Shown here in pieces: positions 1-64,000 of a stretch of 64,000 nucleotides of DNA; within the stretch, counting starts at the first letter, position 1; each line of letters opens with the position of its first letter. A program made the position numbers and the translations under genes. This DNA comes from Calditrichia bacterium (GTDB lineage Bacteria; Calditrichota; Calditrichia; RBG-13-44-9; J075), in NCBI GenBank assembly GCA_028284905.1, contig JANQQU010000022.1, forward strand, positions 124,001 to 188,000, read 5' to 3'. The notes beneath the pieces are model-generated. The model searched no databases, was not told the origin of the DNA, and saw nothing but the letters and a program-made list of their open reading frames with translations.

Positions 1-409
1 CAAATTTGCTGTAGTCCATTCGGTATAGATGATCCCCGGAAAGAATCAGAACATAATCCCCATGGTCCTGAATAAATTGCAGATTTTGCCGAACGGCATC
101 GGCGGTACCTTGATACCAGTCCCGATTGTCCACGGTTTGTTGTGCGGAAAGAATTGTGATAAAATCGCGCGAAAAGATGCTGAACCGGTATGTCAAAAAG
201 ATATGCCGATGCAAAGACTCCGCGCTAAACTGGGTACAGATATAAATTCGTGAATATCCGGAATGCAGGCAATTTGAGATGGGAATATCAATTAAGCGAA
301 ATTTTCCGGCGATCGGCACTGCCGGTTTGGAGCGCTGTTGGGTTAAAGGGTATAACCGGGAGCCTTGTCCGCCGGCCAGAATCATCGTCACTACCTTGGG
401 CTTTGCCAT
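1..409 (-). CDS. glgC: Glucose-1-phosphate adenylyltransferase, 5' part (runs off the window)
   Basis: ADP-glucose pyrophosphorylase makes ADP-glucose from glucose-1-phosphate and ATP for glycogen synthesis. The first 136 codons are present on the minus strand and the gene continues beyond position 1. Visible family signatures are the N-terminal nucleotide loop ([13 protein letters not shown]), the [20 protein letters not shown] stretch, WYQGTADAV near residue 96, and [11 protein letters not shown] near the cut end. The ATG at 407-409 is preceded by a GAGAGGGA ribosome binding site. It is transcribed divergently from the CsgG-like operon. Identification is by motif and is firm; regulation cannot be judged because the rest of the protein is missing. 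Confidence 0.95.
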
Positions 410-735
410 GAGTAATCCCTCTCTTTTGAATGCGAAAAATTGAAAATCCGGAAGTAAAATCTGCAGATATTGCTCTACCCGGAAGGTGTCTCGCTTTGTT
501 TACCGGGCATGCCAAGTTAAAGCTTTTTATTATTTTATACAAATAGTAAAAGTTTCGTTTCGGTGAATAATTCGCAATGGAAAAGAAACTATTCTCCAAT
601 TTAATGATGAGCATTAAGAATAGACCGCGGTCACATTGTAGGGGGCACATGCTCGCTGTCACAGATTTCAAAAAATGAATTATCCATTTTAAGAACGACT
701 AACAGGAAGGTTCACCAATTTAAGGAGGTGTCATC
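410..735. other. Divergent intergenic region, glgC / CsgG-like operon
   Basis: This 326-base AT-rich spacer separates two divergent genes and must carry both promoters. I could not pick a convincing -35/-10 pair on either strand, in contrast to several other spacers here. The right end holds a strong ribosome binding site (AAGGAGGTG at 723-731). No RNA gene or reliable small ORF was seen. Confidence 0.5.
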
Positions 736-1791
736 ATGAAAAATTTCATCGGACATCTTTACAGATTTTGCGACCAGCGTGCGACAGGCGCATTTGCCCT
801 GATGCTGGGAGCCGTATTCGTTTTCAGTATTGGGTTTGCTAATTCTAACGCCCATCAGCTGGATTTGCAAACAGCAATTGTTAGCTATAAATCCGCCGAT
901 TATGATACGGCGATTCAGCTGTTGTCAGCTATTGTCGCGGATGAAAGCGCAGATATTGAGCATCGCAAGGATGCATTGCGATATCTGGGTAGATGCTATA
1001 TGGCCAAGCGCTTAACCGACAAAGCCCGCGATGTAGTCCTGGAATTATTGGAGTTGGAGCCACCAATTGTGGAGTTTGATCCCGATAGCGAATCCCCGGC
1101 CCTAATGAAGGTTTACTACGAAGCCCGTAAGAATATGACCGGCAGCTATCAGGTAGAACGGGCAGATCCTGGTATTAAAACCATGGCAATTATGGATTTT
1201 CAGAACAGTTCAATCGATCAGAAAGAAAAATTCGACCCAATGGAAAAAGGGTTCTCGGATTTGATGATCAACCGCTTGAACGGCTCCACCCAGCTGAAAG
1301 TGGTTGAGCGGGAACGGATCCAGTGGATATTAGATGAGCTGAAAATTCAAAACCAGTTTAATATGAAAGATGCTGTTCGCGCCGGTGAACAGTTAGGGGT
1401 TCATGTCGTATTGTTTGGCAGTTTTATCATTGTCAAAAAGGAGCTTTGGCTCAGTGCCCGATTGGTAAAAGTAGAGAGTAGTGAAATTCTGCTGACCGAG
1501 GAAGTGCGCGGCAAGGTGGATGATTTTTTTACCCTGATCGATGATTTAAGCCGAAAAGTTTCCCGGGCAATCGATGAAGATGTTGAAGTTACAGCAGCAG
1601 AAAAATCTGCCAAACCAAATTCACTGGAAGCGATGATTGCATATTCCGAGGGACTGGCGCTGCTGGAAAAATCCGAGTATGACCTTGCCTACGAAAAATT
1701 TCAGGACGCCCTGAAGTATGATCCCAAGTATACCCGGGCCCGCCAAAAAGCGGAAAGTATCAAATATCTTCTGCTTTATAGCGAAGGTTAG
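736..1791 (+). CDS. CsgG-domain protein flanked by TPR repeats
   Basis: This is a 351-residue exported protein of unknown exact role. An N-terminal hydrophobic segment (about residues 18-38) is followed by TPR-like helices (about 45-110), then a CsgG/curli-assembly-like domain (about 145-280) recognisable from IKTMAIMDFQNSS, a 'LKVVERERIQWILDEL' helix and GVHVVLFGSF. A further TPR-like helix pair ends the protein (about 295-345). CsgG itself is the curli secretion pore, but this domain is widely reused in FCB bacteria in periplasmic or lipoprotein contexts. The start is well set by AAGGAGGTGTCATC-ATG. It is the first of three collinear genes, followed by a paralogue with the same TPR-CsgG-TPR order. 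There is no lipobox, so it is probably periplasmic or inner-membrane anchored. Confidence 0.8.
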   Translation: MKNFIGHLYRFCDQRATGAFALMLGAVFVFSIGFANSNAHQLDLQTAIVSYKSADYDTAIQLLSAIVADESADIEHRKDALRYLGRCYMAKRLTDKARDVVLELLELEPPIVEFDPDSESPALMKVYYEARKNMTGSYQVERADPGIKTMAIMDFQNSSIDQKEKFDPMEKGFSDLMINRLNGSTQLKVVERERIQWILDELKIQNQFNMKDAVRAGEQLGVHVVLFGSFIIVKKELWLSARLVKVESSEILLTEEVRGKVDDFFTLIDDLSRKVSRAIDEDVEVTAAEKSAKPNSLEAMIAYSEGLALLEKSEYDLAYEKFQDALKYDPKYTRARQKAESIKYLLLYSEG

Positions 1792-1832
1792 AGTTAAACT
1801 GCCGCTGTGGCTAAAATCAGAATCTTGAGACA

Positions 1833-3152
1833 ATGAAAGAATATTTGATGAAATCTACTTTATGGCGTTGGGGACTACTGGCCAGCCTTTTACTGGGCTG
1901 GTCCTGTGCTTCAGTTAACTATCAGGCGGATGAATCCAACTTCCGGGAAGAGATCGATCGGCTGGAAGCAAAAGTGCTCGATAATCCCAATGATATGGAA
2001 GCCTGGCGGGATTTAGGAGCAATTTATTTTCAGACGCAGTCTTACAAGAAAGCCCAGAAAGCCCTTTTCAAAGCGGCAAAGCATTTGAAGAACGATCCCA
2101 AGACACTGTTTTTCGTTGGTCTGTCGTTTGAATTTGACGGAGACGAAGTCGCCGCTCTGAAAGTTTATAAGCAATATCAGAAGGTTTCCCGCCTCTCCGG
2201 GTATCGCCGCTTGATGAAAGGGCGTCACGATTGGATGCTGCGGGAAGTTGCCCGGGCACATGCTCGCCTGCTGGTTCAGGATACGCTAAACACCATTTCC
2301 GTTGCACCGGGCGCAGTGGCTGTTTTTCCGATGCTCTACAACGGTAATGATCCACAGTTCTCGTACCTGGGCCGGGGAATGAGTGAGATGCTGCTGATTG
2401 ATCTGGGGAAAATTCCGAATCTTCGCCTGGTAGAACGTATCCGCACCCAAACGCTTTTGAATGAGCTTAAATTAGCGGAACAGCCATTCATCGATCCTTC
2501 AACAGCGCCGCGCCATGGCCGCCTGGTTGGTGCGACAAGAATTGTCGGGGGCATCTTTAATGTTTTCGGTGAATCACAAATGCGCGTTGATATGTCCTAT
2601 TGGGATACCGAAGCGGCCAGCTTCCCACAGGTAACCGATAAAAGTGATGCCCTGGATAATTTTTTCCGGCTGGAAAAAGCCCTGCTGTTCGAGCTTGTCG
2701 GGAAAATGGAAATAGCGCTAACCCCGGAAGAGCGCAACCGTTTGATGCATATACCGACCAGAAACATCCGTGCTTTTATTGAATTTTGTAAAGGATTGAC
2801 CGAAGAAGACGCCGGCAATTTTGATGCTGCGGGTGGATTCTATCAGAGTGCCGTTTCGCTGGATCCCAACTTCATGATGGCGAACGAAGCATTGGAGAGA
2901 AGTGAAGATATACAGGCGAGTAACGGCAGTATCCAGGCGATGTCTCAAAAGGGACTCGCTGTTGATGGCCGGAAGAAAACGGTTCGACAAACTGGCATGG
3001 TCAACAACATGCTGCAAACGATGACGAATAACATCGGCAGTGGATTTGTCGCCGCAGGGGAAGATGGCCGAAAATCCGCAGAGGAATTGGTTCAGTCGAG
3101 CGCCGGGGCTGGTAATCTGCCGGAACCACCGCCGCCACCGCCGCAGCGATAA
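1833..3152 (+). CDS. CsgG-like TPR lipoprotein, paralogue of the preceding gene
   Basis: This 439-residue probable lipoprotein has the signal LLASLLLGWSC, where the Cys would be lipidated although the lipobox is imperfect. TPR repeats lie at about residues 40-115. A CsgG/TolB-N-like domain follows at about 150-300 (VAVFPMLYNG, 'LRLVERIRTQTLLNEL', GATRIVGGIFNVFG), then another TPR unit at about 315-355. The C-terminus is low complexity and ends in a run of prolines. The domain order copies the upstream gene, so the pair probably arose by duplication. An ATG at 1848 is an alternative start; neither has a strong ribosome binding site. Function is unknown; periplasmic assembly or secretion scaffolding is inference. 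Confidence 0.8.
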   Translation: MKEYLMKSTLWRWGLLASLLLGWSCASVNYQADESNFREEIDRLEAKVLDNPNDMEAWRDLGAIYFQTQSYKKAQKALFKAAKHLKNDPKTLFFVGLSFEFDGDEVAALKVYKQYQKVSRLSGYRRLMKGRHDWMLREVARAHARLLVQDTLNTISVAPGAVAVFPMLYNGNDPQFSYLGRGMSEMLLIDLGKIPNLRLVERIRTQTLLNELKLAEQPFIDPSTAPRHGRLVGATRIVGGIFNVFGESQMRVDMSYWDTEAASFPQVTDKSDALDNFFRLEKALLFELVGKMEIALTPEERNRLMHIPTRNIRAFIEFCKGLTEEDAGNFDAAGGFYQSAVSLDPNFMMANEALERSEDIQASNGSIQAMSQKGLAVDGRKKTVRQTGMVNNMLQTMTNNIGSGFVAAGEDGRKSAEELVQSSAGAGNLPEPPPPPPQR

Positions 3153-3227
3153 CCAATTTGGTTTTGATATCTCCTGGGAGTAATAAAACTGTTGCTTGAT
3201 AAATCACTTGAAAGACAGGTGTGCAGT

Positions 3228-4313
3228 ATGAAAAAATGGTGTTTACTAATTCTGATTCTGGCGATCAATAGCGCCTTTGCTAACGAATATGGGCTCTTGA
3301 ATAGTAAGTATGTGGTTTCCATTCAGGAGAACTATCAGTCTCGCAGTCTGGATGCAGCCGAGGGTAATAACACTGATCTATCCCAATTCAGCAGCGTCTT
3401 TCGGGTGTATATGCCTTTTAATCCACAATTCAACCTCTCTTTGTGGGGGGCACAGCTACGAACAGGTGGCGATCCGGAAACAATCTCCGGCCTCTCCGAT
3501 ATTCAAGTTTCCGCCAGCTATTTTCTGAATTCTATCAATACCGTTTTTAGTTTAAAAACCAACCTGCCCAGCGGGCAAAATTCATTGTCCCTGGAAGAGT
3601 TTGCAACGGCCACCTTAATTTCTAATCCGGTCTTCCAAATGCGCGTACCGACGGTTGGGCAGGGATTCAATATTGCGCCGGGATTAGTTTGGGCCGGTCA
3701 GCTTAGTAATACTGTCGCCATTGGTTTGGGGGCCACCTATCTGGTGAAGGGAAAATATACGCCAATTTCATCCCTTGGAGAATTCGATCCTGGCGATGAA
3801 TTGTTACTTACCCTGGGCATTGATCACCGGATAAACGATAGCGCAACTTTAAGCGGCAATTTTATTTTCAATAACTATGGTACGGACACCTTCGCCGGCT
3901 CGGAACAGTTCGCAGCCGGGAATAAAATCGTCGCAACGCTGAAATTTCAAAAATTCTTCCAATTCAACGAACTGGTTTTACTTACCCGTTTCCGCTCCCA
4001 GGGAAAAAGCGATGTGCTCGGGCTGAACATTCAGGATAAGGTAATTCCCGACAATTTTCAGTTGTTGAGCCAATACACTCTGGTATTTAATCCGGTTTGG
4101 CGACTGGGGCTTTTTGCCGAGGCACGGTTTTATGAATCTTTACCGAGAAATTGGACCGGAGGGCAATTATACGGCTTCGGCATTGCGCCGGCAGTTGCGC
4201 TAGGGAACCATTTTCAAATTCCCCTGAACCTGCGATATCATCATGGCAGCCTTGGCAATGACAGTGGTTATGACGGTTTTTCTACTACGCTGGGAATCAC
4301 ACTGATGTATTAA
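3228..4313 (+). CDS. Predicted outer-membrane beta-barrel protein
   Basis: This 361-residue protein has a clear signal peptide (MKKWCLLILILAINSAFA). Its body consists of alternating amphipathic strands rich in aromatic and Gly residues, ends in ...TLGITLMY, and is typical of a porin- or transporter-like barrel. No named family is recognised with certainty. I place the start at 3228, where the signal peptide begins, rather than at the upstream in-frame Met at 3192, which would add 12 non-signal residues. It closes the operon after the two CsgG-like proteins (75 bp after the second), so it may be their outer-membrane partner. That link is inferred from position only. Confidence 0.75.
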   Translation: MKKWCLLILILAINSAFANEYGLLNSKYVVSIQENYQSRSLDAAEGNNTDLSQFSSVFRVYMPFNPQFNLSLWGAQLRTGGDPETISGLSDIQVSASYFLNSINTVFSLKTNLPSGQNSLSLEEFATATLISNPVFQMRVPTVGQGFNIAPGLVWAGQLSNTVAIGLGATYLVKGKYTPISSLGEFDPGDELLLTLGIDHRINDSATLSGNFIFNNYGTDTFAGSEQFAAGNKIVATLKFQKFFQFNELVLLTRFRSQGKSDVLGLNIQDKVIPDNFQLLSQYTLVFNPVWRLGLFAEARFYESLPRNWTGGQLYGFGIAPAVALGNHFQIPLNLRYHHGSLGNDSGYDGFSTTLGITLMY

Positions 4314-4445
4314 AATTCGCATCCTGACTATCCCACAGGTGAATTAGTTTGCCTGTGCTTCATACTGATAATTTCCAAATCCCAACAAAGCATTTCGTTT
4401 TTTCCCGAAGGTTCTGTAAATTTCTCCTTCACTTTTGGAGGGGAA

Positions 4446-5090
4446 ATGACACGAAAACGGAAAAGAATACTCAGCGTTTTATTTATCGTCGCTTTGATCG
4501 CACTTGCCTGGCAATATTTCTCCAGCAATCTGGCTGCTTTAAAAATCAAACCGATAACCCCGGAACCGCCAGTGGCAGTGGTGGATTCTGCCAGCAATCT
4601 TACCTTGCTAGACAGCCTTTCCCAATTGCAAGCCCAGTTTCAAAGTGATGACGGCAAAGTCCGCGTGGTAGCAATACTTTCTCCCACCTGGTTGATTTCT
4701 CAGCGTGGTTTTAACAGCATGCTGCAATTACGCAAAAATTTACCGGATCCATCACTGCAAATCTATATTCTCTGGATGCCGATTATGCCGGAGGATAACT
4801 ACGAGAAGGCGGCTGTACTGGCTGCTAATGCAGCGGAGATCGATAATTTTGTGCAATTTTGGGATGATGGCCAACTCAGTGGGCAGCTATGGCAGCAGAC
4901 GCTATTGTTAAATCAAACTGCCTGGGATGTTTATTTGCTTTACGGTAAAGATCGAATATGGGATGCGGAACCGGGCGTGCCGGATTTCTGGATGCGCCAG
5001 CTGAAAGGCCTGGTAGAAGCCCCGTTGTATGATGCCGAAGCTTTCTCGGAAAATGTGCAGATCTTGCTGGACGGCGGATTGCTGAATTAA
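4446..5090 (+). CDS. Thioredoxin-like membrane-anchored protein lacking redox cysteines
   Basis: This 214-residue protein has one N-terminal transmembrane anchor (about residues 7-25) and a periplasmic domain. The stretch VVAILSPTWLISQRG followed by LQIYILWMPIMPEDN and AWDVYLLYG resembles a thioredoxin-fold family in which the first loop normally reads SPTCxxC. Here that loop reads SPTWLIS, so both expected cysteines are absent and simple thiol redox chemistry is unlikely. The start follows a strong GGAGGGGAA site. It stands alone between the CsgG-like operon and the opposing proline dehydrogenase gene. The fold assignment rests on pattern memory; a structural search would settle it. Confidence 0.6.
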   Translation: MTRKRKRILSVLFIVALIALAWQYFSSNLAALKIKPITPEPPVAVVDSASNLTLLDSLSQLQAQFQSDDGKVRVVAILSPTWLISQRGFNSMLQLRKNLPDPSLQIYILWMPIMPEDNYEKAAVLAANAAEIDNFVQFWDDGQLSGQLWQQTLLLNQTAWDVYLLYGKDRIWDAEPGVPDFWMRQLKGLVEAPLYDAEAFSENVQILLDGGLLN

Positions 5091-5108
5091 CCTGTTTCCA
5101 GAAAATGA

Positions 5109-6014
5109 TTAAGTCGGCTGGCGGGAAAACATACCGCTAACAACATGCCCGATAATGTCCGGATTTTCTTTCAGGCGTCGGGTGGAATAATGCTTCCATT
5201 CTGCGCCGAATGGCACATACACCCGCAATTTATGACCGGCCTTAAGAATGACCTTCCGTAAGGTCGGTGTTACTCCCAACAACATCTGAAACTCATAGCG
5301 GTTACTCTGCACATTCAACCGGTCAATGAGGCGCAATGCTTCCCAGACCACTTTCTCATCATGTGTTGCTATGCCAACATAACAATTATTTTGAAATAGT
5401 TTTTCCAGGATGTAGCTGAAGTTTCCAATAACCACTTCCCGATCTTTATAAGCGATTCGGTAGGGCTCGATGTAAATACCTTTGCAAATACGCAAGTTGG
5501 GATTTATCGGAATTAACTTGTTGATGTCGCTGACGGTGCGGCGCAGGTAGGCTTGTAAAACAGTGCCGACATTATCAAACTCTTCCCGTAAATGCAGGAA
5601 CATGTCGAGCGTCTCATTGGTGGTAGTATGGTCTTCCATGTCTATGCGAACAAAGTTATTGTACTTGCCAGCATAGGTTACCAGGGAGCGGATATTCTCA
5701 TAACAAAATTTCTGGTCCAGCTTCAAACCCATGTGGGTGGGCTTGATGGAGATGTTGCTGTCAAGGTTTTCGCTGTCAATTCGGTCGAGCACCTGTTTAT
5801 AGATTTCTACGGCTTTTGTTGCCTGGTCCTTACCGGTAATCTCTTCACCCAGTACATCAACGGTTGCACAGGCGCCTTCATCCATCAGCGCTTTAACTGT
5901 ATCTACGGCATCGTCGATGCTTTCGCCGGCAATGTAAGGTTTTGCAAAATAACCGATAATTGGTTTGGGGACGTAGGGGAGTGTGTAGCTGACCGTCTTG
6001 TTGAATAGTTTCAT
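5109..6014 (-). CDS. Proline dehydrogenase (FAD-dependent)
   Basis: Monofunctional proline dehydrogenase oxidises proline to pyrroline-5-carboxylate and passes electrons to the membrane quinone pool. The 301-residue length matches the stand-alone bacterial family rather than the large PutA fusion. Family signatures are SIKPTHMGL (flavin-barrel strand), VRIDMEDHTTT, LRICKGIYIEP and the C-terminal VPFGAEWKHYSTRRLKEN substrate-binding helix with paired arginines. The ATG follows CAGGAGCGCTT and a near-consensus promoter lies at 6056-6084. No P5C dehydrogenase is adjacent. Ornithine aminotransferase at 58589 yields the same intermediate, P5C, so both feed one catabolic branch. Confidence 0.95.
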   Translation of the reverse strand: MKLFNKTVSYTLPYVPKPIIGYFAKPYIAGESIDDAVDTVKALMDEGACATVDVLGEEITGKDQATKAVEIYKQVLDRIDSENLDSNISIKPTHMGLKLDQKFCYENIRSLVTYAGKYNNFVRIDMEDHTTTNETLDMFLHLREEFDNVGTVLQAYLRRTVSDINKLIPINPNLRICKGIYIEPYRIAYKDREVVIGNFSYILEKLFQNNCYVGIATHDEKVVWEALRLIDRLNVQSNRYEFQMLLGVTPTLRKVILKAGHKLRVYVPFGAEWKHYSTRRLKENPDIIGHVVSGMFSRQPT

Positions 6015-6055
6015 AAGCGCTCCTGTTCACAGCATGTTAGCAGACCATAAGACAA

Positions 6056-6084
6056 AAAATACACGTTTTAGATAATTTTGTCAA
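6056..6084 (-). promoter_or_regulatory. Promoter of proline dehydrogenase
   Basis: Read on the minus strand: TTGACA (6079-6084), a 17-bp spacer, then TATTTT (6056-6061). The predicted start of transcription is near 6049, leaving a leader of about 35 nt. The -35 box is perfect for a housekeeping sigma factor. Confidence 0.7.
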
Positions 6085-6135
6085 AATGTTTTTAATAATG
6101 CTTCAGGCAGAACGCTGATAGAGGATAAAATGGGA

Positions 6136-6193
6136 AAGCCCGAAACGGAAAATAATGCATAAATGACATCGCATTCGTTTCCATTTCGGGCTT
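6136..6193 (-). terminator. Hairpin terminator after the PEGA gene
   Basis: AAGCCCGAAA (6136-6145) pairs with TTTCGGGCTT (6184-6193), and the stem continues inward through GGAAA/TTTCC after one mismatch. It lies just downstream of the minus-strand PEGA gene and is followed on that strand by a T-rich stretch, so it fits termination of the 11069-6214 operon. Confidence 0.6.
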
Positions 6194-6213
6194 AATTGGC
6201 GAGAACCGAAAAA

Positions 6214-7005
6214 TTACTTCCAGATAACCATGTAAATTAGGCCGGCCAGGGAGGCATACGAGACACCTAGGGTGATCTCAGAGAGGCGATCGTATTTCTG
6301 GGTGCTATCCCAATACTGATCGCGGAGCCCGGCATCTCCGGTTTGGCTATACTTATCGAAATTGCTATCTGCCTGATTCTTGAAATAAAAAGAGGCCCAA
6401 TGGCTGGCAACGGTCAACGCAAGCAGTGAAAATTTGCTCTTGATATGCCGCTTCGGAATCACCCCGAGCAGTTGGGGCTTTTCACGGTCTTCGATAAAGC
6501 TATCATCCTTTTCCAAATGGGCGAGAATCGATTTGTTCTCATTCAGCTGAAATTCATAATCCTTAAATCCATGCTTGCTCAGGCGAAAAAATTTCCCACG
6601 ATTCGGCTCAAAAGGAATATAGAGCGGGGTCATGCCCAGGCGCGTAGTGTCGGCGTATAATTCCGCGCCGAAAGGAGTAGAATTCACATAAATCGGACTG
6701 CTGAATTTTGTATGGATCTTGGAATCCTGATTGGGGTGTATAATCACTTCGTAGCGTTTCTCCTCAAGATTCCAGATGCCATTATTCGGAGGATAAACCT
6801 GAATCTGGTGCAGACCGGCGGAGAGAGGGAGAAGTTCCAGGGGTGTTTTACCGACGAGAACGGAATCGACCTTTACCCAGCTACCGGAAGGGGCAGAAGT
6901 AACGCTTAAGGTGCCCTGCTCGCCAGATGCATCCTGCGCAGAAAGATTCGCAGCCAAAAGTAAGGATATTGCTAGTAATAACAGCTTTGCAGAAAGGTGT
7001 TTCAT
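6214..7005 (-). CDS. PEGA-domain periplasmic protein
   Basis: This 263-residue protein has a signal peptide (about residues 1-23, cleaved after LSA). Two consecutive PEGA-type beta domains follow: GTLSVTSAPSGSWVKVDSVL with VGKTPLELLPLSAG, then SPIYVNSTPFGAELYADTTR with LGMTPLYIPF. PEGA domains occur in surface or periplasmic proteins and are thought to bind other envelope components. The C-terminus holds two hydrophobic stretches (about 190-210 and 243-262) that could anchor it. Its ATG overlaps the stop of the upstream BamB-like gene (ATGA), so the two are translationally coupled. The exact function is unknown. Confidence 0.8.
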   Translation of the reverse strand: MKHLSAKLLLLAISLLLAANLSAQDASGEQGTLSVTSAPSGSWVKVDSVLVGKTPLELLPLSAGLHQIQVYPPNNGIWNLEEKRYEVIIHPNQDSKIHTKFSSPIYVNSTPFGAELYADTTRLGMTPLYIPFEPNRGKFFRLSKHGFKDYEFQLNENKSILAHLEKDDSFIEDREKPQLLGVIPKRHIKSKFSLLALTVASHWASFYFKNQADSNFDKYSQTGDAGLRDQYWDSTQKYDRLSEITLGVSYASLAGLIYMVIWK

Positions 7006-8189
7006 TCTTCGTCTCTCCGTGCCTGTAATATTTTCTCGTTTGCCAATGCATATAATTTGTCATTGGCTGTCTGTACAATCAGATAATCCCGATAAATGAT
7101 CGGCGAGGATTTGATCGGGCGCTTGAATTGCTGCTTAAAAATCATTTCTCCGGAAAAGCGGTTGAGCACATATAAATGGCGGTCCCAGGAGGAAACATAG
7201 AGATAATCCGGAGAGGGTAGGGGAACGGTATTGACGATTCCCTTTGTTTTAAACTTCCAGATAATGTCACCGGTTTCCTTGTGCATGGCAATCACTTCAT
7301 GGGCATTGTTGCCGATATATAACACATTGTTGTAGAGAGCCGGACTGCTGAAAATAGCACCGGCAAATGCTTTCTCCCAAATGGTCTCGCCGGTATACAA
7401 ACTGATGGCATGCATTTTACCACTAACGGTGCCAATGTATACCAGGAGATCATCCAGAACCGGATGGGAAAAAATGCCCCCTTCCAGCTGAACTTTCCAT
7501 TTCTCTTCACCGGTTTCGGAATCCAGGGCATACAGCCAGCCATGATTATCACCGAAAACCAGAAAACCACTTTGCTGTGCCGGTGAACTCTGAACAGCCG
7601 CACTGGTTTTGTATTCCCAGATTTTTTCGCCGGTTTCAATATCCGCGCCAAAAACCCGGTTACGGTTGGTGCCGAAATAAATACGTTCTCCATCAACCAA
7701 CGGCGTGGTGCTGATGTGTGGATAGGATTCATCCCACAATCGTTTCGCGCGTTGCAGGTTAAAGCCCATCAGGGTTTTTTCGCCCATTTCCAGTCCGGCA
7801 TACATCACCAGGTTCTCATGGATGGTTGGCGAGGCAGCGAGGGCATGCCCCAGTTTGCCGCTGGCAATCTTTTCCCCGGTATTGTAGTCCACCATGTACA
7901 AAATGCCACTTTCCGTCGGTGCAATTATGTAATCACCCAATGCGAGCGGATGGTCTGTTACGACTGATTTTACACCTCTTTTCCAAACCACTTCCAGGGG
8001 AGGAACGATATTGTGATTGGCATAATGTTGATGCTGTGCATTACGCCCCAGGGTCAACCATTCTTTGTCCGGATCCAGCGCTTCGCTTTCCGGTAATTTT
8101 AGCTTGACCAATCCTCCACAGCCAAGGAGAAGGGAAAAGAAGATCATAAAACTGTATTGATACCAATGCTGCTTAAAATGCTTGATCAT
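7002..8189 (-). CDS. BamB-like PQQ-propeller lipoprotein
   Basis: This 395-residue lipoprotein has the lipobox LLLGC (Cys near residue 24), followed by a beta-propeller of PQQ/YWTD-type blades. Repeats of the form 'ALDSETGEEKWKV', 'AISLYTGETIWEKAF' and 'AMHKETGDIIWKF' recur about every 40 residues. BamB, with this architecture, is the scaffold lipoprotein of the outer-membrane barrel assembly machine. Here the gene sits 18 bp after a protease-propeller-Omp85 fusion and overlaps the PEGA gene, so a role alongside that barrel is plausible. The family is broad; BamB is the nearest recognised analogue, not a proven orthologue. Confidence 0.8.
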   Translation of the reverse strand: MIKHFKQHWYQYSFMIFFSLLLGCGGLVKLKLPESEALDPDKEWLTLGRNAQHQHYANHNIVPPLEVVWKRGVKSVVTDHPLALGDYIIAPTESGILYMVDYNTGEKIASGKLGHALAASPTIHENLVMYAGLEMGEKTLMGFNLQRAKRLWDESYPHISTTPLVDGERIYFGTNRNRVFGADIETGEKIWEYKTSAAVQSSPAQQSGFLVFGDNHGWLYALDSETGEEKWKVQLEGGIFSHPVLDDLLVYIGTVSGKMHAISLYTGETIWEKAFAGAIFSSPALYNNVLYIGNNAHEVIAMHKETGDIIWKFKTKGIVNTVPLPSPDYLYVSSWDRHLYVLNRFSGEMIFKQQFKRPIKSSPIIYRDYLIVQTANDKLYALANEKILQARRDEE

Positions 8190-8207
8190 ATGATAAAATA
8201 CTTTCCT

Positions 8208-11069
8208 TTAAAAGTCCCAGCCGAAAAAGAATTGCGAAAACCAGTTGTCACTAAAATTCCTGGTTTTAAAGTCATACCGTTTACCTATATCCATGCGTAG
8301 CACCAGGAATCCACCGAGGTTAAAGCGAAAACCGTATCCGACGCTGCCGAGCAGGCTGTCAAAGTCGTTGCCGTTCCAGGCATTACCGGCATCAGCAAAT
8401 AATGCCCCGCGGATGCCCGGGAAAACCATGGAGAGAAAGGGGAACTTGATGCCCAGGTAATCTATAAACGGGAAGCGAAGTTCCTGGGAGATCAGGGCAA
8501 TCTTTTCGCCGCGAATCGACCAGCGGCGATATCCGCGTAAATCCCAGCTGCCGCCAAGATAATACCAACGGGTTTCCTTGCCATCATTCAACAAGGTCAT
8601 CGCACGAACGGCATAAGTGACCTTGCTGTTCAGACGGAAATAATGACGGTAATCAAAGAGAAAAGTCCAGTAATTAACATTGGAGAAACGAATGTCGTAA
8701 GTATTGCTCAAGGAAATGTTGTAGCGGTTTCCTTCCACCGGTCCGGTATAGGACCAAATTGAGTTGTCATGCACCAAAGAGACTGAATTCGAGCTCAGCA
8801 AAGCGAATCTTCGGTTCGAACCGGTAATGTCTTTATCCGAGTAACTTAGGTTGGAGCTGAATTCAAATCTTTTAAAATGTGAGAAGGGATAGCTGATTGT
8901 AAAGAAACCGCCGAAACGATCTTCATAGAAAAAATCGTCCTTAAAATTGAAGAATCGGCCAGAGTAACGAAAGATACCATAGGCATGATTGGTGCGTTTA
9001 CCGAGGGAAAGTTTCGTTACCGCAAAGTTCATGCTTTTCAGGAATTCCGAACGGCTTTGGGCATTATTGTAAAGCAGCACATAATATTGATCATTGCCCA
9101 GTAAATCGGTAAAAGCCATGAGGGCTCCACCATTAGTGCCCCAGAACGGATCCTGGTTTACCTGGGTCTGGGCAATATCCAGATTGTAGTTCTTTTTATA
9201 CTCTAACTTGGTAATCACCTTTTGACCGGTTAATCGCCCCGGTTTCCAGTGAGTATGGGTCAATGGCATTGCTAACTGTGGTAAGGTTTCAGCGGAATCC
9301 AGTTTGGTGACGACATCTTCAAAATGGCGAATCTGGAAGCGGTTTCCTTCATAAACAGTAAAGAGCAAACCGTCATCGGCCGTCCATTCCGGATCAAAAG
9401 CAGCATTGGCGAATTGGGAAATCCGTTTAACAGGAATATTCTGGTAACTGCTTTCCGTCCAACTGGTGATTTCGGAAACATCAGCAGCAAAGATATTCAG
9501 TGAAAGATCTTCATCACGATCAGAAGTAAATGCAATGACGCTGCCATCCGGAGACCAAACCGGGGTATGATCCTGCGTCTCACCGGCAGTGACGTAATGG
9601 ATTAAGTTAGTGTTGAGGTCATATACGAAAATATTAAAGCACCATTGGTCGCCATATATACTGCGATCAGAAGAAAAGGCGATCTTACTGCCATCGGGGG
9701 AGAAGCTAGGCGCATTATCCGCATACAAATCATCGGTTAAGCGCATGACCTTTTCATTCTTCAATTCGAGGATGTATAAATCCCGGTTGCCACTAAAGCT
9801 CAATCCGGAAAACACAATTCTCTGCCCATCTGGCGAAAATGATGGAGAACCAATGCCAACGATGTTATTCCATTGAAATTTGCGAATAATTTCTTCAGTT
9901 TCGACATCGTAAATATAGAGCGCATCATTCTCCCCGCTTTTCGAAGAGAAAACCAGCTTGCCTTCTTTCGAAACGTCTAATTTACTGGAGAAGATATGAA
10001 AAGCTTCAAAATCTGAACTGCGGCCGCCTTTCACCAGAGTTTTCAATTTTTCCGACTTCTTTTTACCTGTGCGTTGCTTCATGTCGGTCATATAAATATT
10101 AGAGTAGCCAGTGCGGTTACCGGCAAAAATAATTTTGTCACCTTCTTCGCTGCGATAGAACGCCGGCTTAAAGTTATAGCCTTCCTGGACGATTGTTTGG
10201 GCGACCATCCGGGAAAAATCCTGTTCTCCCAGTTTAGGATAATATCTTTTCTTCAGATAATACATCCATTCCTGGTCAAACTGTTCGTAGGTGATGCCAA
10301 GAACATCTTCGAATACTTCCGAGAACTTGCCATATTTCCAGATATTTTCCATGAACAGGAGGATTTTATCTTCGCCATATTTCTCGGCGATATAGCTGAG
10401 AATTGCCTGCCCTTCTTTATACATCATGTAGGTGCCATGAATCCGATAAATCTGGGAAAGCGGCACGACATAGTTGTGCAGCACGGCATCCTTCATGACC
10501 ATTTCCGCCTGGGCATCCCACGTGCTGGACCAGTATTCCGCCAGCCCTTCCACAAACCAAAGTGGGGGATAGGTACCATCAAAGCGACCATGCTCCTTAT
10601 TCTCGAAATAAACTTTCGAGTGCATAAATACGTGCACTAGTTCGTGGCGAATCACTTTGCGGAAATTATTGATATCCCCGTTACTGGGAATAACCACCCG
10701 GCCTTTCAGGAATTCAAAGAAGCCTCCGACCCCTTCGGGAATATGTCCCGGGGTGATATTGGTTTGCTGAAAGTGTAGGTGGGAACTATAGAAAATCAGG
10801 GGAATTTTCCGGGTGACGGTAAAGTTGAATTTACTTTCCAGGTAAGTATAGGACTCTTCGGCGTAGAAGGCGCCCTGCTCTGCTAACTCTTCCATCTCCG
10901 GATAGAAATAAATATCGAAATGCTCGGTTTTCAGGATCTGCCATTTGAAGTCAGTATACTGAACCTTATTGCGGCCGAAATAAAACCACTGAGCAGATAG
11001 CGAAGACGTAAGGGTTAAGAAGATGATGAAAATGGAGACAATTAAGGGAGTCCTGGATACACCTAACAT
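8208..11069 (-). CDS. Fusion: HExxH metalloprotease - TolB-like propeller - Omp85-type barrel
   Basis: This 953-residue envelope protein has a signal peptide (1-26). A gluzincin-like peptidase domain (about 40-300) contains HELVH at 142-146 and a downstream WFVEGLAEYW, whose Glu would be the third zinc ligand. TolB/WD40-type blades follow (about 310-590), each with SPDG motifs such as SFSPDGQRIVFSG and SFSPDGSKIAFSS. The C-terminal barrel (about 620-953) carries the Omp85 loop motif WDLRGY, FADAGNAW and a terminal Phe. No POTRA domains are present; the protease and propeller take their place. The start is fixed at 11069 by GGAAGG and by a promoter whose -35 box lies at 11136-11141. Function is unknown; processing or insertion of outer-membrane proteins is inference. 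Confidence 0.85.
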   Translation of the reverse strand: MLGVSRTPLIVSIFIIFLTLTSSLSAQWFYFGRNKVQYTDFKWQILKTEHFDIYFYPEMEELAEQGAFYAEESYTYLESKFNFTVTRKIPLIFYSSHLHFQQTNITPGHIPEGVGGFFEFLKGRVVIPSNGDINNFRKVIRHELVHVFMHSKVYFENKEHGRFDGTYPPLWFVEGLAEYWSSTWDAQAEMVMKDAVLHNYVVPLSQIYRIHGTYMMYKEGQAILSYIAEKYGEDKILLFMENIWKYGKFSEVFEDVLGITYEQFDQEWMYYLKKRYYPKLGEQDFSRMVAQTIVQEGYNFKPAFYRSEEGDKIIFAGNRTGYSNIYMTDMKQRTGKKKSEKLKTLVKGGRSSDFEAFHIFSSKLDVSKEGKLVFSSKSGENDALYIYDVETEEIIRKFQWNNIVGIGSPSFSPDGQRIVFSGLSFSGNRDLYILELKNEKVMRLTDDLYADNAPSFSPDGSKIAFSSDRSIYGDQWCFNIFVYDLNTNLIHYVTAGETQDHTPVWSPDGSVIAFTSDRDEDLSLNIFAADVSEITSWTESSYQNIPVKRISQFANAAFDPEWTADDGLLFTVYEGNRFQIRHFEDVVTKLDSAETLPQLAMPLTHTHWKPGRLTGQKVITKLEYKKNYNLDIAQTQVNQDPFWGTNGGALMAFTDLLGNDQYYVLLYNNAQSRSEFLKSMNFAVTKLSLGKRTNHAYGIFRYSGRFFNFKDDFFYEDRFGGFFTISYPFSHFKRFEFSSNLSYSDKDITGSNRRFALLSSNSVSLVHDNSIWSYTGPVEGNRYNISLSNTYDIRFSNVNYWTFLFDYRHYFRLNSKVTYAVRAMTLLNDGKETRWYYLGGSWDLRGYRRWSIRGEKIALISQELRFPFIDYLGIKFPFLSMVFPGIRGALFADAGNAWNGNDFDSLLGSVGYGFRFNLGGFLVLRMDIGKRYDFKTRNFSDNWFSQFFFGWDF

Positions 11070-11388
11070 ATTTAAGCCTTCCGTATATGATGAAGATGAA
11101 TCTATGTTATACAAATATATAGCTTTCTTTTCTAATGTCAATTACCCGTTTGAGGGAATTTTTCGGTATATTTATCGATTTTTTACCTCAGCGTGGTACT
11201 CTTTCCTAAGTTGGCCGGTAATCCAAAAAGTGGGATTAAGGCGATGCGACGGGTTACTTAAATGTCTGCAAAAGAAACGATTTTTCCGTAAGGGGCATCA
11301 CATAATCTAAAAACCACGCAGGCAATTAGTTGAACAATAAATTATCTGGTTGTGCGCTGGCTAAATTTATGACGATCAAAAAAACAAA
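11070..11388. other. Spacer with the promoter of the protease-barrel operon
   Basis: This 319-base spacer holds the promoter at 11114-11141 and a leader of about 38 nt before the ATG. Next to the RluA-type gene it has a T-run on the minus strand (about 11375-11381) but no clear stem. Nothing else was recognised. Confidence 0.5.
11114..11141 (-). promoter_or_regulatory. Promoter of the protease-barrel / BamB-like / PEGA operon
   Basis: On the minus strand: TTGACA (11136-11141), a 16-bp spacer, TATATT (11114-11119). Transcription should begin near 11107. This site overlaps an in-frame TTG that could be mistaken for the start codon. Confidence 0.75.
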
Positions 11389-12189
11389 TTATTTACCTTC
11401 AATGTTCCATTTTCGCAGAAGTTTCTGCAGTGCGGCAAAATCGCGGGTCGGGGGGGCCTCAATCAGAATGTCCGATGCACTGCCGGGCAATTGAAACTCG
11501 AGTCGCCAGGCGTGTAGCGTCAAGCGGTTTATGATCGGAAGGTCCTCATAAACGATAATATCTTTCCGGATTTTTCGCTTTAGGTCGGAGATGTAAATCC
11601 CCCTGCTATCCTCATTGTACTTATCATCGATTGCCAGCGGCGCGCCGACTGCCTTTAAATGAACCCGGATTTGATGGGTACGCCCGGTTAGCGGTTGCAC
11701 TTCCAGAATGGAAAAATTACGAAACTTTTCGGCTACCCGATAGCGAGTCTGGGATGGTTTTCCCTTTTTGTGTATTTTCATGCGATTTTTTCCGGAAGAC
11801 TGTTTATCAATCGGTAAATCGATTTCCCCTTCCATTTCCGCCGGCGCACCGCGCACTACAGCCAGGTAGGTTTTGCGAATCTGGTTTTGCTCGAAAAGTG
11901 TATTTAACACCCGGTGAGTAGCTGCATCTTTCGCCATTAATACGATCCCGCTGGTGTCGGAATCGATACGATGCACGATGTAAAGCTGCAGATCAACCTC
12001 TCCGGTGTATCGATAATATTGAGTTTGCATTAAATCTCTTAAATTCGGCGCATTAGGATTCCAGCGATCCGGAATAACCGGTAAACCCGCCGGTTTGTTG
12101 ATCGCAAGCAAATGGTCGTCTTCGTAGACCATTTCAATGGCTTGTTTGCGCTTTTCCTTGTTCCGGAAAGTAAAAGATTTGAGTGGCAT
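11389..12189 (-). CDS. RluA-family RNA pseudouridine synthase
   Basis: This 266-residue enzyme isomerises uridine to pseudouridine in rRNA or tRNA. The catalytic motif HRIDSDTSG contains the nucleophile Asp76. Other family blocks are INKPAGLPV, KTYLAVVRG, TRYRVAEKF and LTGRTHQIRVHL, and LTLHAWRLEF near the C-terminus. There is no N-terminal S4 domain, so it belongs with the short RluA/RluC-like forms, and the target uridine cannot be predicted. I prefer the ATG at 12189 with GTGAGGA upstream over the GTG at 12204, because that GTG forms part of the ribosome binding site. Confidence 0.9.
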   Translation of the reverse strand: MPLKSFTFRNKEKRKQAIEMVYEDDHLLAINKPAGLPVIPDRWNPNAPNLRDLMQTQYYRYTGEVDLQLYIVHRIDSDTSGIVLMAKDAATHRVLNTLFEQNQIRKTYLAVVRGAPAEMEGEIDLPIDKQSSGKNRMKIHKKGKPSQTRYRVAEKFRNFSILEVQPLTGRTHQIRVHLKAVGAPLAIDDKYNEDSRGIYISDLKRKIRKDIIVYEDLPIINRLTLHAWRLEFQLPGSASDILIEAPPTRDFAALQKLLRKWNIEGK

Positions 12190-12583
12190 TTGAAGTATCC
12201 TCACTTAAAATGATCATCAAGCTGTATTTTAAAAGACCATATAATCAGTAGATTTCGACGATAAATCAAATAAAATTAGCTGATATTAAAAAAAAACGCA
12301 CTTCGCATCAAATCCTGTTAATTTTCTTGCATCTTATCCATGCATAAGGAACCTTGAAAAGAAAGTGGCAGTTGGCAGAAGCAGGGGGAGTTATGGAAAC
12401 TCTGTTAACTGAAATCAATCGACTTGGTGAGTTTAGTAACAGAAAAAAATCTCAAAAGCATGTAAATGAACTCAGTATAACTACGTCTAATTAACAGACG
12501 GATTACTGGGAGATTCGTCGAAAGTTTTGGCGCCGCGGGTTAAATTTAAAACCGATGGCAAGTATGAAGACGGTATTTTGTTA
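12190..12583. other. Divergent spacer, pseudouridine synthase / ECF sigma operon
   Basis: This 394-base AT-rich region has no confident sigma-70 promoter on either strand. It contains one short reading frame with a good ribosome binding site (12393-12494, listed separately). An ECF sigma operon is often self-activated through a non-sigma-70 promoter, so the lack of a standard box is not surprising; no ECF box could be defined from one copy. Confidence 0.4.
12393..12494 (+). CDS. Possible small protein or leader peptide, 33 aa
   Basis: An ATG at 12393 follows a strong GGGGGAG site and opens a 33-codon frame ending at TAA 12492-12494. The product starts METLLTEINRLGEF and is polar and helical-looking, with a Lys/Arg patch in the middle and no signal peptide. 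It sits about 90 bp upstream of the ECF sigma factor on the same strand, so it could be a leader peptide or a small regulator. No family is recognised, and the frame could be fortuitous. Confidence 0.3.
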   Translation: METLLTEINRLGEFSNRKKSQKHVNELSITTSN

Positions 12584-13144
12584 ATGAAAAATGCAGAAAC
12601 AGACATCCTGCAACAAGCCATGAGTGGCAGTCGCAGCGCATTTGGCAAGCTGGTTGAACTTCACCAGGAGAAGGTGCTGTACTTAGCATACGACCTGATG
12701 GGTGATTGGGACGATGCTAAAGATGCCGCGCAGGAAACATTTATCCGGGCTTTTCAAAAACTGAGCCGCTTTGAAGGAAAGTCCCGTTTTTCATCCTGGC
12801 TGTATAGAATTACCGTCAACCTTTGTATGGATATCCACCGTAAACGCAAGCGACAGGCAACTGACGCACTGGATGCTGAGACGGAAGAGAATTTGCCCGA
12901 CTTAAAAGAAAATGGATCCGCTTTTCGCGAAAACACCCTGGAATATACCGAGCTTAAGGGAGAAATAGATGCCGCCTTGACGACAGTGTCTATTAATCAG
13001 CGCACTGCGGTCGTATTAAAGTTCTTCCATGAATTGTCCGTGCGGGAAATTGCCGACATTATGGAGTGCAGCGAAAGTACGGTACGGATTCACCTGTTTC
13101 GGGCAATGAAACGATTGAAGGAAACCCTTCGGGAAGTGGCCTAA
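12584..13144 (+). CDS. ECF-type RNA polymerase sigma factor
   Basis: This 186-residue sigma-70 family protein has only regions 2 and 4. Region 2 includes DAAQETFIRAFQKLSRFEG and a downstream SSWLYRITVN. Region 4 is a helix-turn-helix with SVREIADIMECSESTVRIHL. Such factors direct RNA polymerase to a small regulon, often envelope stress. I choose the ATG at 12584; an in-frame TTG at 12527 would add 19 residues without family resemblance. The next gene, 16 bp away, looks like its membrane anti-sigma factor. The signal and regulon are unknown. Confidence 0.92.
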   Translation: MKNAETDILQQAMSGSRSAFGKLVELHQEKVLYLAYDLMGDWDDAKDAAQETFIRAFQKLSRFEGKSRFSSWLYRITVNLCMDIHRKRKRQATDALDAETEENLPDLKENGSAFRENTLEYTELKGEIDAALTTVSINQRTAVVLKFFHELSVREIADIMECSESTVRIHLFRAMKRLKETLREVA

Positions 13145-13160
13145 TGAGAGGAAAGATGAA

Positions 13161-13976
13161 ATGGACCGAAAAACCCTCGAGAAACAAATGAAGCTCTATC
13201 TGAACGGAGAAATGAGCGAGCCGGAAAAGGTTGCGTTTGAAAACCTATTGGCAGATATGGAGATTGCTGTGGAAGATTTGCCGGAAATGCATCGCACTGC
13301 CAGAGCATTGCATACTCGCCGTCGCCCGTCGCCCCCGCCAGAGTTACTTCAGAATTATCAGCAGGAGCTAAAAACATCCTTTGCGGATCCACCATTGTAT
13401 CTTCGCTGGCAGAAGCGGATGGCTGAGCTATGGCGCGCGTTGGTGATTCAGCCTTCACCGGCATTGCGCTTTGCCGAAGTTGCTTTTTTGATGATCCTCG
13501 GTATTTACGTTGGCCGGTCTTTATTGCAGACCCCGGATGTGGTAGTTGTAGAGGATTCTTATAATAATAGTGGGATGTTTTACCCGAATCTCCGTGGCGT
13601 TAGCGAAGCGAACCGCGATCAGATTCGCGAGATGCTTTTTGGGTCGGAGCAGTTATTGCTGGAGATCATTAACACCGGCGATGACGAAGATTTTGATGAA
13701 GTGGAATGGGAATTAAACCGCGAATTGGCGGATGAGCTATTGAAGATTGTCGTTCCCATGCAGCAGCGGGCAATTCAGCTCAATCATCCGGAAACACTTC
13801 GCTTTCTTAGTAAAATGGAAATTTTCCTTTACGATATGGCCAATATGGAAAGTGAAGAGGTGGCGGAAGCATTACCATTTTTGAAAGAACTCGTATTGGA
13901 AACCAGCCTGCATCTGGAAGTGCGGCGGTTGATGGATTTTTACAAGGAAGAGACACCCGCGGACTTAAGCGTCTAG
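13161..13976 (+). CDS. Probable membrane anti-sigma factor
   Basis: This 271-residue protein has a cytoplasmic N-terminal part of about 100 residues, one transmembrane helix (about 102-121, ALRFAEVAFLMILGIYVG) and a periplasmic, acidic, helical C-terminal part. The start KLYLNGEMSEPEKVAFENLL resembles the short anti-sigma helix motif in which a compact domain clamps the cognate ECF factor. No HxxxCxxC zinc motif is present, so it is not a ZAS-type anti-sigma. The assignment depends mainly on its position 16 bp after the sigma gene and on its topology. Confidence 0.7.
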   Translation: MDRKTLEKQMKLYLNGEMSEPEKVAFENLLADMEIAVEDLPEMHRTARALHTRRRPSPPPELLQNYQQELKTSFADPPLYLRWQKRMAELWRALVIQPSPALRFAEVAFLMILGIYVGRSLLQTPDVVVVEDSYNNSGMFYPNLRGVSEANRDQIREMLFGSEQLLLEIINTGDDEDFDEVEWELNRELADELLKIVVPMQQRAIQLNHPETLRFLSKMEIFLYDMANMESEEVAEALPFLKELVLETSLHLEVRRLMDFYKEETPADLSV

Positions 13977-14061
13977 CAGGTTACAAGACCGGACGGTGAT
14001 GGGAACAGGGCACAAACAGACAGGTGCCATTTAGTATCGGAATGAAATTTGAGGTCATACA

Positions 14062-15672
14062 ATGAAGAATAAAACCTTTCTATTTTGTCTGCTTGTTTTC
14101 GGCTTGCTTGGGCAAGGTGCTTTTGCGCTGGATAGCGCTCAGGAAAACAAAGCGAAAGATCTGTACAAGAAGGGGCGCAAGAAGACCCTGGAACAGAAAT
14201 GGGATAAGGCGATCGACATCTATGAAGAACTGGTGGATGAATTCCCGGGCAGCCGCTACGAGGACGATGCGAAATTTTGGATTGGCTATTGCCTGGAAAA
14301 AATGCCCGAGCGGCATCAGGATGCTTTTTCCGCATTCCTGGCATTGACGCAGGAATTCCCAAACAGCTCCTGGATCGACGATGCGATTATCCATCTAATC
14401 GGACTGGCAGAGGAATTTGTGATGCAGGGGAAAGGCCAATACCTCGCTTTTCTGAAAGAGCAATTGCTGCATGAGTTAAAAGATATTCGACATCAGGCCG
14501 CATTGTCATTGGGGCGAATTGGCGAACGGGAAGCACTGCCGCAACTGAAGGAGATGATAACCAATGATGTCTTTTCCGAAGAAGCGGCGGCACTTATCGC
14601 GGAAATTGAAACAGAGAGTGCATTAGATAGCAATTATACCGGAGGCGATCCCCGGAAGAACGAAATTATTTTCCGCCTCGATGAAGGGAAAGATAAACAG
14701 GAAAAGAAGGAATCCCCGAAACGTAGAAAATTCCTCTTCTTTGGATCAAAACGCTATAACTTCTATCAGGATATGCTTCGCAAGGAAGATACCTGGACAA
14801 GGGAAGAATTGCTGGATTTTGGGCTCTGGCATATTCTTCCAACCGATGAGTTTGCCGCCTATCGCTCCCTTACAAATGAATATGACCGTTCCGAATGGTT
14901 GCGCAAATTCTGGATACTCAACGATCCGACGCCAACAACAGACAGAAATGAGATGCGGGAAGAGTTCGAACGCCGGGTCATTTATGCAAAATCCCATTTT
15001 TATGAGTATTGGAATTACAACCAGTCCCGTTATCTGCAGGATCAACACATTCGTCAGGGCTGGGATCATGCACCCTGGGATGCCCGTGGAGAATTGTATA
15101 TCAAGTTTGGCGAACCGAGCTATACTTCGATAACCGGTTTTCATATCGAGCAATGGGACTATAATCGTTATGGTGTCACTTTTCTGGTTGCCCAATACAT
15201 GACTAATATCTACGGGAATGCTATCCGTGGAAATACGATTACTTCCCACTATCGCCGTCGCGGCTTTGATATCGCTCGTATTGAAGCGGACTATGTTTAT
15301 CAGCCTGATATGCTATATGAACACAACTATCAGGCCAAGCCATTGAAATCTACCGACTTTGATCTGATTAATGACAATACTGCTCAGGTTGGATTTCAGT
15401 ATCGCATATCTTTGAAACAATTTGCGAAAAATAACGGTGAAAGAGTGGTCGAATATAGTCGGCATTATATCGTGCTGAACGAAGATTTACGGGAAGTCTT
15501 TCGGGAGGAAGTCCAAAAAGATTCGGGCAATACCGAAATTGTTAAAGGAAAGGTGCAGGATGCAGTGACATTCAATCTGCCTCCCGGAAATTATACGCTT
15601 GTTTGCCGTTTGGAGATACCAGCCTCCGGCAAATTAGGCATCTACAAAAGTGCTTTCTCCATTTCGAACTAG
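14062..15672 (+). CDS. GWxTD-domain protein with TPR/HEAT-like N-terminus
   Basis: This 536-residue exported protein has a signal peptide (1-23). TPR/tetratrico-like helices at about 25-110 include 'WDKAIDIYEELVDEFPGS' and are followed by a HEAT-like repeat (DIRHQAALSLGRIGEREALPQ, about 140-165). A GWxTD-type domain occupies the rest: residues about 333-353 read GWDHAPWDARGELYIKFGEP, matching the family pattern of GW, then an acidic/Arg turn and a Gly-x-Pro end. GWxTD proteins are common in FCB bacteria and functionally undefined. It follows the anti-sigma gene by 85 bp and may be part of that regulon, which is inference. Confidence 0.75.
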   Translation: MKNKTFLFCLLVFGLLGQGAFALDSAQENKAKDLYKKGRKKTLEQKWDKAIDIYEELVDEFPGSRYEDDAKFWIGYCLEKMPERHQDAFSAFLALTQEFPNSSWIDDAIIHLIGLAEEFVMQGKGQYLAFLKEQLLHELKDIRHQAALSLGRIGEREALPQLKEMITNDVFSEEAAALIAEIETESALDSNYTGGDPRKNEIIFRLDEGKDKQEKKESPKRRKFLFFGSKRYNFYQDMLRKEDTWTREELLDFGLWHILPTDEFAAYRSLTNEYDRSEWLRKFWILNDPTPTTDRNEMREEFERRVIYAKSHFYEYWNYNQSRYLQDQHIRQGWDHAPWDARGELYIKFGEPSYTSITGFHIEQWDYNRYGVTFLVAQYMTNIYGNAIRGNTITSHYRRRGFDIARIEADYVYQPDMLYEHNYQAKPLKSTDFDLINDNTAQVGFQYRISLKQFAKNNGERVVEYSRHYIVLNEDLREVFREEVQKDSGNTEIVKGKVQDAVTFNLPPGNYTLVCRLEIPASGKLGIYKSAFSISN

Positions 15673-15722
15673 AACCTTCCCGGAGAATCGTCGTAGGAAA
15701 AAATATGTCGTATCACCGATGT

Positions 15723-15759
15723 TATGGTCAGCCGGTAAGTGTTTTGCAGGCTGACCATA
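15723..15759 (+). terminator. Terminator after the GWxTD gene
   Basis: An 11-bp perfect stem, TATGGTCAGCC (15723-15733) with GGCTGACCATA (15749-15759), is followed by CGTTTT. Confidence 0.65.
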
Positions 15760-15798
15760 CGTTTTAAGTCACTGCCGATGTTGATCACTTTCACGATC

Positions 15799-15827
15799 TT
15801 GATTGGCAGGCATATTTTTGCTATATT
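15799..15827 (+). promoter_or_regulatory. Promoter of the carboxypeptidase-regulatory-like gene
   Basis: TTGATT (15799-15804), a 17-bp spacer, TATATT (15822-15827). Transcription should start about 19 nt before the ATG at 15853. Confidence 0.65.
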
Positions 15828-15852
15828 CTTACAGCGAAACGATTACATAACT

Positions 15853-16938
15853 ATGAAACCTCAACTCCCCATCGTCTTTATTTTGCTGCTATGCTTGTCT
15901 GTTGTCGCTCAACAGGCTGAAACCGGCATACTAACCGGTAAAGTTAGCGACCGAAAAACCGGCAAGCCGATCCTTGCAGTTAATGTTTTTTTTAATAACA
16001 CCACAATTGGAGCCAGCACTGATGCGGATGGAGAATTTGTAATCACAGATATCCCGGTTGGTTCCCACGAATTGGTCATTGCCTGCGTTGGGTATGAGTA
16101 TCAACAAAAAGTGATACGCCTTTCCGCCGGGGAAAAGCGGCATATGAATATACGCTTGAGGCCACAGGTCTATAAGTCCGATGCCGTGGATGTGGAAGGT
16201 TCGAAAGCTGAACATAAGAAATGGCAGAAACATTACAAGATATTTAAACGGGAGTTCCTCGGGAGAAATACCAATGCTTCCCAATGTCATATTCTGAATC
16301 CGGAAGTACTGGATTTTGAAGATACGGGCGATGGAGTACTACTCGCTACAGCACAGGCGCCTTTTGAAGTGATGAATTATGCCCTGGGATATAAAGCCTT
16401 TGTTTTTTTGACGATGTTTAGCTATGCGGAACGGTCATTCGTTTGCCGTTTTAAAGTACAGTATCAGGAGCTGGCTTCCGAGCAACGGGAAGAAGATTGG
16501 AATGGTAATCGTACTAAAGCGTTTGGTGGATCTTTCCGGCATTTTGTTAATGCACTGGCAGTGGGAGATTTGGAAGATGAGGGGTTCTATACTGCGAACA
16601 CCAAAGGGATGGAGGCTACATTTACCCGTTTCCCCTATGTTCATAAAGACTGGCAGGAAAAGATGTTTAGCCGCTCTACGACGGATAAGGATGAATTGCA
16701 ACTGCATTTCCCGGACTATCTGGAAGTGCGTTATATAAACGAAAAGGATGAAATTACCGGCAAAGATATCCAGCTCTCTTATATTAACCTGACCCAGGAT
16801 TCAATTCGCGTGAATTTGTCTGGCTACACATACGAAACAGTCATTCGCTACGGGCGGTGGGGGAGAGAACGTTTTGCAGATATGCTGCCATTGGATTACC
16901 CCCTGCCGGATCGCCTGCGTCCTCCCAAACTACAATAA
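15853..16938 (+). CDS. Carboxypeptidase-regulatory-like (CarbopepD_reg_2) surface protein
   Basis: This 361-residue exported protein has a signal peptide (about 1-18, ending in VVAQQ). A beta-sandwich of the carboxypeptidase D regulatory type follows at about 22-105: GILTGKVSDRKTGKPILAVN, TDADGEFVITDIPVGSHELVI. Such modules often form the N-terminal plug-proximal part of SusC-like receptors, but here no TonB-dependent barrel follows. The remaining 250 residues are of unknown fold. I chose the ATG at 15853 because it begins the signal peptide and lies just after a promoter; the longer frame from 15739 overlaps that promoter. Probable envelope protein of unknown function. Confidence 0.75.
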   Translation: MKPQLPIVFILLLCLSVVAQQAETGILTGKVSDRKTGKPILAVNVFFNNTTIGASTDADGEFVITDIPVGSHELVIACVGYEYQQKVIRLSAGEKRHMNIRLRPQVYKSDAVDVEGSKAEHKKWQKHYKIFKREFLGRNTNASQCHILNPEVLDFEDTGDGVLLATAQAPFEVMNYALGYKAFVFLTMFSYAERSFVCRFKVQYQELASEQREEDWNGNRTKAFGGSFRHFVNALAVGDLEDEGFYTANTKGMEATFTRFPYVHKDWQEKMFSRSTTDKDELQLHFPDYLEVRYINEKDEITGKDIQLSYINLTQDSIRVNLSGYTYETVIRYGRWGRERFADMLPLDYPLPDRLRPPKLQ

Positions 16939-16986
16939 TTTGAAGGCAGCGCTGCAACTGTCAACTGCTACAGCCACTATAAAAAA

Positions 16987-17004
16987 GGCGGCCATCTGGC
17001 CGCC
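16987..17004. terminator. Bidirectional terminator between converging genes
   Basis: An 8-bp GC-rich stem, GGCGGCCA (16987-16994) with TGGCCGCC (16997-17004), has a 2-nt loop. It is preceded by an A-run and followed by a T-run, so it works on both strands, ending the plus-strand gene at 16938 and the minus-strand htpG. Confidence 0.9.
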
Positions 17005-17009
17005 TTTTT

Positions 17010-18938
17010 TTATTTCGTTGCTTCAGTCATAATTTCTGTCATTCGTTTGATAAAATCACCCGGCGACTTTAAGCTGCCTTCCATTAGCAGCGCGCCTTCA
17101 TAAATCTGCATTATCGACTTCCGTAATAAAGGATCGGTACTGCTGCCGATATTCAAGCGGGAAAGATTTTTGATCAACGGGTGAGATGTGTTGATTTCCA
17201 GAATGCGTTTACCACCGGCAAAATCCTGTTGCATCATACGCATCATTTTCTCCATTTGGGTATCCATACCCTCTTTGCCAATAACCAGCGTTGCCGGAGA
17301 GTCGACTAAGCGCTTCGATTCAATCACGTCTTCCACTTTATCACCCAACGCTTCTTTGAATACGTCGATCAATGCACTGGCAAGGTTTTCCTTGAGTGCG
17401 GATTCATCATCGGCATCTTTTTTCAGATCGATGTCCGCTTTGTCGATGGATTTCAGCGGTTTCTTATCATACTCACCGATTGAAGGAACGATAAAAATAT
17501 CCGCGGGCTCAGTTAACAATAACACTTCAATTTCTTTCTTGCGGAAATACTCCAGATTCGGATTGTTCAATAAAAGCTCTTTTTGCTCACCGGACAGGTA
17601 ATAAATCTCATTCTGGCCTTCAGTCATACGTTCGGTGTATTCTTTCAGTGATATCGTTTCCTCGCCTTCGGTACGAGTGGTTGAGAAATGCAGGAGATTG
17701 ATCAGGCGATCCCGGTTGCTGAAATCACTATTGATGCCCATCTTGAAGATGTTGCCGAAGTTCTTGTAAAAAGTGCGGAATTTTTCCGGTTCCTTACGGG
17801 ACATATCTTCAAGGAAACTCAGTACCTTACTAACCAGGGTGTTCTTGATTTTTATCATTGTCGGGCTGTTCTGGGTAACTTCCCGGGAAACATTCAGGGG
17901 AAGGTCTTCCGTATCGACAACACCTTTCAAAAACCGCAGATAGTCCGGTAATAATTCTTTGCAATCATCCTGGATGAAAATTTTGTTGGAATATAACTGC
18001 AGGGATTTCTCTTCATCCGGACGGAAAAACGGTGACGGAGGCGTGTTGGGAATAAACACGATCGACTTGAAGTTTACCACACCTTCGATGGAGAGGTGTA
18101 GATGGGCCAGCGGATCGGCATAATCGTTGGAGATGAATTTGTAGAATTCCCCACGCTCTTCGTCGGTAATCTCACTCTTCTGGCGATGCCATAAGGCGCT
18201 AACTTTGTTGACTTCCTCGTCATTGAGAAAAATCGGGAAATCGACGAAATTGGAGTATTTGTTGATGACATGGCGAATACGATGGGCTTCGGTAAATTCC
18301 TGGGAGGCGTCGTTCAGGCGGAACGAGATTTTCGTGCCGCGCGTCGCTTTATCGATCTCTTCGATCGTATATGTGCCCCGGCCATCGGATTGCCAGCGAT
18401 AACCTTTGCCATCTTTCTCAGCATGGCGGGTCTCGATTGTGACCAGATCTGTCACCATAAACACCGAGTAAAAACCAACCCCGAATTGACCGATCATATT
18501 GCCGTCGACATTATTCTTATTCTCTTTTAACTGTTTTACAAATTCCAAAGTACCGGAGCTGGCCACGGTCCCTATTCGGTTAATTAAGTCATCCCGGGTC
18601 ATCCCGATACCACTATCTTCGATGGTCAAAATCTTTTTCTCGGAATCGATGCTGATCTTGATGTTCATTTCCGCATCAGGATCCTGCACATCTTTATCAG
18701 TCAGCAAGCGGAAACGGATTTTGTTCAATGCATCGGAGGCATTGGAGATTAGCTCCCGGAGAAAAATTTCCGGATGGGTATATAAGGAATGAACAATCAG
18801 GTGGAGCAGTTGTTGCAATTCCGCCTGATACTCAAATTGTTCGGCGTTACTTTTCTTTTTACCGGCAGCCTTCTTTTTTGGTGCAGCTTTTTCTGCCGCG
18901 GCTGCTTTAGTTGTTTTTTTATCTTTCTTCTCGCTCAT
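17010..18938 (-). CDS. htpG: Molecular chaperone HtpG (Hsp90)
   Basis: Bacterial Hsp90 is an ATP-dependent cytoplasmic chaperone. The 642-residue protein has the GHKL ATPase signatures 'YTHPEIFLRELISNASDAL', IEDSGIGMTRDDL and GQFGVGFYSVFMV, then the Hsp90 middle domain (DLPLNVSREVTQ) and C-terminal dimerisation region. The second of two tandem ATGs (18938) has the better spacing to AGGAGG. The first 33 residues form a Lys/Ala-rich extension (KKAAGKKKSNAEQFEYQ) absent from most HtpG proteins. A candidate promoter lies at 19024-19052; no CIRCE-like repeat was seen. Confidence 0.97.
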   Translation of the reverse strand: MSEKKDKKTTKAAAAEKAAPKKKAAGKKKSNAEQFEYQAELQQLLHLIVHSLYTHPEIFLRELISNASDALNKIRFRLLTDKDVQDPDAEMNIKISIDSEKKILTIEDSGIGMTRDDLINRIGTVASSGTLEFVKQLKENKNNVDGNMIGQFGVGFYSVFMVTDLVTIETRHAEKDGKGYRWQSDGRGTYTIEEIDKATRGTKISFRLNDASQEFTEAHRIRHVINKYSNFVDFPIFLNDEEVNKVSALWHRQKSEITDEERGEFYKFISNDYADPLAHLHLSIEGVVNFKSIVFIPNTPPSPFFRPDEEKSLQLYSNKIFIQDDCKELLPDYLRFLKGVVDTEDLPLNVSREVTQNSPTMIKIKNTLVSKVLSFLEDMSRKEPEKFRTFYKNFGNIFKMGINSDFSNRDRLINLLHFSTTRTEGEETISLKEYTERMTEGQNEIYYLSGEQKELLLNNPNLEYFRKKEIEVLLLTEPADIFIVPSIGEYDKKPLKSIDKADIDLKKDADDESALKENLASALIDVFKEALGDKVEDVIESKRLVDSPATLVIGKEGMDTQMEKMMRMMQQDFAGGKRILEINTSHPLIKNLSRLNIGSSTDPLLRKSIMQIYEGALLMEGSLKSPGDFIKRMTEIMTEATK

Positions 18939-19023
18939 CATTTCCTCCTGGCGTTTTGTGGATATAGGTCAAACGCTTAAATTAAAACTGTAATGTTATT
19001 CATTGTTTAGAATAAGGCGCGCT

Positions 19024-19052
19024 AATTTAAAATTTTTGTGAGGAGATATCAA
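19024..19052 (-). promoter_or_regulatory. Candidate htpG promoter
   Basis: On the minus strand: TTGATA (19047-19052), a 17-bp spacer, TAAATT (19024-19029). The leader would be about 78 nt. The match is fair rather than strong. Confidence 0.4.
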
Positions 19053-19154
19053 GCGATGTAAAATAGTTTTTTGAAAGCAGCTTAGCGATTAGTTGTTTGC
19101 TATCTTTTCTTTTTTGTGTATTTTATAGACTTATAAAAATATGGAGACGTTTCG

Positions 19155-19685
19155 ATGATAGAACTTCAGCCATTTAAACGGGAAGATATTCCCCGTCTAC
19201 TTGGTTGGATTACTTCCGAAGCCGATTTGGTGCAATGGAGCGGCCATTCTTTTTCATACCCGTTAACACTGCAAAAACTTGAGGACTTCTTCTCAACAGC
19301 AGCGAGAGAACCAGGCAAATATCATATCTTCAGAGTGTCGGGTGGGCAACCAACCCGTATACTCGGGCATATCGAACTGTCCATAAAGGATGACGCCGAA
19401 GGGCAGGGGCATATTAGCCGCGTACTTGTCGGGGACCGGGCAGAGCAAGGGAAAGGCTATGGCACCCGAATGGTGGAGGAAATACTTCGCTACGGATTTC
19501 AAACATTAAATCTGCAGTTGATCACCCTGAATGTGATCATCTTTAACATGGCAGCAATTGCCTGTTATAAAAAAACCGGCTTTACCACGGTTAAAACTAT
19601 CGATGAAGCCTGTAGCATTGGTGATAAGAAGTGGAGTTATTATCACATGCGAATTACCCGGGACGAATGGTCAGGCAGAAGATAG
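19155..19685 (+). CDS. GNAT-family N-acetyltransferase
   Basis: This 176-residue acyltransferase transfers an acetyl group from acetyl-CoA to an unknown amine. The CoA-binding motif A is ISRVLVGDRAEQGKGYGTRM (about residues 87-107), and motif B shows NMAAIACYKKTGF. It resembles the RimJ/RimL-like single-domain enzymes. It precedes the polyphosphate genes by 40 bp on the same strand and may be co-transcribed, but a functional link is not evident. Confidence 0.88.
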   Translation: MIELQPFKREDIPRLLGWITSEADLVQWSGHSFSYPLTLQKLEDFFSTAAREPGKYHIFRVSGGQPTRILGHIELSIKDDAEGQGHISRVLVGDRAEQGKGYGTRMVEEILRYGFQTLNLQLITLNVIIFNMAAIACYKKTGFTTVKTIDEACSIGDKKWSYYHMRITRDEWSGRR

Positions 19686-19725
19686 TTTGCGGATAAACCT
19701 GTAGATATTCACGAAGGATTTAATC

Positions 19726-21219
19726 ATGCTGAATCAAATTGACTTAACCCGAAAAGTTACCCGCGACGTTTACAAGCTGGAAAAAGAACCGCTGGAAAAG
19801 CAGTTGGCGCGCCTGCAGCGGGAAGCCATTGAGCTAAAAATCCCGATCATTGTTGTCTTTGAGGGCTGGAGCGGCTCGGGAAAAGGCACCCTGATCAATC
19901 GCCTGATTCTTAATCTGGACCCGCGGCGTTTTTCAGTGCATACCATCAATCCGCCAACCGAAGAAGAACGCTTTCGCCCTTACCTCTGGCGCTTCTGGAC
20001 CAAGACGCCGGCCCGTGGCCGCATGACCATTTTCGACCGAAGTTGGTATAATGAGTTAATTTATAACCCTGAAACAAAAAAATTCTCTGAAAGTGAATGG
20101 CAACAGAGGATTCAGGAAATTAACAGTTTTGAGCGGCAACTGGCCGACAGCGGATGCCTGATCCTGAAATTTTTTCTACATATTTCCAAAGATGAGCAGA
20201 AGAGACGCTTCGATAAATTATTGGCCAATGATGCGACCTCCTGGCGGATTACTAAAACGGACTGGAAAAAGCATCGAAAATATGACACATACATTCGCTT
20301 TACGGAAATGCTGCTCAGTAAAACAGACTCGGAGTATGCACCATGGAGAATTGTCGAGGCAAATAACCGCCGCTTCGCCGTGCTAAAGATTTTTAAACGG
20401 GTTGTTGAAGCAGTAGAACGAAAAGTAAATGAGGTAAGAACGGCGCAGGGCGCAGAATACTCCAAGGAAGAAACCGACGCTGGAATGAAGGATATGCAGG
20501 TATCTATTCTTAGCGGCATTGATCTTTCAAAAACAATCGAACGGCCGGACTACGTTAAGCAATTAGATATTTATCAGGATCGTATCCGGGAGCTGGAGCA
20601 TGAAGTTTATATACGCCGGATACCTATAATAATCTGTTATGAAGGCTGGGACGCTGCTGGCAAGGGGGGGAATATTCGACGGATAACCGGGAATCTTGAT
20701 CCCCGTGGGTATGATGTGATTCCGATTGCTGCCCCGAATGATATCGAAAAGCGTCATCATTATCTCTGGCGGTTCTGGAAAGAAATTCCCAAAGCCGGTC
20801 ATATTGCCATTTTCGACCGCACCTGGTATGGCCGGGTGATGGTAGAGCGAGTCGAAGGGTTCTGCAGCGCCGTGGAATGGAAACGTGCTTACCGGGAAAT
20901 TAATGAGTTTGAAGAGCAGCTGGTCAACTATGGCACTGTGCTGGTAAAATTCTGGCTTCATATCGACCAGGAAGAACAGTTGCAGCGTTTCCAGTCACGG
21001 GAAAAAGATCCTGATAAACAGTGGAAATTGACAGAAGAAGATTGGCGAAACAGGGAAAAGTGGGATGTCTATCTGCAGGCGGTCGATGAAATGCTCTTTC
21101 GTACCAGTACACCGCAGGCGCCCTGGACAATTATCGAAGCCAATTCGAAATACTTTGCCCGCTTGAAAGCCTTAAAGACAGTGATTGATGCGATAGAAGC
21201 GCAGCTGGCAAAAAAGTAA
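19726..21219 (+). CDS. pap: Polyphosphate:AMP phosphotransferase (tandem PPK2)
   Basis: This 497-residue class II PPK2 uses polyphosphate to convert AMP to ADP. Two homologous PPK2 domains are visible. The first has a Walker A loop GWSGSGKGTL near residue 46 and lid/Walker B text 'MTIFDRSWYNE'. The second has GWDAAGKGGNIRR near residue 307 and 'IAIFDRTWYGRVMVERV'. Both also carry the 'YLWRFW' block. This tandem architecture is characteristic of PAP-type enzymes. It opens a polyphosphate cluster with CHAD, ParA and PPK1 genes downstream, coupling polyP to the adenylate pool in the cytoplasm. Confidence 0.93.
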   Translation: MLNQIDLTRKVTRDVYKLEKEPLEKQLARLQREAIELKIPIIVVFEGWSGSGKGTLINRLILNLDPRRFSVHTINPPTEEERFRPYLWRFWTKTPARGRMTIFDRSWYNELIYNPETKKFSESEWQQRIQEINSFERQLADSGCLILKFFLHISKDEQKRRFDKLLANDATSWRITKTDWKKHRKYDTYIRFTEMLLSKTDSEYAPWRIVEANNRRFAVLKIFKRVVEAVERKVNEVRTAQGAEYSKEETDAGMKDMQVSILSGIDLSKTIERPDYVKQLDIYQDRIRELEHEVYIRRIPIIICYEGWDAAGKGGNIRRITGNLDPRGYDVIPIAAPNDIEKRHHYLWRFWKEIPKAGHIAIFDRTWYGRVMVERVEGFCSAVEWKRAYREINEFEEQLVNYGTVLVKFWLHIDQEEQLQRFQSREKDPDKQWKLTEEDWRNREKWDVYLQAVDEMLFRTSTPQAPWTIIEANSKYFARLKALKTVIDAIEAQLAKK

Positions 21220-21368
21220 TTGTCTTCAGAGCTGCCGAAATAGAATTTTAATACAAATGTAGTCTTTTTGTAACACGTTTTGCTGCTTGATCTATTTATT
21301 AGAAATCTTGTGTTCTTTGAACATCGGTTATGTTCGCCGACTAAAATACCCTGGAAAAATAAACGCCT

Positions 21369-22886
21369 ATGAAATATCTCTATGATTTAAGAAATACACC
21401 GGATGATAATGCAATTGCTTCTTTTTTGGAGAGAGCGTTCCGGATAGAAAGTGACGGCGTTTCGGCGGACACGATTAAATGTTTCGATACATTTGATTGG
21501 CGTCTCTACAATAAAAATCGGGTGCTCTTCTTTGATGGTAAGCTCTGGACACTTGCCGGATATGACGATGGCGAGGCAATCGCGGAATTGAAGTGGGGAC
21601 GGCAGGGCGTTTACGCCTGGGACTTTCCGGAAAGCAGTTTGAGAGAAAGTTTGACTGATATTCTGGAGATGCGCGCACTCATCCAGCTTTTCGAAGCAAA
21701 ATATTGCACGGAAAAACTCCGCATTCTCAATGAAGACGAAAAAACGATTGCCCGGCTGAATTATCATGAAGTCTGGATTGATGACGGTGGCAGTTCCCAG
21801 GAACCGGGCGTCATTCGCCAGATCCAATTGGTGCCCGTTCGCGGCTATATTGCCGAAACCCGCGATGTCGATGAATATCTGCTGCAGCATAACTACCCGC
21901 ATTCTGTAGACTACTGGGTGCACAGCGCACTACAAATGCTGGGCAATACTCCCGGCAAATATTCTTCCAAATTAAAAGTAAGAATAACACCGGAAATGTC
22001 TGCAGCAGGAGCGGCACGGGAAATTATGCGTTTTTTGCTTAGTGTTATGAAGCAAAATTTACCGGGAATTTTTGCCGATATTGATACGGAGTTCGTCCAT
22101 GATTTTCGGGTAGCGGTTCGCCGAACCCGCTCGGCTCTGTCACAATTGAAAAAAGTTTTTCCGGATGATGATACGCAACGCTTCAAGGCAGACTTTGCCT
22201 ATGTTGGAAAGATGACCAATCACTTGCGGGACCTGGATGTCTATCTGTTGAGTAAGCCGGAATTCCTGGCGATGTTGCCGGATGAATTAAAGCCGGGAAT
22301 GACGCCCTTTTACAGCTATCTGAAGCGGGAAAGAAAAAAAGCATTAACTGCAGTTTTCCAGGAGATGCAATCCGAAAAATTCCTGACTGTTCTCCAGGAT
22401 TGGGAAAGCTTTCTTGGAAAAGACCTGCTGGCGCCAAATGCCAGTATTCCGGTAAAGAAATTTGCCGATAAACGGTTGCATAAAACCTGGCGGAATTTTG
22501 TCGATGAAGGGAGCGTTATCGATGAGCAATCGCCGGATGAAGCATTGCACGATCTTCGCGTAACGGGTAAAAAATTGCGTTACCTGATTGAGTTCTTTGC
22601 CAGTCTCTATCCTGCAAAAGAAATGAACAAAATGATTAAGTCTCTGAAATCGCTTCAGGAACATCTGGGCAAATTTCAGGATCTGTGTATACAGGAAGCC
22701 TTTTTACGAGCGTTTGTAGATCGCTATTCCAAAAAACATCCGGATGCTCATCAGACCATGCTGGCTATGGGAATGTTGATTGGTAGCTTCCATACACAGA
22801 AAAACACAATAAAAAATAATTTCCCCCAGTATTTCCATAAATTTGCCAGGGATGACAAAAGCCAGCTTTTTAGTGGCGACAATTAA
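21369..22886 (+). CDS. CHAD-domain protein with degenerate CYTH-like N-terminus
   Basis: This 505-residue protein has a CHAD domain at about residues 215-495, recognised by HDFRVAVRRTRSALSQLKKVF, later a second 'LHDLRVTGKKLRYLIEFFAS' helix, and QEHLGKFQDLCIQ. CHAD is an all-helical fold with rows of basic residues that binds polyphosphate. The first 200 residues resemble a CYTH/triphosphate-tunnel domain (KWGRQGVYAW, EDEKTIARLNYHEVWIDD) but lack its N-terminal ExExK metal motif, so catalysis is unlikely. It lies between two polyP enzymes and 10 bp before parA. A possible TTGAAC/TAAAAT promoter at about 21317-21347 has a wide 19-bp spacer. A role in polyP granules is inference. Confidence 0.88.
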   Translation: MKYLYDLRNTPDDNAIASFLERAFRIESDGVSADTIKCFDTFDWRLYNKNRVLFFDGKLWTLAGYDDGEAIAELKWGRQGVYAWDFPESSLRESLTDILEMRALIQLFEAKYCTEKLRILNEDEKTIARLNYHEVWIDDGGSSQEPGVIRQIQLVPVRGYIAETRDVDEYLLQHNYPHSVDYWVHSALQMLGNTPGKYSSKLKVRITPEMSAAGAAREIMRFLLSVMKQNLPGIFADIDTEFVHDFRVAVRRTRSALSQLKKVFPDDDTQRFKADFAYVGKMTNHLRDLDVYLLSKPEFLAMLPDELKPGMTPFYSYLKRERKKALTAVFQEMQSEKFLTVLQDWESFLGKDLLAPNASIPVKKFADKRLHKTWRNFVDEGSVIDEQSPDEALHDLRVTGKKLRYLIEFFASLYPAKEMNKMIKSLKSLQEHLGKFQDLCIQEAFLRAFVDRYSKKHPDAHQTMLAMGMLIGSFHTQKNTIKNNFPQYFHKFARDDKSQLFSGDN

Positions 22887-22896
22887 TGGGAGTTAT

Positions 22897-23634
22897 ATGC
22901 AAATTATTGCATTGTATCATATCAAAGGCGGGGTAGGGAAAACATCCGCTGCTGTAAACCTTGCATATCTATCAGCCCGCTCCGGTGCCGCGACGCTTAT
23001 TTGCGATCTCGACCCACAGGGCGCATCGTCTTTCTGTTTCCGCATAAAACCAAAGTTTCAATCCGGTACGGAAGGATTTATAAAAGGGGGAGATTATCTG
23101 GAAATGAACATCAAGGGAACAGATTATGAAGGTCTTGATTTGTTGCCTGCGGATCTGGATTTTCGTAACCTTGATATTGCTTTCGAAAACCGGAAAAAAT
23201 CCCGGAAAAGGCTCGGCAAAAGCCTGTCCTCTTTAATAACCGGTTATGACTATGTTATTCTGGATTGTCCCCCAAATATTACCTTGCTTTCGGAAAATAT
23301 TTTTAATGCGGCAGATATCGTATTGATACCCATCGTACCCACCACACTTTCTATCCGCAGTTACGAACAACTGAAAGCATTTTTCATTAAAAACAACTAT
23401 GATGTTGCTAAAATAAGCGGTTTCTTTTCTATGGTGGAAAGGCGTAAGCGTTTACATAAAGACATTGTAGCAACCATGCAAGGCCAGTATCCGGAAATTC
23501 TGGAAAGCGCCATTCCGTATCTGGCAGATGTCGAGAAAATGGGGCAAAATCGCGCACCGGTTTGCGCCTTTGCAGCAAATTCCCGGGCAGCCCGGGCTTA
23601 TGAAAATCTTTGGACGGAATTAATTGAAGCGTAA
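22897..23634 (+). CDS. ParA/Soj-family ATPase in a polyphosphate cluster
   Basis: This 245-residue deviant Walker ATPase has KGGVGKTSAAVNLA at residues 10-23 with the signature lysine, LICDLDPQGASS (A' motif), and DYVILDCPPN (Walker B). ParA proteins form ATP-dependent dimers on DNA and move cargo such as plasmids, chromosome origins or protein organelles. This is the small form without an N-terminal DNA-binding domain. No ParB, parS-like repeat or replication gene is nearby. It starts 10 bp after the CHAD gene (GGGAG site) and ends 23 bp before ppk1, so all three are probably one transcript. I infer that its cargo is polyphosphate-related. Confidence 0.9.
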   Translation: MQIIALYHIKGGVGKTSAAVNLAYLSARSGAATLICDLDPQGASSFCFRIKPKFQSGTEGFIKGGDYLEMNIKGTDYEGLDLLPADLDFRNLDIAFENRKKSRKRLGKSLSSLITGYDYVILDCPPNITLLSENIFNAADIVLIPIVPTTLSIRSYEQLKAFFIKNNYDVAKISGFFSMVERRKRLHKDIVATMQGQYPEILESAIPYLADVEKMGQNRAPVCAFAANSRAARAYENLWTELIEA

Positions 23635-23657
23635 ATCTCTAAGTGAAGAGAAGGTAG

Positions 23658-25874
23658 ATGAAAAAAGCAGTAAGAAACAAGGAATTGAGTTGGTTGTCTT
23701 TTAATGCGCGTTTGCTCCAGGAAGCTGCAGATCCTTCAGTACCGCTAATTGAACGGATGAAGTTTTTGGGAATATTTTCCTCAAATCAGGATGAATTCTT
23801 TCGGGTGCGGGTTGCAACGCTTAAGCGACTAGTGAGCCTCGGCAAAAAAGCACGAGCCTTAATTGGTGGAGATCCTCAGGAAATACTTCAGGAGATTTAC
23901 AGAACAGTTGTCTCCCAGCAGGGTGATTTTAATCGAATCTATCAGCAACTGCTGCGGGAATTGAAAAGGGAAAACATTTTTCTTATTAACGAGAAACAGC
24001 TAAACCAGGCGCAGTCAGATTTTCTGGATAGCTATTTTCGCCGGGAAGTGCGGGAAAATCTCATCCCGATTATGATTGACCAGCTGGAGGAGTTCCCCGA
24101 GGTTAAAGACCACTCTATCTACCTTGCAATAGCCATGTATCAAACAGAGAGCTCTGACAAGACGAAGTATTCCCTGATCGAAATTCCCACCGATGTAGTA
24201 CCGCGATTCCTTATTTTGCCTACCCAAAGGCAACGTAAGTATGTAATTTTACTCGACGATATCATTCGACATAACCTCCGGGATATCTTCTATATGTTTG
24301 ACCCGGATCGATTCGAAGCTTATACGATAAAAGTGACGCGTGATGCGGAACTTGATATTGACAATGATCTCTCGGAAAGCTTTATCCGCAAAATGACCAA
24401 AAGTTTAAAGCAGCGTAAAACCGGGGCACCAGTGCGTTTTGTTTATGACGAGGAAATGCCCGATGAGATGCTGGACTTCCTGATTAAAAAGTGTAAGCTG
24501 GATAAAAAGAATGATAACTTTATTCCCGGCGGGCGTTATCATAATTTTAAGGACTTTATCAGTTTTCCTTCTATTGGCGATAAACATACCGTTAACGAGC
24601 GGATTTTACCCTTGCCACACCGGCATATTAATCCCCGGAAAAGCTTGCTGAAAACTTTCCAGAAGCAGGATATTCTTGTTCATTATCCCTACCAGACCTT
24701 TGGCTATGTGATCGATTTTCTCCGCGAGGCTGCGATTGACCCGAAAGTTGTTTCCATTAAAATCACCCTTTACCGGGTAGCCAAAAAATCCAAGGTAATT
24801 AAGGCATTGGTCAATGCGGTAAAGAACGGCAAGGAAGTAACTGTAATTATGGAGTTACAGGCCAGGTTTGATGAAGAAGCAAATATCTATTGGGCCAATC
24901 GTCTGCGCGAAGAAGGGGTAAGGGTGATCCATGGCGTCCCGGGCTTAAAAGTGCACTCGAAGCTGATTTTGGTAACCCGGCAGGCGAAAAATAAAATGGT
25001 GCAATATGCTAATATTGGCACGGGCAATTTTAATGAATCGACGGCAAAGATATATAGTGACCATGGCTTGTTTACTTGCGATAAACGCTTGACGAGAGAA
25101 GTGAGTAAAGTGTTTGACTTTATTGAAAATAACTACAAAAGAGTTTCGTTTAGCCATTTACTGGTCGCACCGTTTAATATGCGGCAGAAATTTACCAAGA
25201 TGATTAACAATGAGATTAAAAATGCGGCTAAGGGAGAAGATGCATATATCATTGTTAAACTGAATAATTTGACTGATACAAGTATTATCGAAAAACTGTA
25301 TCGGGCCAGCCAGGCCGGCGTACCGGTTAAGCTGATGGTGCGTGGTATGTTCTCTGCTGTTACTGAAACTAAAGGTATTAGCGAAAATATTGCTGCTACC
25401 GGGATTATCGATAAATATCTGGAACACACCCGGTTATTTGTCTTTTGTGCCGGCGGACATGAGAAATACTTTCTTTCCTCGGCAGACTGGATGCCGCGTA
25501 ATCTTGACCGGCGGGTGGAAGTCGCTTGCCCGATTTATGACCCGCAAATTCAGAAAGAGATCCGTGATTTCCTCGATATTCAATGGCAGGATAATGTTAA
25601 GGCACGTGTGCTTGATCCAAAACTGATCAACACCTATAAAAAAACGGAAAATGGCCGGGAAAGAATTCGTGCCCAGGTAAAACTCTATGAGTATTTTAAA
25701 GACATGCTCGATGAAGAAGAAATCACCCGCTCTCAAAGTATCGGTGAAGAATTTGCCGTTGAAGAAAAACCGGATGAAAAACCGAAACCATTGCCCTTAA
25801 CAAGCACCAATACAGAAATTGAAGATCCAAGACCGGTGACGCAGCTCTTGTCTCCCAAGAAGTCTGATTCATAA
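23658..25874 (+). CDS. ppk1: Polyphosphate kinase 1
   Basis: PPK1 polymerises the gamma-phosphate of ATP into polyphosphate and can run in reverse. The 738-residue protein begins with the conserved NKELSWLSFNARLLQEA. It contains the 'FGYVIDFLREAAIDPKV' and ITLYRVAK blocks, the phospho-accepting histidine in GLKVHSKLILV near residue 432, and a second conserved His in AGGHEKYFLSSADWM near 601. The last 60 residues are a charged, proline-rich tail beyond the usual family end. It is the last gene of the CHAD-ParA-PPK1 operon, followed by a terminator at 25959-25992. Confidence 0.97.
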   Translation: MKKAVRNKELSWLSFNARLLQEAADPSVPLIERMKFLGIFSSNQDEFFRVRVATLKRLVSLGKKARALIGGDPQEILQEIYRTVVSQQGDFNRIYQQLLRELKRENIFLINEKQLNQAQSDFLDSYFRREVRENLIPIMIDQLEEFPEVKDHSIYLAIAMYQTESSDKTKYSLIEIPTDVVPRFLILPTQRQRKYVILLDDIIRHNLRDIFYMFDPDRFEAYTIKVTRDAELDIDNDLSESFIRKMTKSLKQRKTGAPVRFVYDEEMPDEMLDFLIKKCKLDKKNDNFIPGGRYHNFKDFISFPSIGDKHTVNERILPLPHRHINPRKSLLKTFQKQDILVHYPYQTFGYVIDFLREAAIDPKVVSIKITLYRVAKKSKVIKALVNAVKNGKEVTVIMELQARFDEEANIYWANRLREEGVRVIHGVPGLKVHSKLILVTRQAKNKMVQYANIGTGNFNESTAKIYSDHGLFTCDKRLTREVSKVFDFIENNYKRVSFSHLLVAPFNMRQKFTKMINNEIKNAAKGEDAYIIVKLNNLTDTSIIEKLYRASQAGVPVKLMVRGMFSAVTETKGISENIAATGIIDKYLEHTRLFVFCAGGHEKYFLSSADWMPRNLDRRVEVACPIYDPQIQKEIRDFLDIQWQDNVKARVLDPKLINTYKKTENGRERIRAQVKLYEYFKDMLDEEEITRSQSIGEEFAVEEKPDEKPKPLPLTSTNTEIEDPRPVTQLLSPKKSDS

Positions 25875-25958
25875 TTATCCAGTTTGTTTGCTGTAATCCT
25901 TCCGGGATTTTTCTTTTTAGTCAAGTGCCAGCCGCTCTAAACCCTACATAATCGTGAA

Positions 25959-25992
25959 ATGCCGGGAAGAACTTCAACACCTCTCCCGGCAT
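25959..25992 (+). terminator. Terminator of the polyphosphate operon
   Basis: ATGCCGGGA (25959-25967) pairs with TCCCGGCAT (25984-25992), followed by GAATTTTTT. Confidence 0.75.
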
Positions 25993-26046
25993 GAATTTTT
26001 TCCTGTAAAGAATTATAAATCTGCAAATTCCAAATTTAAAAATGGC

Positions 26047-26075
26047 TTGACATACCAGGGACATGCTAATATATT
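26047..26075 (+). promoter_or_regulatory. Promoter of the ribosomal protein operon
   Basis: TTGACA (26047-26052), a 17-bp spacer, TATATT (26070-26075). Transcription should start near 26082, giving a leader of about 32 nt before the GTG of rplM, too short for a complex structured leader. Confidence 0.8.
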
Positions 26076-26113
26076 TAGCGGCTTTGAAATTGTGTATTAA
26101 GGAGGAACCAAAA

Positions 26114-26548
26114 GTGAGAACAGATTATTCCAAACCGGAAGAGATTCTCGAAGGTAGAAAATGGCATCTGGTAGATGCTAGCGACCTCGTTCTCGGACGT
26201 GTCGCAACGCGTGTCGCGCGTTTGTTACAAGGCAAGCATAAGCCTAATTATGCCCCGCATCAAGACGTGGGTGATTTTGTTGTTGTGGTTAACGCCGAAA
26301 AAATTCGTTTAACCGGTAATAAAGCTGACCAGAAGACTTACTTTAGCCACTCCGGCTATCCTGGCGGTGGAAAACTGGTGCCTTTTAAGCGAATGATCGA
26401 AAGAAAGCCGCAACATGTTATCGAACATGCAGTGCGTTTAATGCTTCCGAAGAATGCACTCGGCCGTAAGATGTTCAAGAAATTAAAAGTGTATGCCGGG
26501 GAAAATCACCCGCATGAAGCACAACAACCGGAAGCGATTAAACTTTAA
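26114..26548 (+). CDS. rplM: 50S ribosomal protein L13
   Basis: This 144-residue L13 is an early-assembly protein of the large subunit. Recognisable blocks are [50 protein letters not shown] and [20 protein letters not shown]. The start is the GTG at 26114 behind AAGGAGGAACCAAAA; the longer ATG-initiated frame from 26063 overlaps the promoter. It leads the conserved L13-S9-S2-EF-Ts order. Confidence 0.98.
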
Positions 26549-26561
26549 TTAAGGAGGAAGT

Positions 26562-26948
26562 ATGGAAATCTATAATGCACTAGGTCGCCGAAAGTCCTCC
26601 GTTGCTCGCGTACGTTTAATGCCCGGTAGTGGCAAAATCGTCGTAAACAATCAAGAGGTGCTGGAATATTTCAAGCGCGAAACTTTGAAGATGGTTATTA
26701 ACCAGCCGTTCGAAGTTACTGAAACTCTTGGTAAGTTTGACGTCTATGCGAATATCAACGGTGGTGGTCTTTCCGGCCAGGCAGGTGCTCTTCGTTTAGG
26801 GATTTCCCGTGCACTGACCAAGTGGAACGCAGATACTCGTTCCGAGCTGAAGTCTGCCGGATTCCTAACAAGAGATTCACGGGAAGTTGAGCGTAAGAAA
26901 TACGGTCAGCCGAAAGCCCGTAAGAATTTCCAGTTCTCGAAGCGTTAA
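26562..26948 (+). CDS. rpsI: 30S ribosomal protein S9
   Basis: This 128-residue S9 is a small-subunit head protein whose C-terminal tail reaches the P-site tRNA. It shows [19 protein letters not shown] near the start, [20 protein letters not shown], and the terminal [16 protein letters not shown] with the invariant last Arg. It is separated from rplM by 13 bp, with AAGGAGG upstream. Confidence 0.98.
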
Positions 26949-26965
26949 TTCGTTTGGAGATTATG

Positions 26966-27042
26966 CCCTGTTTCAGGGATTTAGCTAATTTTATCACGCA
27001 CATTGTTAACCCTTTCATTCGGGTGCCCTCAAGAGTAGGGTT
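26966..27042 (+). promoter_or_regulatory. Possible structured leader before rpsB
   Basis: The 138 bp between rpsI and rpsB contain two potential stems: CCCTG/CAGGG (26966-26970/26974-26978) and AACCCT/AGGGTT (27008-27013/27037-27042). S2 operons are often autoregulated through such leaders, but no known leader family was matched. The first hairpin could also act as a weak terminator. Confidence 0.3.
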
Positions 27043-27089
27043 TTGAAAGAGCCGGTTAGCAATGGAGGATTAACCCTTAAGGAGTATTG

Positions 27090-27821
27090 ATGAAAACGAA
27101 AGTCGAAGATCTACTTCGTTCAGGTGTGCATTTTGGCCACCTCACCCGCCGGTGGAATCCGAAGATGCGTTCGAATATTTTCATGCAACGCAACAATATC
27201 CACATCATCGATCTGAATAAGACCATGCAGCATTTAAAAGTTGCTTATAATGCCCTTCGCGAAATTGTCGCGGATGGTGAAGAAGTGTTGCTGGTAGGCA
27301 CCAAAAAGCAGGCGCAGGGGATTGTGCAATCCGAAGCGACTCGTTGTGGCATGCCTTACATTACGGAAAGATGGCTTGGTGGAACCTTAACCAACTTCTC
27401 AACGATTAAGAAAAGTATCCGAAAGTTGGAAGGCCTGGAAAAGAAATTCCATGACGGCACGGCAGAAAATCTGACCAAAAAAGAGCGCCTCAATATGGAG
27501 CGCGAAATTGAAAAAATGAAAAAAATCTTTTCTGGTATTCAGGAAATGCGCCGGATTCCCGGAGCCGTTTTCGTAGTAGATACCAAAAAAGAAGAAATCG
27601 CCATTAAAGAAGCACGTAAACTTGGCGTACCTATCTTCGCAATTGTTGATACTAATTGCGATCCAGATGAAGTTGATTATCCGATTCCGGGTAATGACGA
27701 TTCCTCAAAATCTGTTGGCATTATTATCAAAACCCTGATTGACGGTATTGTTGATATGCAGGCTGAAAAAGATGCCAAGCAGGAAGAACAAAAAGCAGCA
27801 AAAGAAGACGAAAAAGCGTAA
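27090..27821 (+). CDS. rpsB: 30S ribosomal protein S2
   Basis: This 243-residue S2 has LLRSGVHFGHLTRRWNPKM near the start, FMQRNNIHIIDLNKT, TERWLGGTLTNFSTIKKSI, and VVDTKKEEIAIKEARKLGVP with the later IVDTNCDPDEVDYPIPGNDD. The ATG at 27090 follows AAGGAG; an overlapping TTG at 27087 is ignored. The C-terminal tail is rich in Lys, Glu and Ala. It precedes tsf, as in most bacteria. Confidence 0.98.
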   Translation: MKTKVEDLLRSGVHFGHLTRRWNPKMRSNIFMQRNNIHIIDLNKTMQHLKVAYNALREIVADGEEVLLVGTKKQAQGIVQSEATRCGMPYITERWLGGTLTNFSTIKKSIRKLEGLEKKFHDGTAENLTKKERLNMEREIEKMKKIFSGIQEMRRIPGAVFVVDTKKEEIAIKEARKLGVPIFAIVDTNCDPDEVDYPIPGNDDSSKSVGIIIKTLIDGIVDMQAEKDAKQEEQKAAKEDEKA

Positions 27822-27845
27822 CTGAAAACAGGAGCAGTATTTATC

Positions 27846-28445
27846 ATGGCAAATATTACAGCCGCAATGGTAAAAGAATTGCGGGATAAAACAGGTGCCG
27901 GAATGATGGACTGCAAGAAAGCCTTGCAGGAAAATGACGGCGACGTAGAAAAAGCAATTGACTTTTTAAGAAAAAAAGGTATCGCAAAAGCTGAGAAAAA
28001 AGCCAGCCGTGCAGCAAATGATGGTTTGGTAGAAGCTTACATTCACATGGGTGGAAAGCTCGGTGTTTTGCTGGAAATAAATTGTGAAACGGACTTTGTT
28101 GCAAAAACGGATGATTTTAAGAGTTTTGTCCGTGATATCGCAATGCACGTTGCCGCTTCCGATCCGATGACCGTTAGCAGAGAAGAGATTTCAGAAGACA
28201 TTCTTAAGCGCGAGCGTGAGATTTTCACTGCGTCCGCACTGGATTCTGGTAAGCCTGAGCACATCGTTGAGAAAATCGTCGATGGCCGTATGGAAAAGTT
28301 TTTCTCTGAGCGCGTATTATTGGAGCAGCCTTACATTCGCGATGACAAAAAAACGATCAAAGATTATTTGACCGAAACCATCGGTAAACTTGGCGAGAAT
28401 ATCACTATTCGCCGTTTTGTTCGCTTCAAAATCGGAGACGAATAA
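27846..28445 (+). CDS. tsf: Elongation factor Ts, short form
   Basis: EF-Ts recycles EF-Tu from its GDP form. The N-terminal UBA-like helices show [19 protein letters not shown] and [14 protein letters not shown], followed by [19 protein letters not shown]. At 199 residues it is well short of the roughly 280-residue enterobacterial protein and matches the single-core-repeat form known from Thermus-like lineages. It is otherwise intact and lies between rpsB and pyrH. Confidence 0.97.
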
Positions 28446-28447
28446 AT

Positions 28448-29167
28448 ATGAGTAATAATGTCGCCTATAAACGCGTATTGCTGAAGTTGAGTGGAGAATC
28501 GTTGGCCGGCACAGACAAGTATGGTATTAATCTTGATGTGTTAAGACGATTCGCTGGAGACGTAAAGAAAGTTGTGGATCTGGGTCTGGAACTCGCGGTA
28601 GTAATTGGTGGCGGCAATATTTTTCGAGGTATTTCAGCAGCAGCCCGGGAAATGGACCGGGTTTCTGCTGACTATATGGGAATGCTAGCAACAGTTATCA
28701 ATTCCATGGCAATGCAGAATGCGTTGGAAAATGTCGGTGTTGATACCCGGGTATTAACAGCAATTCCGATGGATCAAATTGCTGAACCGTTTATCCGTAG
28801 AAGAGCGGTACGGCACCTGGAAAAAAAACGGGTGGTAATTTTCGCTGCCGGCACCGGAAATCCTTATTTTACCACGGATACTGCAGCAGTACTTCGTGCT
28901 GTAGAAATTGAAGCGGAAGTAATTCTGAAAGGTACCCGCGTAGATGGCGTTTATACAGCCGATCCGGAAAAAGACCCGGATGCGGTGAAGTATACCGAAC
29001 TTTCTTATATGAAAGTTTTGGAAGACAGCTTACGGGTAATGGACACAACCGCTATTACTTTGTCGATGGATAATAAATTGCCAATTACTGTGTTTAATAT
29101 GGAAAAAGAAGGTAACTTGAAAAGAGTTGTCTTAGGTGAACCTATTGGAACGAAAGTAAGGGGGTAA
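28448..29167 (+). CDS. pyrH: Uridylate kinase
   Basis: This 239-residue UMP kinase of the amino-acid kinase fold makes UDP for nucleotide and sugar synthesis. Family blocks are [46 protein letters not shown] and [18 protein letters not shown]. It starts 2 bp after tsf and is followed within 4 bp by frr, consistent with one translationally coupled operon. Confidence 0.97.
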
Positions 29168-29171
29168 TAAT

Positions 29172-29732
29172 ATGTCCTTAAATGATGTTTACGCAGATGC
29201 AAAAGAAAGAATGGATAAATCTTTTGACCATTTGCAACAGGAATTAGCAAAAATTCGCACCGGGCGGGCAACCCCTGCTTTGTTGGATACGGTGAGAGTC
29301 GATTACTACGGCACTCCCACACCATTGAACCAGGTGGCATCTGTAACGGCGCCGGAAGCGCGCTTATTAGTTGTGCAGCCCTGGGAGAAACGGCTTATTC
29401 CCGACATTGAAAAAGCGATACAAACGGCAGATCTAGGCTTAAATCCATCTAATGATGGAAATGTCGTTCGTGTGCCAATTCCGGAGTTGAGTAATGAAAG
29501 ACGGCAAGATCTGGTAAAACTGGTTAAGAAGAATTGTGAAGATGCCAGAATTGCAACCAGAAATATCCGCCGGGATGCTAATGATGTTATTAAAAAAATG
29601 GAAAAAAATCACGAGATCTCCGAAGACAATAGCCATGATGGCCATGATAAAGTCCAGGAGATAACGAACAATCATATCAAAAAAATCGATGAGCTCTTGA
29701 GCAGAAAAGAAACTGAGATTTTAGGTGATTGA
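29172..29732 (+). CDS. frr: Ribosome recycling factor
   Basis: This 186-residue RRF splits post-termination ribosomes together with EF-G. It shows ELAKIRTGRATPALLDTVRV, YYGTPTPLNQVASV, VVQPWEKRLIPDIEKAI and the C-terminal KKIDELLSRKETEIL. Residues about 145-160 include an extra His/Asp-rich patch (SEDNSHDGHDKVQE). A terminator follows at 29763-29784. Confidence 0.97.
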   Translation: MSLNDVYADAKERMDKSFDHLQQELAKIRTGRATPALLDTVRVDYYGTPTPLNQVASVTAPEARLLVVQPWEKRLIPDIEKAIQTADLGLNPSNDGNVVRVPIPELSNERRQDLVKLVKKNCEDARIATRNIRRDANDVIKKMEKNHEISEDNSHDGHDKVQEITNNHIKKIDELLSRKETEILGD

Positions 29733-29762
29733 TTAAAATATTACACAATTTCAAAACTTAAA

Positions 29763-29784
29763 GAGCTGGGCTGTTGCCCGGCTC
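29763..29784 (+). terminator. Terminator between frr and lpxB
   Basis: A 9-bp stem, GAGCTGGGC (29763-29771) with GCCCGGCTC (29776-29784) including one G-T pair, is followed by five T. It would cut the S2-RRF operon from lpxB, which then depends on read-through or an unseen promoter. Confidence 0.75.
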
Positions 29785-29812
29785 TTTTTGTATACTTCAT
29801 ATAAGAATAACT

Positions 29813-30970
29813 ATGTCGAAAAAGATCATGATCATCGCCGGGGAAATTTCCGGCGACCAGCACGCCGCAGACCTCATTGAAGAACTGAAGAAATTGCAAC
29901 CGCAGTGGCAATTTGAGGGCATTGGCGGGGAAGAGTTGAAAGCACACGGAGTAAAACTTCACTATCATCTCTCCCAATTGGCGGTGTTGGGGTTTGCGGA
30001 AATTATTAAGCATCTGCCGTTTATCCGGAAAGTGCTGAAACATCTCCGGGAAGAGTTGTCGAAAGGGATTGATGCTGTCATACTCGTTGATTATCCCGGA
30101 TTCAATTTGCGTGTTGCAAAAATCGCTAAGGCATTGGGCATTCCTGTCATTTACTACATTAGTCCGCAATTGTGGGCATGGGGCGAGAAGCGGGTAGAAA
30201 AGATGCGCCAACATGTCGACTTATTGCTGGTTTTATTTCAGTTTGAAGTTGACTTTTATAAAAAACATAATATTGTCGCAGAATTTGTCGGCCACCCATT
30301 GGTGGAGCAAATTGATGTTCAAGCTACTGAGGCAGAATTTAGGGAGAAGCATCAACTTCCGGCGGATAAACCGATTATTGGTATTCTTCCGGGTTCCCGG
30401 GAAATGGAAGTGCGAGAGTTGTTGCCGATAATGATTACCATCGCTCGCAATATCGGTGAGAAACACGATGCATTGCCGGTGATAGGGAAAGCCGGTCAAT
30501 TGGCGGAAAGTATTTACGATCCGATATTGAAAGAAAACGCGGACATCCCGGTAATAGATCAGGATACGCATGGATTGATGAAGTATGCTTATGCTGCAAT
30601 GGTTGCCAGTGGCACCGCAACCCTGGAAGCCGGGTATCTCCAGACGCCGATGGCAGTGCTGTATAAGGTTTCACCATTTACTTATCACCTTGGTAAAATT
30701 TTAATTAAAATAAAGAATATTGCCCTGGTAAATATCGTTTGCGGAAAAACAGTGGTGCCGGAATTCATTCAAAAAGATATAACTATCCCCGGTATTAGTT
30801 CGGCGCTGGATCGCTATTTCTCTGATAAGAATCATTATAATACTATTAAAACCGAGCTGGCTGCGGTTAAAGAGGCATTAGGGGGAAAAGGAGCTTCCGC
30901 CAGAACTGCAGAGAAAATAAATATTTTCCTGAGCAAGCAGGGGAGATCCTCAGATTCGGAGGATTTATAG
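29813..30970 (+). CDS. lpxB: Lipid-A-disaccharide synthase
   Basis: LpxB joins UDP-2,3-diacyl-GlcN and lipid X to form the lipid A disaccharide at the inner membrane. The 385-residue glycosyltransferase shows MIIAGEISGDQHAADL, GIGGEEL, VDYPGFNLRVAK, YYISPQLWAWGEKR, FVGHPLVE and ILPGSREMEV, then VASGTATLEAG. The ATG at 29813 begins the conserved N-terminus; upstream in-frame codons overlap the frr terminator. Its presence shows that the cell makes lipid A. Other lpx genes are not in this window. Confidence 0.96.
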   Translation: MSKKIMIIAGEISGDQHAADLIEELKKLQPQWQFEGIGGEELKAHGVKLHYHLSQLAVLGFAEIIKHLPFIRKVLKHLREELSKGIDAVILVDYPGFNLRVAKIAKALGIPVIYYISPQLWAWGEKRVEKMRQHVDLLLVLFQFEVDFYKKHNIVAEFVGHPLVEQIDVQATEAEFREKHQLPADKPIIGILPGSREMEVRELLPIMITIARNIGEKHDALPVIGKAGQLAESIYDPILKENADIPVIDQDTHGLMKYAYAAMVASGTATLEAGYLQTPMAVLYKVSPFTYHLGKILIKIKNIALVNIVCGKTVVPEFIQKDITIPGISSALDRYFSDKNHYNTIKTELAAVKEALGGKGASARTAEKINIFLSKQGRSSDSEDL

Positions 30971-30998
30971 ATCTTTTTAAGACTATCGTTTGTCCTCA

Positions 30999-31039
30999 AA
31001 TATGAATGCCGGCAATTTAGGGCTGCCGGCATTCATATT
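30999..31039. terminator. Perfect 16-bp inverted repeat between converging genes
   Basis: AATATGAATGCCGGCA (30999-31014) and TGCCGGCATTCATATT (31024-31039) form a perfect 16-bp stem with a 9-nt loop. It lies between lpxB and the opposing small gene and probably ends transcription from both sides, although neither strand has a clear T-run after the stem. Confidence 0.6.
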
Positions 31040-31092
31040 ATTGGCGTGGGAAGACGATCTTATTGACTTCCCTCGTCTGGCAGTCTTTCCCT

Positions 31093-31341
31093 TCAGTAAG
31101 TGAAGTTCTCCAGCACTTGTTCCCGGGAATAGACGATTTTACGAATTGTCTCTGTTGAAAGATAACCGAATTCTTGTTGTAATTGAGTGATGATATCTTT
31201 CGGTTTATGATGCGACTTTAACGTCGCAAATTTTTCTCTGATATAGTGATCACGAATTGCACGTTCATTTAGGAACCCCTTTTCCCATAACGCTTCGAAC
31301 TGCTCGTCATTTAAAAACTCTTTCAATGGATTACTATACAT
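31093..31341 (-). CDS. Small protein with a helix-turn-helix-like C-terminus
   Basis: This 82-residue protein is not assigned to a family. The second half, with IREKF, then PKDIITQLQQEFGYLSTETI and RKIVY, has the pattern of a DNA-binding helix-turn-helix and recalls the Mor/sigma-region-4-like type. The ATG at 31341 has AGGAGG 5 nt upstream; an in-frame GTG at 31344 is too close to that site to be used. It stands alone in an otherwise gene-poor stretch. A regulatory role is inference. Confidence 0.55.
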   Translation of the reverse strand: MYSNPLKEFLNDEQFEALWEKGFLNERAIRDHYIREKFATLKSHHKPKDIITQLQQEFGYLSTETIRKIVYSREQVLENFTY

Positions 31342-31961
31342 CACTACCTCCTAAGTGTAGATGAATAGATGGTTTAACCTGAACAAAATAGTGTGTAGTA
31401 GCAATGTTTTCCGGACGAACCTCCCGATTTAAATTCATACATAATTTCCCCTGTAAAAATGAAATCTAGGCTGTAAATATTGATTTGACAGATTAGATTC
31501 GAAAATGCTGGAGAAAATAGCATTCTCTCACACTGAAAATCAGAGTTGCAGCGCTGGTATAGCATCATTTTTACGTCTAACTGTTGGATGAATCCTCAGT
31601 AATTATCATCGTTTAAGAGATATTTCACTTCTCAATCCGGTGATAAAGACGGACTTATCCTGCTTGTGGGCCGGGTAATAAAAACAGGATGATTGAGTAA
31701 TTAAAGAACGAAACTAAAATTTAGGCAGGTAACAAATGATCAATAAGAGTCTGGGGGTTTGATTAAACAAATTTCTTATTAAGTCGAATCTAAAGCAGGG
31801 GATATTGGAAAACAAGGGATTTTTTCCCCCCTTTTTTCGAAGATTGCCGAAAAGGAAAAATCCGTTATATTCTTTCAATTTATATTCGTATAATATGCCT
31901 TGATTGGATCGGTATTAGATGAAATTTATACGCTTGTTCTTGTAGGTAAACGGTTGTTAAC
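31342..31961. other. Gene-poor AT-rich spacer before the ccm operon
   Basis: This 620-base region holds no confident gene. It contains a possible 22-residue minus-strand peptide (31374-31442, listed separately), a weak AAGGG/CCCTT hairpin with T-run at about 31814-31837, and a TATAAT at 31889-31894 without a good -35. A TTGATT at 31900 and TTATAC at 31926 are 20 bp apart and thus doubtful as the ccmA promoter. No tRNA, riboswitch or repeat was recognised. It is the largest gene-free stretch in the window. Confidence 0.4.
31374..31442 (-). CDS. Possible 22-residue peptide
   Basis: An ATG at 31442 (minus strand) follows AGGGGAAATT and opens a 22-codon frame, starting MYEFKSGGSSGKHCYY and containing two cysteines. 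It ends 32 bp before the small helix-turn-helix gene on the same strand. A Gly/Ser-rich linker followed by a Cys/Tyr-rich end recalls small precursor peptides, but no maturation enzyme is nearby and chance is a real possibility. Confidence 0.22.
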   Translation of the reverse strand: MYEFKSGGSSGKHCYYTLFCSG

Positions 31962-32573
31962 ATGAAAATTGTTGTCGAAAACATAGAGAAGAAATTTCGT
32001 TACCACTCCGTTCTGAAAGATGTCAATTTTGAATTGCAATCACCGGGTTCGCTGGTGATTACCGGTTCCAATGGATCGGGAAAAACGACCCTCGTAAAAA
32101 TACTTTGCGGATTACTCTCCCCTACAAAAGGTAAAGTTCGGCTGATTAAGAACGGCAATGAAATTCCTGCGGCAGAGCAACGATTTCACTTTGGCCTGGT
32201 CGGACCATATTTACAATTGTACAAGGATTTAACCGCCTGGGAAAACTTGTTATTCTTTGCAAAAGTACGCGGCACACAACCGGATATAGACAGGTTGAAA
32301 AATTTGATAGAAAGTGTCGGTTTAAAAGGGAGAGAACACGAAGAGTTAAAAAATTATTCTTCCGGAATGCTTCAACGGGTAAAATATCTTACGGCCATTT
32401 ACCATGAACCTGAAATTCTTGTTCTTGATGAGCCAACATCAAATCTGGATGAGGCTGGTAAAAACTTTGTTCGGCAAACGATTGCGGCGCAAAGTGAGAA
32501 GGGAATGGTCATAATCGCCACCAATGAACCGGAGGAGGTCGCGCTTGGCAAGCAGCGTGTTGAGATTGCTTAA
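31962..32573 (+). CDS. ccmA: Heme exporter ATPase CcmA
   Basis: CcmA is the ABC ATPase that, with CcmB, powers release of heme-loaded CcmE in System I cytochrome c maturation. The 203-residue protein has Walker A GSNGSGKTTLVKIL (about 35-48), signature NYSSGMLQRVKY, and Walker B EILVLDEPTSNLDEAG. The length suits CcmA, which is short for an ABC ATPase. The family call is supported by the following ccmB and ccmC. Its end overlaps the start of ccmB. Confidence 0.93.
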   Translation: MKIVVENIEKKFRYHSVLKDVNFELQSPGSLVITGSNGSGKTTLVKILCGLLSPTKGKVRLIKNGNEIPAAEQRFHFGLVGPYLQLYKDLTAWENLLFFAKVRGTQPDIDRLKNLIESVGLKGREHEELKNYSSGMLQRVKYLTAIYHEPEILVLDEPTSNLDEAGKNFVRQTIAAQSEKGMVIIATNEPEEVALGKQRVEIA

Positions 32574-33228
32574 ACAAAGCCTGATTGTCTTTCGGAAGGA
32601 TTTCCAACTGGAATTCCGTACTCGTTATGCGCTAAATGCAATTGCCCTTTTCGCGGTAACAACCTTAACGGTGATCAGCTTTTCAATCGGCCCGACGCGC
32701 CTTAACAGTACAGTGCTGGCGCCATTGTTGTGGATCGTATTGTTCTTTTCAGCTATTTCCGGACTTGCACATGTCTTTGTTCGGGAAGAAGAACAGCAAA
32801 CGGCAGATACCCTGCGACTGGTAGTTCCTCCAACGGCGGTATTATTAGGGAAATGGTTCTTTAATGTCGCACTGCTAATTGGATTGGAAATAATTGTTTT
32901 ACCGTTATTCTTTATTATGATGAATGCAAGGGTTGAAAGTTTGGACATTTTGCTGGCGGTTGTTTTCTTCGGAGGGCTTGCCCTGGCATCGGTGGCGACG
33001 ATTATTGCTGCGATAATCGCCATATCGGGAAGCCGTGGCGCGCTTTTTGCAGTTTTGTCATTCCCTATTGCGTTACCGGTTTTATTGTCGGCGATTCACA
33101 GCACGCAATTAGCATTGGAAGGGGCCGCGTTTATTGATTGTTTGGATGACTTAAGAGTGTTATTTTCCTTTAATGTAGTGATTGTAACGACGGCGATAAT
33201 GGTTTTTGAATTTGTTTGGAGAAAGTAA
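32545..33228 (+). CDS. ccmB: Heme exporter membrane subunit CcmB
   Basis: This 227-residue, six-helix inner-membrane subunit partners CcmA. The conserved motif FVREEEQQTADTLRLVV (second cytoplasmic loop) is typical of CcmB. I prefer a TTG start at 32545, because GGAGGAGG at 32531-32538 lies 6-7 nt upstream; the ATG at 32524 lies before that site. Either start overlaps ccmA. The stop shares a base with the ccmC ATG (TAATG), indicating coupling. Confidence 0.88.
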   Translation: MASSVLRLLKQSLIVFRKDFQLEFRTRYALNAIALFAVTTLTVISFSIGPTRLNSTVLAPLLWIVLFFSAISGLAHVFVREEEQQTADTLRLVVPPTAVLLGKWFFNVALLIGLEIIVLPLFFIMMNARVESLDILLAVVFFGGLALASVATIIAAIIAISGSRGALFAVLSFPIALPVLLSAIHSTQLALEGAAFIDCLDDLRVLFSFNVVIVTTAIMVFEFVWRK

Positions 33229-33911
33229 TGAATTTTCGAAAAGATTGGTGGAAATGGTTATGCGCTTTGTGGATGATTGGCGTTATTGTGGCAGCCTTTT
33301 TATATGCCCCTCGAGCCAAAGCCCTTGGTGAAACCACACGTATCCTTTTTTTTCACGTGCCCTGTGCCTGGATCGCCACCATTGCGTTTTTAGCTTCGGC
33401 AGTTTACAGCATTAAGTATCTACGCAGCAATGCGCTCGAAAATGATATCCGTGCAATGGCTTCTGCGCATATCGGATTGGTTTTTACTGTATTGGCCTCT
33501 GTAAGCGGTGCTGTTTGGGCGAATGAAATATGGGGACATCCCTGGAATTGGGATCCACGGCAAACCTCGATCTTTATACTGATGTTGATCTACAGTGCAT
33601 ATTTTGCACTTCGTTCCTCTGTGGAAGAAGACGATAAGAAAGCCCGCCTGGCAGCAGTTTATTCCATAATTGCCTTTGTGACCGTACCATTCTTCATGTA
33701 TATCGCCCCGCGCCTTTATGAATCATTACATCCGGATCCGCTGATTAATGAAGAAGGTAAGGTGAAAATGGGACCGAAAATGCAGCAGGTTTTTTTCGCT
33801 TCATTCTTTGGCTTCACATTACTATATATCTGGGTCTTTCAGTTAAAAACAGAATCTATTTTACTTGTTAGAAAATTCGAAGAAAAAATTAATAATAAAC
33901 CTGGTGTCTGA
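33228..33911 (+). CDS. ccmC: Cytochrome c assembly protein CcmC
   Basis: CcmC is a six-helix heme-handling membrane protein that loads heme onto CcmE. The 227-residue protein has the tryptophan-rich WWD segment WANEIWGHPWNWDPRQTS (about 105-122) and two flanking histidines, in FFHVPCAW and ASAHIGLV. The ATG at 33228 overlaps the ccmB stop, with GGAGAAAG upstream. CcmC belongs to the same heme-handling superfamily as CcmF and CcsA; length and operon order support CcmC. Confidence 0.95.
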   Translation: MNFRKDWWKWLCALWMIGVIVAAFLYAPRAKALGETTRILFFHVPCAWIATIAFLASAVYSIKYLRSNALENDIRAMASAHIGLVFTVLASVSGAVWANEIWGHPWNWDPRQTSIFILMLIYSAYFALRSSVEEDDKKARLAAVYSIIAFVTVPFFMYIAPRLYESLHPDPLINEEGKVKMGPKMQQVFFASFFGFTLLYIWVFQLKTESILLVRKFEEKINNKPGV

Positions 33912-33913
33912 AA

Positions 33914-34120
33914 ATGCTGAGTCTGTTGACAATTTTTACAAAAAGCCCTGCCCTGCAGGATACTGCGGCGGCGATGACAACGCCTGAGAAAGTAGTTGGT
34001 GAAGATATTTATGTTGTTATGACGGTTACCCTGATCGTTTTTGGCGGTGTTTTATTCTACCTGTTTCACCTGGGCAACAAATTGAATTCATTAAAAAAGA
34101 GGATTGACAGTCAGTCATAA
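33914..34120 (+). CDS. CcmD-like small membrane protein
   Basis: This 68-residue protein has one transmembrane helix (about 32-52, DIYVVMTVTLIVFGGVLFYL) followed by a basic tail (KLNSLKKRID). CcmD has this topology and stabilises the CcmABC-CcmE complex. Sequence similarity among CcmD proteins is weak, so the call depends on position between ccmC and ccmE. It starts 2 bp after ccmC. Confidence 0.65.
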   Translation: MLSLLTIFTKSPALQDTAAAMTTPEKVVGEDIYVVMTVTLIVFGGVLFYLFHLGNKLNSLKKRIDSQS

Positions 34121-34177
34121 TTAGACCTAATTACAGTGCTTAAGTGTTAAAACAATATAAAATAAGGAGGCATCGAG

Positions 34178-34570
34178 ATGCAGCCTAAATACATCGTTGG
34201 ATCAATAATTGTTGTTGTGTTTATTGCCTTTGCCGCAATGAGTTTCCAAACATCGCTGACCCCTTACGTGCCTTTTTCTACGGCTATGGAATCAGGTAAA
34301 ACTGTTCAGGTTAAGGGAACAACTCTGGCGGAAAGTGCAAGGTATGATGAAGTCGGAAAGACGTTTAATTTCCGTCTGGTTGATGCTGCTGGTGATGAAA
34401 TGTTGATAATCTATAACGGTGTGAAGCCTTCTAATTTTGAGCAGGCGAAGGAAGTTGTTGCCAAAGGGCGCTATCATCAAGGGAATTTCCAGGCAGATGA
34501 ACTGCTGGTGAAATGCCCATCCAAATATGAAGCCGAAGGCGTAGAGCACCCGGAAGGGGTTAAACTATGA
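34178..34570 (+). CDS. ccmE: Heme chaperone CcmE, CXXXY type
   Basis: CcmE carries heme in the periplasm from CcmC to CcmF. The 130-residue protein has an N-terminal membrane anchor (about 5-22) and an OB-fold domain. Classical CcmE binds heme covalently through the His of HXXXY; here the motif is CPSKY at 113-117, the less common CXXXY form known from Desulfovibrio and archaea. Its stop overlaps the ccmF start (ATGA). AAGGAGG precedes the ATG. Confidence 0.93.
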   Translation: MQPKYIVGSIIVVVFIAFAAMSFQTSLTPYVPFSTAMESGKTVQVKGTTLAESARYDEVGKTFNFRLVDAAGDEMLIIYNGVKPSNFEQAKEVVAKGRYHQGNFQADELLVKCPSKYEAEGVEHPEGVKL

Positions 34571-36948
34571 CAAATTTTGTGATGCTAATCGGTGTAACAG
34601 CGATCTCTACCGCATTTGTAGCTTCAGTTGTCGCATTGGTCTCTTACATCCTGTATTACCGGGATAAGCAGGAAAAATTGCTGAAACTCGCTAATCGCAG
34701 TTTTGCAACGATGGCTGCCGGTACGGTCACTGCGATAATTTTACTGATCATCTCAATCCTTTCCCATAATTTTCAGTTCAATTATGTCTACAGCTATTCT
34801 TCTACTGCACTGAACAAATTTTATTTGTTCTCGACACTTTGGGCCGGGCAGGAAGGCACCTTCCTGATGTGGTTAACTTTCGGAGCGATTTATGGTTTTA
34901 TTATGATTAAAACCGTCGCTCAAAAGAATCCACTGGCGATGGCTTTTTTGGTATCCGTGGAAGCTTTTTTGTTGTTGATCTTGTTGACAAAAAGCCCATT
35001 TGCAACCATCTGGCATGTCCATGAAACTGTACCGATCGGATTTACCCCGGTGGATGGCGCTGGTCTCAATCCATTACTGCAAAATCCCTGGATGGTTATA
35101 CACCCGCCGACACTTTTTGTCGGATACAGCTCTACAGTTGTTGCCTTTGCCTTTGCAATGTCGGCAATGGTTACCAGGGACTTTCAAGGGTGGATAAAAC
35201 AGGCCCGTCCCTGGGTGGTGTTTAATGTAATGATACTGGGAACCGGGATCATTATGGGCGGCTACTGGGCCTATATTACTCTCGGATGGGGCGGCTACTG
35301 GGGTTGGGATCCTGTCGAAAATGCTTCCCTGGTGCCCTGGCTTTTTAGCTTGATTCTTTTACACGGTATGGTCATCCAAACCAAGCGAAAAGCGCTAGTG
35401 CGTACTAATTTTCTTTGGGCAGGGATGTCTTTTCTGACAATGCTATGGGGATCATATTTAACCCGCTCCGGCGTGTTGACGGATTTTTCGGTGCATTCCT
35501 TTGCTGCATCGGGATTGAATTTTTACCTGATGACTTTTCAGCTATTATTTACAAGTTTATTCTTTTATTTACTTTTCCGTTTTATGAGCTACTATAAAGC
35601 GGAAGGTCATGCACCGGTAACATTTGGAGAAGGATTCCTCAATCGGGAAACGATGATATTTACCGGAATGATGGTCTTCCTGTTTATCGCTTTGTTTACT
35701 TTACTGGGAACTTCCGCGCCGCTATATACCAAGTGGTTCGGGACTCCGGCCAGCTTATCGCCAGATTTTTATAATACCATGATTCTGCCAATCTCTCTCA
35801 TTATGCTACTGGCGACAGCTATTGCGCCCTTATTGGCCTGGAAAAGTGCCGGTATGCGTAATTTGAAGACGCTTTGGACAGGACTAGGTGGGGCATTTGT
35901 GTTGACTATCGTCGCAGTCCTGTTAGGGCTTTCACCAATGACATCTGTTGGCGAACACACCCCGTATTATGCTATCGAAGGTACTACTGTCCCGCTGTTT
36001 ATGCAGCAAATGCGGGACTTCTTGTTCGATAATATGTTAATGTATTCACCTTACCTGATTTTCTTCCTCGCTGCATTTGCGATTATTATTAATTTGAAAG
36101 TTAGCCTGACTTTCATCAAAAATAATTTCTCGAAAGCCGGTGGTTACGTTGCTCACGCCGGTTTAGGTTTGATGGCCATTGGCATTTTAACTTCTTCCGT
36201 GTATGATGCCAGTGAAAAAGTAATGCTACCAAAAGGCGAATACTTTCAAACTGAGTTCGGATATGAAATTAAATTTATCAATTTTGTCAAAATGCCTGAT
36301 GGGCGTGATCGGGTAAGGCTGGAAGTAAAAACGGAACACGGAAGCACATATGAAGCTTTTCCGCAATTCTATTACAGCGAATATTCCAAAGCTTACATGG
36401 TTAGCCCTGATGTGAAAATGCAGTTCGCAAAAGATGTATATATTTCCCCGATTTCTTTTACCCCGGCACAGCTGGCTAATGCTAATGAATCTGAATTGGA
36501 ACTGGGGAAAACAGAAACGGTAAACTTCCGGGATATGCAGATTACTTTTGATAAATTTGATGTTATTATGGCGGGTAATTCTCAGGAAGTGACTGCGAAC
36601 CTGGTATTTAACATCAATGAAAATGGGTATGCAAAATCATATGATGTGAAGCCAGTATTAAAGGCTTCCGCTGGTGAAATGTCCAGCCAGGAAGTGACTG
36701 TGCCCGGCACCGACTATCGGGTAAAGATCGCTTCCGTGAATGCAAGTCAGGGCAAGGTGAAGCTCTCTATTCAAGCCCCGGGAGAAGCTGGTGGTACTCC
36801 CCGCGATATGCTCGCTATTGAGTTAAGTGAAAAGCCGTTAATTAGCATTCTCTGGTTCGGAACCATTATCTTTATTATCGGCTCGCTGCTGACCTTGATG
36901 AACCATATTAATTATCGCCGCTTTTTTGTGAAAGAAACCTCAGTCTAA
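34567..36948 (+). CDS. ccmF: Heme lyase CcmF
   Basis: CcmF attaches heme to apocytochrome c. The 793-residue polytopic membrane protein contains the WWD motif GWGGYWGWDPVENASLVPW (about 235-254), periplasmic histidines such as IWHVHETVP, and NPWMVIHPPTLFVGY. It has roughly 12 or more predicted helices and is longer than typical CcmF (about 650 residues), because of a C-terminal soluble domain before the last helix (about 760-780). No ccmG or ccmH follows; a strong terminator lies at 36975-36998. A cognate thioreductase must be elsewhere or absent. Confidence 0.95.
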   Translation: MTNFVMLIGVTAISTAFVASVVALVSYILYYRDKQEKLLKLANRSFATMAAGTVTAIILLIISILSHNFQFNYVYSYSSTALNKFYLFSTLWAGQEGTFLMWLTFGAIYGFIMIKTVAQKNPLAMAFLVSVEAFLLLILLTKSPFATIWHVHETVPIGFTPVDGAGLNPLLQNPWMVIHPPTLFVGYSSTVVAFAFAMSAMVTRDFQGWIKQARPWVVFNVMILGTGIIMGGYWAYITLGWGGYWGWDPVENASLVPWLFSLILLHGMVIQTKRKALVRTNFLWAGMSFLTMLWGSYLTRSGVLTDFSVHSFAASGLNFYLMTFQLLFTSLFFYLLFRFMSYYKAEGHAPVTFGEGFLNRETMIFTGMMVFLFIALFTLLGTSAPLYTKWFGTPASLSPDFYNTMILPISLIMLLATAIAPLLAWKSAGMRNLKTLWTGLGGAFVLTIVAVLLGLSPMTSVGEHTPYYAIEGTTVPLFMQQMRDFLFDNMLMYSPYLIFFLAAFAIIINLKVSLTFIKNNFSKAGGYVAHAGLGLMAIGILTSSVYDASEKVMLPKGEYFQTEFGYEIKFINFVKMPDGRDRVRLEVKTEHGSTYEAFPQFYYSEYSKAYMVSPDVKMQFAKDVYISPISFTPAQLANANESELELGKTETVNFRDMQITFDKFDVIMAGNSQEVTANLVFNINENGYAKSYDVKPVLKASAGEMSSQEVTVPGTDYRVKIASVNASQGKVKLSIQAPGEAGGTPRDMLAIELSEKPLISILWFGTIIFIIGSLLTLMNHINYRRFFVKETSV

Positions 36949-36974
36949 GATTTACTGGACATATCTGCAGTTGG

Positions 36975-36998
36975 AAAAGGCGCTTTTTAGCGCCTTTT
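36975..36998 (+). terminator. Terminator of the ccm operon
   Basis: A 10-bp stem, AAAAGGCGCT (36975-36984) with AGCGCCTTTT (36989-36998), has a 4-nt loop and is followed by CTTTTTG. Confidence 0.9.
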
Positions 36999-37092
36999 CT
37001 TTTTGTGGCGTTACAAAATTCGTTAGGGGCGATGCCATTTGTATTGTATTATTATATGTTAATTCAGATGCTGATAAACCGAAGAAACTACT

Positions 37093-37623
37093 ATGAAAAA
37101 ATATATCTTTATTCCGCTGCTGTTGGTTACTTTAATGTTACCAATCAGCATTTTCAGTCAACTTACACTTTCGAAAATTGAAGCTGAAATCGAGAAAGAC
37201 CATCCGGTTGAACACTTGCCTGCGCCGGTATTACAAGAAATTTTACAATCTCCGGAAAATGCCAAAGAGTATCTATTGTTTGATACCCGCAAGCCGGAAG
37301 AGTTTGCTGTAAGCCGTATCTCCGGTGCCATTCAGGTCGATCCTGATATGAAAGCCGAAGAGTTTATGAAGACTTATGGGGATACATTAGCCGGCAAACA
37401 TATAATATTCTACTGCTCTGTGGGAAAACGCAGTTCGATTTTCCTGGAAAAAGTAAAGATGAATGCCTATGACGCAGAGGTCGCTTCCCTGGCGAATTTA
37501 CGCGGTGGGATTTTTCGCTGGTATAATGATGGATACACTGTGATGAATGATTCTACAGAGACAGATGATGTGCATCCGTTCGATCGCTTTTGGGGACAAC
37601 TGGTGCAAAAGAGAGACGAATAA
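37093..37623 (+). CDS. Exported rhodanese-domain protein
   Basis: This 176-residue protein has a signal peptide (about 1-22). A single rhodanese domain follows: YLLFDTRKPEEFAVSRISGA and the active loop FYCSVGKRSS with Cys108. Rhodaneses transfer sulfane sulfur, although many exported ones have unknown substrates. The loop CSVGKRS has the standard six-residue size of sulfur-specific enzymes. It lies 24 bp upstream of the secreted carboxypeptidase and is probably co-transcribed. Confidence 0.88.
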   Translation: MKKYIFIPLLLVTLMLPISIFSQLTLSKIEAEIEKDHPVEHLPAPVLQEILQSPENAKEYLLFDTRKPEEFAVSRISGAIQVDPDMKAEEFMKTYGDTLAGKHIIFYCSVGKRSSIFLEKVKMNAYDAEVASLANLRGGIFRWYNDGYTVMNDSTETDDVHPFDRFWGQLVQKRDE

Positions 37624-37647
37624 ACTTATCAAAGTTGAGGGATATTT

Positions 37648-40086
37648 ATGAGAGGCAGATGTTGGAATTTGTGTTTTCGCTGGACCTGGATGGCATGGTT
37701 CGCCGTATTGTTGCTATGCTGGCAGAATGTTGCTGCGGAAACGCCCCCGGTTTACAGCAAAGTTCGAATTGAAATTCAGTCTCCGGAAGATTTGCAACGA
37801 TTACAAGCTGGGGATATTACTTTAGACCATTTTGAAATGGCTGGTAAGACCGCCATTGAAGTGGTTCTTCAGGCGTCTGAAGTTGCGATGCTTCCCCTGC
37901 TCGGTATGAGTTTCGAAGTGCTTATTGCCGACATGGCAAAATATATCGAAAACAGGGCGCCGATTACGCCGGCAGAACTGGCGGAGAGTCGCCGTATCCA
38001 ACTTGCAGATAATGTCAGCGGTTTTGATTTTGGTAGCATGGGAGGTTTTTATACCATGGAGGAAATTGAAGCCGCCCTTGATACTATGGCTGCACAATAT
38101 CCTGATATCATTACGCCTAAAAATTCTATCGGCTTGAGTGTGCAGGGAAGGAATATCTGGATGATGAAAATCTCTGATAATCCCGGAGATGATGAATCCG
38201 CCACAGAAGCTGCTGTTTACTATGATGCCCTTCATCATGCCCGCGAGCCGGCCAGTATGGCTGTTACCCTTTATTACATGTTTTGGCTGCTGGAAAATTA
38301 TGGGACTGACCCGCACGCGACTTACCTGGTAGATAACCGGGAGATTTATTTTGTGCCAGTGGTAAACCCCGACGGATACGCCTATAACCAGCAGACTAAT
38401 CCCAACGGGGGAGGATTCTGGCGAAAGAACCGGCGAAATATTAGCGGTTGCTTTGGCGTTGATTTGAATAGGAATTATAGCTTTGGGTATAACACCGGTG
38501 GTTCAAGTAATGATCCCTGTTCGGATATCTATCATGGTGCAGGTGCCTTTTCGGAGCCGGAAACCCAGGCAGTGCGGGATTTCTTAATGCAGATCGATCC
38601 AAAGATTGCTTTCTCCTCTCATTCTGTCCGTGGGGCCTATCTTAACCCGTACGGGTACACTGCAACTTCCCCAGCCTTCGATGTGTATTCGGAATTCTCT
38701 TCCGATTTTGCTGCTCATAATCAATATATCTATGGCCGCACCAGTGAAATTCTTGGCTATACATCCAGTGGGACAACCCGGGATTATTTGCATTCGATTG
38801 GCATTTATGCCTGGACCCCGGAAATTGCCGGCAGTGGATTCTGGCCCTCTCAAAGTGAAATTATGCCATTGGTGAGCGAGAATCTTTACCCGATGAAATA
38901 TCTTAGTTGGGTCAGCGGTGCTTATGCAGATTTTAAGAATTTTTCATATGCCGGTATCGGATATGCCCGACCGGGAGATACCCTTGATCTGCGTATTGCC
39001 GTTAGAAATCGTGGACTCAGTCTGCCGGCTGAAAATGTTTCTGTTACTCTTTCTTCGACTCATCCCCATGCAATACCAATCGTTAATACTGTCGATTACG
39101 AAATTATACCTCCGAGAAGCTCGGACGAAAATTTAATCAATCCATTTCGTTTCTTGCTCACTACCGATGTGCAATTCCTCGATGAAATTCCCTTCACCGT
39201 TTCTGTCACCCAGGATGGTGTCGTAACCGTGAATAAAACGATTTGGATCACCGTCGGGCAAAGAGGATTACTCTTCAAAGATAGTGCGGAAGACGGTATG
39301 CTGAAATGGCAGGTCGACGGATCCGGGCAGAACTGGGACACAACATCCGTTGGTAGTTATGACGGCGCACATTCTTTTAGTGATTCACGATATGGCAATT
39401 CTTCAAATAGTGCGAATACTACGATCACTATGAAAAATTTTGTCAATATTACCGAAAGCTACGCACCACGCCTGGAATACTGGGCAAAATGGGCAACTGA
39501 AGAAGATTTTGATTACGTCCGGGTACAACTACAGACGAATATTAATAGCACCTGGCAAACATTAACAGGCGACCATACATCTTCTGTATTCGGTCAGCAG
39601 GGATATAACGGACTAAGCCATTGGGTGCAGGAAAGTATCGACCTCTCTGCTTATATCGGCACCCGGGTAAAAATACGGTTTCTGCTGTCCACAGATGGCG
39701 GACTCAATGGTGATGGGTTCTATTTTGATCAACTGCGGATTGTGGACTATACGCCACCTCCCATCGTTGGTATTGATGATGAGTCTGGTATACTGCCGAA
39801 AGAAATCGCGTTGGGGCAGAATTATCCTAACCCATTTAATCCCGCCACAGTTATTTATTATGACATGCCGCAAAAATATGCCGGTAAAAATGTTAGTCTG
39901 AAGATTTACAATAGTCTCGGACAGGTTGTAAAGACGCTGATTAATCAACCGCAAGGGGCCGGTCGGAAGTCTGTTCGCTGGGATGGGAAAAATGATGTCG
40001 GTCAATCTGTTGGATCGGGCATCTATGTGTACAGTCTTCGCGTTGAAAATCTTTTCTTTAACAAAAAAATGCTGCTTTTGAAGTGA
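37648..40086 (+). CDS. Secreted M14 zinc carboxypeptidase with C-terminal sorting domain
   Basis: This 812-residue exported peptidase removes C-terminal residues from peptides outside the cell. A signal peptide (about 1-31) precedes a propeptide-like region. The M14 catalytic domain (about 145-440) has zinc ligands H197 and E200 in ALHHAREPA, H325 in SSHSV, and the catalytic Glu392 in TPEIAG. Beta-sandwich modules follow, including a jelly-roll-like segment (about 550-705). The end, from about residue 721 (IALGQNYPNPFNP ... SGIYVYSLRVE), is a FlgD/type IX-style C-terminal sorting domain, implying T9SS-like surface delivery. No T9SS gene lies in the window. Confidence 0.93.
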   Translation: MRGRCWNLCFRWTWMAWFAVLLLCWQNVAAETPPVYSKVRIEIQSPEDLQRLQAGDITLDHFEMAGKTAIEVVLQASEVAMLPLLGMSFEVLIADMAKYIENRAPITPAELAESRRIQLADNVSGFDFGSMGGFYTMEEIEAALDTMAAQYPDIITPKNSIGLSVQGRNIWMMKISDNPGDDESATEAAVYYDALHHAREPASMAVTLYYMFWLLENYGTDPHATYLVDNREIYFVPVVNPDGYAYNQQTNPNGGGFWRKNRRNISGCFGVDLNRNYSFGYNTGGSSNDPCSDIYHGAGAFSEPETQAVRDFLMQIDPKIAFSSHSVRGAYLNPYGYTATSPAFDVYSEFSSDFAAHNQYIYGRTSEILGYTSSGTTRDYLHSIGIYAWTPEIAGSGFWPSQSEIMPLVSENLYPMKYLSWVSGAYADFKNFSYAGIGYARPGDTLDLRIAVRNRGLSLPAENVSVTLSSTHPHAIPIVNTVDYEIIPPRSSDENLINPFRFLLTTDVQFLDEIPFTVSVTQDGVVTVNKTIWITVGQRGLLFKDSAEDGMLKWQVDGSGQNWDTTSVGSYDGAHSFSDSRYGNSSNSANTTITMKNFVNITESYAPRLEYWAKWATEEDFDYVRVQLQTNINSTWQTLTGDHTSSVFGQQGYNGLSHWVQESIDLSAYIGTRVKIRFLLSTDGGLNGDGFYFDQLRIVDYTPPPIVGIDDESGILPKEIALGQNYPNPFNPATVIYYDMPQKYAGKNVSLKIYNSLGQVVKTLINQPQGAGRKSVRWDGKNDVGQSVGSGIYVYSLRVENLFFNKKMLLLK

Positions 40087-40117
40087 CAAGATAAATCATT
40101 AATTAAATTTCGTTTAG

Positions 40118-40150
40118 ATGCCAGGCAATGCTATTCTGTTTGCCTGGCAT
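40118..40150 (+). terminator. Terminator after the carboxypeptidase gene
   Basis: A 10-bp stem, ATGCCAGGCA (40118-40127) with TGCCTGGCAT (40141-40150), is followed by TTCTT. Confidence 0.65.
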
Positions 40151-40256
40151 TTCTTCAACAGATGGCCTTTCCGTCTTTGAAAAGTTGTTTATCGTAAGAT
40201 ACTGCCTTCCACAGGAAAATTTCAGGTATAGTTCCCGTTTTTTAATGCTTTATCCG

Positions 40257-40285
40257 TTGAAATGGCTAAGAATGGGCATTATATT
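40257..40285 (+). promoter_or_regulatory. Promoter of ftsK-lolA
   Basis: TTGAAA (40257-40262), a 17-bp spacer, TATATT (40280-40285). The start site would lie about 23 nt before the ftsK ATG. Confidence 0.7.
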
Positions 40286-40314
40286 TATCCTTATTCATAA
40301 ACATTGACAGGGTT

Positions 40315-43038
40315 ATGAAATTCAATTCATTCAGTTTCTTTAAGAAAAATAAATCTCAGGATAAGAAACCGGCGAACAAGGGTGATTCGGATATCACCAA
40401 TGAAATCAACGGTTTAATTATCCTCTCGATCGGATTTCTTCTCTTTCTGGCGATTCTCTCCTACGAAAAGGGAGATATCACCTATGCAACCGTCAGTGAA
40501 AACAATTTATATCAGGCAAAAAACTGGTTGGGAATTGTCGGGGCGACTGTCGCAAAGCCAATTTTTGAATACACTTTTGGCTATGCGTCGTTGGTTTTTC
40601 CTTTCATTTTAATGCTGTTGGGCATTTTTATGATGATTGATGATCATCCTGCCAGAAAGAAGTTTCGTTCAATCGCATTGATCGGATTAGGCTGGGCATA
40701 TTGGGGCTCGATTGCTCTGGTAATCAAGAACATTCTGAACACCAATGGTATTACCAGTATTTTGGAGTTTTATCCCAGCGGAGCAATCGGCGGATTTACC
40801 GCTCAATATATCCATGGATACTTGGGACGCTTTGCCCTTGTTTTTATTTCTTCGGTTTTTCTGCTGATTCTGCTGATGCTAACATTCCAATTCCGTCTAT
40901 CCATTTTTCCCTTATTTGTGATTCGCCAAATTCAAAAAGGGATTAATTGGTTAAGCGCCACCTTGACGGATATGTTCACCCGTTTTAAAGATTTGCGTTT
41001 CTTCCCGGAGAAAAAAGAAGAAGAATTTGAAGAAGACCTGGAATTTGAGGAAGCGCCGGAAGCACCGGAAGAACCGGAAGTTGTGGAAGCGTCCGAAGAA
41101 CCGGCAAAACCGCCGACATCAAAAAGCCGTCGCCGCGTTTCTATCCTCGGTGTTCCACTGGATGAAAACGAAAACCTTGATCCGGATTCCGATATAAAAG
41201 TTGAAAGCGCCCACATGGAAACTCCGGAAGAGGCTGATGACGTCCTGAACTTTTCCGACTTTGAAGATATTCCATTAGAGGAACAGCAGCAACCACCGGA
41301 GCCGCCAACGGAAGAAGATTTGGAAGCTTCCTTTGCAGATTCAGAATTCAATGAATCACCTCCCCCCAGCGGCACGGAAATAATTTTGCCGGAGGAACCT
41401 CCCGTAGCTATTCCAATTCCGGACCCGGTTGATTTTGATACACCGGTGAATGGCGATCAACCTGCTGAAACTACGAAAGAACAGCTCGACTTATTCCAGG
41501 AAGATGTGGATATGAGCGTTCCGGAAGCGAAAGACACCAGTGGGGTGGAATATGATCGCGCCGTAGAAGCAGCCATGGTGAAATATAAAATGCCACCATT
41601 GGATATTCTACATGAAGATGCCACGGAAACCAAGGTTTCCCGGGATGAATTGATGGCCAATGCCGATCTGCTGGAAAATACTCTGGCGCAATTCAACGTT
41701 AAAGCGCACGTTAAAAAAGTAATTGAAGGACCGGTTATTACTCTTTATGCCGTTCGACCAGCAGAAGGGGTAAAAATTAGTCAGATTGTAAATCTATCTG
41801 ACGATTTGGCGCTGGCGATGCGCGCGAAGGGCATTCGTATGATCGCGCCAATTCCCGGGGAAGCAGCGATTGGTATCGAAATTCCGAACCGTCGTCCATC
41901 GATGGTCTATTTTAAGTCAGTTGTAAAGTCGGAAAAATTCTCCCAGCATAACGGGCAATTAAGCATCGGTATGGGAAAAACAATCGGTGGGGAAGTGTTC
42001 TGTGCGGATCTGTCCCGAATGCCGCACTTGCTGATCGCCGGTGCAACGGGCGCTGGTAAGAGTGTGGGAATCAATACGATCATTGCCAGCATTCTCTACC
42101 GGGTGCCGCCGAGTGATGTAAAATTTGTAATGATTGACCCGAAAAAACTGGAGTTGTCCCTTTATGCCAAGCTGCGCGATCATTATTTGGCTGTTTGTCC
42201 GGATATTGATGAGATCGTTGTCACACATCCGCAAAATGCGGTTCTGATTTTACGCAGCGTTGTCAATGAAATGGAAGCGCGATATGACACATTAGCGAAA
42301 GTTGGTGTGCGGGATATCATCTCCTACAATCGCAAACTGGAAAAGCTGGAGGCCAGTGGCGAGAAGACCGATGATATGCGCCGCCTGCCCTATATTGTGG
42401 TGATCATTGACGAGTTGGCAGACCTTATTCTAACCGCTTCCCGGGAGGTTGAAGAACCGATTACGCGTTTGGCCCAGATGGCGCGTGCGGTCGGCATTCA
42501 CTTGATCGTCGCAACCCAGCGCCCCTCTGTGGATATTTTAACCGGCTTAATCAAGGCTAATTTCCCCACACGTATTGCCTATCAGGTCGCTACCCGCCCG
42601 GATTCCAAGGTAATTCTTGACATGTATGGCGCGGAAAAGCTGATTGGTAATGGAGACTTGCTCTTTCTGCCACCCGGCACCGGCAAACCGGTGCGCTTGC
42701 AGAATCCGTATATCTCCACCGAAGAAGTAGATGCAATGATTCAGCATATCAAAAAACAGCCGAAATTCCCCCCGTATGAACTTAAGTTAGTGCGGGATAA
42801 AGGACCGATCGGCAAAGAAGCTGAAAAGAAAATGCAGCAGGATGATCTTTTCGAAAAGGCAAAAGAAATAGTAATTCGTCATCAGCAGGGATCGGTATCA
42901 CTTTTGCAGCGTAAACTAAAGATAGGGTACGCCCGGGCCGGTAGATTAATGGATGGCCTGGAAGAAGCAGGCGTGGTAGGCCCCGGGCAGGGCAGTAAAG
43001 CAAGAGAAGTATTAATTTCTTCGTATGGTGATGAATAA
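40315..43038 (+). CDS. ftsK: DNA translocase FtsK/SpoIIIE
   Basis: FtsK is a septum-anchored hexameric motor that moves chromosome ends apart during division. The 907-residue protein has four predicted N-terminal helices (about 30-210) and an acidic, proline-rich linker (about 230-430). The motor follows, with Walker A GATGAGKSVG near 578, Walker B VVIIDELADL near 695 and the conserved ATQRPSVDILTG. The C-terminal gamma winged-helix (about 840-905, GSVSLLQRKLKIGYARAGRL) recognises polar DNA motifs. The linker is shorter than in E. coli. lolA overlaps its 3' end region. Confidence 0.97.
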   Translation: MKFNSFSFFKKNKSQDKKPANKGDSDITNEINGLIILSIGFLLFLAILSYEKGDITYATVSENNLYQAKNWLGIVGATVAKPIFEYTFGYASLVFPFILMLLGIFMMIDDHPARKKFRSIALIGLGWAYWGSIALVIKNILNTNGITSILEFYPSGAIGGFTAQYIHGYLGRFALVFISSVFLLILLMLTFQFRLSIFPLFVIRQIQKGINWLSATLTDMFTRFKDLRFFPEKKEEEFEEDLEFEEAPEAPEEPEVVEASEEPAKPPTSKSRRRVSILGVPLDENENLDPDSDIKVESAHMETPEEADDVLNFSDFEDIPLEEQQQPPEPPTEEDLEASFADSEFNESPPPSGTEIILPEEPPVAIPIPDPVDFDTPVNGDQPAETTKEQLDLFQEDVDMSVPEAKDTSGVEYDRAVEAAMVKYKMPPLDILHEDATETKVSRDELMANADLLENTLAQFNVKAHVKKVIEGPVITLYAVRPAEGVKISQIVNLSDDLALAMRAKGIRMIAPIPGEAAIGIEIPNRRPSMVYFKSVVKSEKFSQHNGQLSIGMGKTIGGEVFCADLSRMPHLLIAGATGAGKSVGINTIIASILYRVPPSDVKFVMIDPKKLELSLYAKLRDHYLAVCPDIDEIVVTHPQNAVLILRSVVNEMEARYDTLAKVGVRDIISYNRKLEKLEASGEKTDDMRRLPYIVVIIDELADLILTASREVEEPITRLAQMARAVGIHLIVATQRPSVDILTGLIKANFPTRIAYQVATRPDSKVILDMYGAEKLIGNGDLLFLPPGTGKPVRLQNPYISTEEVDAMIQHIKKQPKFPPYELKLVRDKGPIGKEAEKKMQQDDLFEKAKEIVIRHQQGSVSLLQRKLKIGYARAGRLMDGLEEAGVVGPGQGSKAREVLISSYGDE

Positions 43039-43051
43039 AAAAGGTGAAAGA

Positions 43052-43711
43052 ATGATGAAGCAAAGAAATATTTTCAAGTATCTTACCTCCACTTTGTTGC
43101 TGATGCTACTAACCGTTAGCGCAGTATATGCCGGAAAAGTAGATAAAATTATTGGCAAAGTGCAGGACAAATATCGTAAGACAAAAACAGTTCGCATCGA
43201 ATTCAAGGAAAAATCGCATTTTAAACTAACAGATACGATGACGGAAATTGCCGGCGTTCTGCAAATGTCCGGTAAGGATAAATACCGTCTGGACTCCGAA
43301 GACCAGGTTTTAGTGAGCAACGGAGAAACCCTCTGGCGCTACAATAAGCTCGATAGTCAGGTTTTGGTCGATCATGCTAAAAAAACTGAAGAAGATGTGA
43401 TGTTGAACAACTTTTTGTATGAGATAAAAGACCATTATTTCGGGCAACTTCTTGAAGAGAAAAAGGACGGTGGCGTAAAGAAATATGCGATTAAATTAAC
43501 GCCGAAGCCTTCTGAGCAAAGTTTCTTTTCCTCTATCAAGATGTGGGTAAAAGATAAAACCTGGGAAGTAGAAGAGATTGTATACGTCGATTACAATGGC
43601 AACGAAACAACCTATGTTATCAGCGAAATCGTATTTAACCCCAATCTTAACACTTCGATATTTACCTTTACGCCACCCGAAGGTATCCAGGTAGTTGATT
43701 TACGATTTTAG
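43052..43711 (+). CDS. lolA: Outer-membrane lipoprotein carrier LolA-like
   Basis: This 219-residue periplasmic protein probably ferries lipoproteins from the LolCDE exporter to the outer membrane. A signal peptide (about 1-28, ending VYAGK) precedes the open beta-barrel fold: VDKIIGKVQDKYRKTKTVRI, GVLQMSGKDKYRLD, GETLWRYNKLDSQVLV and YVISEIVFNPNLNTSIFTF. The ftsK-lolA order is common in bacteria. I set the start at 43052 behind AAGGTG rather than at 43025 inside ftsK. The family is broad (LolA/LolB/YceB), so the exact partner is inferred. Confidence 0.88.
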   Translation: MMKQRNIFKYLTSTLLLMLLTVSAVYAGKVDKIIGKVQDKYRKTKTVRIEFKEKSHFKLTDTMTEIAGVLQMSGKDKYRLDSEDQVLVSNGETLWRYNKLDSQVLVDHAKKTEEDVMLNNFLYEIKDHYFGQLLEEKKDGGVKKYAIKLTPKPSEQSFFSSIKMWVKDKTWEVEEIVYVDYNGNETTYVISEIVFNPNLNTSIFTFTPPEGIQVVDLRF

Positions 43712-43752
43712 GATTTTATCGAAATTCAACATTGTCAAACAGCGATTTTAAG

Positions 43753-43782
43753 CCCGGCGCATTTTGTTCAGGATACGCCGGG
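43753..43782 (+). terminator. Terminator of ftsK-lolA
   Basis: A 7-bp GC-rich stem, CCCGGCG (43753-43759) with CGCCGGG (43776-43782), is followed by TTTCC. Confidence 0.55.
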
Positions 43783-43860
43783 TTTCCTGTGTTGTTCTTG
43801 ACCTGTTGAAAGATAAATACCTGAAAAATCAGGAGCAGTGTTAATCATTAAGGGGAAATT

Positions 43861-46137
43861 TTGGAAAATTATCTGGAATTGCAGGAAAATGAGCAACAAC
43901 TGAGTCTGCAGGATTATCTGCGCGTGCTTTATGCCGGCAGATGGTGGATTTTGCTCACGTTTCTCATTGTATTACTGGCAACAGCTTACTTTACATTTAC
44001 GACCAAGCCGGTTTACCAAGCAAAGGCCGTAATTCTGGTAGAAACCCAGGGACTTCGGGAACAAGCACTTTTTGATGTAAACTATCTCAATCCGCAGTCG
44101 ACGGTCATAACCAATCAAATTGAAATATTAAAAAGCCGAACGCTGGCAGAGCGAGTTGTTCTCGCTATGGAGAGTGCTTCTTTCCGCGATTCACTGGCCA
44201 TCTTTCGGCCGAATTCCCGCGGTAGTTACATGATCTTCCGGGAACAGGTTGATTGGGTGATGGAGCACCTGGCAATTGTTCCCAAGCCGGAAACAGATAT
44301 TATCGAGATTACCTTTTCTGCCGGTTCGCCTTTCGAGGCGGCACAAATTGCCAACATTACCGCCGACACCTTCCGGGAGCTTAATCGCGAATACAATTTG
44401 ACGGAATTTCGGGATTTGCGTCATTTCCTCGAATTTCAGCTGAAGAAGAAGAATGAAGAACTCCGCAAGTCGGAAGATATTCTCAGAGTATACCGGGAAG
44501 ATGAAAACCTCGTTTCTCTCAGCGATCGTACTAAAGAGCTGATTCGCCGTGTCGCCGAAAGCCAGGGCGAATTGGAAGCCACCATGATTAGCCTGGAAGC
44601 CGCGCAGGAAACCAAGCGAAATCTGGAAAAACAACTGGACGAACGCCGTCAATCTTTAGCATCAGAAGTGACGCAAATTTCCAGTCCACTGTTACTGGAG
44701 CTGCAGCAGGAATATGCCCGCCTGGTTAATGATAAAGTGAAATACGAATCATTGATCGCCCAGGAAGAGTCGTTGGATCCGAAAGTTTACGAAGTTGAAC
44801 TAAAGCGAATGAACAGTAAAATCGATGCTGTTCAGCAGCGCTTGGAAGAGGAAGGGCAGCGTATTGCCAATTCTTCTATGGTGTCCGACCCATTACTGAT
44901 TGCGCAAAACCTGATTACCGGTATTCTGGAAATAGAATCTGAAATTAAAGGCAGTAGCGCACGGGTGAACGCGCTTCGGGAAGTCGTAGAGCAGTATGAA
45001 AAAGAATTAGCCTTGTTGCCTGGCCAGGGACTGGAATTGGTCCGCATGGAACGCCAGGTGCAGGTCGACGAAAATACATATATTCTTTTAACTCAGAAAT
45101 TGGAAGAGACCAAGATCGCAGAAGCCGGGCAAAAGGAGATTGTTCGGGTGATCGACCAGGCAATTGAGCCGGAATATCCGGTTAGCCCGAGAAAAACCTT
45201 GAACCTGTTACTGGGGGCCCTGATTGGGCTCGGACTGGGTATTGGCCTTACATTTCTGATAGAGTTCTTTGATGACTCCATTAAAAACCCGGATGTTCTG
45301 GAGAAAATGGGATTATCCATTTTGGCGATTATTCCGGAAATTTCCCAGAAAGAAATTACCGGCAAGGCGGCAATGTCCAACGGTAATGGTGCCAAGGAAA
45401 ACGACCCAACTCAGGCTAGATTGGTTGCACATCTCGATCCGAAGTCGCCAATCTCTGAGGCGTATCGAACACTGCGAACCAACATTCAGTTTCAAAATAT
45501 GAAGAATAAGCAGTCGACAATAATGGTTACCAGCTCCACACCCAAGGAAGGAAAGTCGACTACGATCGCGAATTTGGCAATTACTATGTCGCAAATGGGT
45601 AGCCGGGTGCTGCTGGTTGATACCGATTTACGCCGGCCGGTAGTACATTCTATTTTTAACTTGCAGAAAGACAAAGGGTTGACGAACTTCCTTGTCGGCA
45701 AAATGAGCTTTCATGATGTTGTTAAGCCTACTTTTGTCGACAATTTGTCAATTGTAACATCCGGACCGTTGCCACCAAATCCTTCGGAATTGATTTCCTC
45801 GGATATGATGGACCGTTTTGTTCAGGAGTCCGGTGATAATTTTGATATTGTTCTTTTTGATAGCCCGCCGATCATCGCGGTTACGGATGCGGCTATTTTG
45901 AGCACGAAGGTTGACGGCGCTATTCTGGTCGTAAAGGCACATCAAACCCAGAAAAATGCCATTGCTCGTGCGAAAAACCTGTTGGATAAAGTCAACGCAA
46001 ACATCGTTGGTTGTCTGTTGAACAGCGTGAATGTTGAAAAGGCGTATGGATCGAACTACTACTACTACTACTATCACTACTACAGTTACTACGGACACGA
46101 TCTAAAGAGACGTAAAAAATCAAACGCAGTGCAGTAA
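43861..46137 (+). CDS. Wzz-type bacterial tyrosine kinase for polysaccharide export
   Basis: This 758-residue inner-membrane protein controls chain length and export of a surface polysaccharide. Two transmembrane helices (about 28-50 and about 447-470) bound a Wzz/GNVR periplasmic coiled coil. The cytoplasmic BY-kinase domain has Walker A SSTPKEGKSTTIANL near 558, Walker A' VLLVDTDLRRP and Walker B DIVLFDSPPI. The C-terminus carries an 11-tyrosine cluster (about 728-744), the autophosphorylation tail. The start is a TTG behind AAGGGGAAATT; no in-frame ATG lies nearby. Two nucleotide-sugar dehydrogenases follow, but no glycosyltransferases. Confidence 0.95.
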   Translation: MENYLELQENEQQLSLQDYLRVLYAGRWWILLTFLIVLLATAYFTFTTKPVYQAKAVILVETQGLREQALFDVNYLNPQSTVITNQIEILKSRTLAERVVLAMESASFRDSLAIFRPNSRGSYMIFREQVDWVMEHLAIVPKPETDIIEITFSAGSPFEAAQIANITADTFRELNREYNLTEFRDLRHFLEFQLKKKNEELRKSEDILRVYREDENLVSLSDRTKELIRRVAESQGELEATMISLEAAQETKRNLEKQLDERRQSLASEVTQISSPLLLELQQEYARLVNDKVKYESLIAQEESLDPKVYEVELKRMNSKIDAVQQRLEEEGQRIANSSMVSDPLLIAQNLITGILEIESEIKGSSARVNALREVVEQYEKELALLPGQGLELVRMERQVQVDENTYILLTQKLEETKIAEAGQKEIVRVIDQAIEPEYPVSPRKTLNLLLGALIGLGLGIGLTFLIEFFDDSIKNPDVLEKMGLSILAIIPEISQKEITGKAAMSNGNGAKENDPTQARLVAHLDPKSPISEAYRTLRTNIQFQNMKNKQSTIMVTSSTPKEGKSTTIANLAITMSQMGSRVLLVDTDLRRPVVHSIFNLQKDKGLTNFLVGKMSFHDVVKPTFVDNLSIVTSGPLPPNPSELISSDMMDRFVQESGDNFDIVLFDSPPIIAVTDAAILSTKVDGAILVVKAHQTQKNAIARAKNLLDKVNANIVGCLLNSVNVEKAYGSNYYYYYYHYYSYYGHDLKRRKKSNAVQ

Positions 46138-46152
46138 AATGAAGGAGATGTA

Positions 46153-47457
46153 ATGAAATTAACTATTGTTGGAAGCGGATATGTCGGACTGGTTGCTGGT
46201 GCATGCTTCTCCGAAAGTGGCAACGATGTTATCTGTATGGATAAGGATGAGAATAAAATTGAGCAATTGAACAAAGGTGTCATCCCGATTTACGAACCTG
46301 GATTAGATGTGATGATTAAGCGGAATCATCGCAATGGACGCTTACGTTTTACAACTGACATGAAAGAAGCTGTTGAAAAATCCGATGTGATTTTTATCGC
46401 CGTTGGTACTCCGCCGGATGAAGATGGCTCTGCAGATCTTACTCATGTACTTGCCGTTGCTAAAGCAATCGGACAAAACATGAACAAAGAGAAAATTGTC
46501 GTTAATAAAAGCACTGTCCCGGTTGGTACTGCCAAAAAAGTTAACGATCAAATTGCCAAAGAAACCGACATCCCCTTCAATGTTGTTTCAAATCCTGAAT
46601 TTTTGAAAGAAGGCGCTGCAATAGATGATTTCATGTATCCGGATCGGGTAATCATTGGTACCGGTAATGATAAGGTAGCAGAAACGATGCGTGAGTTATA
46701 TGCGCCGTTTGTTCGTACCGGTAACCCGATTATTATTATGGACGAATATAGTGCAGAATTAACCAAGTATGCAGCAAACTCCATCCTGGCAACAAAAATC
46801 TCCTTTATGAATGAAATCGCGAACCTTTGCGATAAAATTGGCGCTGATGTTTCCATGGTTCGAAAAGGCATCGGTTCCGACAAACGGATCGGTTATTCGT
46901 TCATCTTCCCGGGCGTCGGTTATGGTGGCTCTTGCTTCCCGAAAGATGTGAAGGCGATTATTCGCACCGCTAAAGATTATGATTATGATCTGAAAGTGCT
47001 GGAAGCTGTCGAAGATGTAAACAATGCACAAAAGCTGGTAATGATTCCTAAAATCCTCGATCATTTTAACAATGATATCAAGGGAAAAACTTTCGCTGTA
47101 TGGGGGTTAAGCTTTAAACCGAAAACCGATGATATGCGTGAGGCACCTTCTATTCAGATTATTCATGAATTGCATAGATTGGGTGCTAAAATCACTGCGC
47201 ATGATCCGGTGGCACACGAAGAAGCCAAGCATATCGGCCTGACGGATTACATGACTTTGTATGATGATTATTATGATGCTGTTGAAGGTGCTGATGGTGT
47301 AATCCTGGTTACCGAATGGCTTAACTATGGTGAACCGGACTTTCAGCGCATGAAGGAGTTGATGAACACACCGGTCATTTTTGATGGGCGAAATATCTAT
47401 CAGCCGAACAAAATCAAAGACCATGGGTTTGCATACTATGGCATTGGGCGCCGTTAA
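46153..47457 (+). CDS. ugd: UDP-glucose 6-dehydrogenase
   Basis: This 434-residue enzyme oxidises UDP-glucose twice to UDP-glucuronate using NAD. The N-terminal Rossmann motif is [14 protein letters not shown], and the later blocks are [29 protein letters not shown] and the active-site [10 protein letters not shown] with Cys261. The C-terminal domain shows [18 protein letters not shown]. It starts 15 bp after the tyrosine kinase gene, and in many species such kinases phosphorylate Ugd. The '[10 protein letters not shown]' loop is the form typical of Ugd rather than of UDP-ManNAc dehydrogenase. Confidence 0.95.
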
Positions 47458-47475
47458 ATTCGGAAGCACATTATG

Positions 47476-47499
47476 GCTGTCTGGTATTTATCAGACAGC
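47476..47499 (+). terminator. Terminator after ugd
   Basis: An 8-bp stem, GCTGTCTG (47476-47483) with CAGACAGC (47492-47499), is followed by TTTATTTTTTT. Confidence 0.85.
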
Positions 47500-47556
47500 T
47501 TTATTTTTTTATTAAAGAACTGAATACTTACTTATTAGCGAAGCATGGAGAAGGTT

Positions 47557-48867
47557 ATGAGCCTGTTGCAAAAAATTAAAGATCATGAAGCGACGATAGG
47601 CGTGGTAGGTTTGGGTTACGTAGGTTTGCCGCTGGTATTGGAATTTGTGGAAGAGAATTTTCCAACAATTGGTTTTGATATCGACGCAACCAAAGTCGAA
47701 GCATTGACTGCTGGAAATTCCTATATCAAACACATTCCATCCGAGAAAATTAAAGAGGCTGTTAATAAAAATTTATTCCGGGCAACGGATGATTTTAGCC
47801 AGTTAGCTGAAGCTGATTGCGTTTTGGTCTGTGTGCCGACACCGTTGAATAAGCATCGTGAGCCGGACATTTCTTACATCGAAACGACATCAGAAACGAT
47901 CTCCAAATACCTCCGAAAAGGACAGCTGATCATTCTGGAAAGCTCTACTTTCCCTGGAACCACAGAAGAAGTGATGCGTCCGATTCTCGAAAAATCCGGT
48001 TTGAAATGTCATGAAGATTTTTACCTGGCTTTCTCCCCGGAAAGAGAAGATCCCAATAATCCGAATTATTCTACCAAAACGATTCCGAAAGTAGTTGGTG
48101 CAAACGATGAGCACACTCTGGAACTTACCAAAACGCTTTATGACCAGGTCATCGTAGAAACTGTGCCGGTAAGCTCCAGCCAGGCAGCAGAAGCCACCAA
48201 GTTGCTGGAAAACATCTTCCGCAGTGTAAACATCGCCATGGTTAACGAAATGAAGGTAATTCTCGATCGCATGGGCATCGATGTTTGGGAAGTCATCGAA
48301 GCTGCTTCCACCAAGCCGTTTGGTTACATGCCGTTTTATCCCGGTCCGGGACTGGGCGGTCACTGCATTCCGATTGATCCTTTCTATCTTACCTGGAAGG
48401 CCCGCCAATATGATATTAGCACCAAATTCATTGAGCTGGCCGGTGAAGTAAATACTGATATGCCTTACTATGTGGTTGCAAAGGTTGCTGATGCATTAAA
48501 CAATCATCAGAAGAGCCTCAATGGTTCCCGCATTTTGATTCTCGGCATGGCTTACAAAAAAGATATCGACGATCTGCGCGAATCTCCGACGCTGAAATTG
48601 ATTGAAATTCTCAGTAAAAAAGGTGCACGGGTAGACTACAATGATCCGTTGATTTCCGAATTATGGCCGATGCGTCATTATGATTATGATATCAAGAGCG
48701 TAGATTTAACAGCAGCCAACATCCGTGATTATGATGCTGTCTTGATCTCTACTGCTCACTCTATTTATGATTGGGATTTTATTGTAGAAAACGCCAAGCT
48801 GGTTATCGATACAAGAAATGCCACCGGCAAAGTGAAAAATAATCGCGATAAAATTTACAAAGCGTAA
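47557..48867 (+). CDS. Nucleotide-sugar dehydrogenase (UDP-HexNAc type)
   Basis: This 436-residue paralogue of Ugd has VVGLGYVGLPLVLEFVEENF near the start, CVPTPLNKHREPDISYI, SSTFPGTTEEV, and the catalytic loop PGPGLGGHCIPIDPFYLTWK with Cys270. The GGHCIPIDP signature and PTPL motif place it with the WbpA/WbpO/Vi-antigen-type enzymes that oxidise UDP-N-acetylhexosamines to uronic acids. The exact sugar cannot be told by eye. The ATG at 47557 has GGAG at a good distance; an ATG at 47545 overlaps that site. Confidence 0.92.
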   Translation: MSLLQKIKDHEATIGVVGLGYVGLPLVLEFVEENFPTIGFDIDATKVEALTAGNSYIKHIPSEKIKEAVNKNLFRATDDFSQLAEADCVLVCVPTPLNKHREPDISYIETTSETISKYLRKGQLIILESSTFPGTTEEVMRPILEKSGLKCHEDFYLAFSPEREDPNNPNYSTKTIPKVVGANDEHTLELTKTLYDQVIVETVPVSSSQAAEATKLLENIFRSVNIAMVNEMKVILDRMGIDVWEVIEAASTKPFGYMPFYPGPGLGGHCIPIDPFYLTWKARQYDISTKFIELAGEVNTDMPYYVVAKVADALNNHQKSLNGSRILILGMAYKKDIDDLRESPTLKLIEILSKKGARVDYNDPLISELWPMRHYDYDIKSVDLTAANIRDYDAVLISTAHSIYDWDFIVENAKLVIDTRNATGKVKNNRDKIYKA

Positions 48868-48891
48868 ATATTCTTATACTTGTTTTGAAAG

Positions 48892-48919
48892 AAAGCGGCT
48901 GCTCTTTGGTGGCCGCTTT
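48892..48919 (+). terminator. Terminator after the nucleotide-sugar dehydrogenase
   Basis: An 8-bp stem, AAAGCGGC (48892-48899) with GCCGCTTT (48912-48919), is followed by a T-run. Confidence 0.85.
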
Positions 48920-48947
48920 TTTTTGGCATGATCGATTCCGGGATTTG

Positions 48948-48976
48948 TTGACAAACCTGGAAAAAGATTTTCGATT
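48948..48976 (+). promoter_or_regulatory. Candidate promoter of tamB
   Basis: TTGACA (48948-48953), a 17-bp spacer, TCGATT (48971-48976). The -35 is perfect, the -10 weak. A TATAAT at 49003-49008 is an alternative -10 without a matching -35. Confidence 0.4.
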
Positions 48977-49034
48977 ATGAAACCGAGATGATACATTGTG
49001 TTTATAATGGTTTAGGGCATGATTTGGTGAGATT

Positions 49035-52000
49035 ATGCGGAAAAAATTAAGAATCATTCTTGGCACGTTTTTCCTAATTGGGATAGGCCTTCTCCTGATC
49101 CTGATTATGCTCTATGCGTATTCCCCGGTGCTGGATAAAACCTTGATCAATACCATCAATCGCCTGGCCGGCGAGGATGTCGCAGTAAATATCGAGGCTA
49201 TATCCGGTAATCTTATTGGCACTGTTCGTCTCGATGGCGTAACAGCTACAACTGCAGATCACCAAATCTCCTGCGATCGAATAGAGCTTGATTATTCCCT
49301 CCTGGATATTATCGGCCGAAGATTTATTGTTGATCAGGTAGTATTGATCAAACCGGATATTTCCCTCGATTTTTCTGCAACAGATAGTTTGGCAGATACC
49401 ACTGAAGTGCCATTGGATTCGCTGCTTGCCGGGCTGAATCCGGAAACCTGGCCATTGGTGCGAATCGGAAATTTTATCGTTGAAGACGGGGCAATTGCCA
49501 TCAAAAGGGCTGCTGGTAAAGATACCCTTTCCAATTTACAGATGGAGTTGTCTGGAGAAGTTTCCGATGAGAAAATCGCCTTGCAGCCGCAGTATATACG
49601 GGGGAGCTGGGTTAATCGGAATATTGATATCGAAAATCTCACCTTTAAACTTTTGGGTAACAAGACAAGAGTTACACTTAATCAGATCACCGCAGAGATT
49701 CCCGATGTTTACTTTAACGGTAAAGGCGAAGTAGAATTCCAGCCGGGCTTCCGCGTGCTTTTCTTTCCGGACTCCACCAGGTTTGATTTAAATATTCTCA
49801 AAAAATTCCTGCCGGATTTGCCTTTTCATGAGGGATACCTTTCTGTTGCCGGTCACTTCATCAACAAACCGGGAAAACTCAGTGACTTCCAGGGACAAAT
49901 CACTGTCTCCGGTCAGTTGGATAGTATCCAGGTTCGCAATTTGTCGACGGAATATCATAAAAAAGCGGAGAGTGACGCGCTTTTTTTGGACAATCTCTCA
50001 GCGCAAACCAATTTTGGGAATGTTGATGGACAACTTTTGATCTCGCAAGAAGACAGCAGCGAATGTCACATTCATACCGAGAATGTAAACTTGCGAAAGC
50101 TGGGGCTTGTATCTGAAGATATCATCCTGAATGGCAGAGTGGATTACCGTTTCCTGGATTGGGACTTAAGCAAAATGTCCGGTGAAGGCCAGGTGAATTT
50201 AAGAGATTTTCGGGCCGGAGATATAGCCATCGATGCGATTCGCCTCAATGTGTTGACCAATGCAGGCAATTGGCATATTCTCGATCCCTCGCAGGTGATT
50301 GTTGGCGAAGAAGCGGTACTGACGGTTGCCGGCAGCATATATGATAACCAGACAATCGACATTCGCCTGTTCTCCGAGGATAGTAATGTGGACACATTAC
50401 TGAGTCGTTTTGCAGTCCCGGATATCGGAGGCAGTAATGCGTTGATAGATTTGCATCTGACCGGTAAGCTCGACGATCCTTCCATTGAAGGGGAAATAGA
50501 TATTCCCCAGCTGACTTACGGCGACAATGTTGAGTTGTATGGTATCTATGGCGTTGGCAATATTAAAGATGTTTTGAATTTAAACAATACGCGAAACGGC
50601 GATTTTAACCTTGAAGTGGGCACCTGCTACCTGGGCGATATTTTTTTGAAAGCGGCGAATATTAATCTGCTTTTCAGCCGGAACCGGATTGTTGCCAATC
50701 CATTTATGTTTTATAGTGAAGAAGATTCTATTAATGGCCGGGCATACATTAGTTTGCAGGATACCGCAACGATTATTTCGATTGCCAATCTGGAACTTTT
50801 TCTGGAAAACTACTTTGTTCAAAATGACAAGGTTATAGAAACCCGCTTGGCTCGGGATACGCTGTTTGTCGATCGCTTCAATATGGTTTCCGCAGATGAA
50901 GGCAGAATGAGCAGCCGCGGCTACATTGCCTTAAATGGCAATAGTTCACTCTATACTGAAATCGACAACATTTCCATTGCGCCAATAAACAGCCGGCTTT
51001 ATTGGGATTATGAATTGCAGGGAATACTGGACGAAACCACCATTGATATTTTTGGAGATATTTCTCAACCGGATATGGATGTGCAGGTGTTTTTTAAGGA
51101 TTTCTCTGTGGACGGGTATCCGGTCGGGGAAATATTTTCCAACTTTTCCATCCTTGATGGCAATCTGGGGATCAATACATTTAACCTGGATAGCGGCAGC
51201 GATTCCTACTTCTCTTTGAATGGCGACATCGGCTTTCAGCTTTTTTCCGGTGACAGCAGCAAAACTACCTTTGCAGATACGCCCCTGGGGCTGAACATTG
51301 TGCTGGGCAATTTCCGTTTGAAAGATTATGATTTTCTCTATGAGTCAAAATATCCGATTGATGGGCAGCTGACCGGGCGCCTGGATCTCACCGGAACAAT
51401 CCGCGATCCGGAAGGAGAACTGGTGTTGTCCGGAGAAAATGTTGCCATTGGCGAAAGTAATTTCCCGGAAATTCTGCTTGAGAGCCGTTTGCAGTCCGAT
51501 AAAATTATATTGGACAAAGGAATGATCAATATAGAGAATTCCGTGGTCAATATAAGTGGTGAAAAAACAATTGATTATGACCCCGCTGATTTTGACAGTG
51601 CTTTCGTCGAAAAGCTATTCCGGGATAAACAATTCCAATTGTCCCTGAATATCCGGGAAGATAGTCTGAACTTCTTAAATACCTTAAATGCCGAACTGGA
51701 ATCGTTGACCGGTGATATCGTTTTGACTGCGGAACTGGAAGGGGATTATGATGATCCACAGATTACCGCTGGAAATATCCGGGTAAAAGATGGTATTCTC
51801 AATCTGGCTCGTTATGAAAACACCATCGAAGAGATTGAGTTGGTGACCAGTTTGCAGGGCACTCGTCTGGTAATTGAAAAGTGCACCGGCCGTTCCTCAA
51901 AAACTATTCGCCGGCGAAATTTTTTCCAGCGTTGGTTTGATAGCGTAAGCAGCTTATTTGTCAAGCAGCAGGTAACCGGTGATATCGCCGTTGAAGGATT

Positions 52001-53048
52001 TATCGATCTGGCTTCGGTCATCCGTCCCCGTTATCAACTGAGCATTGACTTACACAATAGCTATTTCAACTACTTCGTTGAAAATACAGAAGTGGCGCTA
52101 AGTACAACCGATTTAGAGGTCACCGGGCAGGACACCATCCAAATTAGTGGCGATGTGCAGGTAAATAGGGGAGATGTAGAGCTGGATTTTGTTGAATCCG
52201 AGAAAAACCTCTTACTAATAACCAATGTCCGGGAAACAGCGCCGTATCTGCGCTACAACATAAATGTAGAAATTCTTCCCAATTTTACCGTTCAAAACCG
52301 CGATTTGCTAAACAGCTTTAATATGCAGCTTTCCGGTAACCTGAAGATCTTGCAGGAACCGAAGGGGGCTTTGGAAATTTATGGTGTGTTGGAAACCGAT
52401 GGAAAATATTACATCCAGGGAATAGACTTTGAAATCCAACGTGGTAAAATTGATTTCGTGAATCCGAAAGAGATACCAGAACTAAATCTCGTCGCATTAA
52501 AGGAACGGAATGATCATATTTTTAATCTGAATGTCCGGGGAAAAATTGATGCGCCGGAAAAAGAAATTGTCGTGCAGGACAAAGATGGCAATCGCACGCA
52601 TCATACCGATGTAAAAGATCAGATGGCGCTGCTTTTGTTTGGCACAACGTTCGATCAACTCAGTGGCGCAGATGTCGTTTCTAGCGGTGGGGAAGCAGTG
52701 ACCCAAATTCTGATTTCCCAAATCGAAAGAGAAGCGATCACGTTTACCGGGCTGGACCGAATTAGCCTGGACTCTCCGGACAGTTTTTTTAAAAATCGCC
52801 TGAATCAGCCCTCGACACTTTCGCTGGGAAAATACCTGACTGCCAATTTATACCTGGAATATAAATCGCGCTTATCTTCTTCAGGGTTAGGGGGCATTCC
52901 GGCGCCGAATCTTTCCTGGGAAGCCGGTAATCAGATTTATTTGCAATATCGTTTAAACCGCAACTGGTTTTTTTCGACATATTATGAAAATACACAAGAA
53001 GGGAATGGTAAAGTAAAGTTGGACATTAGCTGGCAATTGGGTTTTTAA
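49035..53048 (+). CDS. tamB: Translocation and assembly protein TamB
   Basis: This 1337-residue AsmA/DUF490-family protein is anchored by one helix (about 7-29) in the inner membrane. The periplasmic beta-rich groove is thought to guide lipids or outer-membrane proteins. The C-terminal domain is characteristic: DQMALLLFGTTFDQLSGAD, a Gln/Ile-rich helix, SLGKYLTANLYLEYKSRLSS and a final KLDISWQLGF. The length matches TamB. It ends 1 bp before an Omp85 gene, the usual tamB-tamA arrangement in reversed order. It was unlikely to be split or frameshifted; one continuous frame covers the whole family length. Confidence 0.93.
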   Translation: MRKKLRIILGTFFLIGIGLLLILIMLYAYSPVLDKTLINTINRLAGEDVAVNIEAISGNLIGTVRLDGVTATTADHQISCDRIELDYSLLDIIGRRFIVDQVVLIKPDISLDFSATDSLADTTEVPLDSLLAGLNPETWPLVRIGNFIVEDGAIAIKRAAGKDTLSNLQMELSGEVSDEKIALQPQYIRGSWVNRNIDIENLTFKLLGNKTRVTLNQITAEIPDVYFNGKGEVEFQPGFRVLFFPDSTRFDLNILKKFLPDLPFHEGYLSVAGHFINKPGKLSDFQGQITVSGQLDSIQVRNLSTEYHKKAESDALFLDNLSAQTNFGNVDGQLLISQEDSSECHIHTENVNLRKLGLVSEDIILNGRVDYRFLDWDLSKMSGEGQVNLRDFRAGDIAIDAIRLNVLTNAGNWHILDPSQVIVGEEAVLTVAGSIYDNQTIDIRLFSEDSNVDTLLSRFAVPDIGGSNALIDLHLTGKLDDPSIEGEIDIPQLTYGDNVELYGIYGVGNIKDVLNLNNTRNGDFNLEVGTCYLGDIFLKAANINLLFSRNRIVANPFMFYSEEDSINGRAYISLQDTATIISIANLELFLENYFVQNDKVIETRLARDTLFVDRFNMVSADEGRMSSRGYIALNGNSSLYTEIDNISIAPINSRLYWDYELQGILDETTIDIFGDISQPDMDVQVFFKDFSVDGYPVGEIFSNFSILDGNLGINTFNLDSGSDSYFSLNGDIGFQLFSGDSSKTTFADTPLGLNIVLGNFRLKDYDFLYESKYPIDGQLTGRLDLTGTIRDPEGELVLSGENVAIGESNFPEILLESRLQSDKIILDKGMINIENSVVNISGEKTIDYDPADFDSAFVEKLFRDKQFQLSLNIREDSLNFLNTLNAELESLTGDIVLTAELEGDYDDPQITAGNIRVKDGILNLARYENTIEEIELVTSLQGTRLVIEKCTGRSSKTIRRRNFFQRWFDSVSSLFVKQQVTGDIAVEGFIDLASVIRPRYQLSIDLHNSYFNYFVENTEVALSTTDLEVTGQDTIQISGDVQVNRGDVELDFVESEKNLLLITNVRETAPYLRYNINVEILPNFTVQNRDLLNSFNMQLSGNLKILQEPKGALEIYGVLETDGKYYIQGIDFEIQRGKIDFVNPKEIPELNLVALKERNDHIFNLNVRGKIDAPEKEIVVQDKDGNRTHHTDVKDQMALLLFGTTFDQLSGADVVSSGGEAVTQILISQIEREAITFTGLDRISLDSPDSFFKNRLNQPSTLSLGKYLTANLYLEYKSRLSSSGLGGIPAPNLSWEAGNQIYLQYRLNRNWFFSTYYENTQEGNGKVKLDISWQLGF

Positions 53049-53049
53049 A

Positions 53050-54960
53050 ATGCGTAATCTTATCCTCCTGATCATACTGGCTTTTTCCCTGCCGCTAATT
53101 TCAGATACTGAATTGCGAGTGAAAGAAGTCGTATTTAATGGCAATCAACAGTTTACCGATGAAATCCTGAAGACGGTCGTTAAGGTGAAAAAGAAAGACG
53201 CTTTTAACGCCCGGGCTTTAAAAATTGACCAGGTATTGTTGACAAATTTTTATGTGCTGAATGGATATCGAGATGTATATGTTGCCAGCGATTATGAGAA
53301 ACGCGGTAAGGATATTACCGTTGCTTATGATATTCGTGAAGGTAAAAGATTTTATCTGAAAAACCTCACCATTTCCGGCAATGAAAAATTTGCTTACAAT
53401 CATCTGCGGCGGGAAATTAAAATCCCCTTCGGCAGTCCATTCAATCCTGCACTTGTGGAAGCCGGCTTGAATCAAATCGAACGATTTTATCAGGACGCCG
53501 GAAAACCATACGTATTAGTAAAACCCCGGGAATCAATTGAAGAAGATAGTCTCATTACGCTGGATATTGAAATCGAGGAAGGTAAGACGGTTTATGTCCG
53601 CCAGATACATTATGAAGGACGGACGTTGGTTAAGGCTTTTCTTATCCGGAGAGAACTGGCGATTAAAAAAGGAGATACTTTTTCGCAGTCGCTGATTGAA
53701 ACTTCCCAAAAGAACATATATAGCACCGGTCTTTTCAAATTTGTGGACTATCAGGTGAATCCGATTGGTGATGATGAAACCCAGGTTGCCCTGGTTTGGA
53801 AAGTGGTGGAAAAGAAAGCACTTTGGGTGGGGCTGCGGTTTGGAGTTGGTTATGAAGATCGCACAACAAGTGGCAATGTGACAACTTTCGATTTTACTGC
53901 GGAAACCGGTCATCGTAATATTGCCGGAACGGCAAGGTCGATTGCATTGCGTGGTGTTCAGTCCCTTTACTTTGGCAGCACACAATCGGATGACAGTCAT
54001 AAAGCTCGTTATCCGAAAACGGAGTTTAGCTTCACCTATGTGGAGCCATGGGTGTTAAATACCCGGACACCAGGCATTATTCGGGTCGCCTATTCCCAGG
54101 AAAGTGAACCGGTTGCGACGGTGCCGATCTCCCTGTTTTCGGTTACCGGAGACTTGAGTCATCAGTATGACCGGTACTGGTCCTACGCCGGCGGGTTGTC
54201 TTTTGAACAAGTTGATATTGATACTGATGACATCGATATTCTCGCCCAATCTACCGGTACATTGAACCAGTTTTCCCAGGGGAACGATAAGATTATAGCG
54301 CTACGATTTGATCCGGTAAAAGACAAGCGGGATAATGTGTTGATTACCCAACGGGGCTATCTTTCGGAATTTCGTAATAAAATAGCCTACACCCAAAGCC
54401 AGCCGGTAATCGATGGTACGATTAGTGATACTACCGTTACCAATTATTTTTACAAGGTGATTTTACAATGGAGCCGCTATCAGGGATTCCGCTGGAACAA
54501 TCGCTGGACATTAGCGACCCGCTTGCGAGGTGGGGCCATTTTTGACTTTCTTAGCGGAAAGGAGATCTGGGAAATTCCGACGAAAGAGCGTTTCTTCCTC
54601 GGTGGCGCCTCAACGATTCGTGGATATGGCGAGCAGATGATCGGTGAGGTGGTGGCCTATCAAACCGATGATGATCGTATCATCAATTTGCCGGTTGGGG
54701 GGCGATATGTGCTGCTTGGGAATATGGAATTACGCGTGCCGTTATTCTGGTTGTTTTACGGTACTGCATTTGTCGACGTGGGAAATATTTGGCAAAATAC
54801 TGAGGAGATCAAGGCGTTTTCCCTGAAGGCAAGTAGTGGCGCGGGACTGGCAGTAATCACCCCATTTGGCCCGATCCGCTTCGACTATGGCTTAAAATGG
54901 TTTCCGGAAAATGATGAGAGTGCCGGCGATTTCCACATCGGCATTTCCTTCGCTTTTTAA
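53050..54960 (+). CDS. tamA: Omp85-family outer-membrane assembly protein (TamA/BamA-like)
   Basis: This 636-residue outer-membrane protein has a signal peptide (about 1-18). Three POTRA-like repeats follow (about 20-97, 98-176, 177-257), with the pattern 'VKEVVFNGNQQFTDEIL', 'LKNLTISGNEKFAY' and 'VRQIHYEGRTLVKAFLI'. The 16-strand barrel carries the L6 motif TIRGYGEQ near 522, a 'FVDVGNIW' strand, RFDYGLKWF and a terminal Phe. Three POTRAs, as opposed to the five of most BamA, and adjacency to tamB favour TamA, but BamA acting with TamB is also possible. Confidence 0.9.
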   Translation: MRNLILLIILAFSLPLISDTELRVKEVVFNGNQQFTDEILKTVVKVKKKDAFNARALKIDQVLLTNFYVLNGYRDVYVASDYEKRGKDITVAYDIREGKRFYLKNLTISGNEKFAYNHLRREIKIPFGSPFNPALVEAGLNQIERFYQDAGKPYVLVKPRESIEEDSLITLDIEIEEGKTVYVRQIHYEGRTLVKAFLIRRELAIKKGDTFSQSLIETSQKNIYSTGLFKFVDYQVNPIGDDETQVALVWKVVEKKALWVGLRFGVGYEDRTTSGNVTTFDFTAETGHRNIAGTARSIALRGVQSLYFGSTQSDDSHKARYPKTEFSFTYVEPWVLNTRTPGIIRVAYSQESEPVATVPISLFSVTGDLSHQYDRYWSYAGGLSFEQVDIDTDDIDILAQSTGTLNQFSQGNDKIIALRFDPVKDKRDNVLITQRGYLSEFRNKIAYTQSQPVIDGTISDTTVTNYFYKVILQWSRYQGFRWNNRWTLATRLRGGAIFDFLSGKEIWEIPTKERFFLGGASTIRGYGEQMIGEVVAYQTDDDRIINLPVGGRYVLLGNMELRVPLFWLFYGTAFVDVGNIWQNTEEIKAFSLKASSGAGLAVITPFGPIRFDYGLKWFPENDESAGDFHIGISFAF

Positions 54961-54966
54961 TATAGT

Positions 54967-54994
54967 TTGAATTATATCTTTTTTCGTGTATATT
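54967..54994 (+). promoter_or_regulatory. Promoter of the enoyl-ACP reductase-like gene
   Basis: TTGAAT (54967-54972), a 16-bp spacer, TATATT (54989-54994). The leader would be about 78 nt. Confidence 0.55.
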
Positions 54995-55078
54995 TTCGCC
55001 TCGATTAATATATCGTTAGCTTAAATGCAACAAATTCGACAATTAACTGGATTGTAGAGGTAAACTTAAGGAGTCGAT

Positions 55079-55888
55079 ATGGGCAACCAACAACAAGGCA
55101 GCGGAAAAAAATATGCACTGATTCTGGGCGCCAGTAGTGGTTTTGGCGGAGCAGCAGGTATCCGTCTGGCTAAAGAAGGTTATCACATTTTCGGTGTCCA
55201 TCTGGATCGCCGTGCAACCATGCCTGTAGTAGAAGATACAATTAAGCAGATAGAAGATAATGGCGGAGAGGCGACTTTCTTCAACGCAAACGCAGCTGAT
55301 GATGCAAAGCGTAAGGAAATCGTTGCTGAAATTCGTAAAATGATACCGGAAGGAAAGCATGTCAACATTCTCCTGCATAGCCTCGCCTTTGGTACATTAA
55401 AGCCATTTATCGGGGAAGAAGAAAGTAAATCGCTGACCAAAGCGAATATTAATATGACTTTGGATGTTATGGCGCATTCTCTGATTTACTGGACACAGGA
55501 TTTATACTGGAATAACTTGCTGGGGCACGGTGGCCGTATTTACGCGATGACCAGCCATGGCAGTACCAGCGTTGTGCCAACCTATGGTGCGGTATCCGCC
55601 GCGAAAGCTTCCCTGGAGGCACATATTCGCCAGTTGGCAATGGAATTAGGGCATATTGGTGTAACGGCCAACGCCATTAAGGCAGGTGTGACTGATACAC
55701 CGGCGTTGAAGAAAATTCCCGGTAATCAGCGCATGATCGACACGGCGCTTTATCGTAACCCGGCGAAGCGTCTAACTACTCCGGAAGATGTCGCCGATGC
55801 GATTGTCGCTCTTTCCGACCTGAATGCGCAATGGCTGAATGGGGACGTACTGGCAGTCGATAATGGCGAAAACGTAATGGATGGTTAA
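55079..55888 (+). CDS. Enoyl-ACP reductase-like SDR (FabI/FabL type)
   Basis: This 269-residue short-chain dehydrogenase probably reduces enoyl-ACP in fatty-acid elongation. The cofactor loop is GASSGFG (17-23). The catalytic pair is Tyr168 and Lys175 in YGAVSAAK, spaced Y-x6-K, which is typical of FabI/FabL enoyl reductases, whereas most SDRs have Y-x3-K. NILLHSLAFGTLKPF matches the FabI substrate-binding strand. The C-terminal NGDVLAVDNGENVMDG resembles FabL. Other SDR activities are possible, so I leave the symbol empty. AAGGAG precedes the ATG. Confidence 0.8.
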   Translation: MGNQQQGSGKKYALILGASSGFGGAAGIRLAKEGYHIFGVHLDRRATMPVVEDTIKQIEDNGGEATFFNANAADDAKRKEIVAEIRKMIPEGKHVNILLHSLAFGTLKPFIGEEESKSLTKANINMTLDVMAHSLIYWTQDLYWNNLLGHGGRIYAMTSHGSTSVVPTYGAVSAAKASLEAHIRQLAMELGHIGVTANAIKAGVTDTPALKKIPGNQRMIDTALYRNPAKRLTTPEDVADAIVALSDLNAQWLNGDVLAVDNGENVMDG

Positions 55889-55928
55889 TTCATTCATCAC
55901 AGACAATTGATTACGTTCACATATTTTT

Positions 55929-55960
55929 AAAGCGGGAATGATTATTTTCATTCCCGCTTT
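55929..55960 (+). terminator. Terminator after the enoyl-ACP reductase-like gene
   Basis: A 13-bp perfect stem, AAAGCGGGAATGA (55929-55941) with TCATTCCCGCTTT (55948-55960), is followed by TTG. Confidence 0.85.
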
Positions 55961-56058
55961 TTGTTATCAGTTTTTTAACTAATGTGCGAAAAGTGTTCAA
56001 ATAAATCTGGTGAACGCAGTTTATAATTCTTGGTGTAGAATATTAATCCGGCGAAATA

Positions 56059-56646
56059 ATGACAGTGTCGAAGAAATCTGAAAAATATCGGGTGTTGATA
56101 GACGTTGATGGGGTACTACGAGACTTCGTTGCCGGCCTGAAAATGATTTATCAACGGGAATATCCGGAACATGAAGTGGGATTTGTAGATTCCCGTAAAC
56201 TCGAGGATTTTTTCCCGATTGGCGAAGCGATTTATCCATTCATGAACGATCAATTTGCCGAAGATATTCTCGTCAATGCCCCGGCAATCCCGGAAGCGAT
56301 AGATAGCTTGCACAAATGGGAAGATCAATTCGAAATAGTGATTGCTACTGCGCAGCCACCGGAAGGCCGCTATCCAACGTTTCGTTGGTTGGGAGAGCAC
56401 CGGGTGCCAGCCAGTGAAATTCATATTAGCCATCATAAAAGCCGTTTGGATGGTATCGCCCTCCTCGATGATGCTCTGGAAAATCTCATTCCATTTGAAA
56501 AAAGTGGCCGCATAGCGGTTTGTCTGGACCAACCCTGGAATAAATCCTGGAATGGGCCGCGGGTAAAAAGTGTGGAGGAGTTTTTCATATATCTCCAGGT
56601 TCGGCTGGATACACCGGACATTTATGATGATATATTACTGGCCTAG
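56059..56646 (+). CDS. 5'(3')-deoxyribonucleotidase-like HAD phosphatase
   Basis: This 195-residue haloacid-dehalogenase-fold protein shows motif I LIDVDGVLRDF (Asp nucleophile and general acid), motif II VIATAQP, the Lys region SHHKSRLDG, and motif IV ALLDDALENL. The pattern matches the NT5C-type deoxyribonucleotidases that dephosphorylate dUMP/dTMP. Substrate specificity cannot be predicted. It stands between fabI-like and slyD-like genes, with a possible -10 TATAAT at 56022-56027 but no clear -35. Confidence 0.75.
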   Translation: MTVSKKSEKYRVLIDVDGVLRDFVAGLKMIYQREYPEHEVGFVDSRKLEDFFPIGEAIYPFMNDQFAEDILVNAPAIPEAIDSLHKWEDQFEIVIATAQPPEGRYPTFRWLGEHRVPASEIHISHHKSRLDGIALLDDALENLIPFEKSGRIAVCLDQPWNKSWNGPRVKSVEEFFIYLQVRLDTPDIYDDILLA

Positions 56647-56695
56647 TATCGGAAATTATCGGAATTACTTTTTAAAAACACTTTAAGGAGATTGA

Positions 56696-57127
56696 ATGTC
56701 AACAGTTAAAAAAGGTGATAAGGTAAAACTACATTACATTGGCAAGCTTGCTGATGGTACCGTTTTCGATTCTTCCCGTGAGCGTGGAGAACCTTTTGAC
56801 TTTGTCGTTGGTAAAGGGATGGTTATCAGTGGATTTGAGAACGGCGTTGTCGGTATGAAAACGGGCGATAAGAAGACCCTTGATATTTCCCCGGAAGATG
56901 GCTACGGTCCACGTAATGAAGAGCTGGTAATGGAAATTCCCCGTTCTCATTTGCCCCCGGATATTAAACCGAAAACGGGCAATATGATGCAAATTCCCAC
57001 CCGGGAAGGGCAGATCATCGAAGTGCAAATCACCCGCGTAGACACAAAAGCGATCGAAGTCGATGCGAATCACCCGCTTGCCGGTAAAAAACTGGTTTTT
57101 GAGCTTGAACTACTTGCCATCCAATAA
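56696..57127 (+). CDS. slyD: FKBP-type peptidyl-prolyl isomerase, SlyD-like
   Basis: This 143-residue cytoplasmic prolyl isomerase/chaperone shows VKLHYIGKLADGTVFDSSRE, FVVGKGMVISGFENGVVGMK (the FKBP start) and an inserted IF domain containing SPEDGYGPRNEELVMEIPRS. The chain returns to the FKBP core with NHPLAGKKLVFELEL. The His-rich metal-binding tail of E. coli SlyD is missing, so it matches the short SlyD/FkpB class. TAAGGAGATTG precedes the ATG. Confidence 0.9.
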   Translation: MSTVKKGDKVKLHYIGKLADGTVFDSSRERGEPFDFVVGKGMVISGFENGVVGMKTGDKKTLDISPEDGYGPRNEELVMEIPRSHLPPDIKPKTGNMMQIPTREGQIIEVQITRVDTKAIEVDANHPLAGKKLVFELELLAIQ

Positions 57128-57153
57128 ATTCTGATCCGAACAAATTACCTCTC

Positions 57154-57177
57154 AGCCTTCAAATAATTTTGAAGGCT
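57154..57177 (+). terminator. Terminator after the SlyD-like gene
   Basis: A 10-bp stem, AGCCTTCAAA (57154-57163) with TTTGAAGGCT (57168-57177), is followed by a long T-run. Confidence 0.9.
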
Positions 57178-57341
57178 TTTTTTTATTTTTTCCCCTGAAT
57201 GCCGTATTTTAAGTATTCATGCGATGCTTTAAATCTTCCCGCATAGAATTAATCCAATTTGATATTATTTTCTCCCAGTGACGAAATTTCTATTGTCATT
57301 TGGTCATAAACTGGTAATAGAGAAATAAAAACTTTTTAACA

Positions 57342-57370
57342 TTGAACGATGGTTCGCTGATGCTTATTTT
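57342..57370 (+). promoter_or_regulatory. Candidate mdh promoter
   Basis: TTGAAC (57342-57347), a 17-bp spacer, TATTTT (57365-57370). Transcription would start about 32 nt before the ATG. Confidence 0.5.
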
Positions 57371-57399
57371 GGGTGAAAATTTATGATCTTAAAATATAG

Positions 57400-58332
<933 letters not shown>

Positions 58333-58346
58333 TTTCGATATATCTT

Positions 58347-58380
58347 ATAAGAAGAGTTGCTTAACCACAACTCTTCTTAT
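58347..58380 (+). terminator. Hairpin after mdh
   Basis: A 13-bp perfect stem, ATAAGAAGAGTTG (58347-58359) with CAACTCTTCTTAT (58368-58380), follows the stop closely. It has no T-run, so termination by it is likely but not certain. Confidence 0.55.
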
Positions 58381-58503
58381 CTGGATCAGGTACAAATGCT
58401 TTTTTATCAACGATTTTTGTGTTTGAAAAAATTATTGTCAGAATTTGCCTGCTTGTTTTGATGGATCGTCAAAAAATTGTGTGTTTTGTCGATAAAATTT
58501 CAG

Positions 58504-58532
58504 TTGTCTTCATTGCGAATAATCGCTATGTT
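58504..58532 (+). promoter_or_regulatory. Candidate promoter of ornithine aminotransferase
   Basis: TTGTCT (58504-58509), a 17-bp spacer, TATGTT (58527-58532). The match to consensus is partial. Confidence 0.3.
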
Positions 58533-58588
58533 GTAGGGTAAACTTTATAAACCATCAATTTTTTTACTCTATTTTGTGGAGGTGCCAA

Positions 58589-59845
58589 ATGAGTAACCAT
58601 GATTATTTGGGAGTCGCCGAGCGTATGAAAACCCAGGATTATATTGACATGGAAGATCGCTACGGCGCGCATAATTACCATCCGCTGGGAGTCGTGATCG
58701 ACCGTGGGGAAGGCCAGTGGGTTTGGGATGTTGAGGGGAAAAAATATATGGATTTCCTGTCCGCTTATTCTGCGGTCAACCAGGGGCATTGTCATCCGAA
58801 AATTATAAAGGCGTTGACTGATCAGGCTCAGAAGCTGACCCTGACGTCACGTGCTTTTTATAATAGTGTTTTAGGTGAATATGAAAAATATATCACCGAT
58901 TTATTCGGTTTCGACAAAGTGCTGCCAATGAACACCGGGGTGGAAGGTGTTGAAACTGCGATTAAACTGGCCAGAAAATGGGCTTATACCGTTAAGGGAG
59001 TTCCGGAAAATCAGGCAAAAATTATTTTCGCTGATGGTAACTTTCACGGCAGAACAGTTGGCGTTATTTCCGCTTCAACCGATCCGGATTGCCGGGTAGG
59101 TTTCGGACCGTTTATGCCGGGATACGAGATCATTCCTTACAATGACACCACAGCATTGGAAAAAGCTGTATCTGATCCCAATGTTGCCGCATTTATTGTA
59201 GAGCCGATTCAGGGAGAAGCCGGTGTAAATGTACCGGATGAAGGCTACCTGAGTAAAGTCGCTGAAATTTGCAAAGCAAATAACGTCTTACTCGTGTGTG
59301 ACGAAGTCCAGACTGGTCTCGCCCGTACCGGTCGTATGCTGGCCTCTGACCATGAAAATGTGAAGCCGGATATTTTAATTCTCGGTAAAGCCCTTTCCGG
59401 TGGCGTTCTGCCGGTATCCGCAATTTTAGCAAACGATGACATTATGCTCTGCATTAAACCGGGCGAACATGGATCTACCTTTGGTGGTAATCCGCTGGCT
59501 TGTAAAGTTGCCATGGCTGCACTGGAGATTCTGGTAGATGAAAATCTCGCGGAAAATGCCGACCGCCTCGGCAAACTGTTCCGTTCGGAAATGCAGAAAA
59601 TTGCTGATAAAAACGATCTGGTAACGAAAGTGCGTGGTAAAGGTTTGTTGAACGCAATTATCATTAAACCGACACCCAGTGGTAAAACTGCCTGGGATGT
59701 TTGTGTTGCGTTGAAAGAAAATGGCCTGCTGGCTAAACCGACCCATGGCGATATTATCCGTTTTGCACCGCCGCTGATTATTACAGAGGAAGATGTGCAT
59801 TGGGCACTGCATCGTATTGATGAAGTGTTGGAAAATATCGACTAA
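58589..59845 (+). CDS. rocD: Ornithine aminotransferase
   Basis: This 418-residue class III PLP aminotransferase converts ornithine and 2-oxoglutarate to glutamate semialdehyde (P5C) and glutamate. Family blocks are [65 protein letters not shown] and [13 protein letters not shown]. The PLP lysine is Lys267 in ILGKALSGG, and [10 protein letters not shown] follows. The N-terminal Tyr/Gly segment is typical of ornithine, not acetylornithine, enzymes. The ATG at 58589 follows TGGAGGTG. Proline dehydrogenase (5109-6014) feeds the same intermediate. Confidence 0.94.
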
Positions 59846-59862
59846 GTTTCACCGGTTATCAT

Positions 59863-59885
59863 CCCGGTCGGAAAGTCCGGCCGGG
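59863..59885 (+). other. GC-rich hairpin between rocD and the hydroxyacid dehydrogenase gene
   Basis: CCCGGTCGG (59863-59871) pairs with CCGGCCGGG (59877-59885), with one G-T pair. There is no T-run, so it may be an attenuator, an mRNA-stability element or a factor-dependent terminator. Confidence 0.4.
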
Positions 59886-59918
59886 TGACATTCATTTGTG
59901 GAAGAAAGGAGATAGTCT

Positions 59919-60857
59919 GTGAAAGTTTTGATATCTGATAAGTCCTCGGCTGTTTGTGCAGAAATTCTGAAGAATGCTGGTCATGAAGTGGATGAAAAAA
60001 CCGGATTATCTCCGGATGCTTTAAAATCGATTATCGGTGAATACGATGGTCTTGTTGTGCGGAGCGCGACGAAAGTAACCGCAGATCTGCTTTCAGCTGC
60101 CAATAAATTAAAAGTGATCGGCCGGGCGGGCACTGGCGTCGACAATATCGATCTGGCGGCTGCCTCCGAAAAAAACATCGTCGTAATGAATACACCCGGC
60201 GGTAATAGTAACGCCGTTGCCGAGCTTGCATTGGGAATGATGCTCGCTCTGGCTCGCAGCCTTTATCCCGCTGTAGATTCATTAAAAGCGGAAAGATGGG
60301 ATAAGAAATTATTCAAAGGCCGTGAATTGAAAGGAAGCACTGTCGGACTGCTTGGCTATGGTAGAGTTAGCCGGTTGCTGGCCGCAAAGTGTAATGCATT
60401 GGGAATGAATGTATTATGTTACGATCCCAAAATTGGCAAATCTTTTCTCGATAGCGATGGCGTACAAGTTGTTTCTTCAGTAGATGAATTGCTGAAGACA
60501 GCAGATTACGTGTCGGTTCATCTTACCCGCCGGGAAGATACCCTAAATTTTATCGATGAAACAGCCATCGCGAAAATGAAATCAGGTGCATTTGTCGTGA
60601 ACTTGTCCCGCGGTGGCATAATAAATGAAAACGATTTGCTAAAAGCCCTGGAAGAGGGGCATATTGCCGGCGCTGCGGTTGACGTATACGAAAAAGAACC
60701 GCCGGAAAAGTTTGAATTGATTCAGCATCCGAAAGTGATTTGTACGCCCCACATCGGCGCCGCTTCGGTAGAATCACAGGAAAATGTTGCGATTATGGTT
60801 GCGGAGCAATTTGTGGATATGTTTGCCGGTAAGGAAATACGTAATCAGGTAAACTAG
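59919..60857 (+). CDS. D-2-hydroxyacid dehydrogenase (3-phosphoglycerate dehydrogenase-like)
   Basis: This 312-residue NAD-dependent dehydrogenase resembles short SerA without the C-terminal ACT domain. Visible signatures are VIGRAGTGVDNIDLAAASEK, NTPGGNSNAVAELALGMML, and the cofactor loop GLLGYGRVSRLLA. The catalytic triad is Arg near 231 (NLSRGGIINE), Glu near 257 (YEKEPPE) and His near 278 (CTPHIGA). The usual GxGxIG is altered to GYGRVS. The likely reaction is 3-phosphoglycerate to 3-phosphohydroxypyruvate for serine, but hydroxypyruvate or glyoxylate reductase remains possible. The start is GTG behind AAAGGAGA. pdxS follows in the same direction. Confidence 0.82.
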   Translation: MKVLISDKSSAVCAEILKNAGHEVDEKTGLSPDALKSIIGEYDGLVVRSATKVTADLLSAANKLKVIGRAGTGVDNIDLAAASEKNIVVMNTPGGNSNAVAELALGMMLALARSLYPAVDSLKAERWDKKLFKGRELKGSTVGLLGYGRVSRLLAAKCNALGMNVLCYDPKIGKSFLDSDGVQVVSSVDELLKTADYVSVHLTRREDTLNFIDETAIAKMKSGAFVVNLSRGGIINENDLLKALEEGHIAGAAVDVYEKEPPEKFELIQHPKVICTPHIGAASVESQENVAIMVAEQFVDMFAGKEIRNQVN

Positions 60858-60868
60858 ACTTATTCGTC

Positions 60869-60914
60869 AGTAATGAGTGATAGGGGAGCGATTTAAATCC
60901 TGTTACTCATTACT
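60869..60914 (+). repeat. Inverted repeat before pdxS
   Basis: AGTAATGAGT (60869-60878) and ACTCATTACT (60905-60914) form a perfect 10-bp stem around a 26-nt loop. It could be an operator or a leader stem for pdxS; no known regulator was matched. Confidence 0.35.
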
Positions 60915-60952
60915 TACAACATAAGAGATTACCTTAACATGAGGAGAACATC

Positions 60953-61837
60953 ATGCTTACGGATAAGAGTTATAAAACAAAAGTAAGCCTTGCCAAAATG
61001 CTTGAAGGCGGGGTGATAATGGATGTTACAAACGCCGAGCAGGCAAAAATTGCCGAAGATGCCGGTGCTGTAGCAGTAATGGCCCTGGAGCGAATCCCTG
61101 CGGATATCCGTGCCCAGGGTGGCGTTGCTCGCATGAGCAATCCTTCGCTGATTAAAGGCATTCAGGAAGCCGTTTCTATTCCGGTAATGGCAAAATGCCG
61201 AATCGGCCATTTTGCTGAGGCACAGGTGCTGGAGTCCTTAAGTGTAGACTTTATCGACGAAAGTGAAGTGCTCACCCCGGCGGATGAAGAATTCCATATA
61301 GAAAAACACCCCTTTAAAGCGCCCTTCGTTTGTGGTTGCCGCGATATTGGTGAAGCACTTCGCCGGGTTTCGGAAGGTGCTGCCATGCTGCGCACCAAAG
61401 GCGAAGCCGGTAGTGGCAATATTGTGGAAGCTGTTCGCCATATGCGCCGCGTTCAGTCCGAAATCAAACGGATCACTACGCTTGGTAATGAGGAATTGGT
61501 TACCTATGCGAAAGATCATGGTGCGCCGGTAGAGTTGGTGCGTTATGTAAAAGAAAACGGCAAATTGCCGGTACCGAATTTTGCTGCTGGCGGTATTGCA
61601 ACACCCGCCGATGCTTCTTTGATGATGCAGCTTGGTGCGGAAGCGGTTTTTGTCGGTAGTGGTATCTTTAAGTCGGAAGATCCGGCAGAGCGTGCCCGCG
61701 CTGTCGTACTTGCCACAACGCATTACATGGATTTTGATATCGTCGCGAAAGCATCCGAAGGTTTGAAAGATGCTATGAAAGGTCTGGAAATATCGGAAAT
61801 CCCCGAAGATCAACTCTTACAGAACCGAGGTTGGTAA
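60953..61837 (+). CDS. pdxS: Pyridoxal 5'-phosphate synthase subunit PdxS
   Basis: PdxS builds PLP from ribose 5-phosphate, glyceraldehyde 3-phosphate and ammonia supplied by PdxT. The 294-residue barrel shows [39 protein letters not shown], the catalytic Lys in [25 protein letters not shown] and [19 protein letters not shown]. The final residues QNRGW are the family's usual end. pdxT starts 1 bp after its stop. Confidence 0.98.
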
Positions 61838-61838
61838 T

Positions 61839-62417
61839 ATGACCGTCGGTGTTTTAGCCCTGCAGGGCGACTATCTGCATCATAAAGCGCTGCTGGAAAG
61901 ACTGGATGAAAATGTATTGTTGGTAAAAAAGCCGGAACACTTGAAAAAGTGTAATGGTTTGATTATCCCCGGTGGCGAGTCCACCACGCTGGTAAAGTTG
62001 ATGAAAAATATCGGCCTCTTCGAAGAGATTCCCCGATTCAATGAACACTGGCCTGTTTTTGGTACCTGTGCCGGTGCGATTCTGCTTAGCCGCACTGTCG
62101 CCAACCATCCGGTCGAGTCTTTTGCTATTATGGATATGGTTATTGAGCGCAACGCTTATGGCCGGCAAATTGATTCTTTTATCGATGATGTCGTCGTTAA
62201 TCTGGATGGCAAGGAAGAAACCGTTGAGGCCGTATTCATTCGCGCGCCGAAAATTAAGTCCGTTAATACAGCGACAGTTCAGGTGCTATCTCAGCATAAT
62301 GATGATATCATTCTGGTCGAAAACGACCGGGCAATGGCAGCGACATTTCATCCGGAACTAACCGATGATTTACAAATTCATCAATATTTTCTGAACAAAA
62401 TTCGCCGGCATCACTAG
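61839..62417 (+). CDS. pdxT: Pyridoxal 5'-phosphate synthase glutaminase subunit PdxT
   Basis: PdxT is the class I glutaminase that delivers ammonia to PdxS. The 192-residue protein shows VGVLALQGDYLHHKALLERL, the oxyanion region IPGGESTTL, catalytic Cys77 in GTCAGAILL, and the His/Glu pair in ATFHPELT near 170. It follows pdxS almost without a gap, and a strong terminator comes 26 bp after its stop. Confidence 0.97.
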   Translation: MTVGVLALQGDYLHHKALLERLDENVLLVKKPEHLKKCNGLIIPGGESTTLVKLMKNIGLFEEIPRFNEHWPVFGTCAGAILLSRTVANHPVESFAIMDMVIERNAYGRQIDSFIDDVVVNLDGKEETVEAVFIRAPKIKSVNTATVQVLSQHNDDIILVENDRAMAATFHPELTDDLQIHQYFLNKIRRHH

Positions 62418-62442
62418 CGAATAATATTATAGTTTTCTGCGT

Positions 62443-62469
62443 AAAAAGCCCTGTCATGCAGGGCTTTTT
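62443..62469 (+). terminator. Terminator of pdxST
   Basis: An 11-bp perfect stem, AAAAAGCCCTG (62443-62453) with CAGGGCTTTTT (62459-62469), has a 5-nt loop. Confidence 0.92.
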
Positions 62470-62520
62470 GCATTTAGGCCCTCCAGTACAAAAGCCGTTG
62501 TGCCCCATCTGCAAAAGCGC

Positions 62521-62549
62521 TTGACACAAATATCCACCGGCTATATATT
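62521..62549 (+). promoter_or_regulatory. Promoter of the riboflavin operon
   Basis: TTGACA (62521-62526), a 17-bp spacer, TATATT (62544-62549). The start site falls at about 62556, exactly at the 5' end of the FMN riboswitch. Confidence 0.85.
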
Positions 62550-62556
62550 GGCTGTG

Positions 62557-62694
62557 ATCTTCGGGGCATGGTGACTCTGGTTTTCCAGGGAATTCCTGAC
62601 CGGCGGTGAAAGTCCGCGACTCTGTCAGCCTTTGGCCGGCAGACTGAACCGGTGAAATTCCGGTACCGACGGTATAGTCCGGATAGGAGAAGGT
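62557..62694 (+). ncRNA. FMN riboswitch (RFN element)
   Basis: This conserved leader aptamer binds flavin mononucleotide and shuts off riboflavin genes. The sequence opens with ATCTTCGGGGCATGGTGA, contains the core ACCGGCGGTGAAAGTCCGCGA and, after a variable stem, AACCGGTGAAATTCCGGTACCG, and closes with the characteristic AGTCCGGATAGGAGAAGG. The variable arm is about 62621-62650. It lies between a consensus promoter and a terminator hairpin, with ribD downstream, so all parts of a flavin-controlled switch are present. Confidence 0.96.
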
Positions 62695-62705
62695 CGATTT
62701 CTGCG

Positions 62706-62733
62706 ATATGGAGATGAACGCATCTCTCCATAT
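62706..62733 (+). terminator. Riboswitch-controlled terminator
   Basis: A 9-bp stem, ATATGGAGA (62706-62714) with TCTCCATAT (62725-62733), is followed by TCCTTTT, 12 bp after the aptamer. It is probably the hairpin that forms when FMN is bound. The T-tract is interrupted, so it may be weak. Confidence 0.65.
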
Positions 62734-62877
62734 TCCTTTTGATGCGCATTCGCTGTAATGCGTACTCTCCTTTTTTCATCCCCGAAATCTTCTTAATCGT
62801 TGTTTGTAATCGTTTTAGCGCCCCAATATCGATTACAGGTAAAAGCATCATATTCAACCGATGTAAGGAGTATTTGC

Positions 62878-64000
62878 GTGTATCACGAAGAGTATATGGC
62901 ACGGGCATTGACACTGGCAGAAAAAGGGAGTGGGTATACATCGCCAAACCCAATGGTCGGAGCTGTAATCGTTAAGAACGGTCGGATAATAGGCGAAGGC
63001 TACCACCCAAGGCCGGGAGAAAAACACGCTGAAGTGATGGCGATTGAAAATGCCAGCGAGTCGATCGAAGGTGCAGAAATGTATTGTAACCTGGAACCAT
63101 GTAGTCATGACACGCCGGAAAAAAGAACACCGCCTTGCACGTTGCGGGTCATCCGGGAAAATATTAAAAAGGTGCATATTGCCACGATCGACCCGAATCC
63201 ACACGTATCCGGACATGGGGTCAATGTGTTGCAGTCTGCGGGCATCCCGGTCGAAACCGGTTTGATGGCCGAGGAAGCGATGCACCTCAACGAAGCCTAT
63301 TTTAAATATATCCAAACCGGCTTGCCGTTCGTACACCTGAAGATGGCAATATCGCTGGATGGCAGGATTGCAACGAGCAGTAGCGATTCTAAATGGATCT
63401 CAGATTCTGCCGCGAGAAAAATTGTGCATGAATTGCGGCATCGCTACGACGCAGTTTTGGTCGGCTTCAACACGGTGAAAGCGGACAACCCGCAATTGAC
63501 GGTCCGTCTGGTTGATGGCCGCCATCCTTATCGCATTGTTCTCGATAAAAATCTTTCCATACCGACACATTATAGTCTGGTTTCCGATGAATTTGCCGAG
63601 AAGACGATCATCTTCACACTCCCGACTGCCGATAAAGAAAAAAAAGCACGTCTGGAATCTCGCGGTGTTATTGTCGAAGCAGTTCAGGGCGATCATAATG
63701 GGCATCCGGATTTAACAGCTGTGCTGAAGGAGCTGGGGCGCAGGGGAATTACCTCGCTGGTGGTCGAGGGTGGTGGAAGGGTCTATACGGAATTTATCAA
63801 CCAGCAATTATTCGACAAAGTCTCAATGTTTTTCGCGCCAATCATTATCGGACGGGGAATAGAAGCCGTTGGTGATTTGGGGGTTACTTCCATTGCCGAT
63901 GCGATTCGTCTTCAAAACACAAATTATCAAACCATCAATGATCAAATATGGGTGCAGGGATATCGAAATCTGCACGAGACATTTGGCATACTGGCCAGGG
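62878..64000 (+). CDS. ribD: Bifunctional riboflavin deaminase/reductase RibD (3' end outside window)
   Basis: RibD deaminates the pyrimidine ring and then reduces the ribose side chain in riboflavin synthesis. The frame starts at GTG 62878 behind TAAGGAG and is open to the last base (374 codons). The deaminase domain has the zinc site His50-Ala-Glu52, Cys75 and Cys87, in KHAEVMAI and PCSHDTPEKRTPPC. The loop between the two cysteines is three residues longer than the common PCSHHGRTPPC. The reductase domain follows (about 150 onward: HLKMAISLDGRIA, VVEGGGRVYTEFI). It is controlled by the FMN riboswitch just upstream. The protein must end, or continue, beyond the window. Confidence 0.96.
   Translation, partial: MYHEEYMARALTLAEKGSGYTSPNPMVGAVIVKNGRIIGEGYHPRPGEKHAEVMAIENASESIEGAEMYCNLEPCSHDTPEKRTPPCTLRVIRENIKKVHIATIDPNPHVSGHGVNVLQSAGIPVETGLMAEEAMHLNEAYFKYIQTGLPFVHLKMAISLDGRIATSSSDSKWISDSAARKIVHELRHRYDAVLVGFNTVKADNPQLTVRLVDGRHPYRIVLDKNLSIPTHYSLVSDEFAEKTIIFTLPTADKEKKARLESRGVIVEAVQGDHNGHPDLTAVLKELGRRGITSLVVEGGGRVYTEFINQQLFDKVSMFFAPIIIGRGIEAVGDLGVTSIADAIRLQNTNYQTINDQIWVQGYRNLHETFGILAR

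Follow-up and report, generated by a model that had tools for sequence, protein, structure and literature searches.

The gene at the centre of this report occupies positions 8208..11069 on the minus strand of the window, by which we mean the whole stretch of 64,000 nucleotides that was analysed, and encodes a protein of 953 amino acids for which full-length homologues are known. The source is a Calditrichota-type assembly of 8.55 Mb in 93 contigs. Only the minus strand carries the 953-residue frame, which starts at an ATG at position 11069; the opposite (plus) strand of 8208-11069 is riddled with stops. A likely promoter identified by its match to the consensus, TTGACA-16-TATATT (11141-11114, minus strand; 11 of 12 consensus positions), lies about 45 bases 5' of this ATG. 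Because this -35/-10 pair is strong and an alternative TTG at 11141 itself lies inside the -35 box, the ATG is the preferred start, and a longer product of 977 amino acids initiated at the TTG was ruled out. Residues ~1-26 (10992..11069, minus strand; ..LTLTSSLSAQ) are predicted, by reading the sequence, to form a Sec signal peptide. Eighteen bases 3' of the gene, on the same strand, lies the gene for a BamB-like PQQ-propeller lipoprotein (7002..8189, minus strand; 395 aa, lipobox LLGC), which overlaps by 4 bases a gene for a PEGA-domain envelope protein (6214..7005, minus strand; 263 aa, PEGA 58.8 bits). The initial annotation had proposed that the 953-residue frame joins a metalloprotease, a propeller and an outer-membrane barrel in one protein devoid of POTRA domains, and both the single frame and all three parts of this architecture proved right.

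The N-terminal part is a gluzincin-type peptidase domain (residues ~27-290; 10200..10991, minus strand), which is helical in the structural model and gives a curated family match in a Pfam scan, to Peptidase_MA_2 at 36.0 bits (cut-off 32.4), as the initial annotation had suggested a Peptidase_MA profile might; the same family also matches 41 of 43 homologues. A profile of this region reached the catalytic domains of M9 collagenases in the PDB (E 2.6e-4), a distant match that aligns both the HExxH and the EG(L/I)AEY segment. The HELVH motif (residues 142-146; 10632..10646, minus strand) is predicted to supply two of the zinc ligands together with the catalytic Glu, while EGLAEY (residues 174-179; 10533..10550, minus strand) supplies the presumed third ligand, Glu174, which sits 28 residues past HELVH. 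Both elements had been picked out in the initial annotation, and His142, Glu143, His146, Trp171, Glu174 and Gly175 are invariant in all 63 aligned family members, every one of which carries the HExxH plus conserved downstream Glu typical of clan MA gluzincins. The spacing between HExxH and the third ligand is similar wherever a simple pattern found that ligand (24-30 residues, and 56 in one diverged member). A HExxH motif unable to bind metal had been named as fatal to the original proposal, and the invariance of the predicted zinc ligands argues against it. On the evidence of these alignments the active site of the peptidase is intact; a decayed or lost peptidase was ruled out by the invariant residues, and an inactive one seems implausible, since a dead enzyme would hardly retain an invariant site. 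Some relatives also encode shorter peptidases related to this domain, of ~316-325 aa and apparently without propeller and barrel (for example G017:C1:1448907-1449566), which possibly represent an ancestral or soluble form.

The peptidase is followed by a TolB-like β-propeller (residues ~299-584; 9318..10175, minus strand). Four PD40 repeats were detected in the Pfam scan (E 2.8e-25), in agreement with the propeller initially read from the sequence, and the model of this region has ~six blades by count with pLDDT mostly >70. TolB is its closest match in both fold and profile, being the top hit of a Foldseek search with the propeller model (E 3e-12) and finding agreement in TolB profiles. TolB itself is a soluble, free-standing protein that has an N-terminal domain of its own but neither a peptidase nor a barrel. 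The full-length model, with a mean pLDDT of 60, is of good confidence for the peptidase and the propeller only.

The C-terminal part (residues ~628-953; 8211..9188, minus strand) is an Omp85 barrel. In isolation it passes the Bac_surface_Ag profile PF01103, as had been anticipated, at 41.4 bits (cut-off 24; 41.1 bits in a genome scan), and 23 of 40 homologous barrels also match. Unlike the isolated barrel, the full-length protein gave no Omp85 match in the Pfam scan, even at E 10, which we attribute to HMMER's filters. A family profile of the barrel aligned in the PDB with BamA of Fusobacterium (9ccg, E 5.7e-14) over its entire barrel, and with other BamA and TamA proteins too. The structure predictions used four relatives, so that the barrel model is weak (mean pLDDT only 59.6 for the barrel alone); it contains 16 strands by count, and the RGY loop joins strands 11 and 12. 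In Foldseek it retrieved BamA best, then Sam50, TamA and FhaC, all with query TM-scores <0.5. A non-Omp85 fold at the C terminus, the other finding that would have told against the initial annotation, is therefore not what is modelled. The Omp85 superfamily has two lid-lock motifs: loop L6 bears RG(Y/F) at its tip, and strand 13 bears (F/G)xDxG, which takes the form FxDxG in BamA and TamA and GxDxG in FhaC (PMC4490367). Both are present here: RGY at the tip of L6 (residues 845-847, within LRGY 844-847; 8529..8537, minus strand), with R845 in 61 of 63 members, and FADAG on strand 13 (residues 891-895; 8385..8399, minus strand), with F891 in 62 and D893 in all 63. The RGY loop and the terminal Phe (Phe953) noticed at the outset are thus both there. 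The barrel belongs to the Omp85 superfamily, with both lid-lock motifs in the BamA/TamA form. While BamA and TamA share this form, they have N-terminal POTRA domains, in whose place the peptidase and the propeller stand here. A search for POTRA (PF07244) found none in the protein, as had been claimed, and found POTRA domains elsewhere in the same genome. A POTRA hidden between propeller and barrel was also considered, but there is no profile match in this stretch and it spans just ~45 residues in the models.

The nature of the barrel bears on whether the protein might serve secretion or surface display, the barrel being either a translocon whose peptidase matures crossing proteins, in the manner of two-partner secretion, or a device that displays the peptidase outside as a digestive enzyme. 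We regard this as improbable. Part of the barrel does match the ShlB/FhaC model, although weakly and under the cut-off (18.4 bits), and the peptidase is distantly related to the secreted M9 collagenases. However, a secretion barrel of the FhaC type is disfavoured by the presence of FxDxG, the insertase type, instead of GxDxG, and there is no large exoprotein partner beside the gene within the window. Furthermore, the enzyme domain of PlpD, which likewise precedes an Omp85 barrel, is periplasmic (PMC11116518), and conservation across the whole class points to housekeeping more readily than to digestion.

This conservation is extensive. Of 385 genomes, 157 contain a match to the family with an E-value of 1e-40 or lower, most of these genomes lying outside the Calditrichia-type class, and among the matches listed most cover the 947 positions of the profile within one open frame. 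The full-length architecture in 157 genomes led us to reject a chance reading frame or an assembly fusion, and the survey of recurrence that the initial annotation had called for thus shows that the fusion is no one-off. Because it recurs mostly outside the class, the peptidase-propeller-barrel architecture is an ancient one, as opposed to a chance fusion. Within the class, the peptidase domain of the family is found in 39 of 40 genomes, including all 23 of the nearly complete ones, which makes this a core gene of the class; the present genome has four family copies. The nearest named relatives are from Calditrichota bins (69-73% identity), followed by a Zixiibacteriota bin (43%), and no relative was found in the viral contigs searched.

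Comparison with known Omp85 proteins identifies the WD40-Omp85 subfamily as the closest named kind. This subfamily is described as having an N-terminal propeller and an Omp85 barrel without POTRA, with a propeller nearest to TolB, and is likened by the authors to a BamA-BamB fusion (Heinz & Lithgow 2014, PMC4104836). The protein studied here has the same order of propeller then barrel, also without POTRA, so that the assignment would be one by described architecture. What differs is that the available part of that paper makes no mention of a peptidase before the propeller, nor of a separate adjoining BamB-like gene (PMC4104836). A second subfamily needs consideration because of its name. 'Metallo' Omp85 proteins were named Omp85-metalloprotease by the same authors and are defined by PF00149 (PMC4104836). 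A Pfam scan gave no PF00149 match in our protein, which places it outside that definition. PF00149 is the calcineurin-like phosphoesterase family and no protease, and since the label rests on it, 'Omp85-metalloprotease' may be a misnomer. The WD40 and metalloprotease Omp85 subfamilies were still not well characterised in 2024 (Hanson et al. 2024, PMC11116518), and the open-licence literature that was searched yielded no account of a peptidase-propeller-Omp85 protein. The design is widespread, deeply conserved and, it appears, unstudied. What appears to be new, judging from the sequences, is the presence of an intact zinc-peptidase domain in a propeller-Omp85 protein, one lineage of which is tied to a BamB-like gene.

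The genome encodes conventional assembly factors against which this protein has to be placed. A genome scan found 14 Omp85 places, one of them in a 787-aa protein (C18) that shows five POTRA places and is taken as canonical BamA. The window itself contains a TAM pair, consisting of a TamB-like gene (49035-53048, plus strand; 1337 aa) directly followed by a TamA-like gene (53050-54960, plus strand; 636 aa, three POTRA plus Omp85). Since a separate POTRA-bearing BamA and a TamA/TamB pair are present, the peptidase-propeller-barrel protein is not the main insertase, and it is an addition to the normal assembly system and no replacement for it. The presence of both systems also weighs against a second insertase, in which the propeller and the BamB-like lipoprotein would feed clients in place of POTRA and the peptidase would act as built-in proofreading. 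We consider such an insertase very improbable, even though it would make use of the insertase-type lid-lock, the BamB-like partner gene and the TolB-like propeller, because a POTRA-free, propeller-fed mode of Omp85 insertion would be deduced from motifs. Two further Omp85 proteins of the genome drew attention by their N-terminal parts. One (G000:C69, L150; frame 341-3082, minus strand) has 914 aa and a C-terminal Omp85 barrel, and its ~600 N-terminal residues match no Pfam family. In the other (G000:C51:27500-31000, L152; frame 837-2390), the Omp85 barrel lacks POTRA and follows an unusual, short N-terminal stretch in which a bactofilin-like match is weak and a DUF5686 match partial.

The same genome also encodes two patatin-Omp85 proteins of the PlpD type (G000:C67, L151, and G000:C40, L153, the latter with a POTRA). 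PlpD is a dimer-forming protein whose N-terminal enzyme domain is periplasmic and precedes an Omp85 barrel (PMC11116518). Patatin-Omp85 (type Vd) proteins thus resemble ours in having an enzyme domain ahead of an Omp85 barrel, although in PlpD the enzyme is of another class, a patatin lipase, and is accompanied by one POTRA and no propeller; the Pfam scan accordingly gave no match to the patatin domain (PF01734) in the peptidase-propeller-Omp85 protein. This precedent shows that Omp85 barrels need not be insertases, and it raises a credible, if on balance unlikely, alternative in which the barrel merely anchors or dimerises the protein. The peptidase would then cut unrelated substrates of the periplasm or envelope (exported or peptidoglycan-linked proteins, lipoproteins), and barrel assembly would not involve the protein. 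Two patatin-Omp85 proteins in one genome indicate that enzyme-Omp85 fusions are common here, and the paralogues of our protein do without a BamB-like neighbour. However, the lid-lock is near-invariant in our family, whereas a simple pattern search found neither of the usual motifs in the two patatin-Omp85 barrels, and an assembly-factor-like gene is linked to the family in the orthologous clade.

This linkage is another finding of the analysis. The product of the 7002-8189 gene is a lipoprotein with a PQQ-type propeller (PQQ_2, 128 bits; LLGC lipobox by pattern), features that it shares with BamB, itself a partner of the protein-insertion machinery. It is more diverged than BamB, scoring 233.3 bits against the BamB equivalog TIGR03300, under the 285.2 cut-off, and many PQQ-propeller proteins are something other than BamB. 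The pair formed by the barrel gene and the BamB-like gene recurs in Calditrichota, Zixiibacteriota and several further families outside the class, and the PEGA gene also follows in most Calditrichota and in many pair-bearing relatives. A BamB-like gene lies downstream on the same strand, directly or nearly so, in 24 of 31 members of the orthologous clade versus none of 32 other family members, a contrast inflated by near-copies; the recurrence across separate families is independent of these. One of the seven clade members without the pair (L009) sits at a contig edge. On a tree of the 63 members the pair is limited to one well-supported clade, with 3 changes compared to ~19 when labels were shuffled. 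A simple pattern picked up a lipobox in the majority of BamB-like genes, the rest escaping it in part through a mechanical choice of start sites. By these gene-order comparisons a conserved operon, new here, links the orthologous clade to a BamB-like gene. That link is not needed for the basic function of the protein, as the paralogous lineages keep the active site without such a neighbour. In third-clade paralogues (L042, L075, L079), genes that look HtrA/DegP-like by eye occur within ~5 kb, a loose linkage.

Taken together, these results lead us to propose, with moderate confidence, that the protein is an outer-membrane-tethered, periplasm-facing zinc peptidase involved in the maturation or quality control of barrel proteins, a proposal in which topology, activity, substrates and cooperation with BAM are all inferred. 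In Omp85 proteins the domains N-terminal to the barrel are expected to be periplasmic, and the inner surface of the outer membrane is where POTRA domains normally lie. The Omp85 barrel would hold both the TolB-like propeller and the peptidase there, a placement on the periplasmic side that we favour by analogy with PlpD. Docking of clients or partners would fall to the propeller, probably aided by the BamB-like lipoprotein from the same operon, and the peptidase would clip or remove maturing or stalled client outer-membrane or envelope proteins. A precedent is offered by BepA, an E. coli zinc peptidase that acts on clients at BAM (PMC8423444). The analogy is a functional one: BepA is a periplasmic M48 enzyme that combines a HExxH + Glu zinc site with a docking domain at BAM, but it is soluble, has TPR instead of a propeller, lacks a barrel and belongs to another peptidase family by profile. 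With this precedent, the barrel, the docking propeller and the BamB-like partner, client processing or removal would fit best. The barrel may still help handle clients, given that it retains the insertase-type lid-lock, which together with the adjoining BamB-like gene favours involvement in the assembly or surveillance of outer-membrane proteins. Several points speak against the proposal. The BamB-like neighbour scores under the equivalog cut-off, the paralogues have no such neighbour, and PlpD, likewise an enzyme with an Omp85 barrel, is not known to act as an insertase. Of the combined insertion and quality-control machine envisaged in the initial annotation, then, the architecture and the absence of POTRA stand, while the machine role is a plausible inference only.

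A more ambitious version, which we consider rather unlikely, is that these proteins represent an unrecognised and widespread class of machine for outer-membrane protein assembly or surveillance. In such a machine, a zinc peptidase and a TolB-like propeller would replace POTRA on an insertase-type barrel equipped with its own BamB-like lipoprotein, and the same molecule would fold a client and destroy a failed one. Should the role of tethered peptidase proposed above be correct, outer-membrane quality control in many phyla would rest on a protease within a BamA-type barrel, and not on DegP/BepA-like soluble proteases alone. The predicted intact zinc-peptidase site and the link to a BamB-like gene take a subfamily listed in 2014 from 'function unknown' to specific tests.
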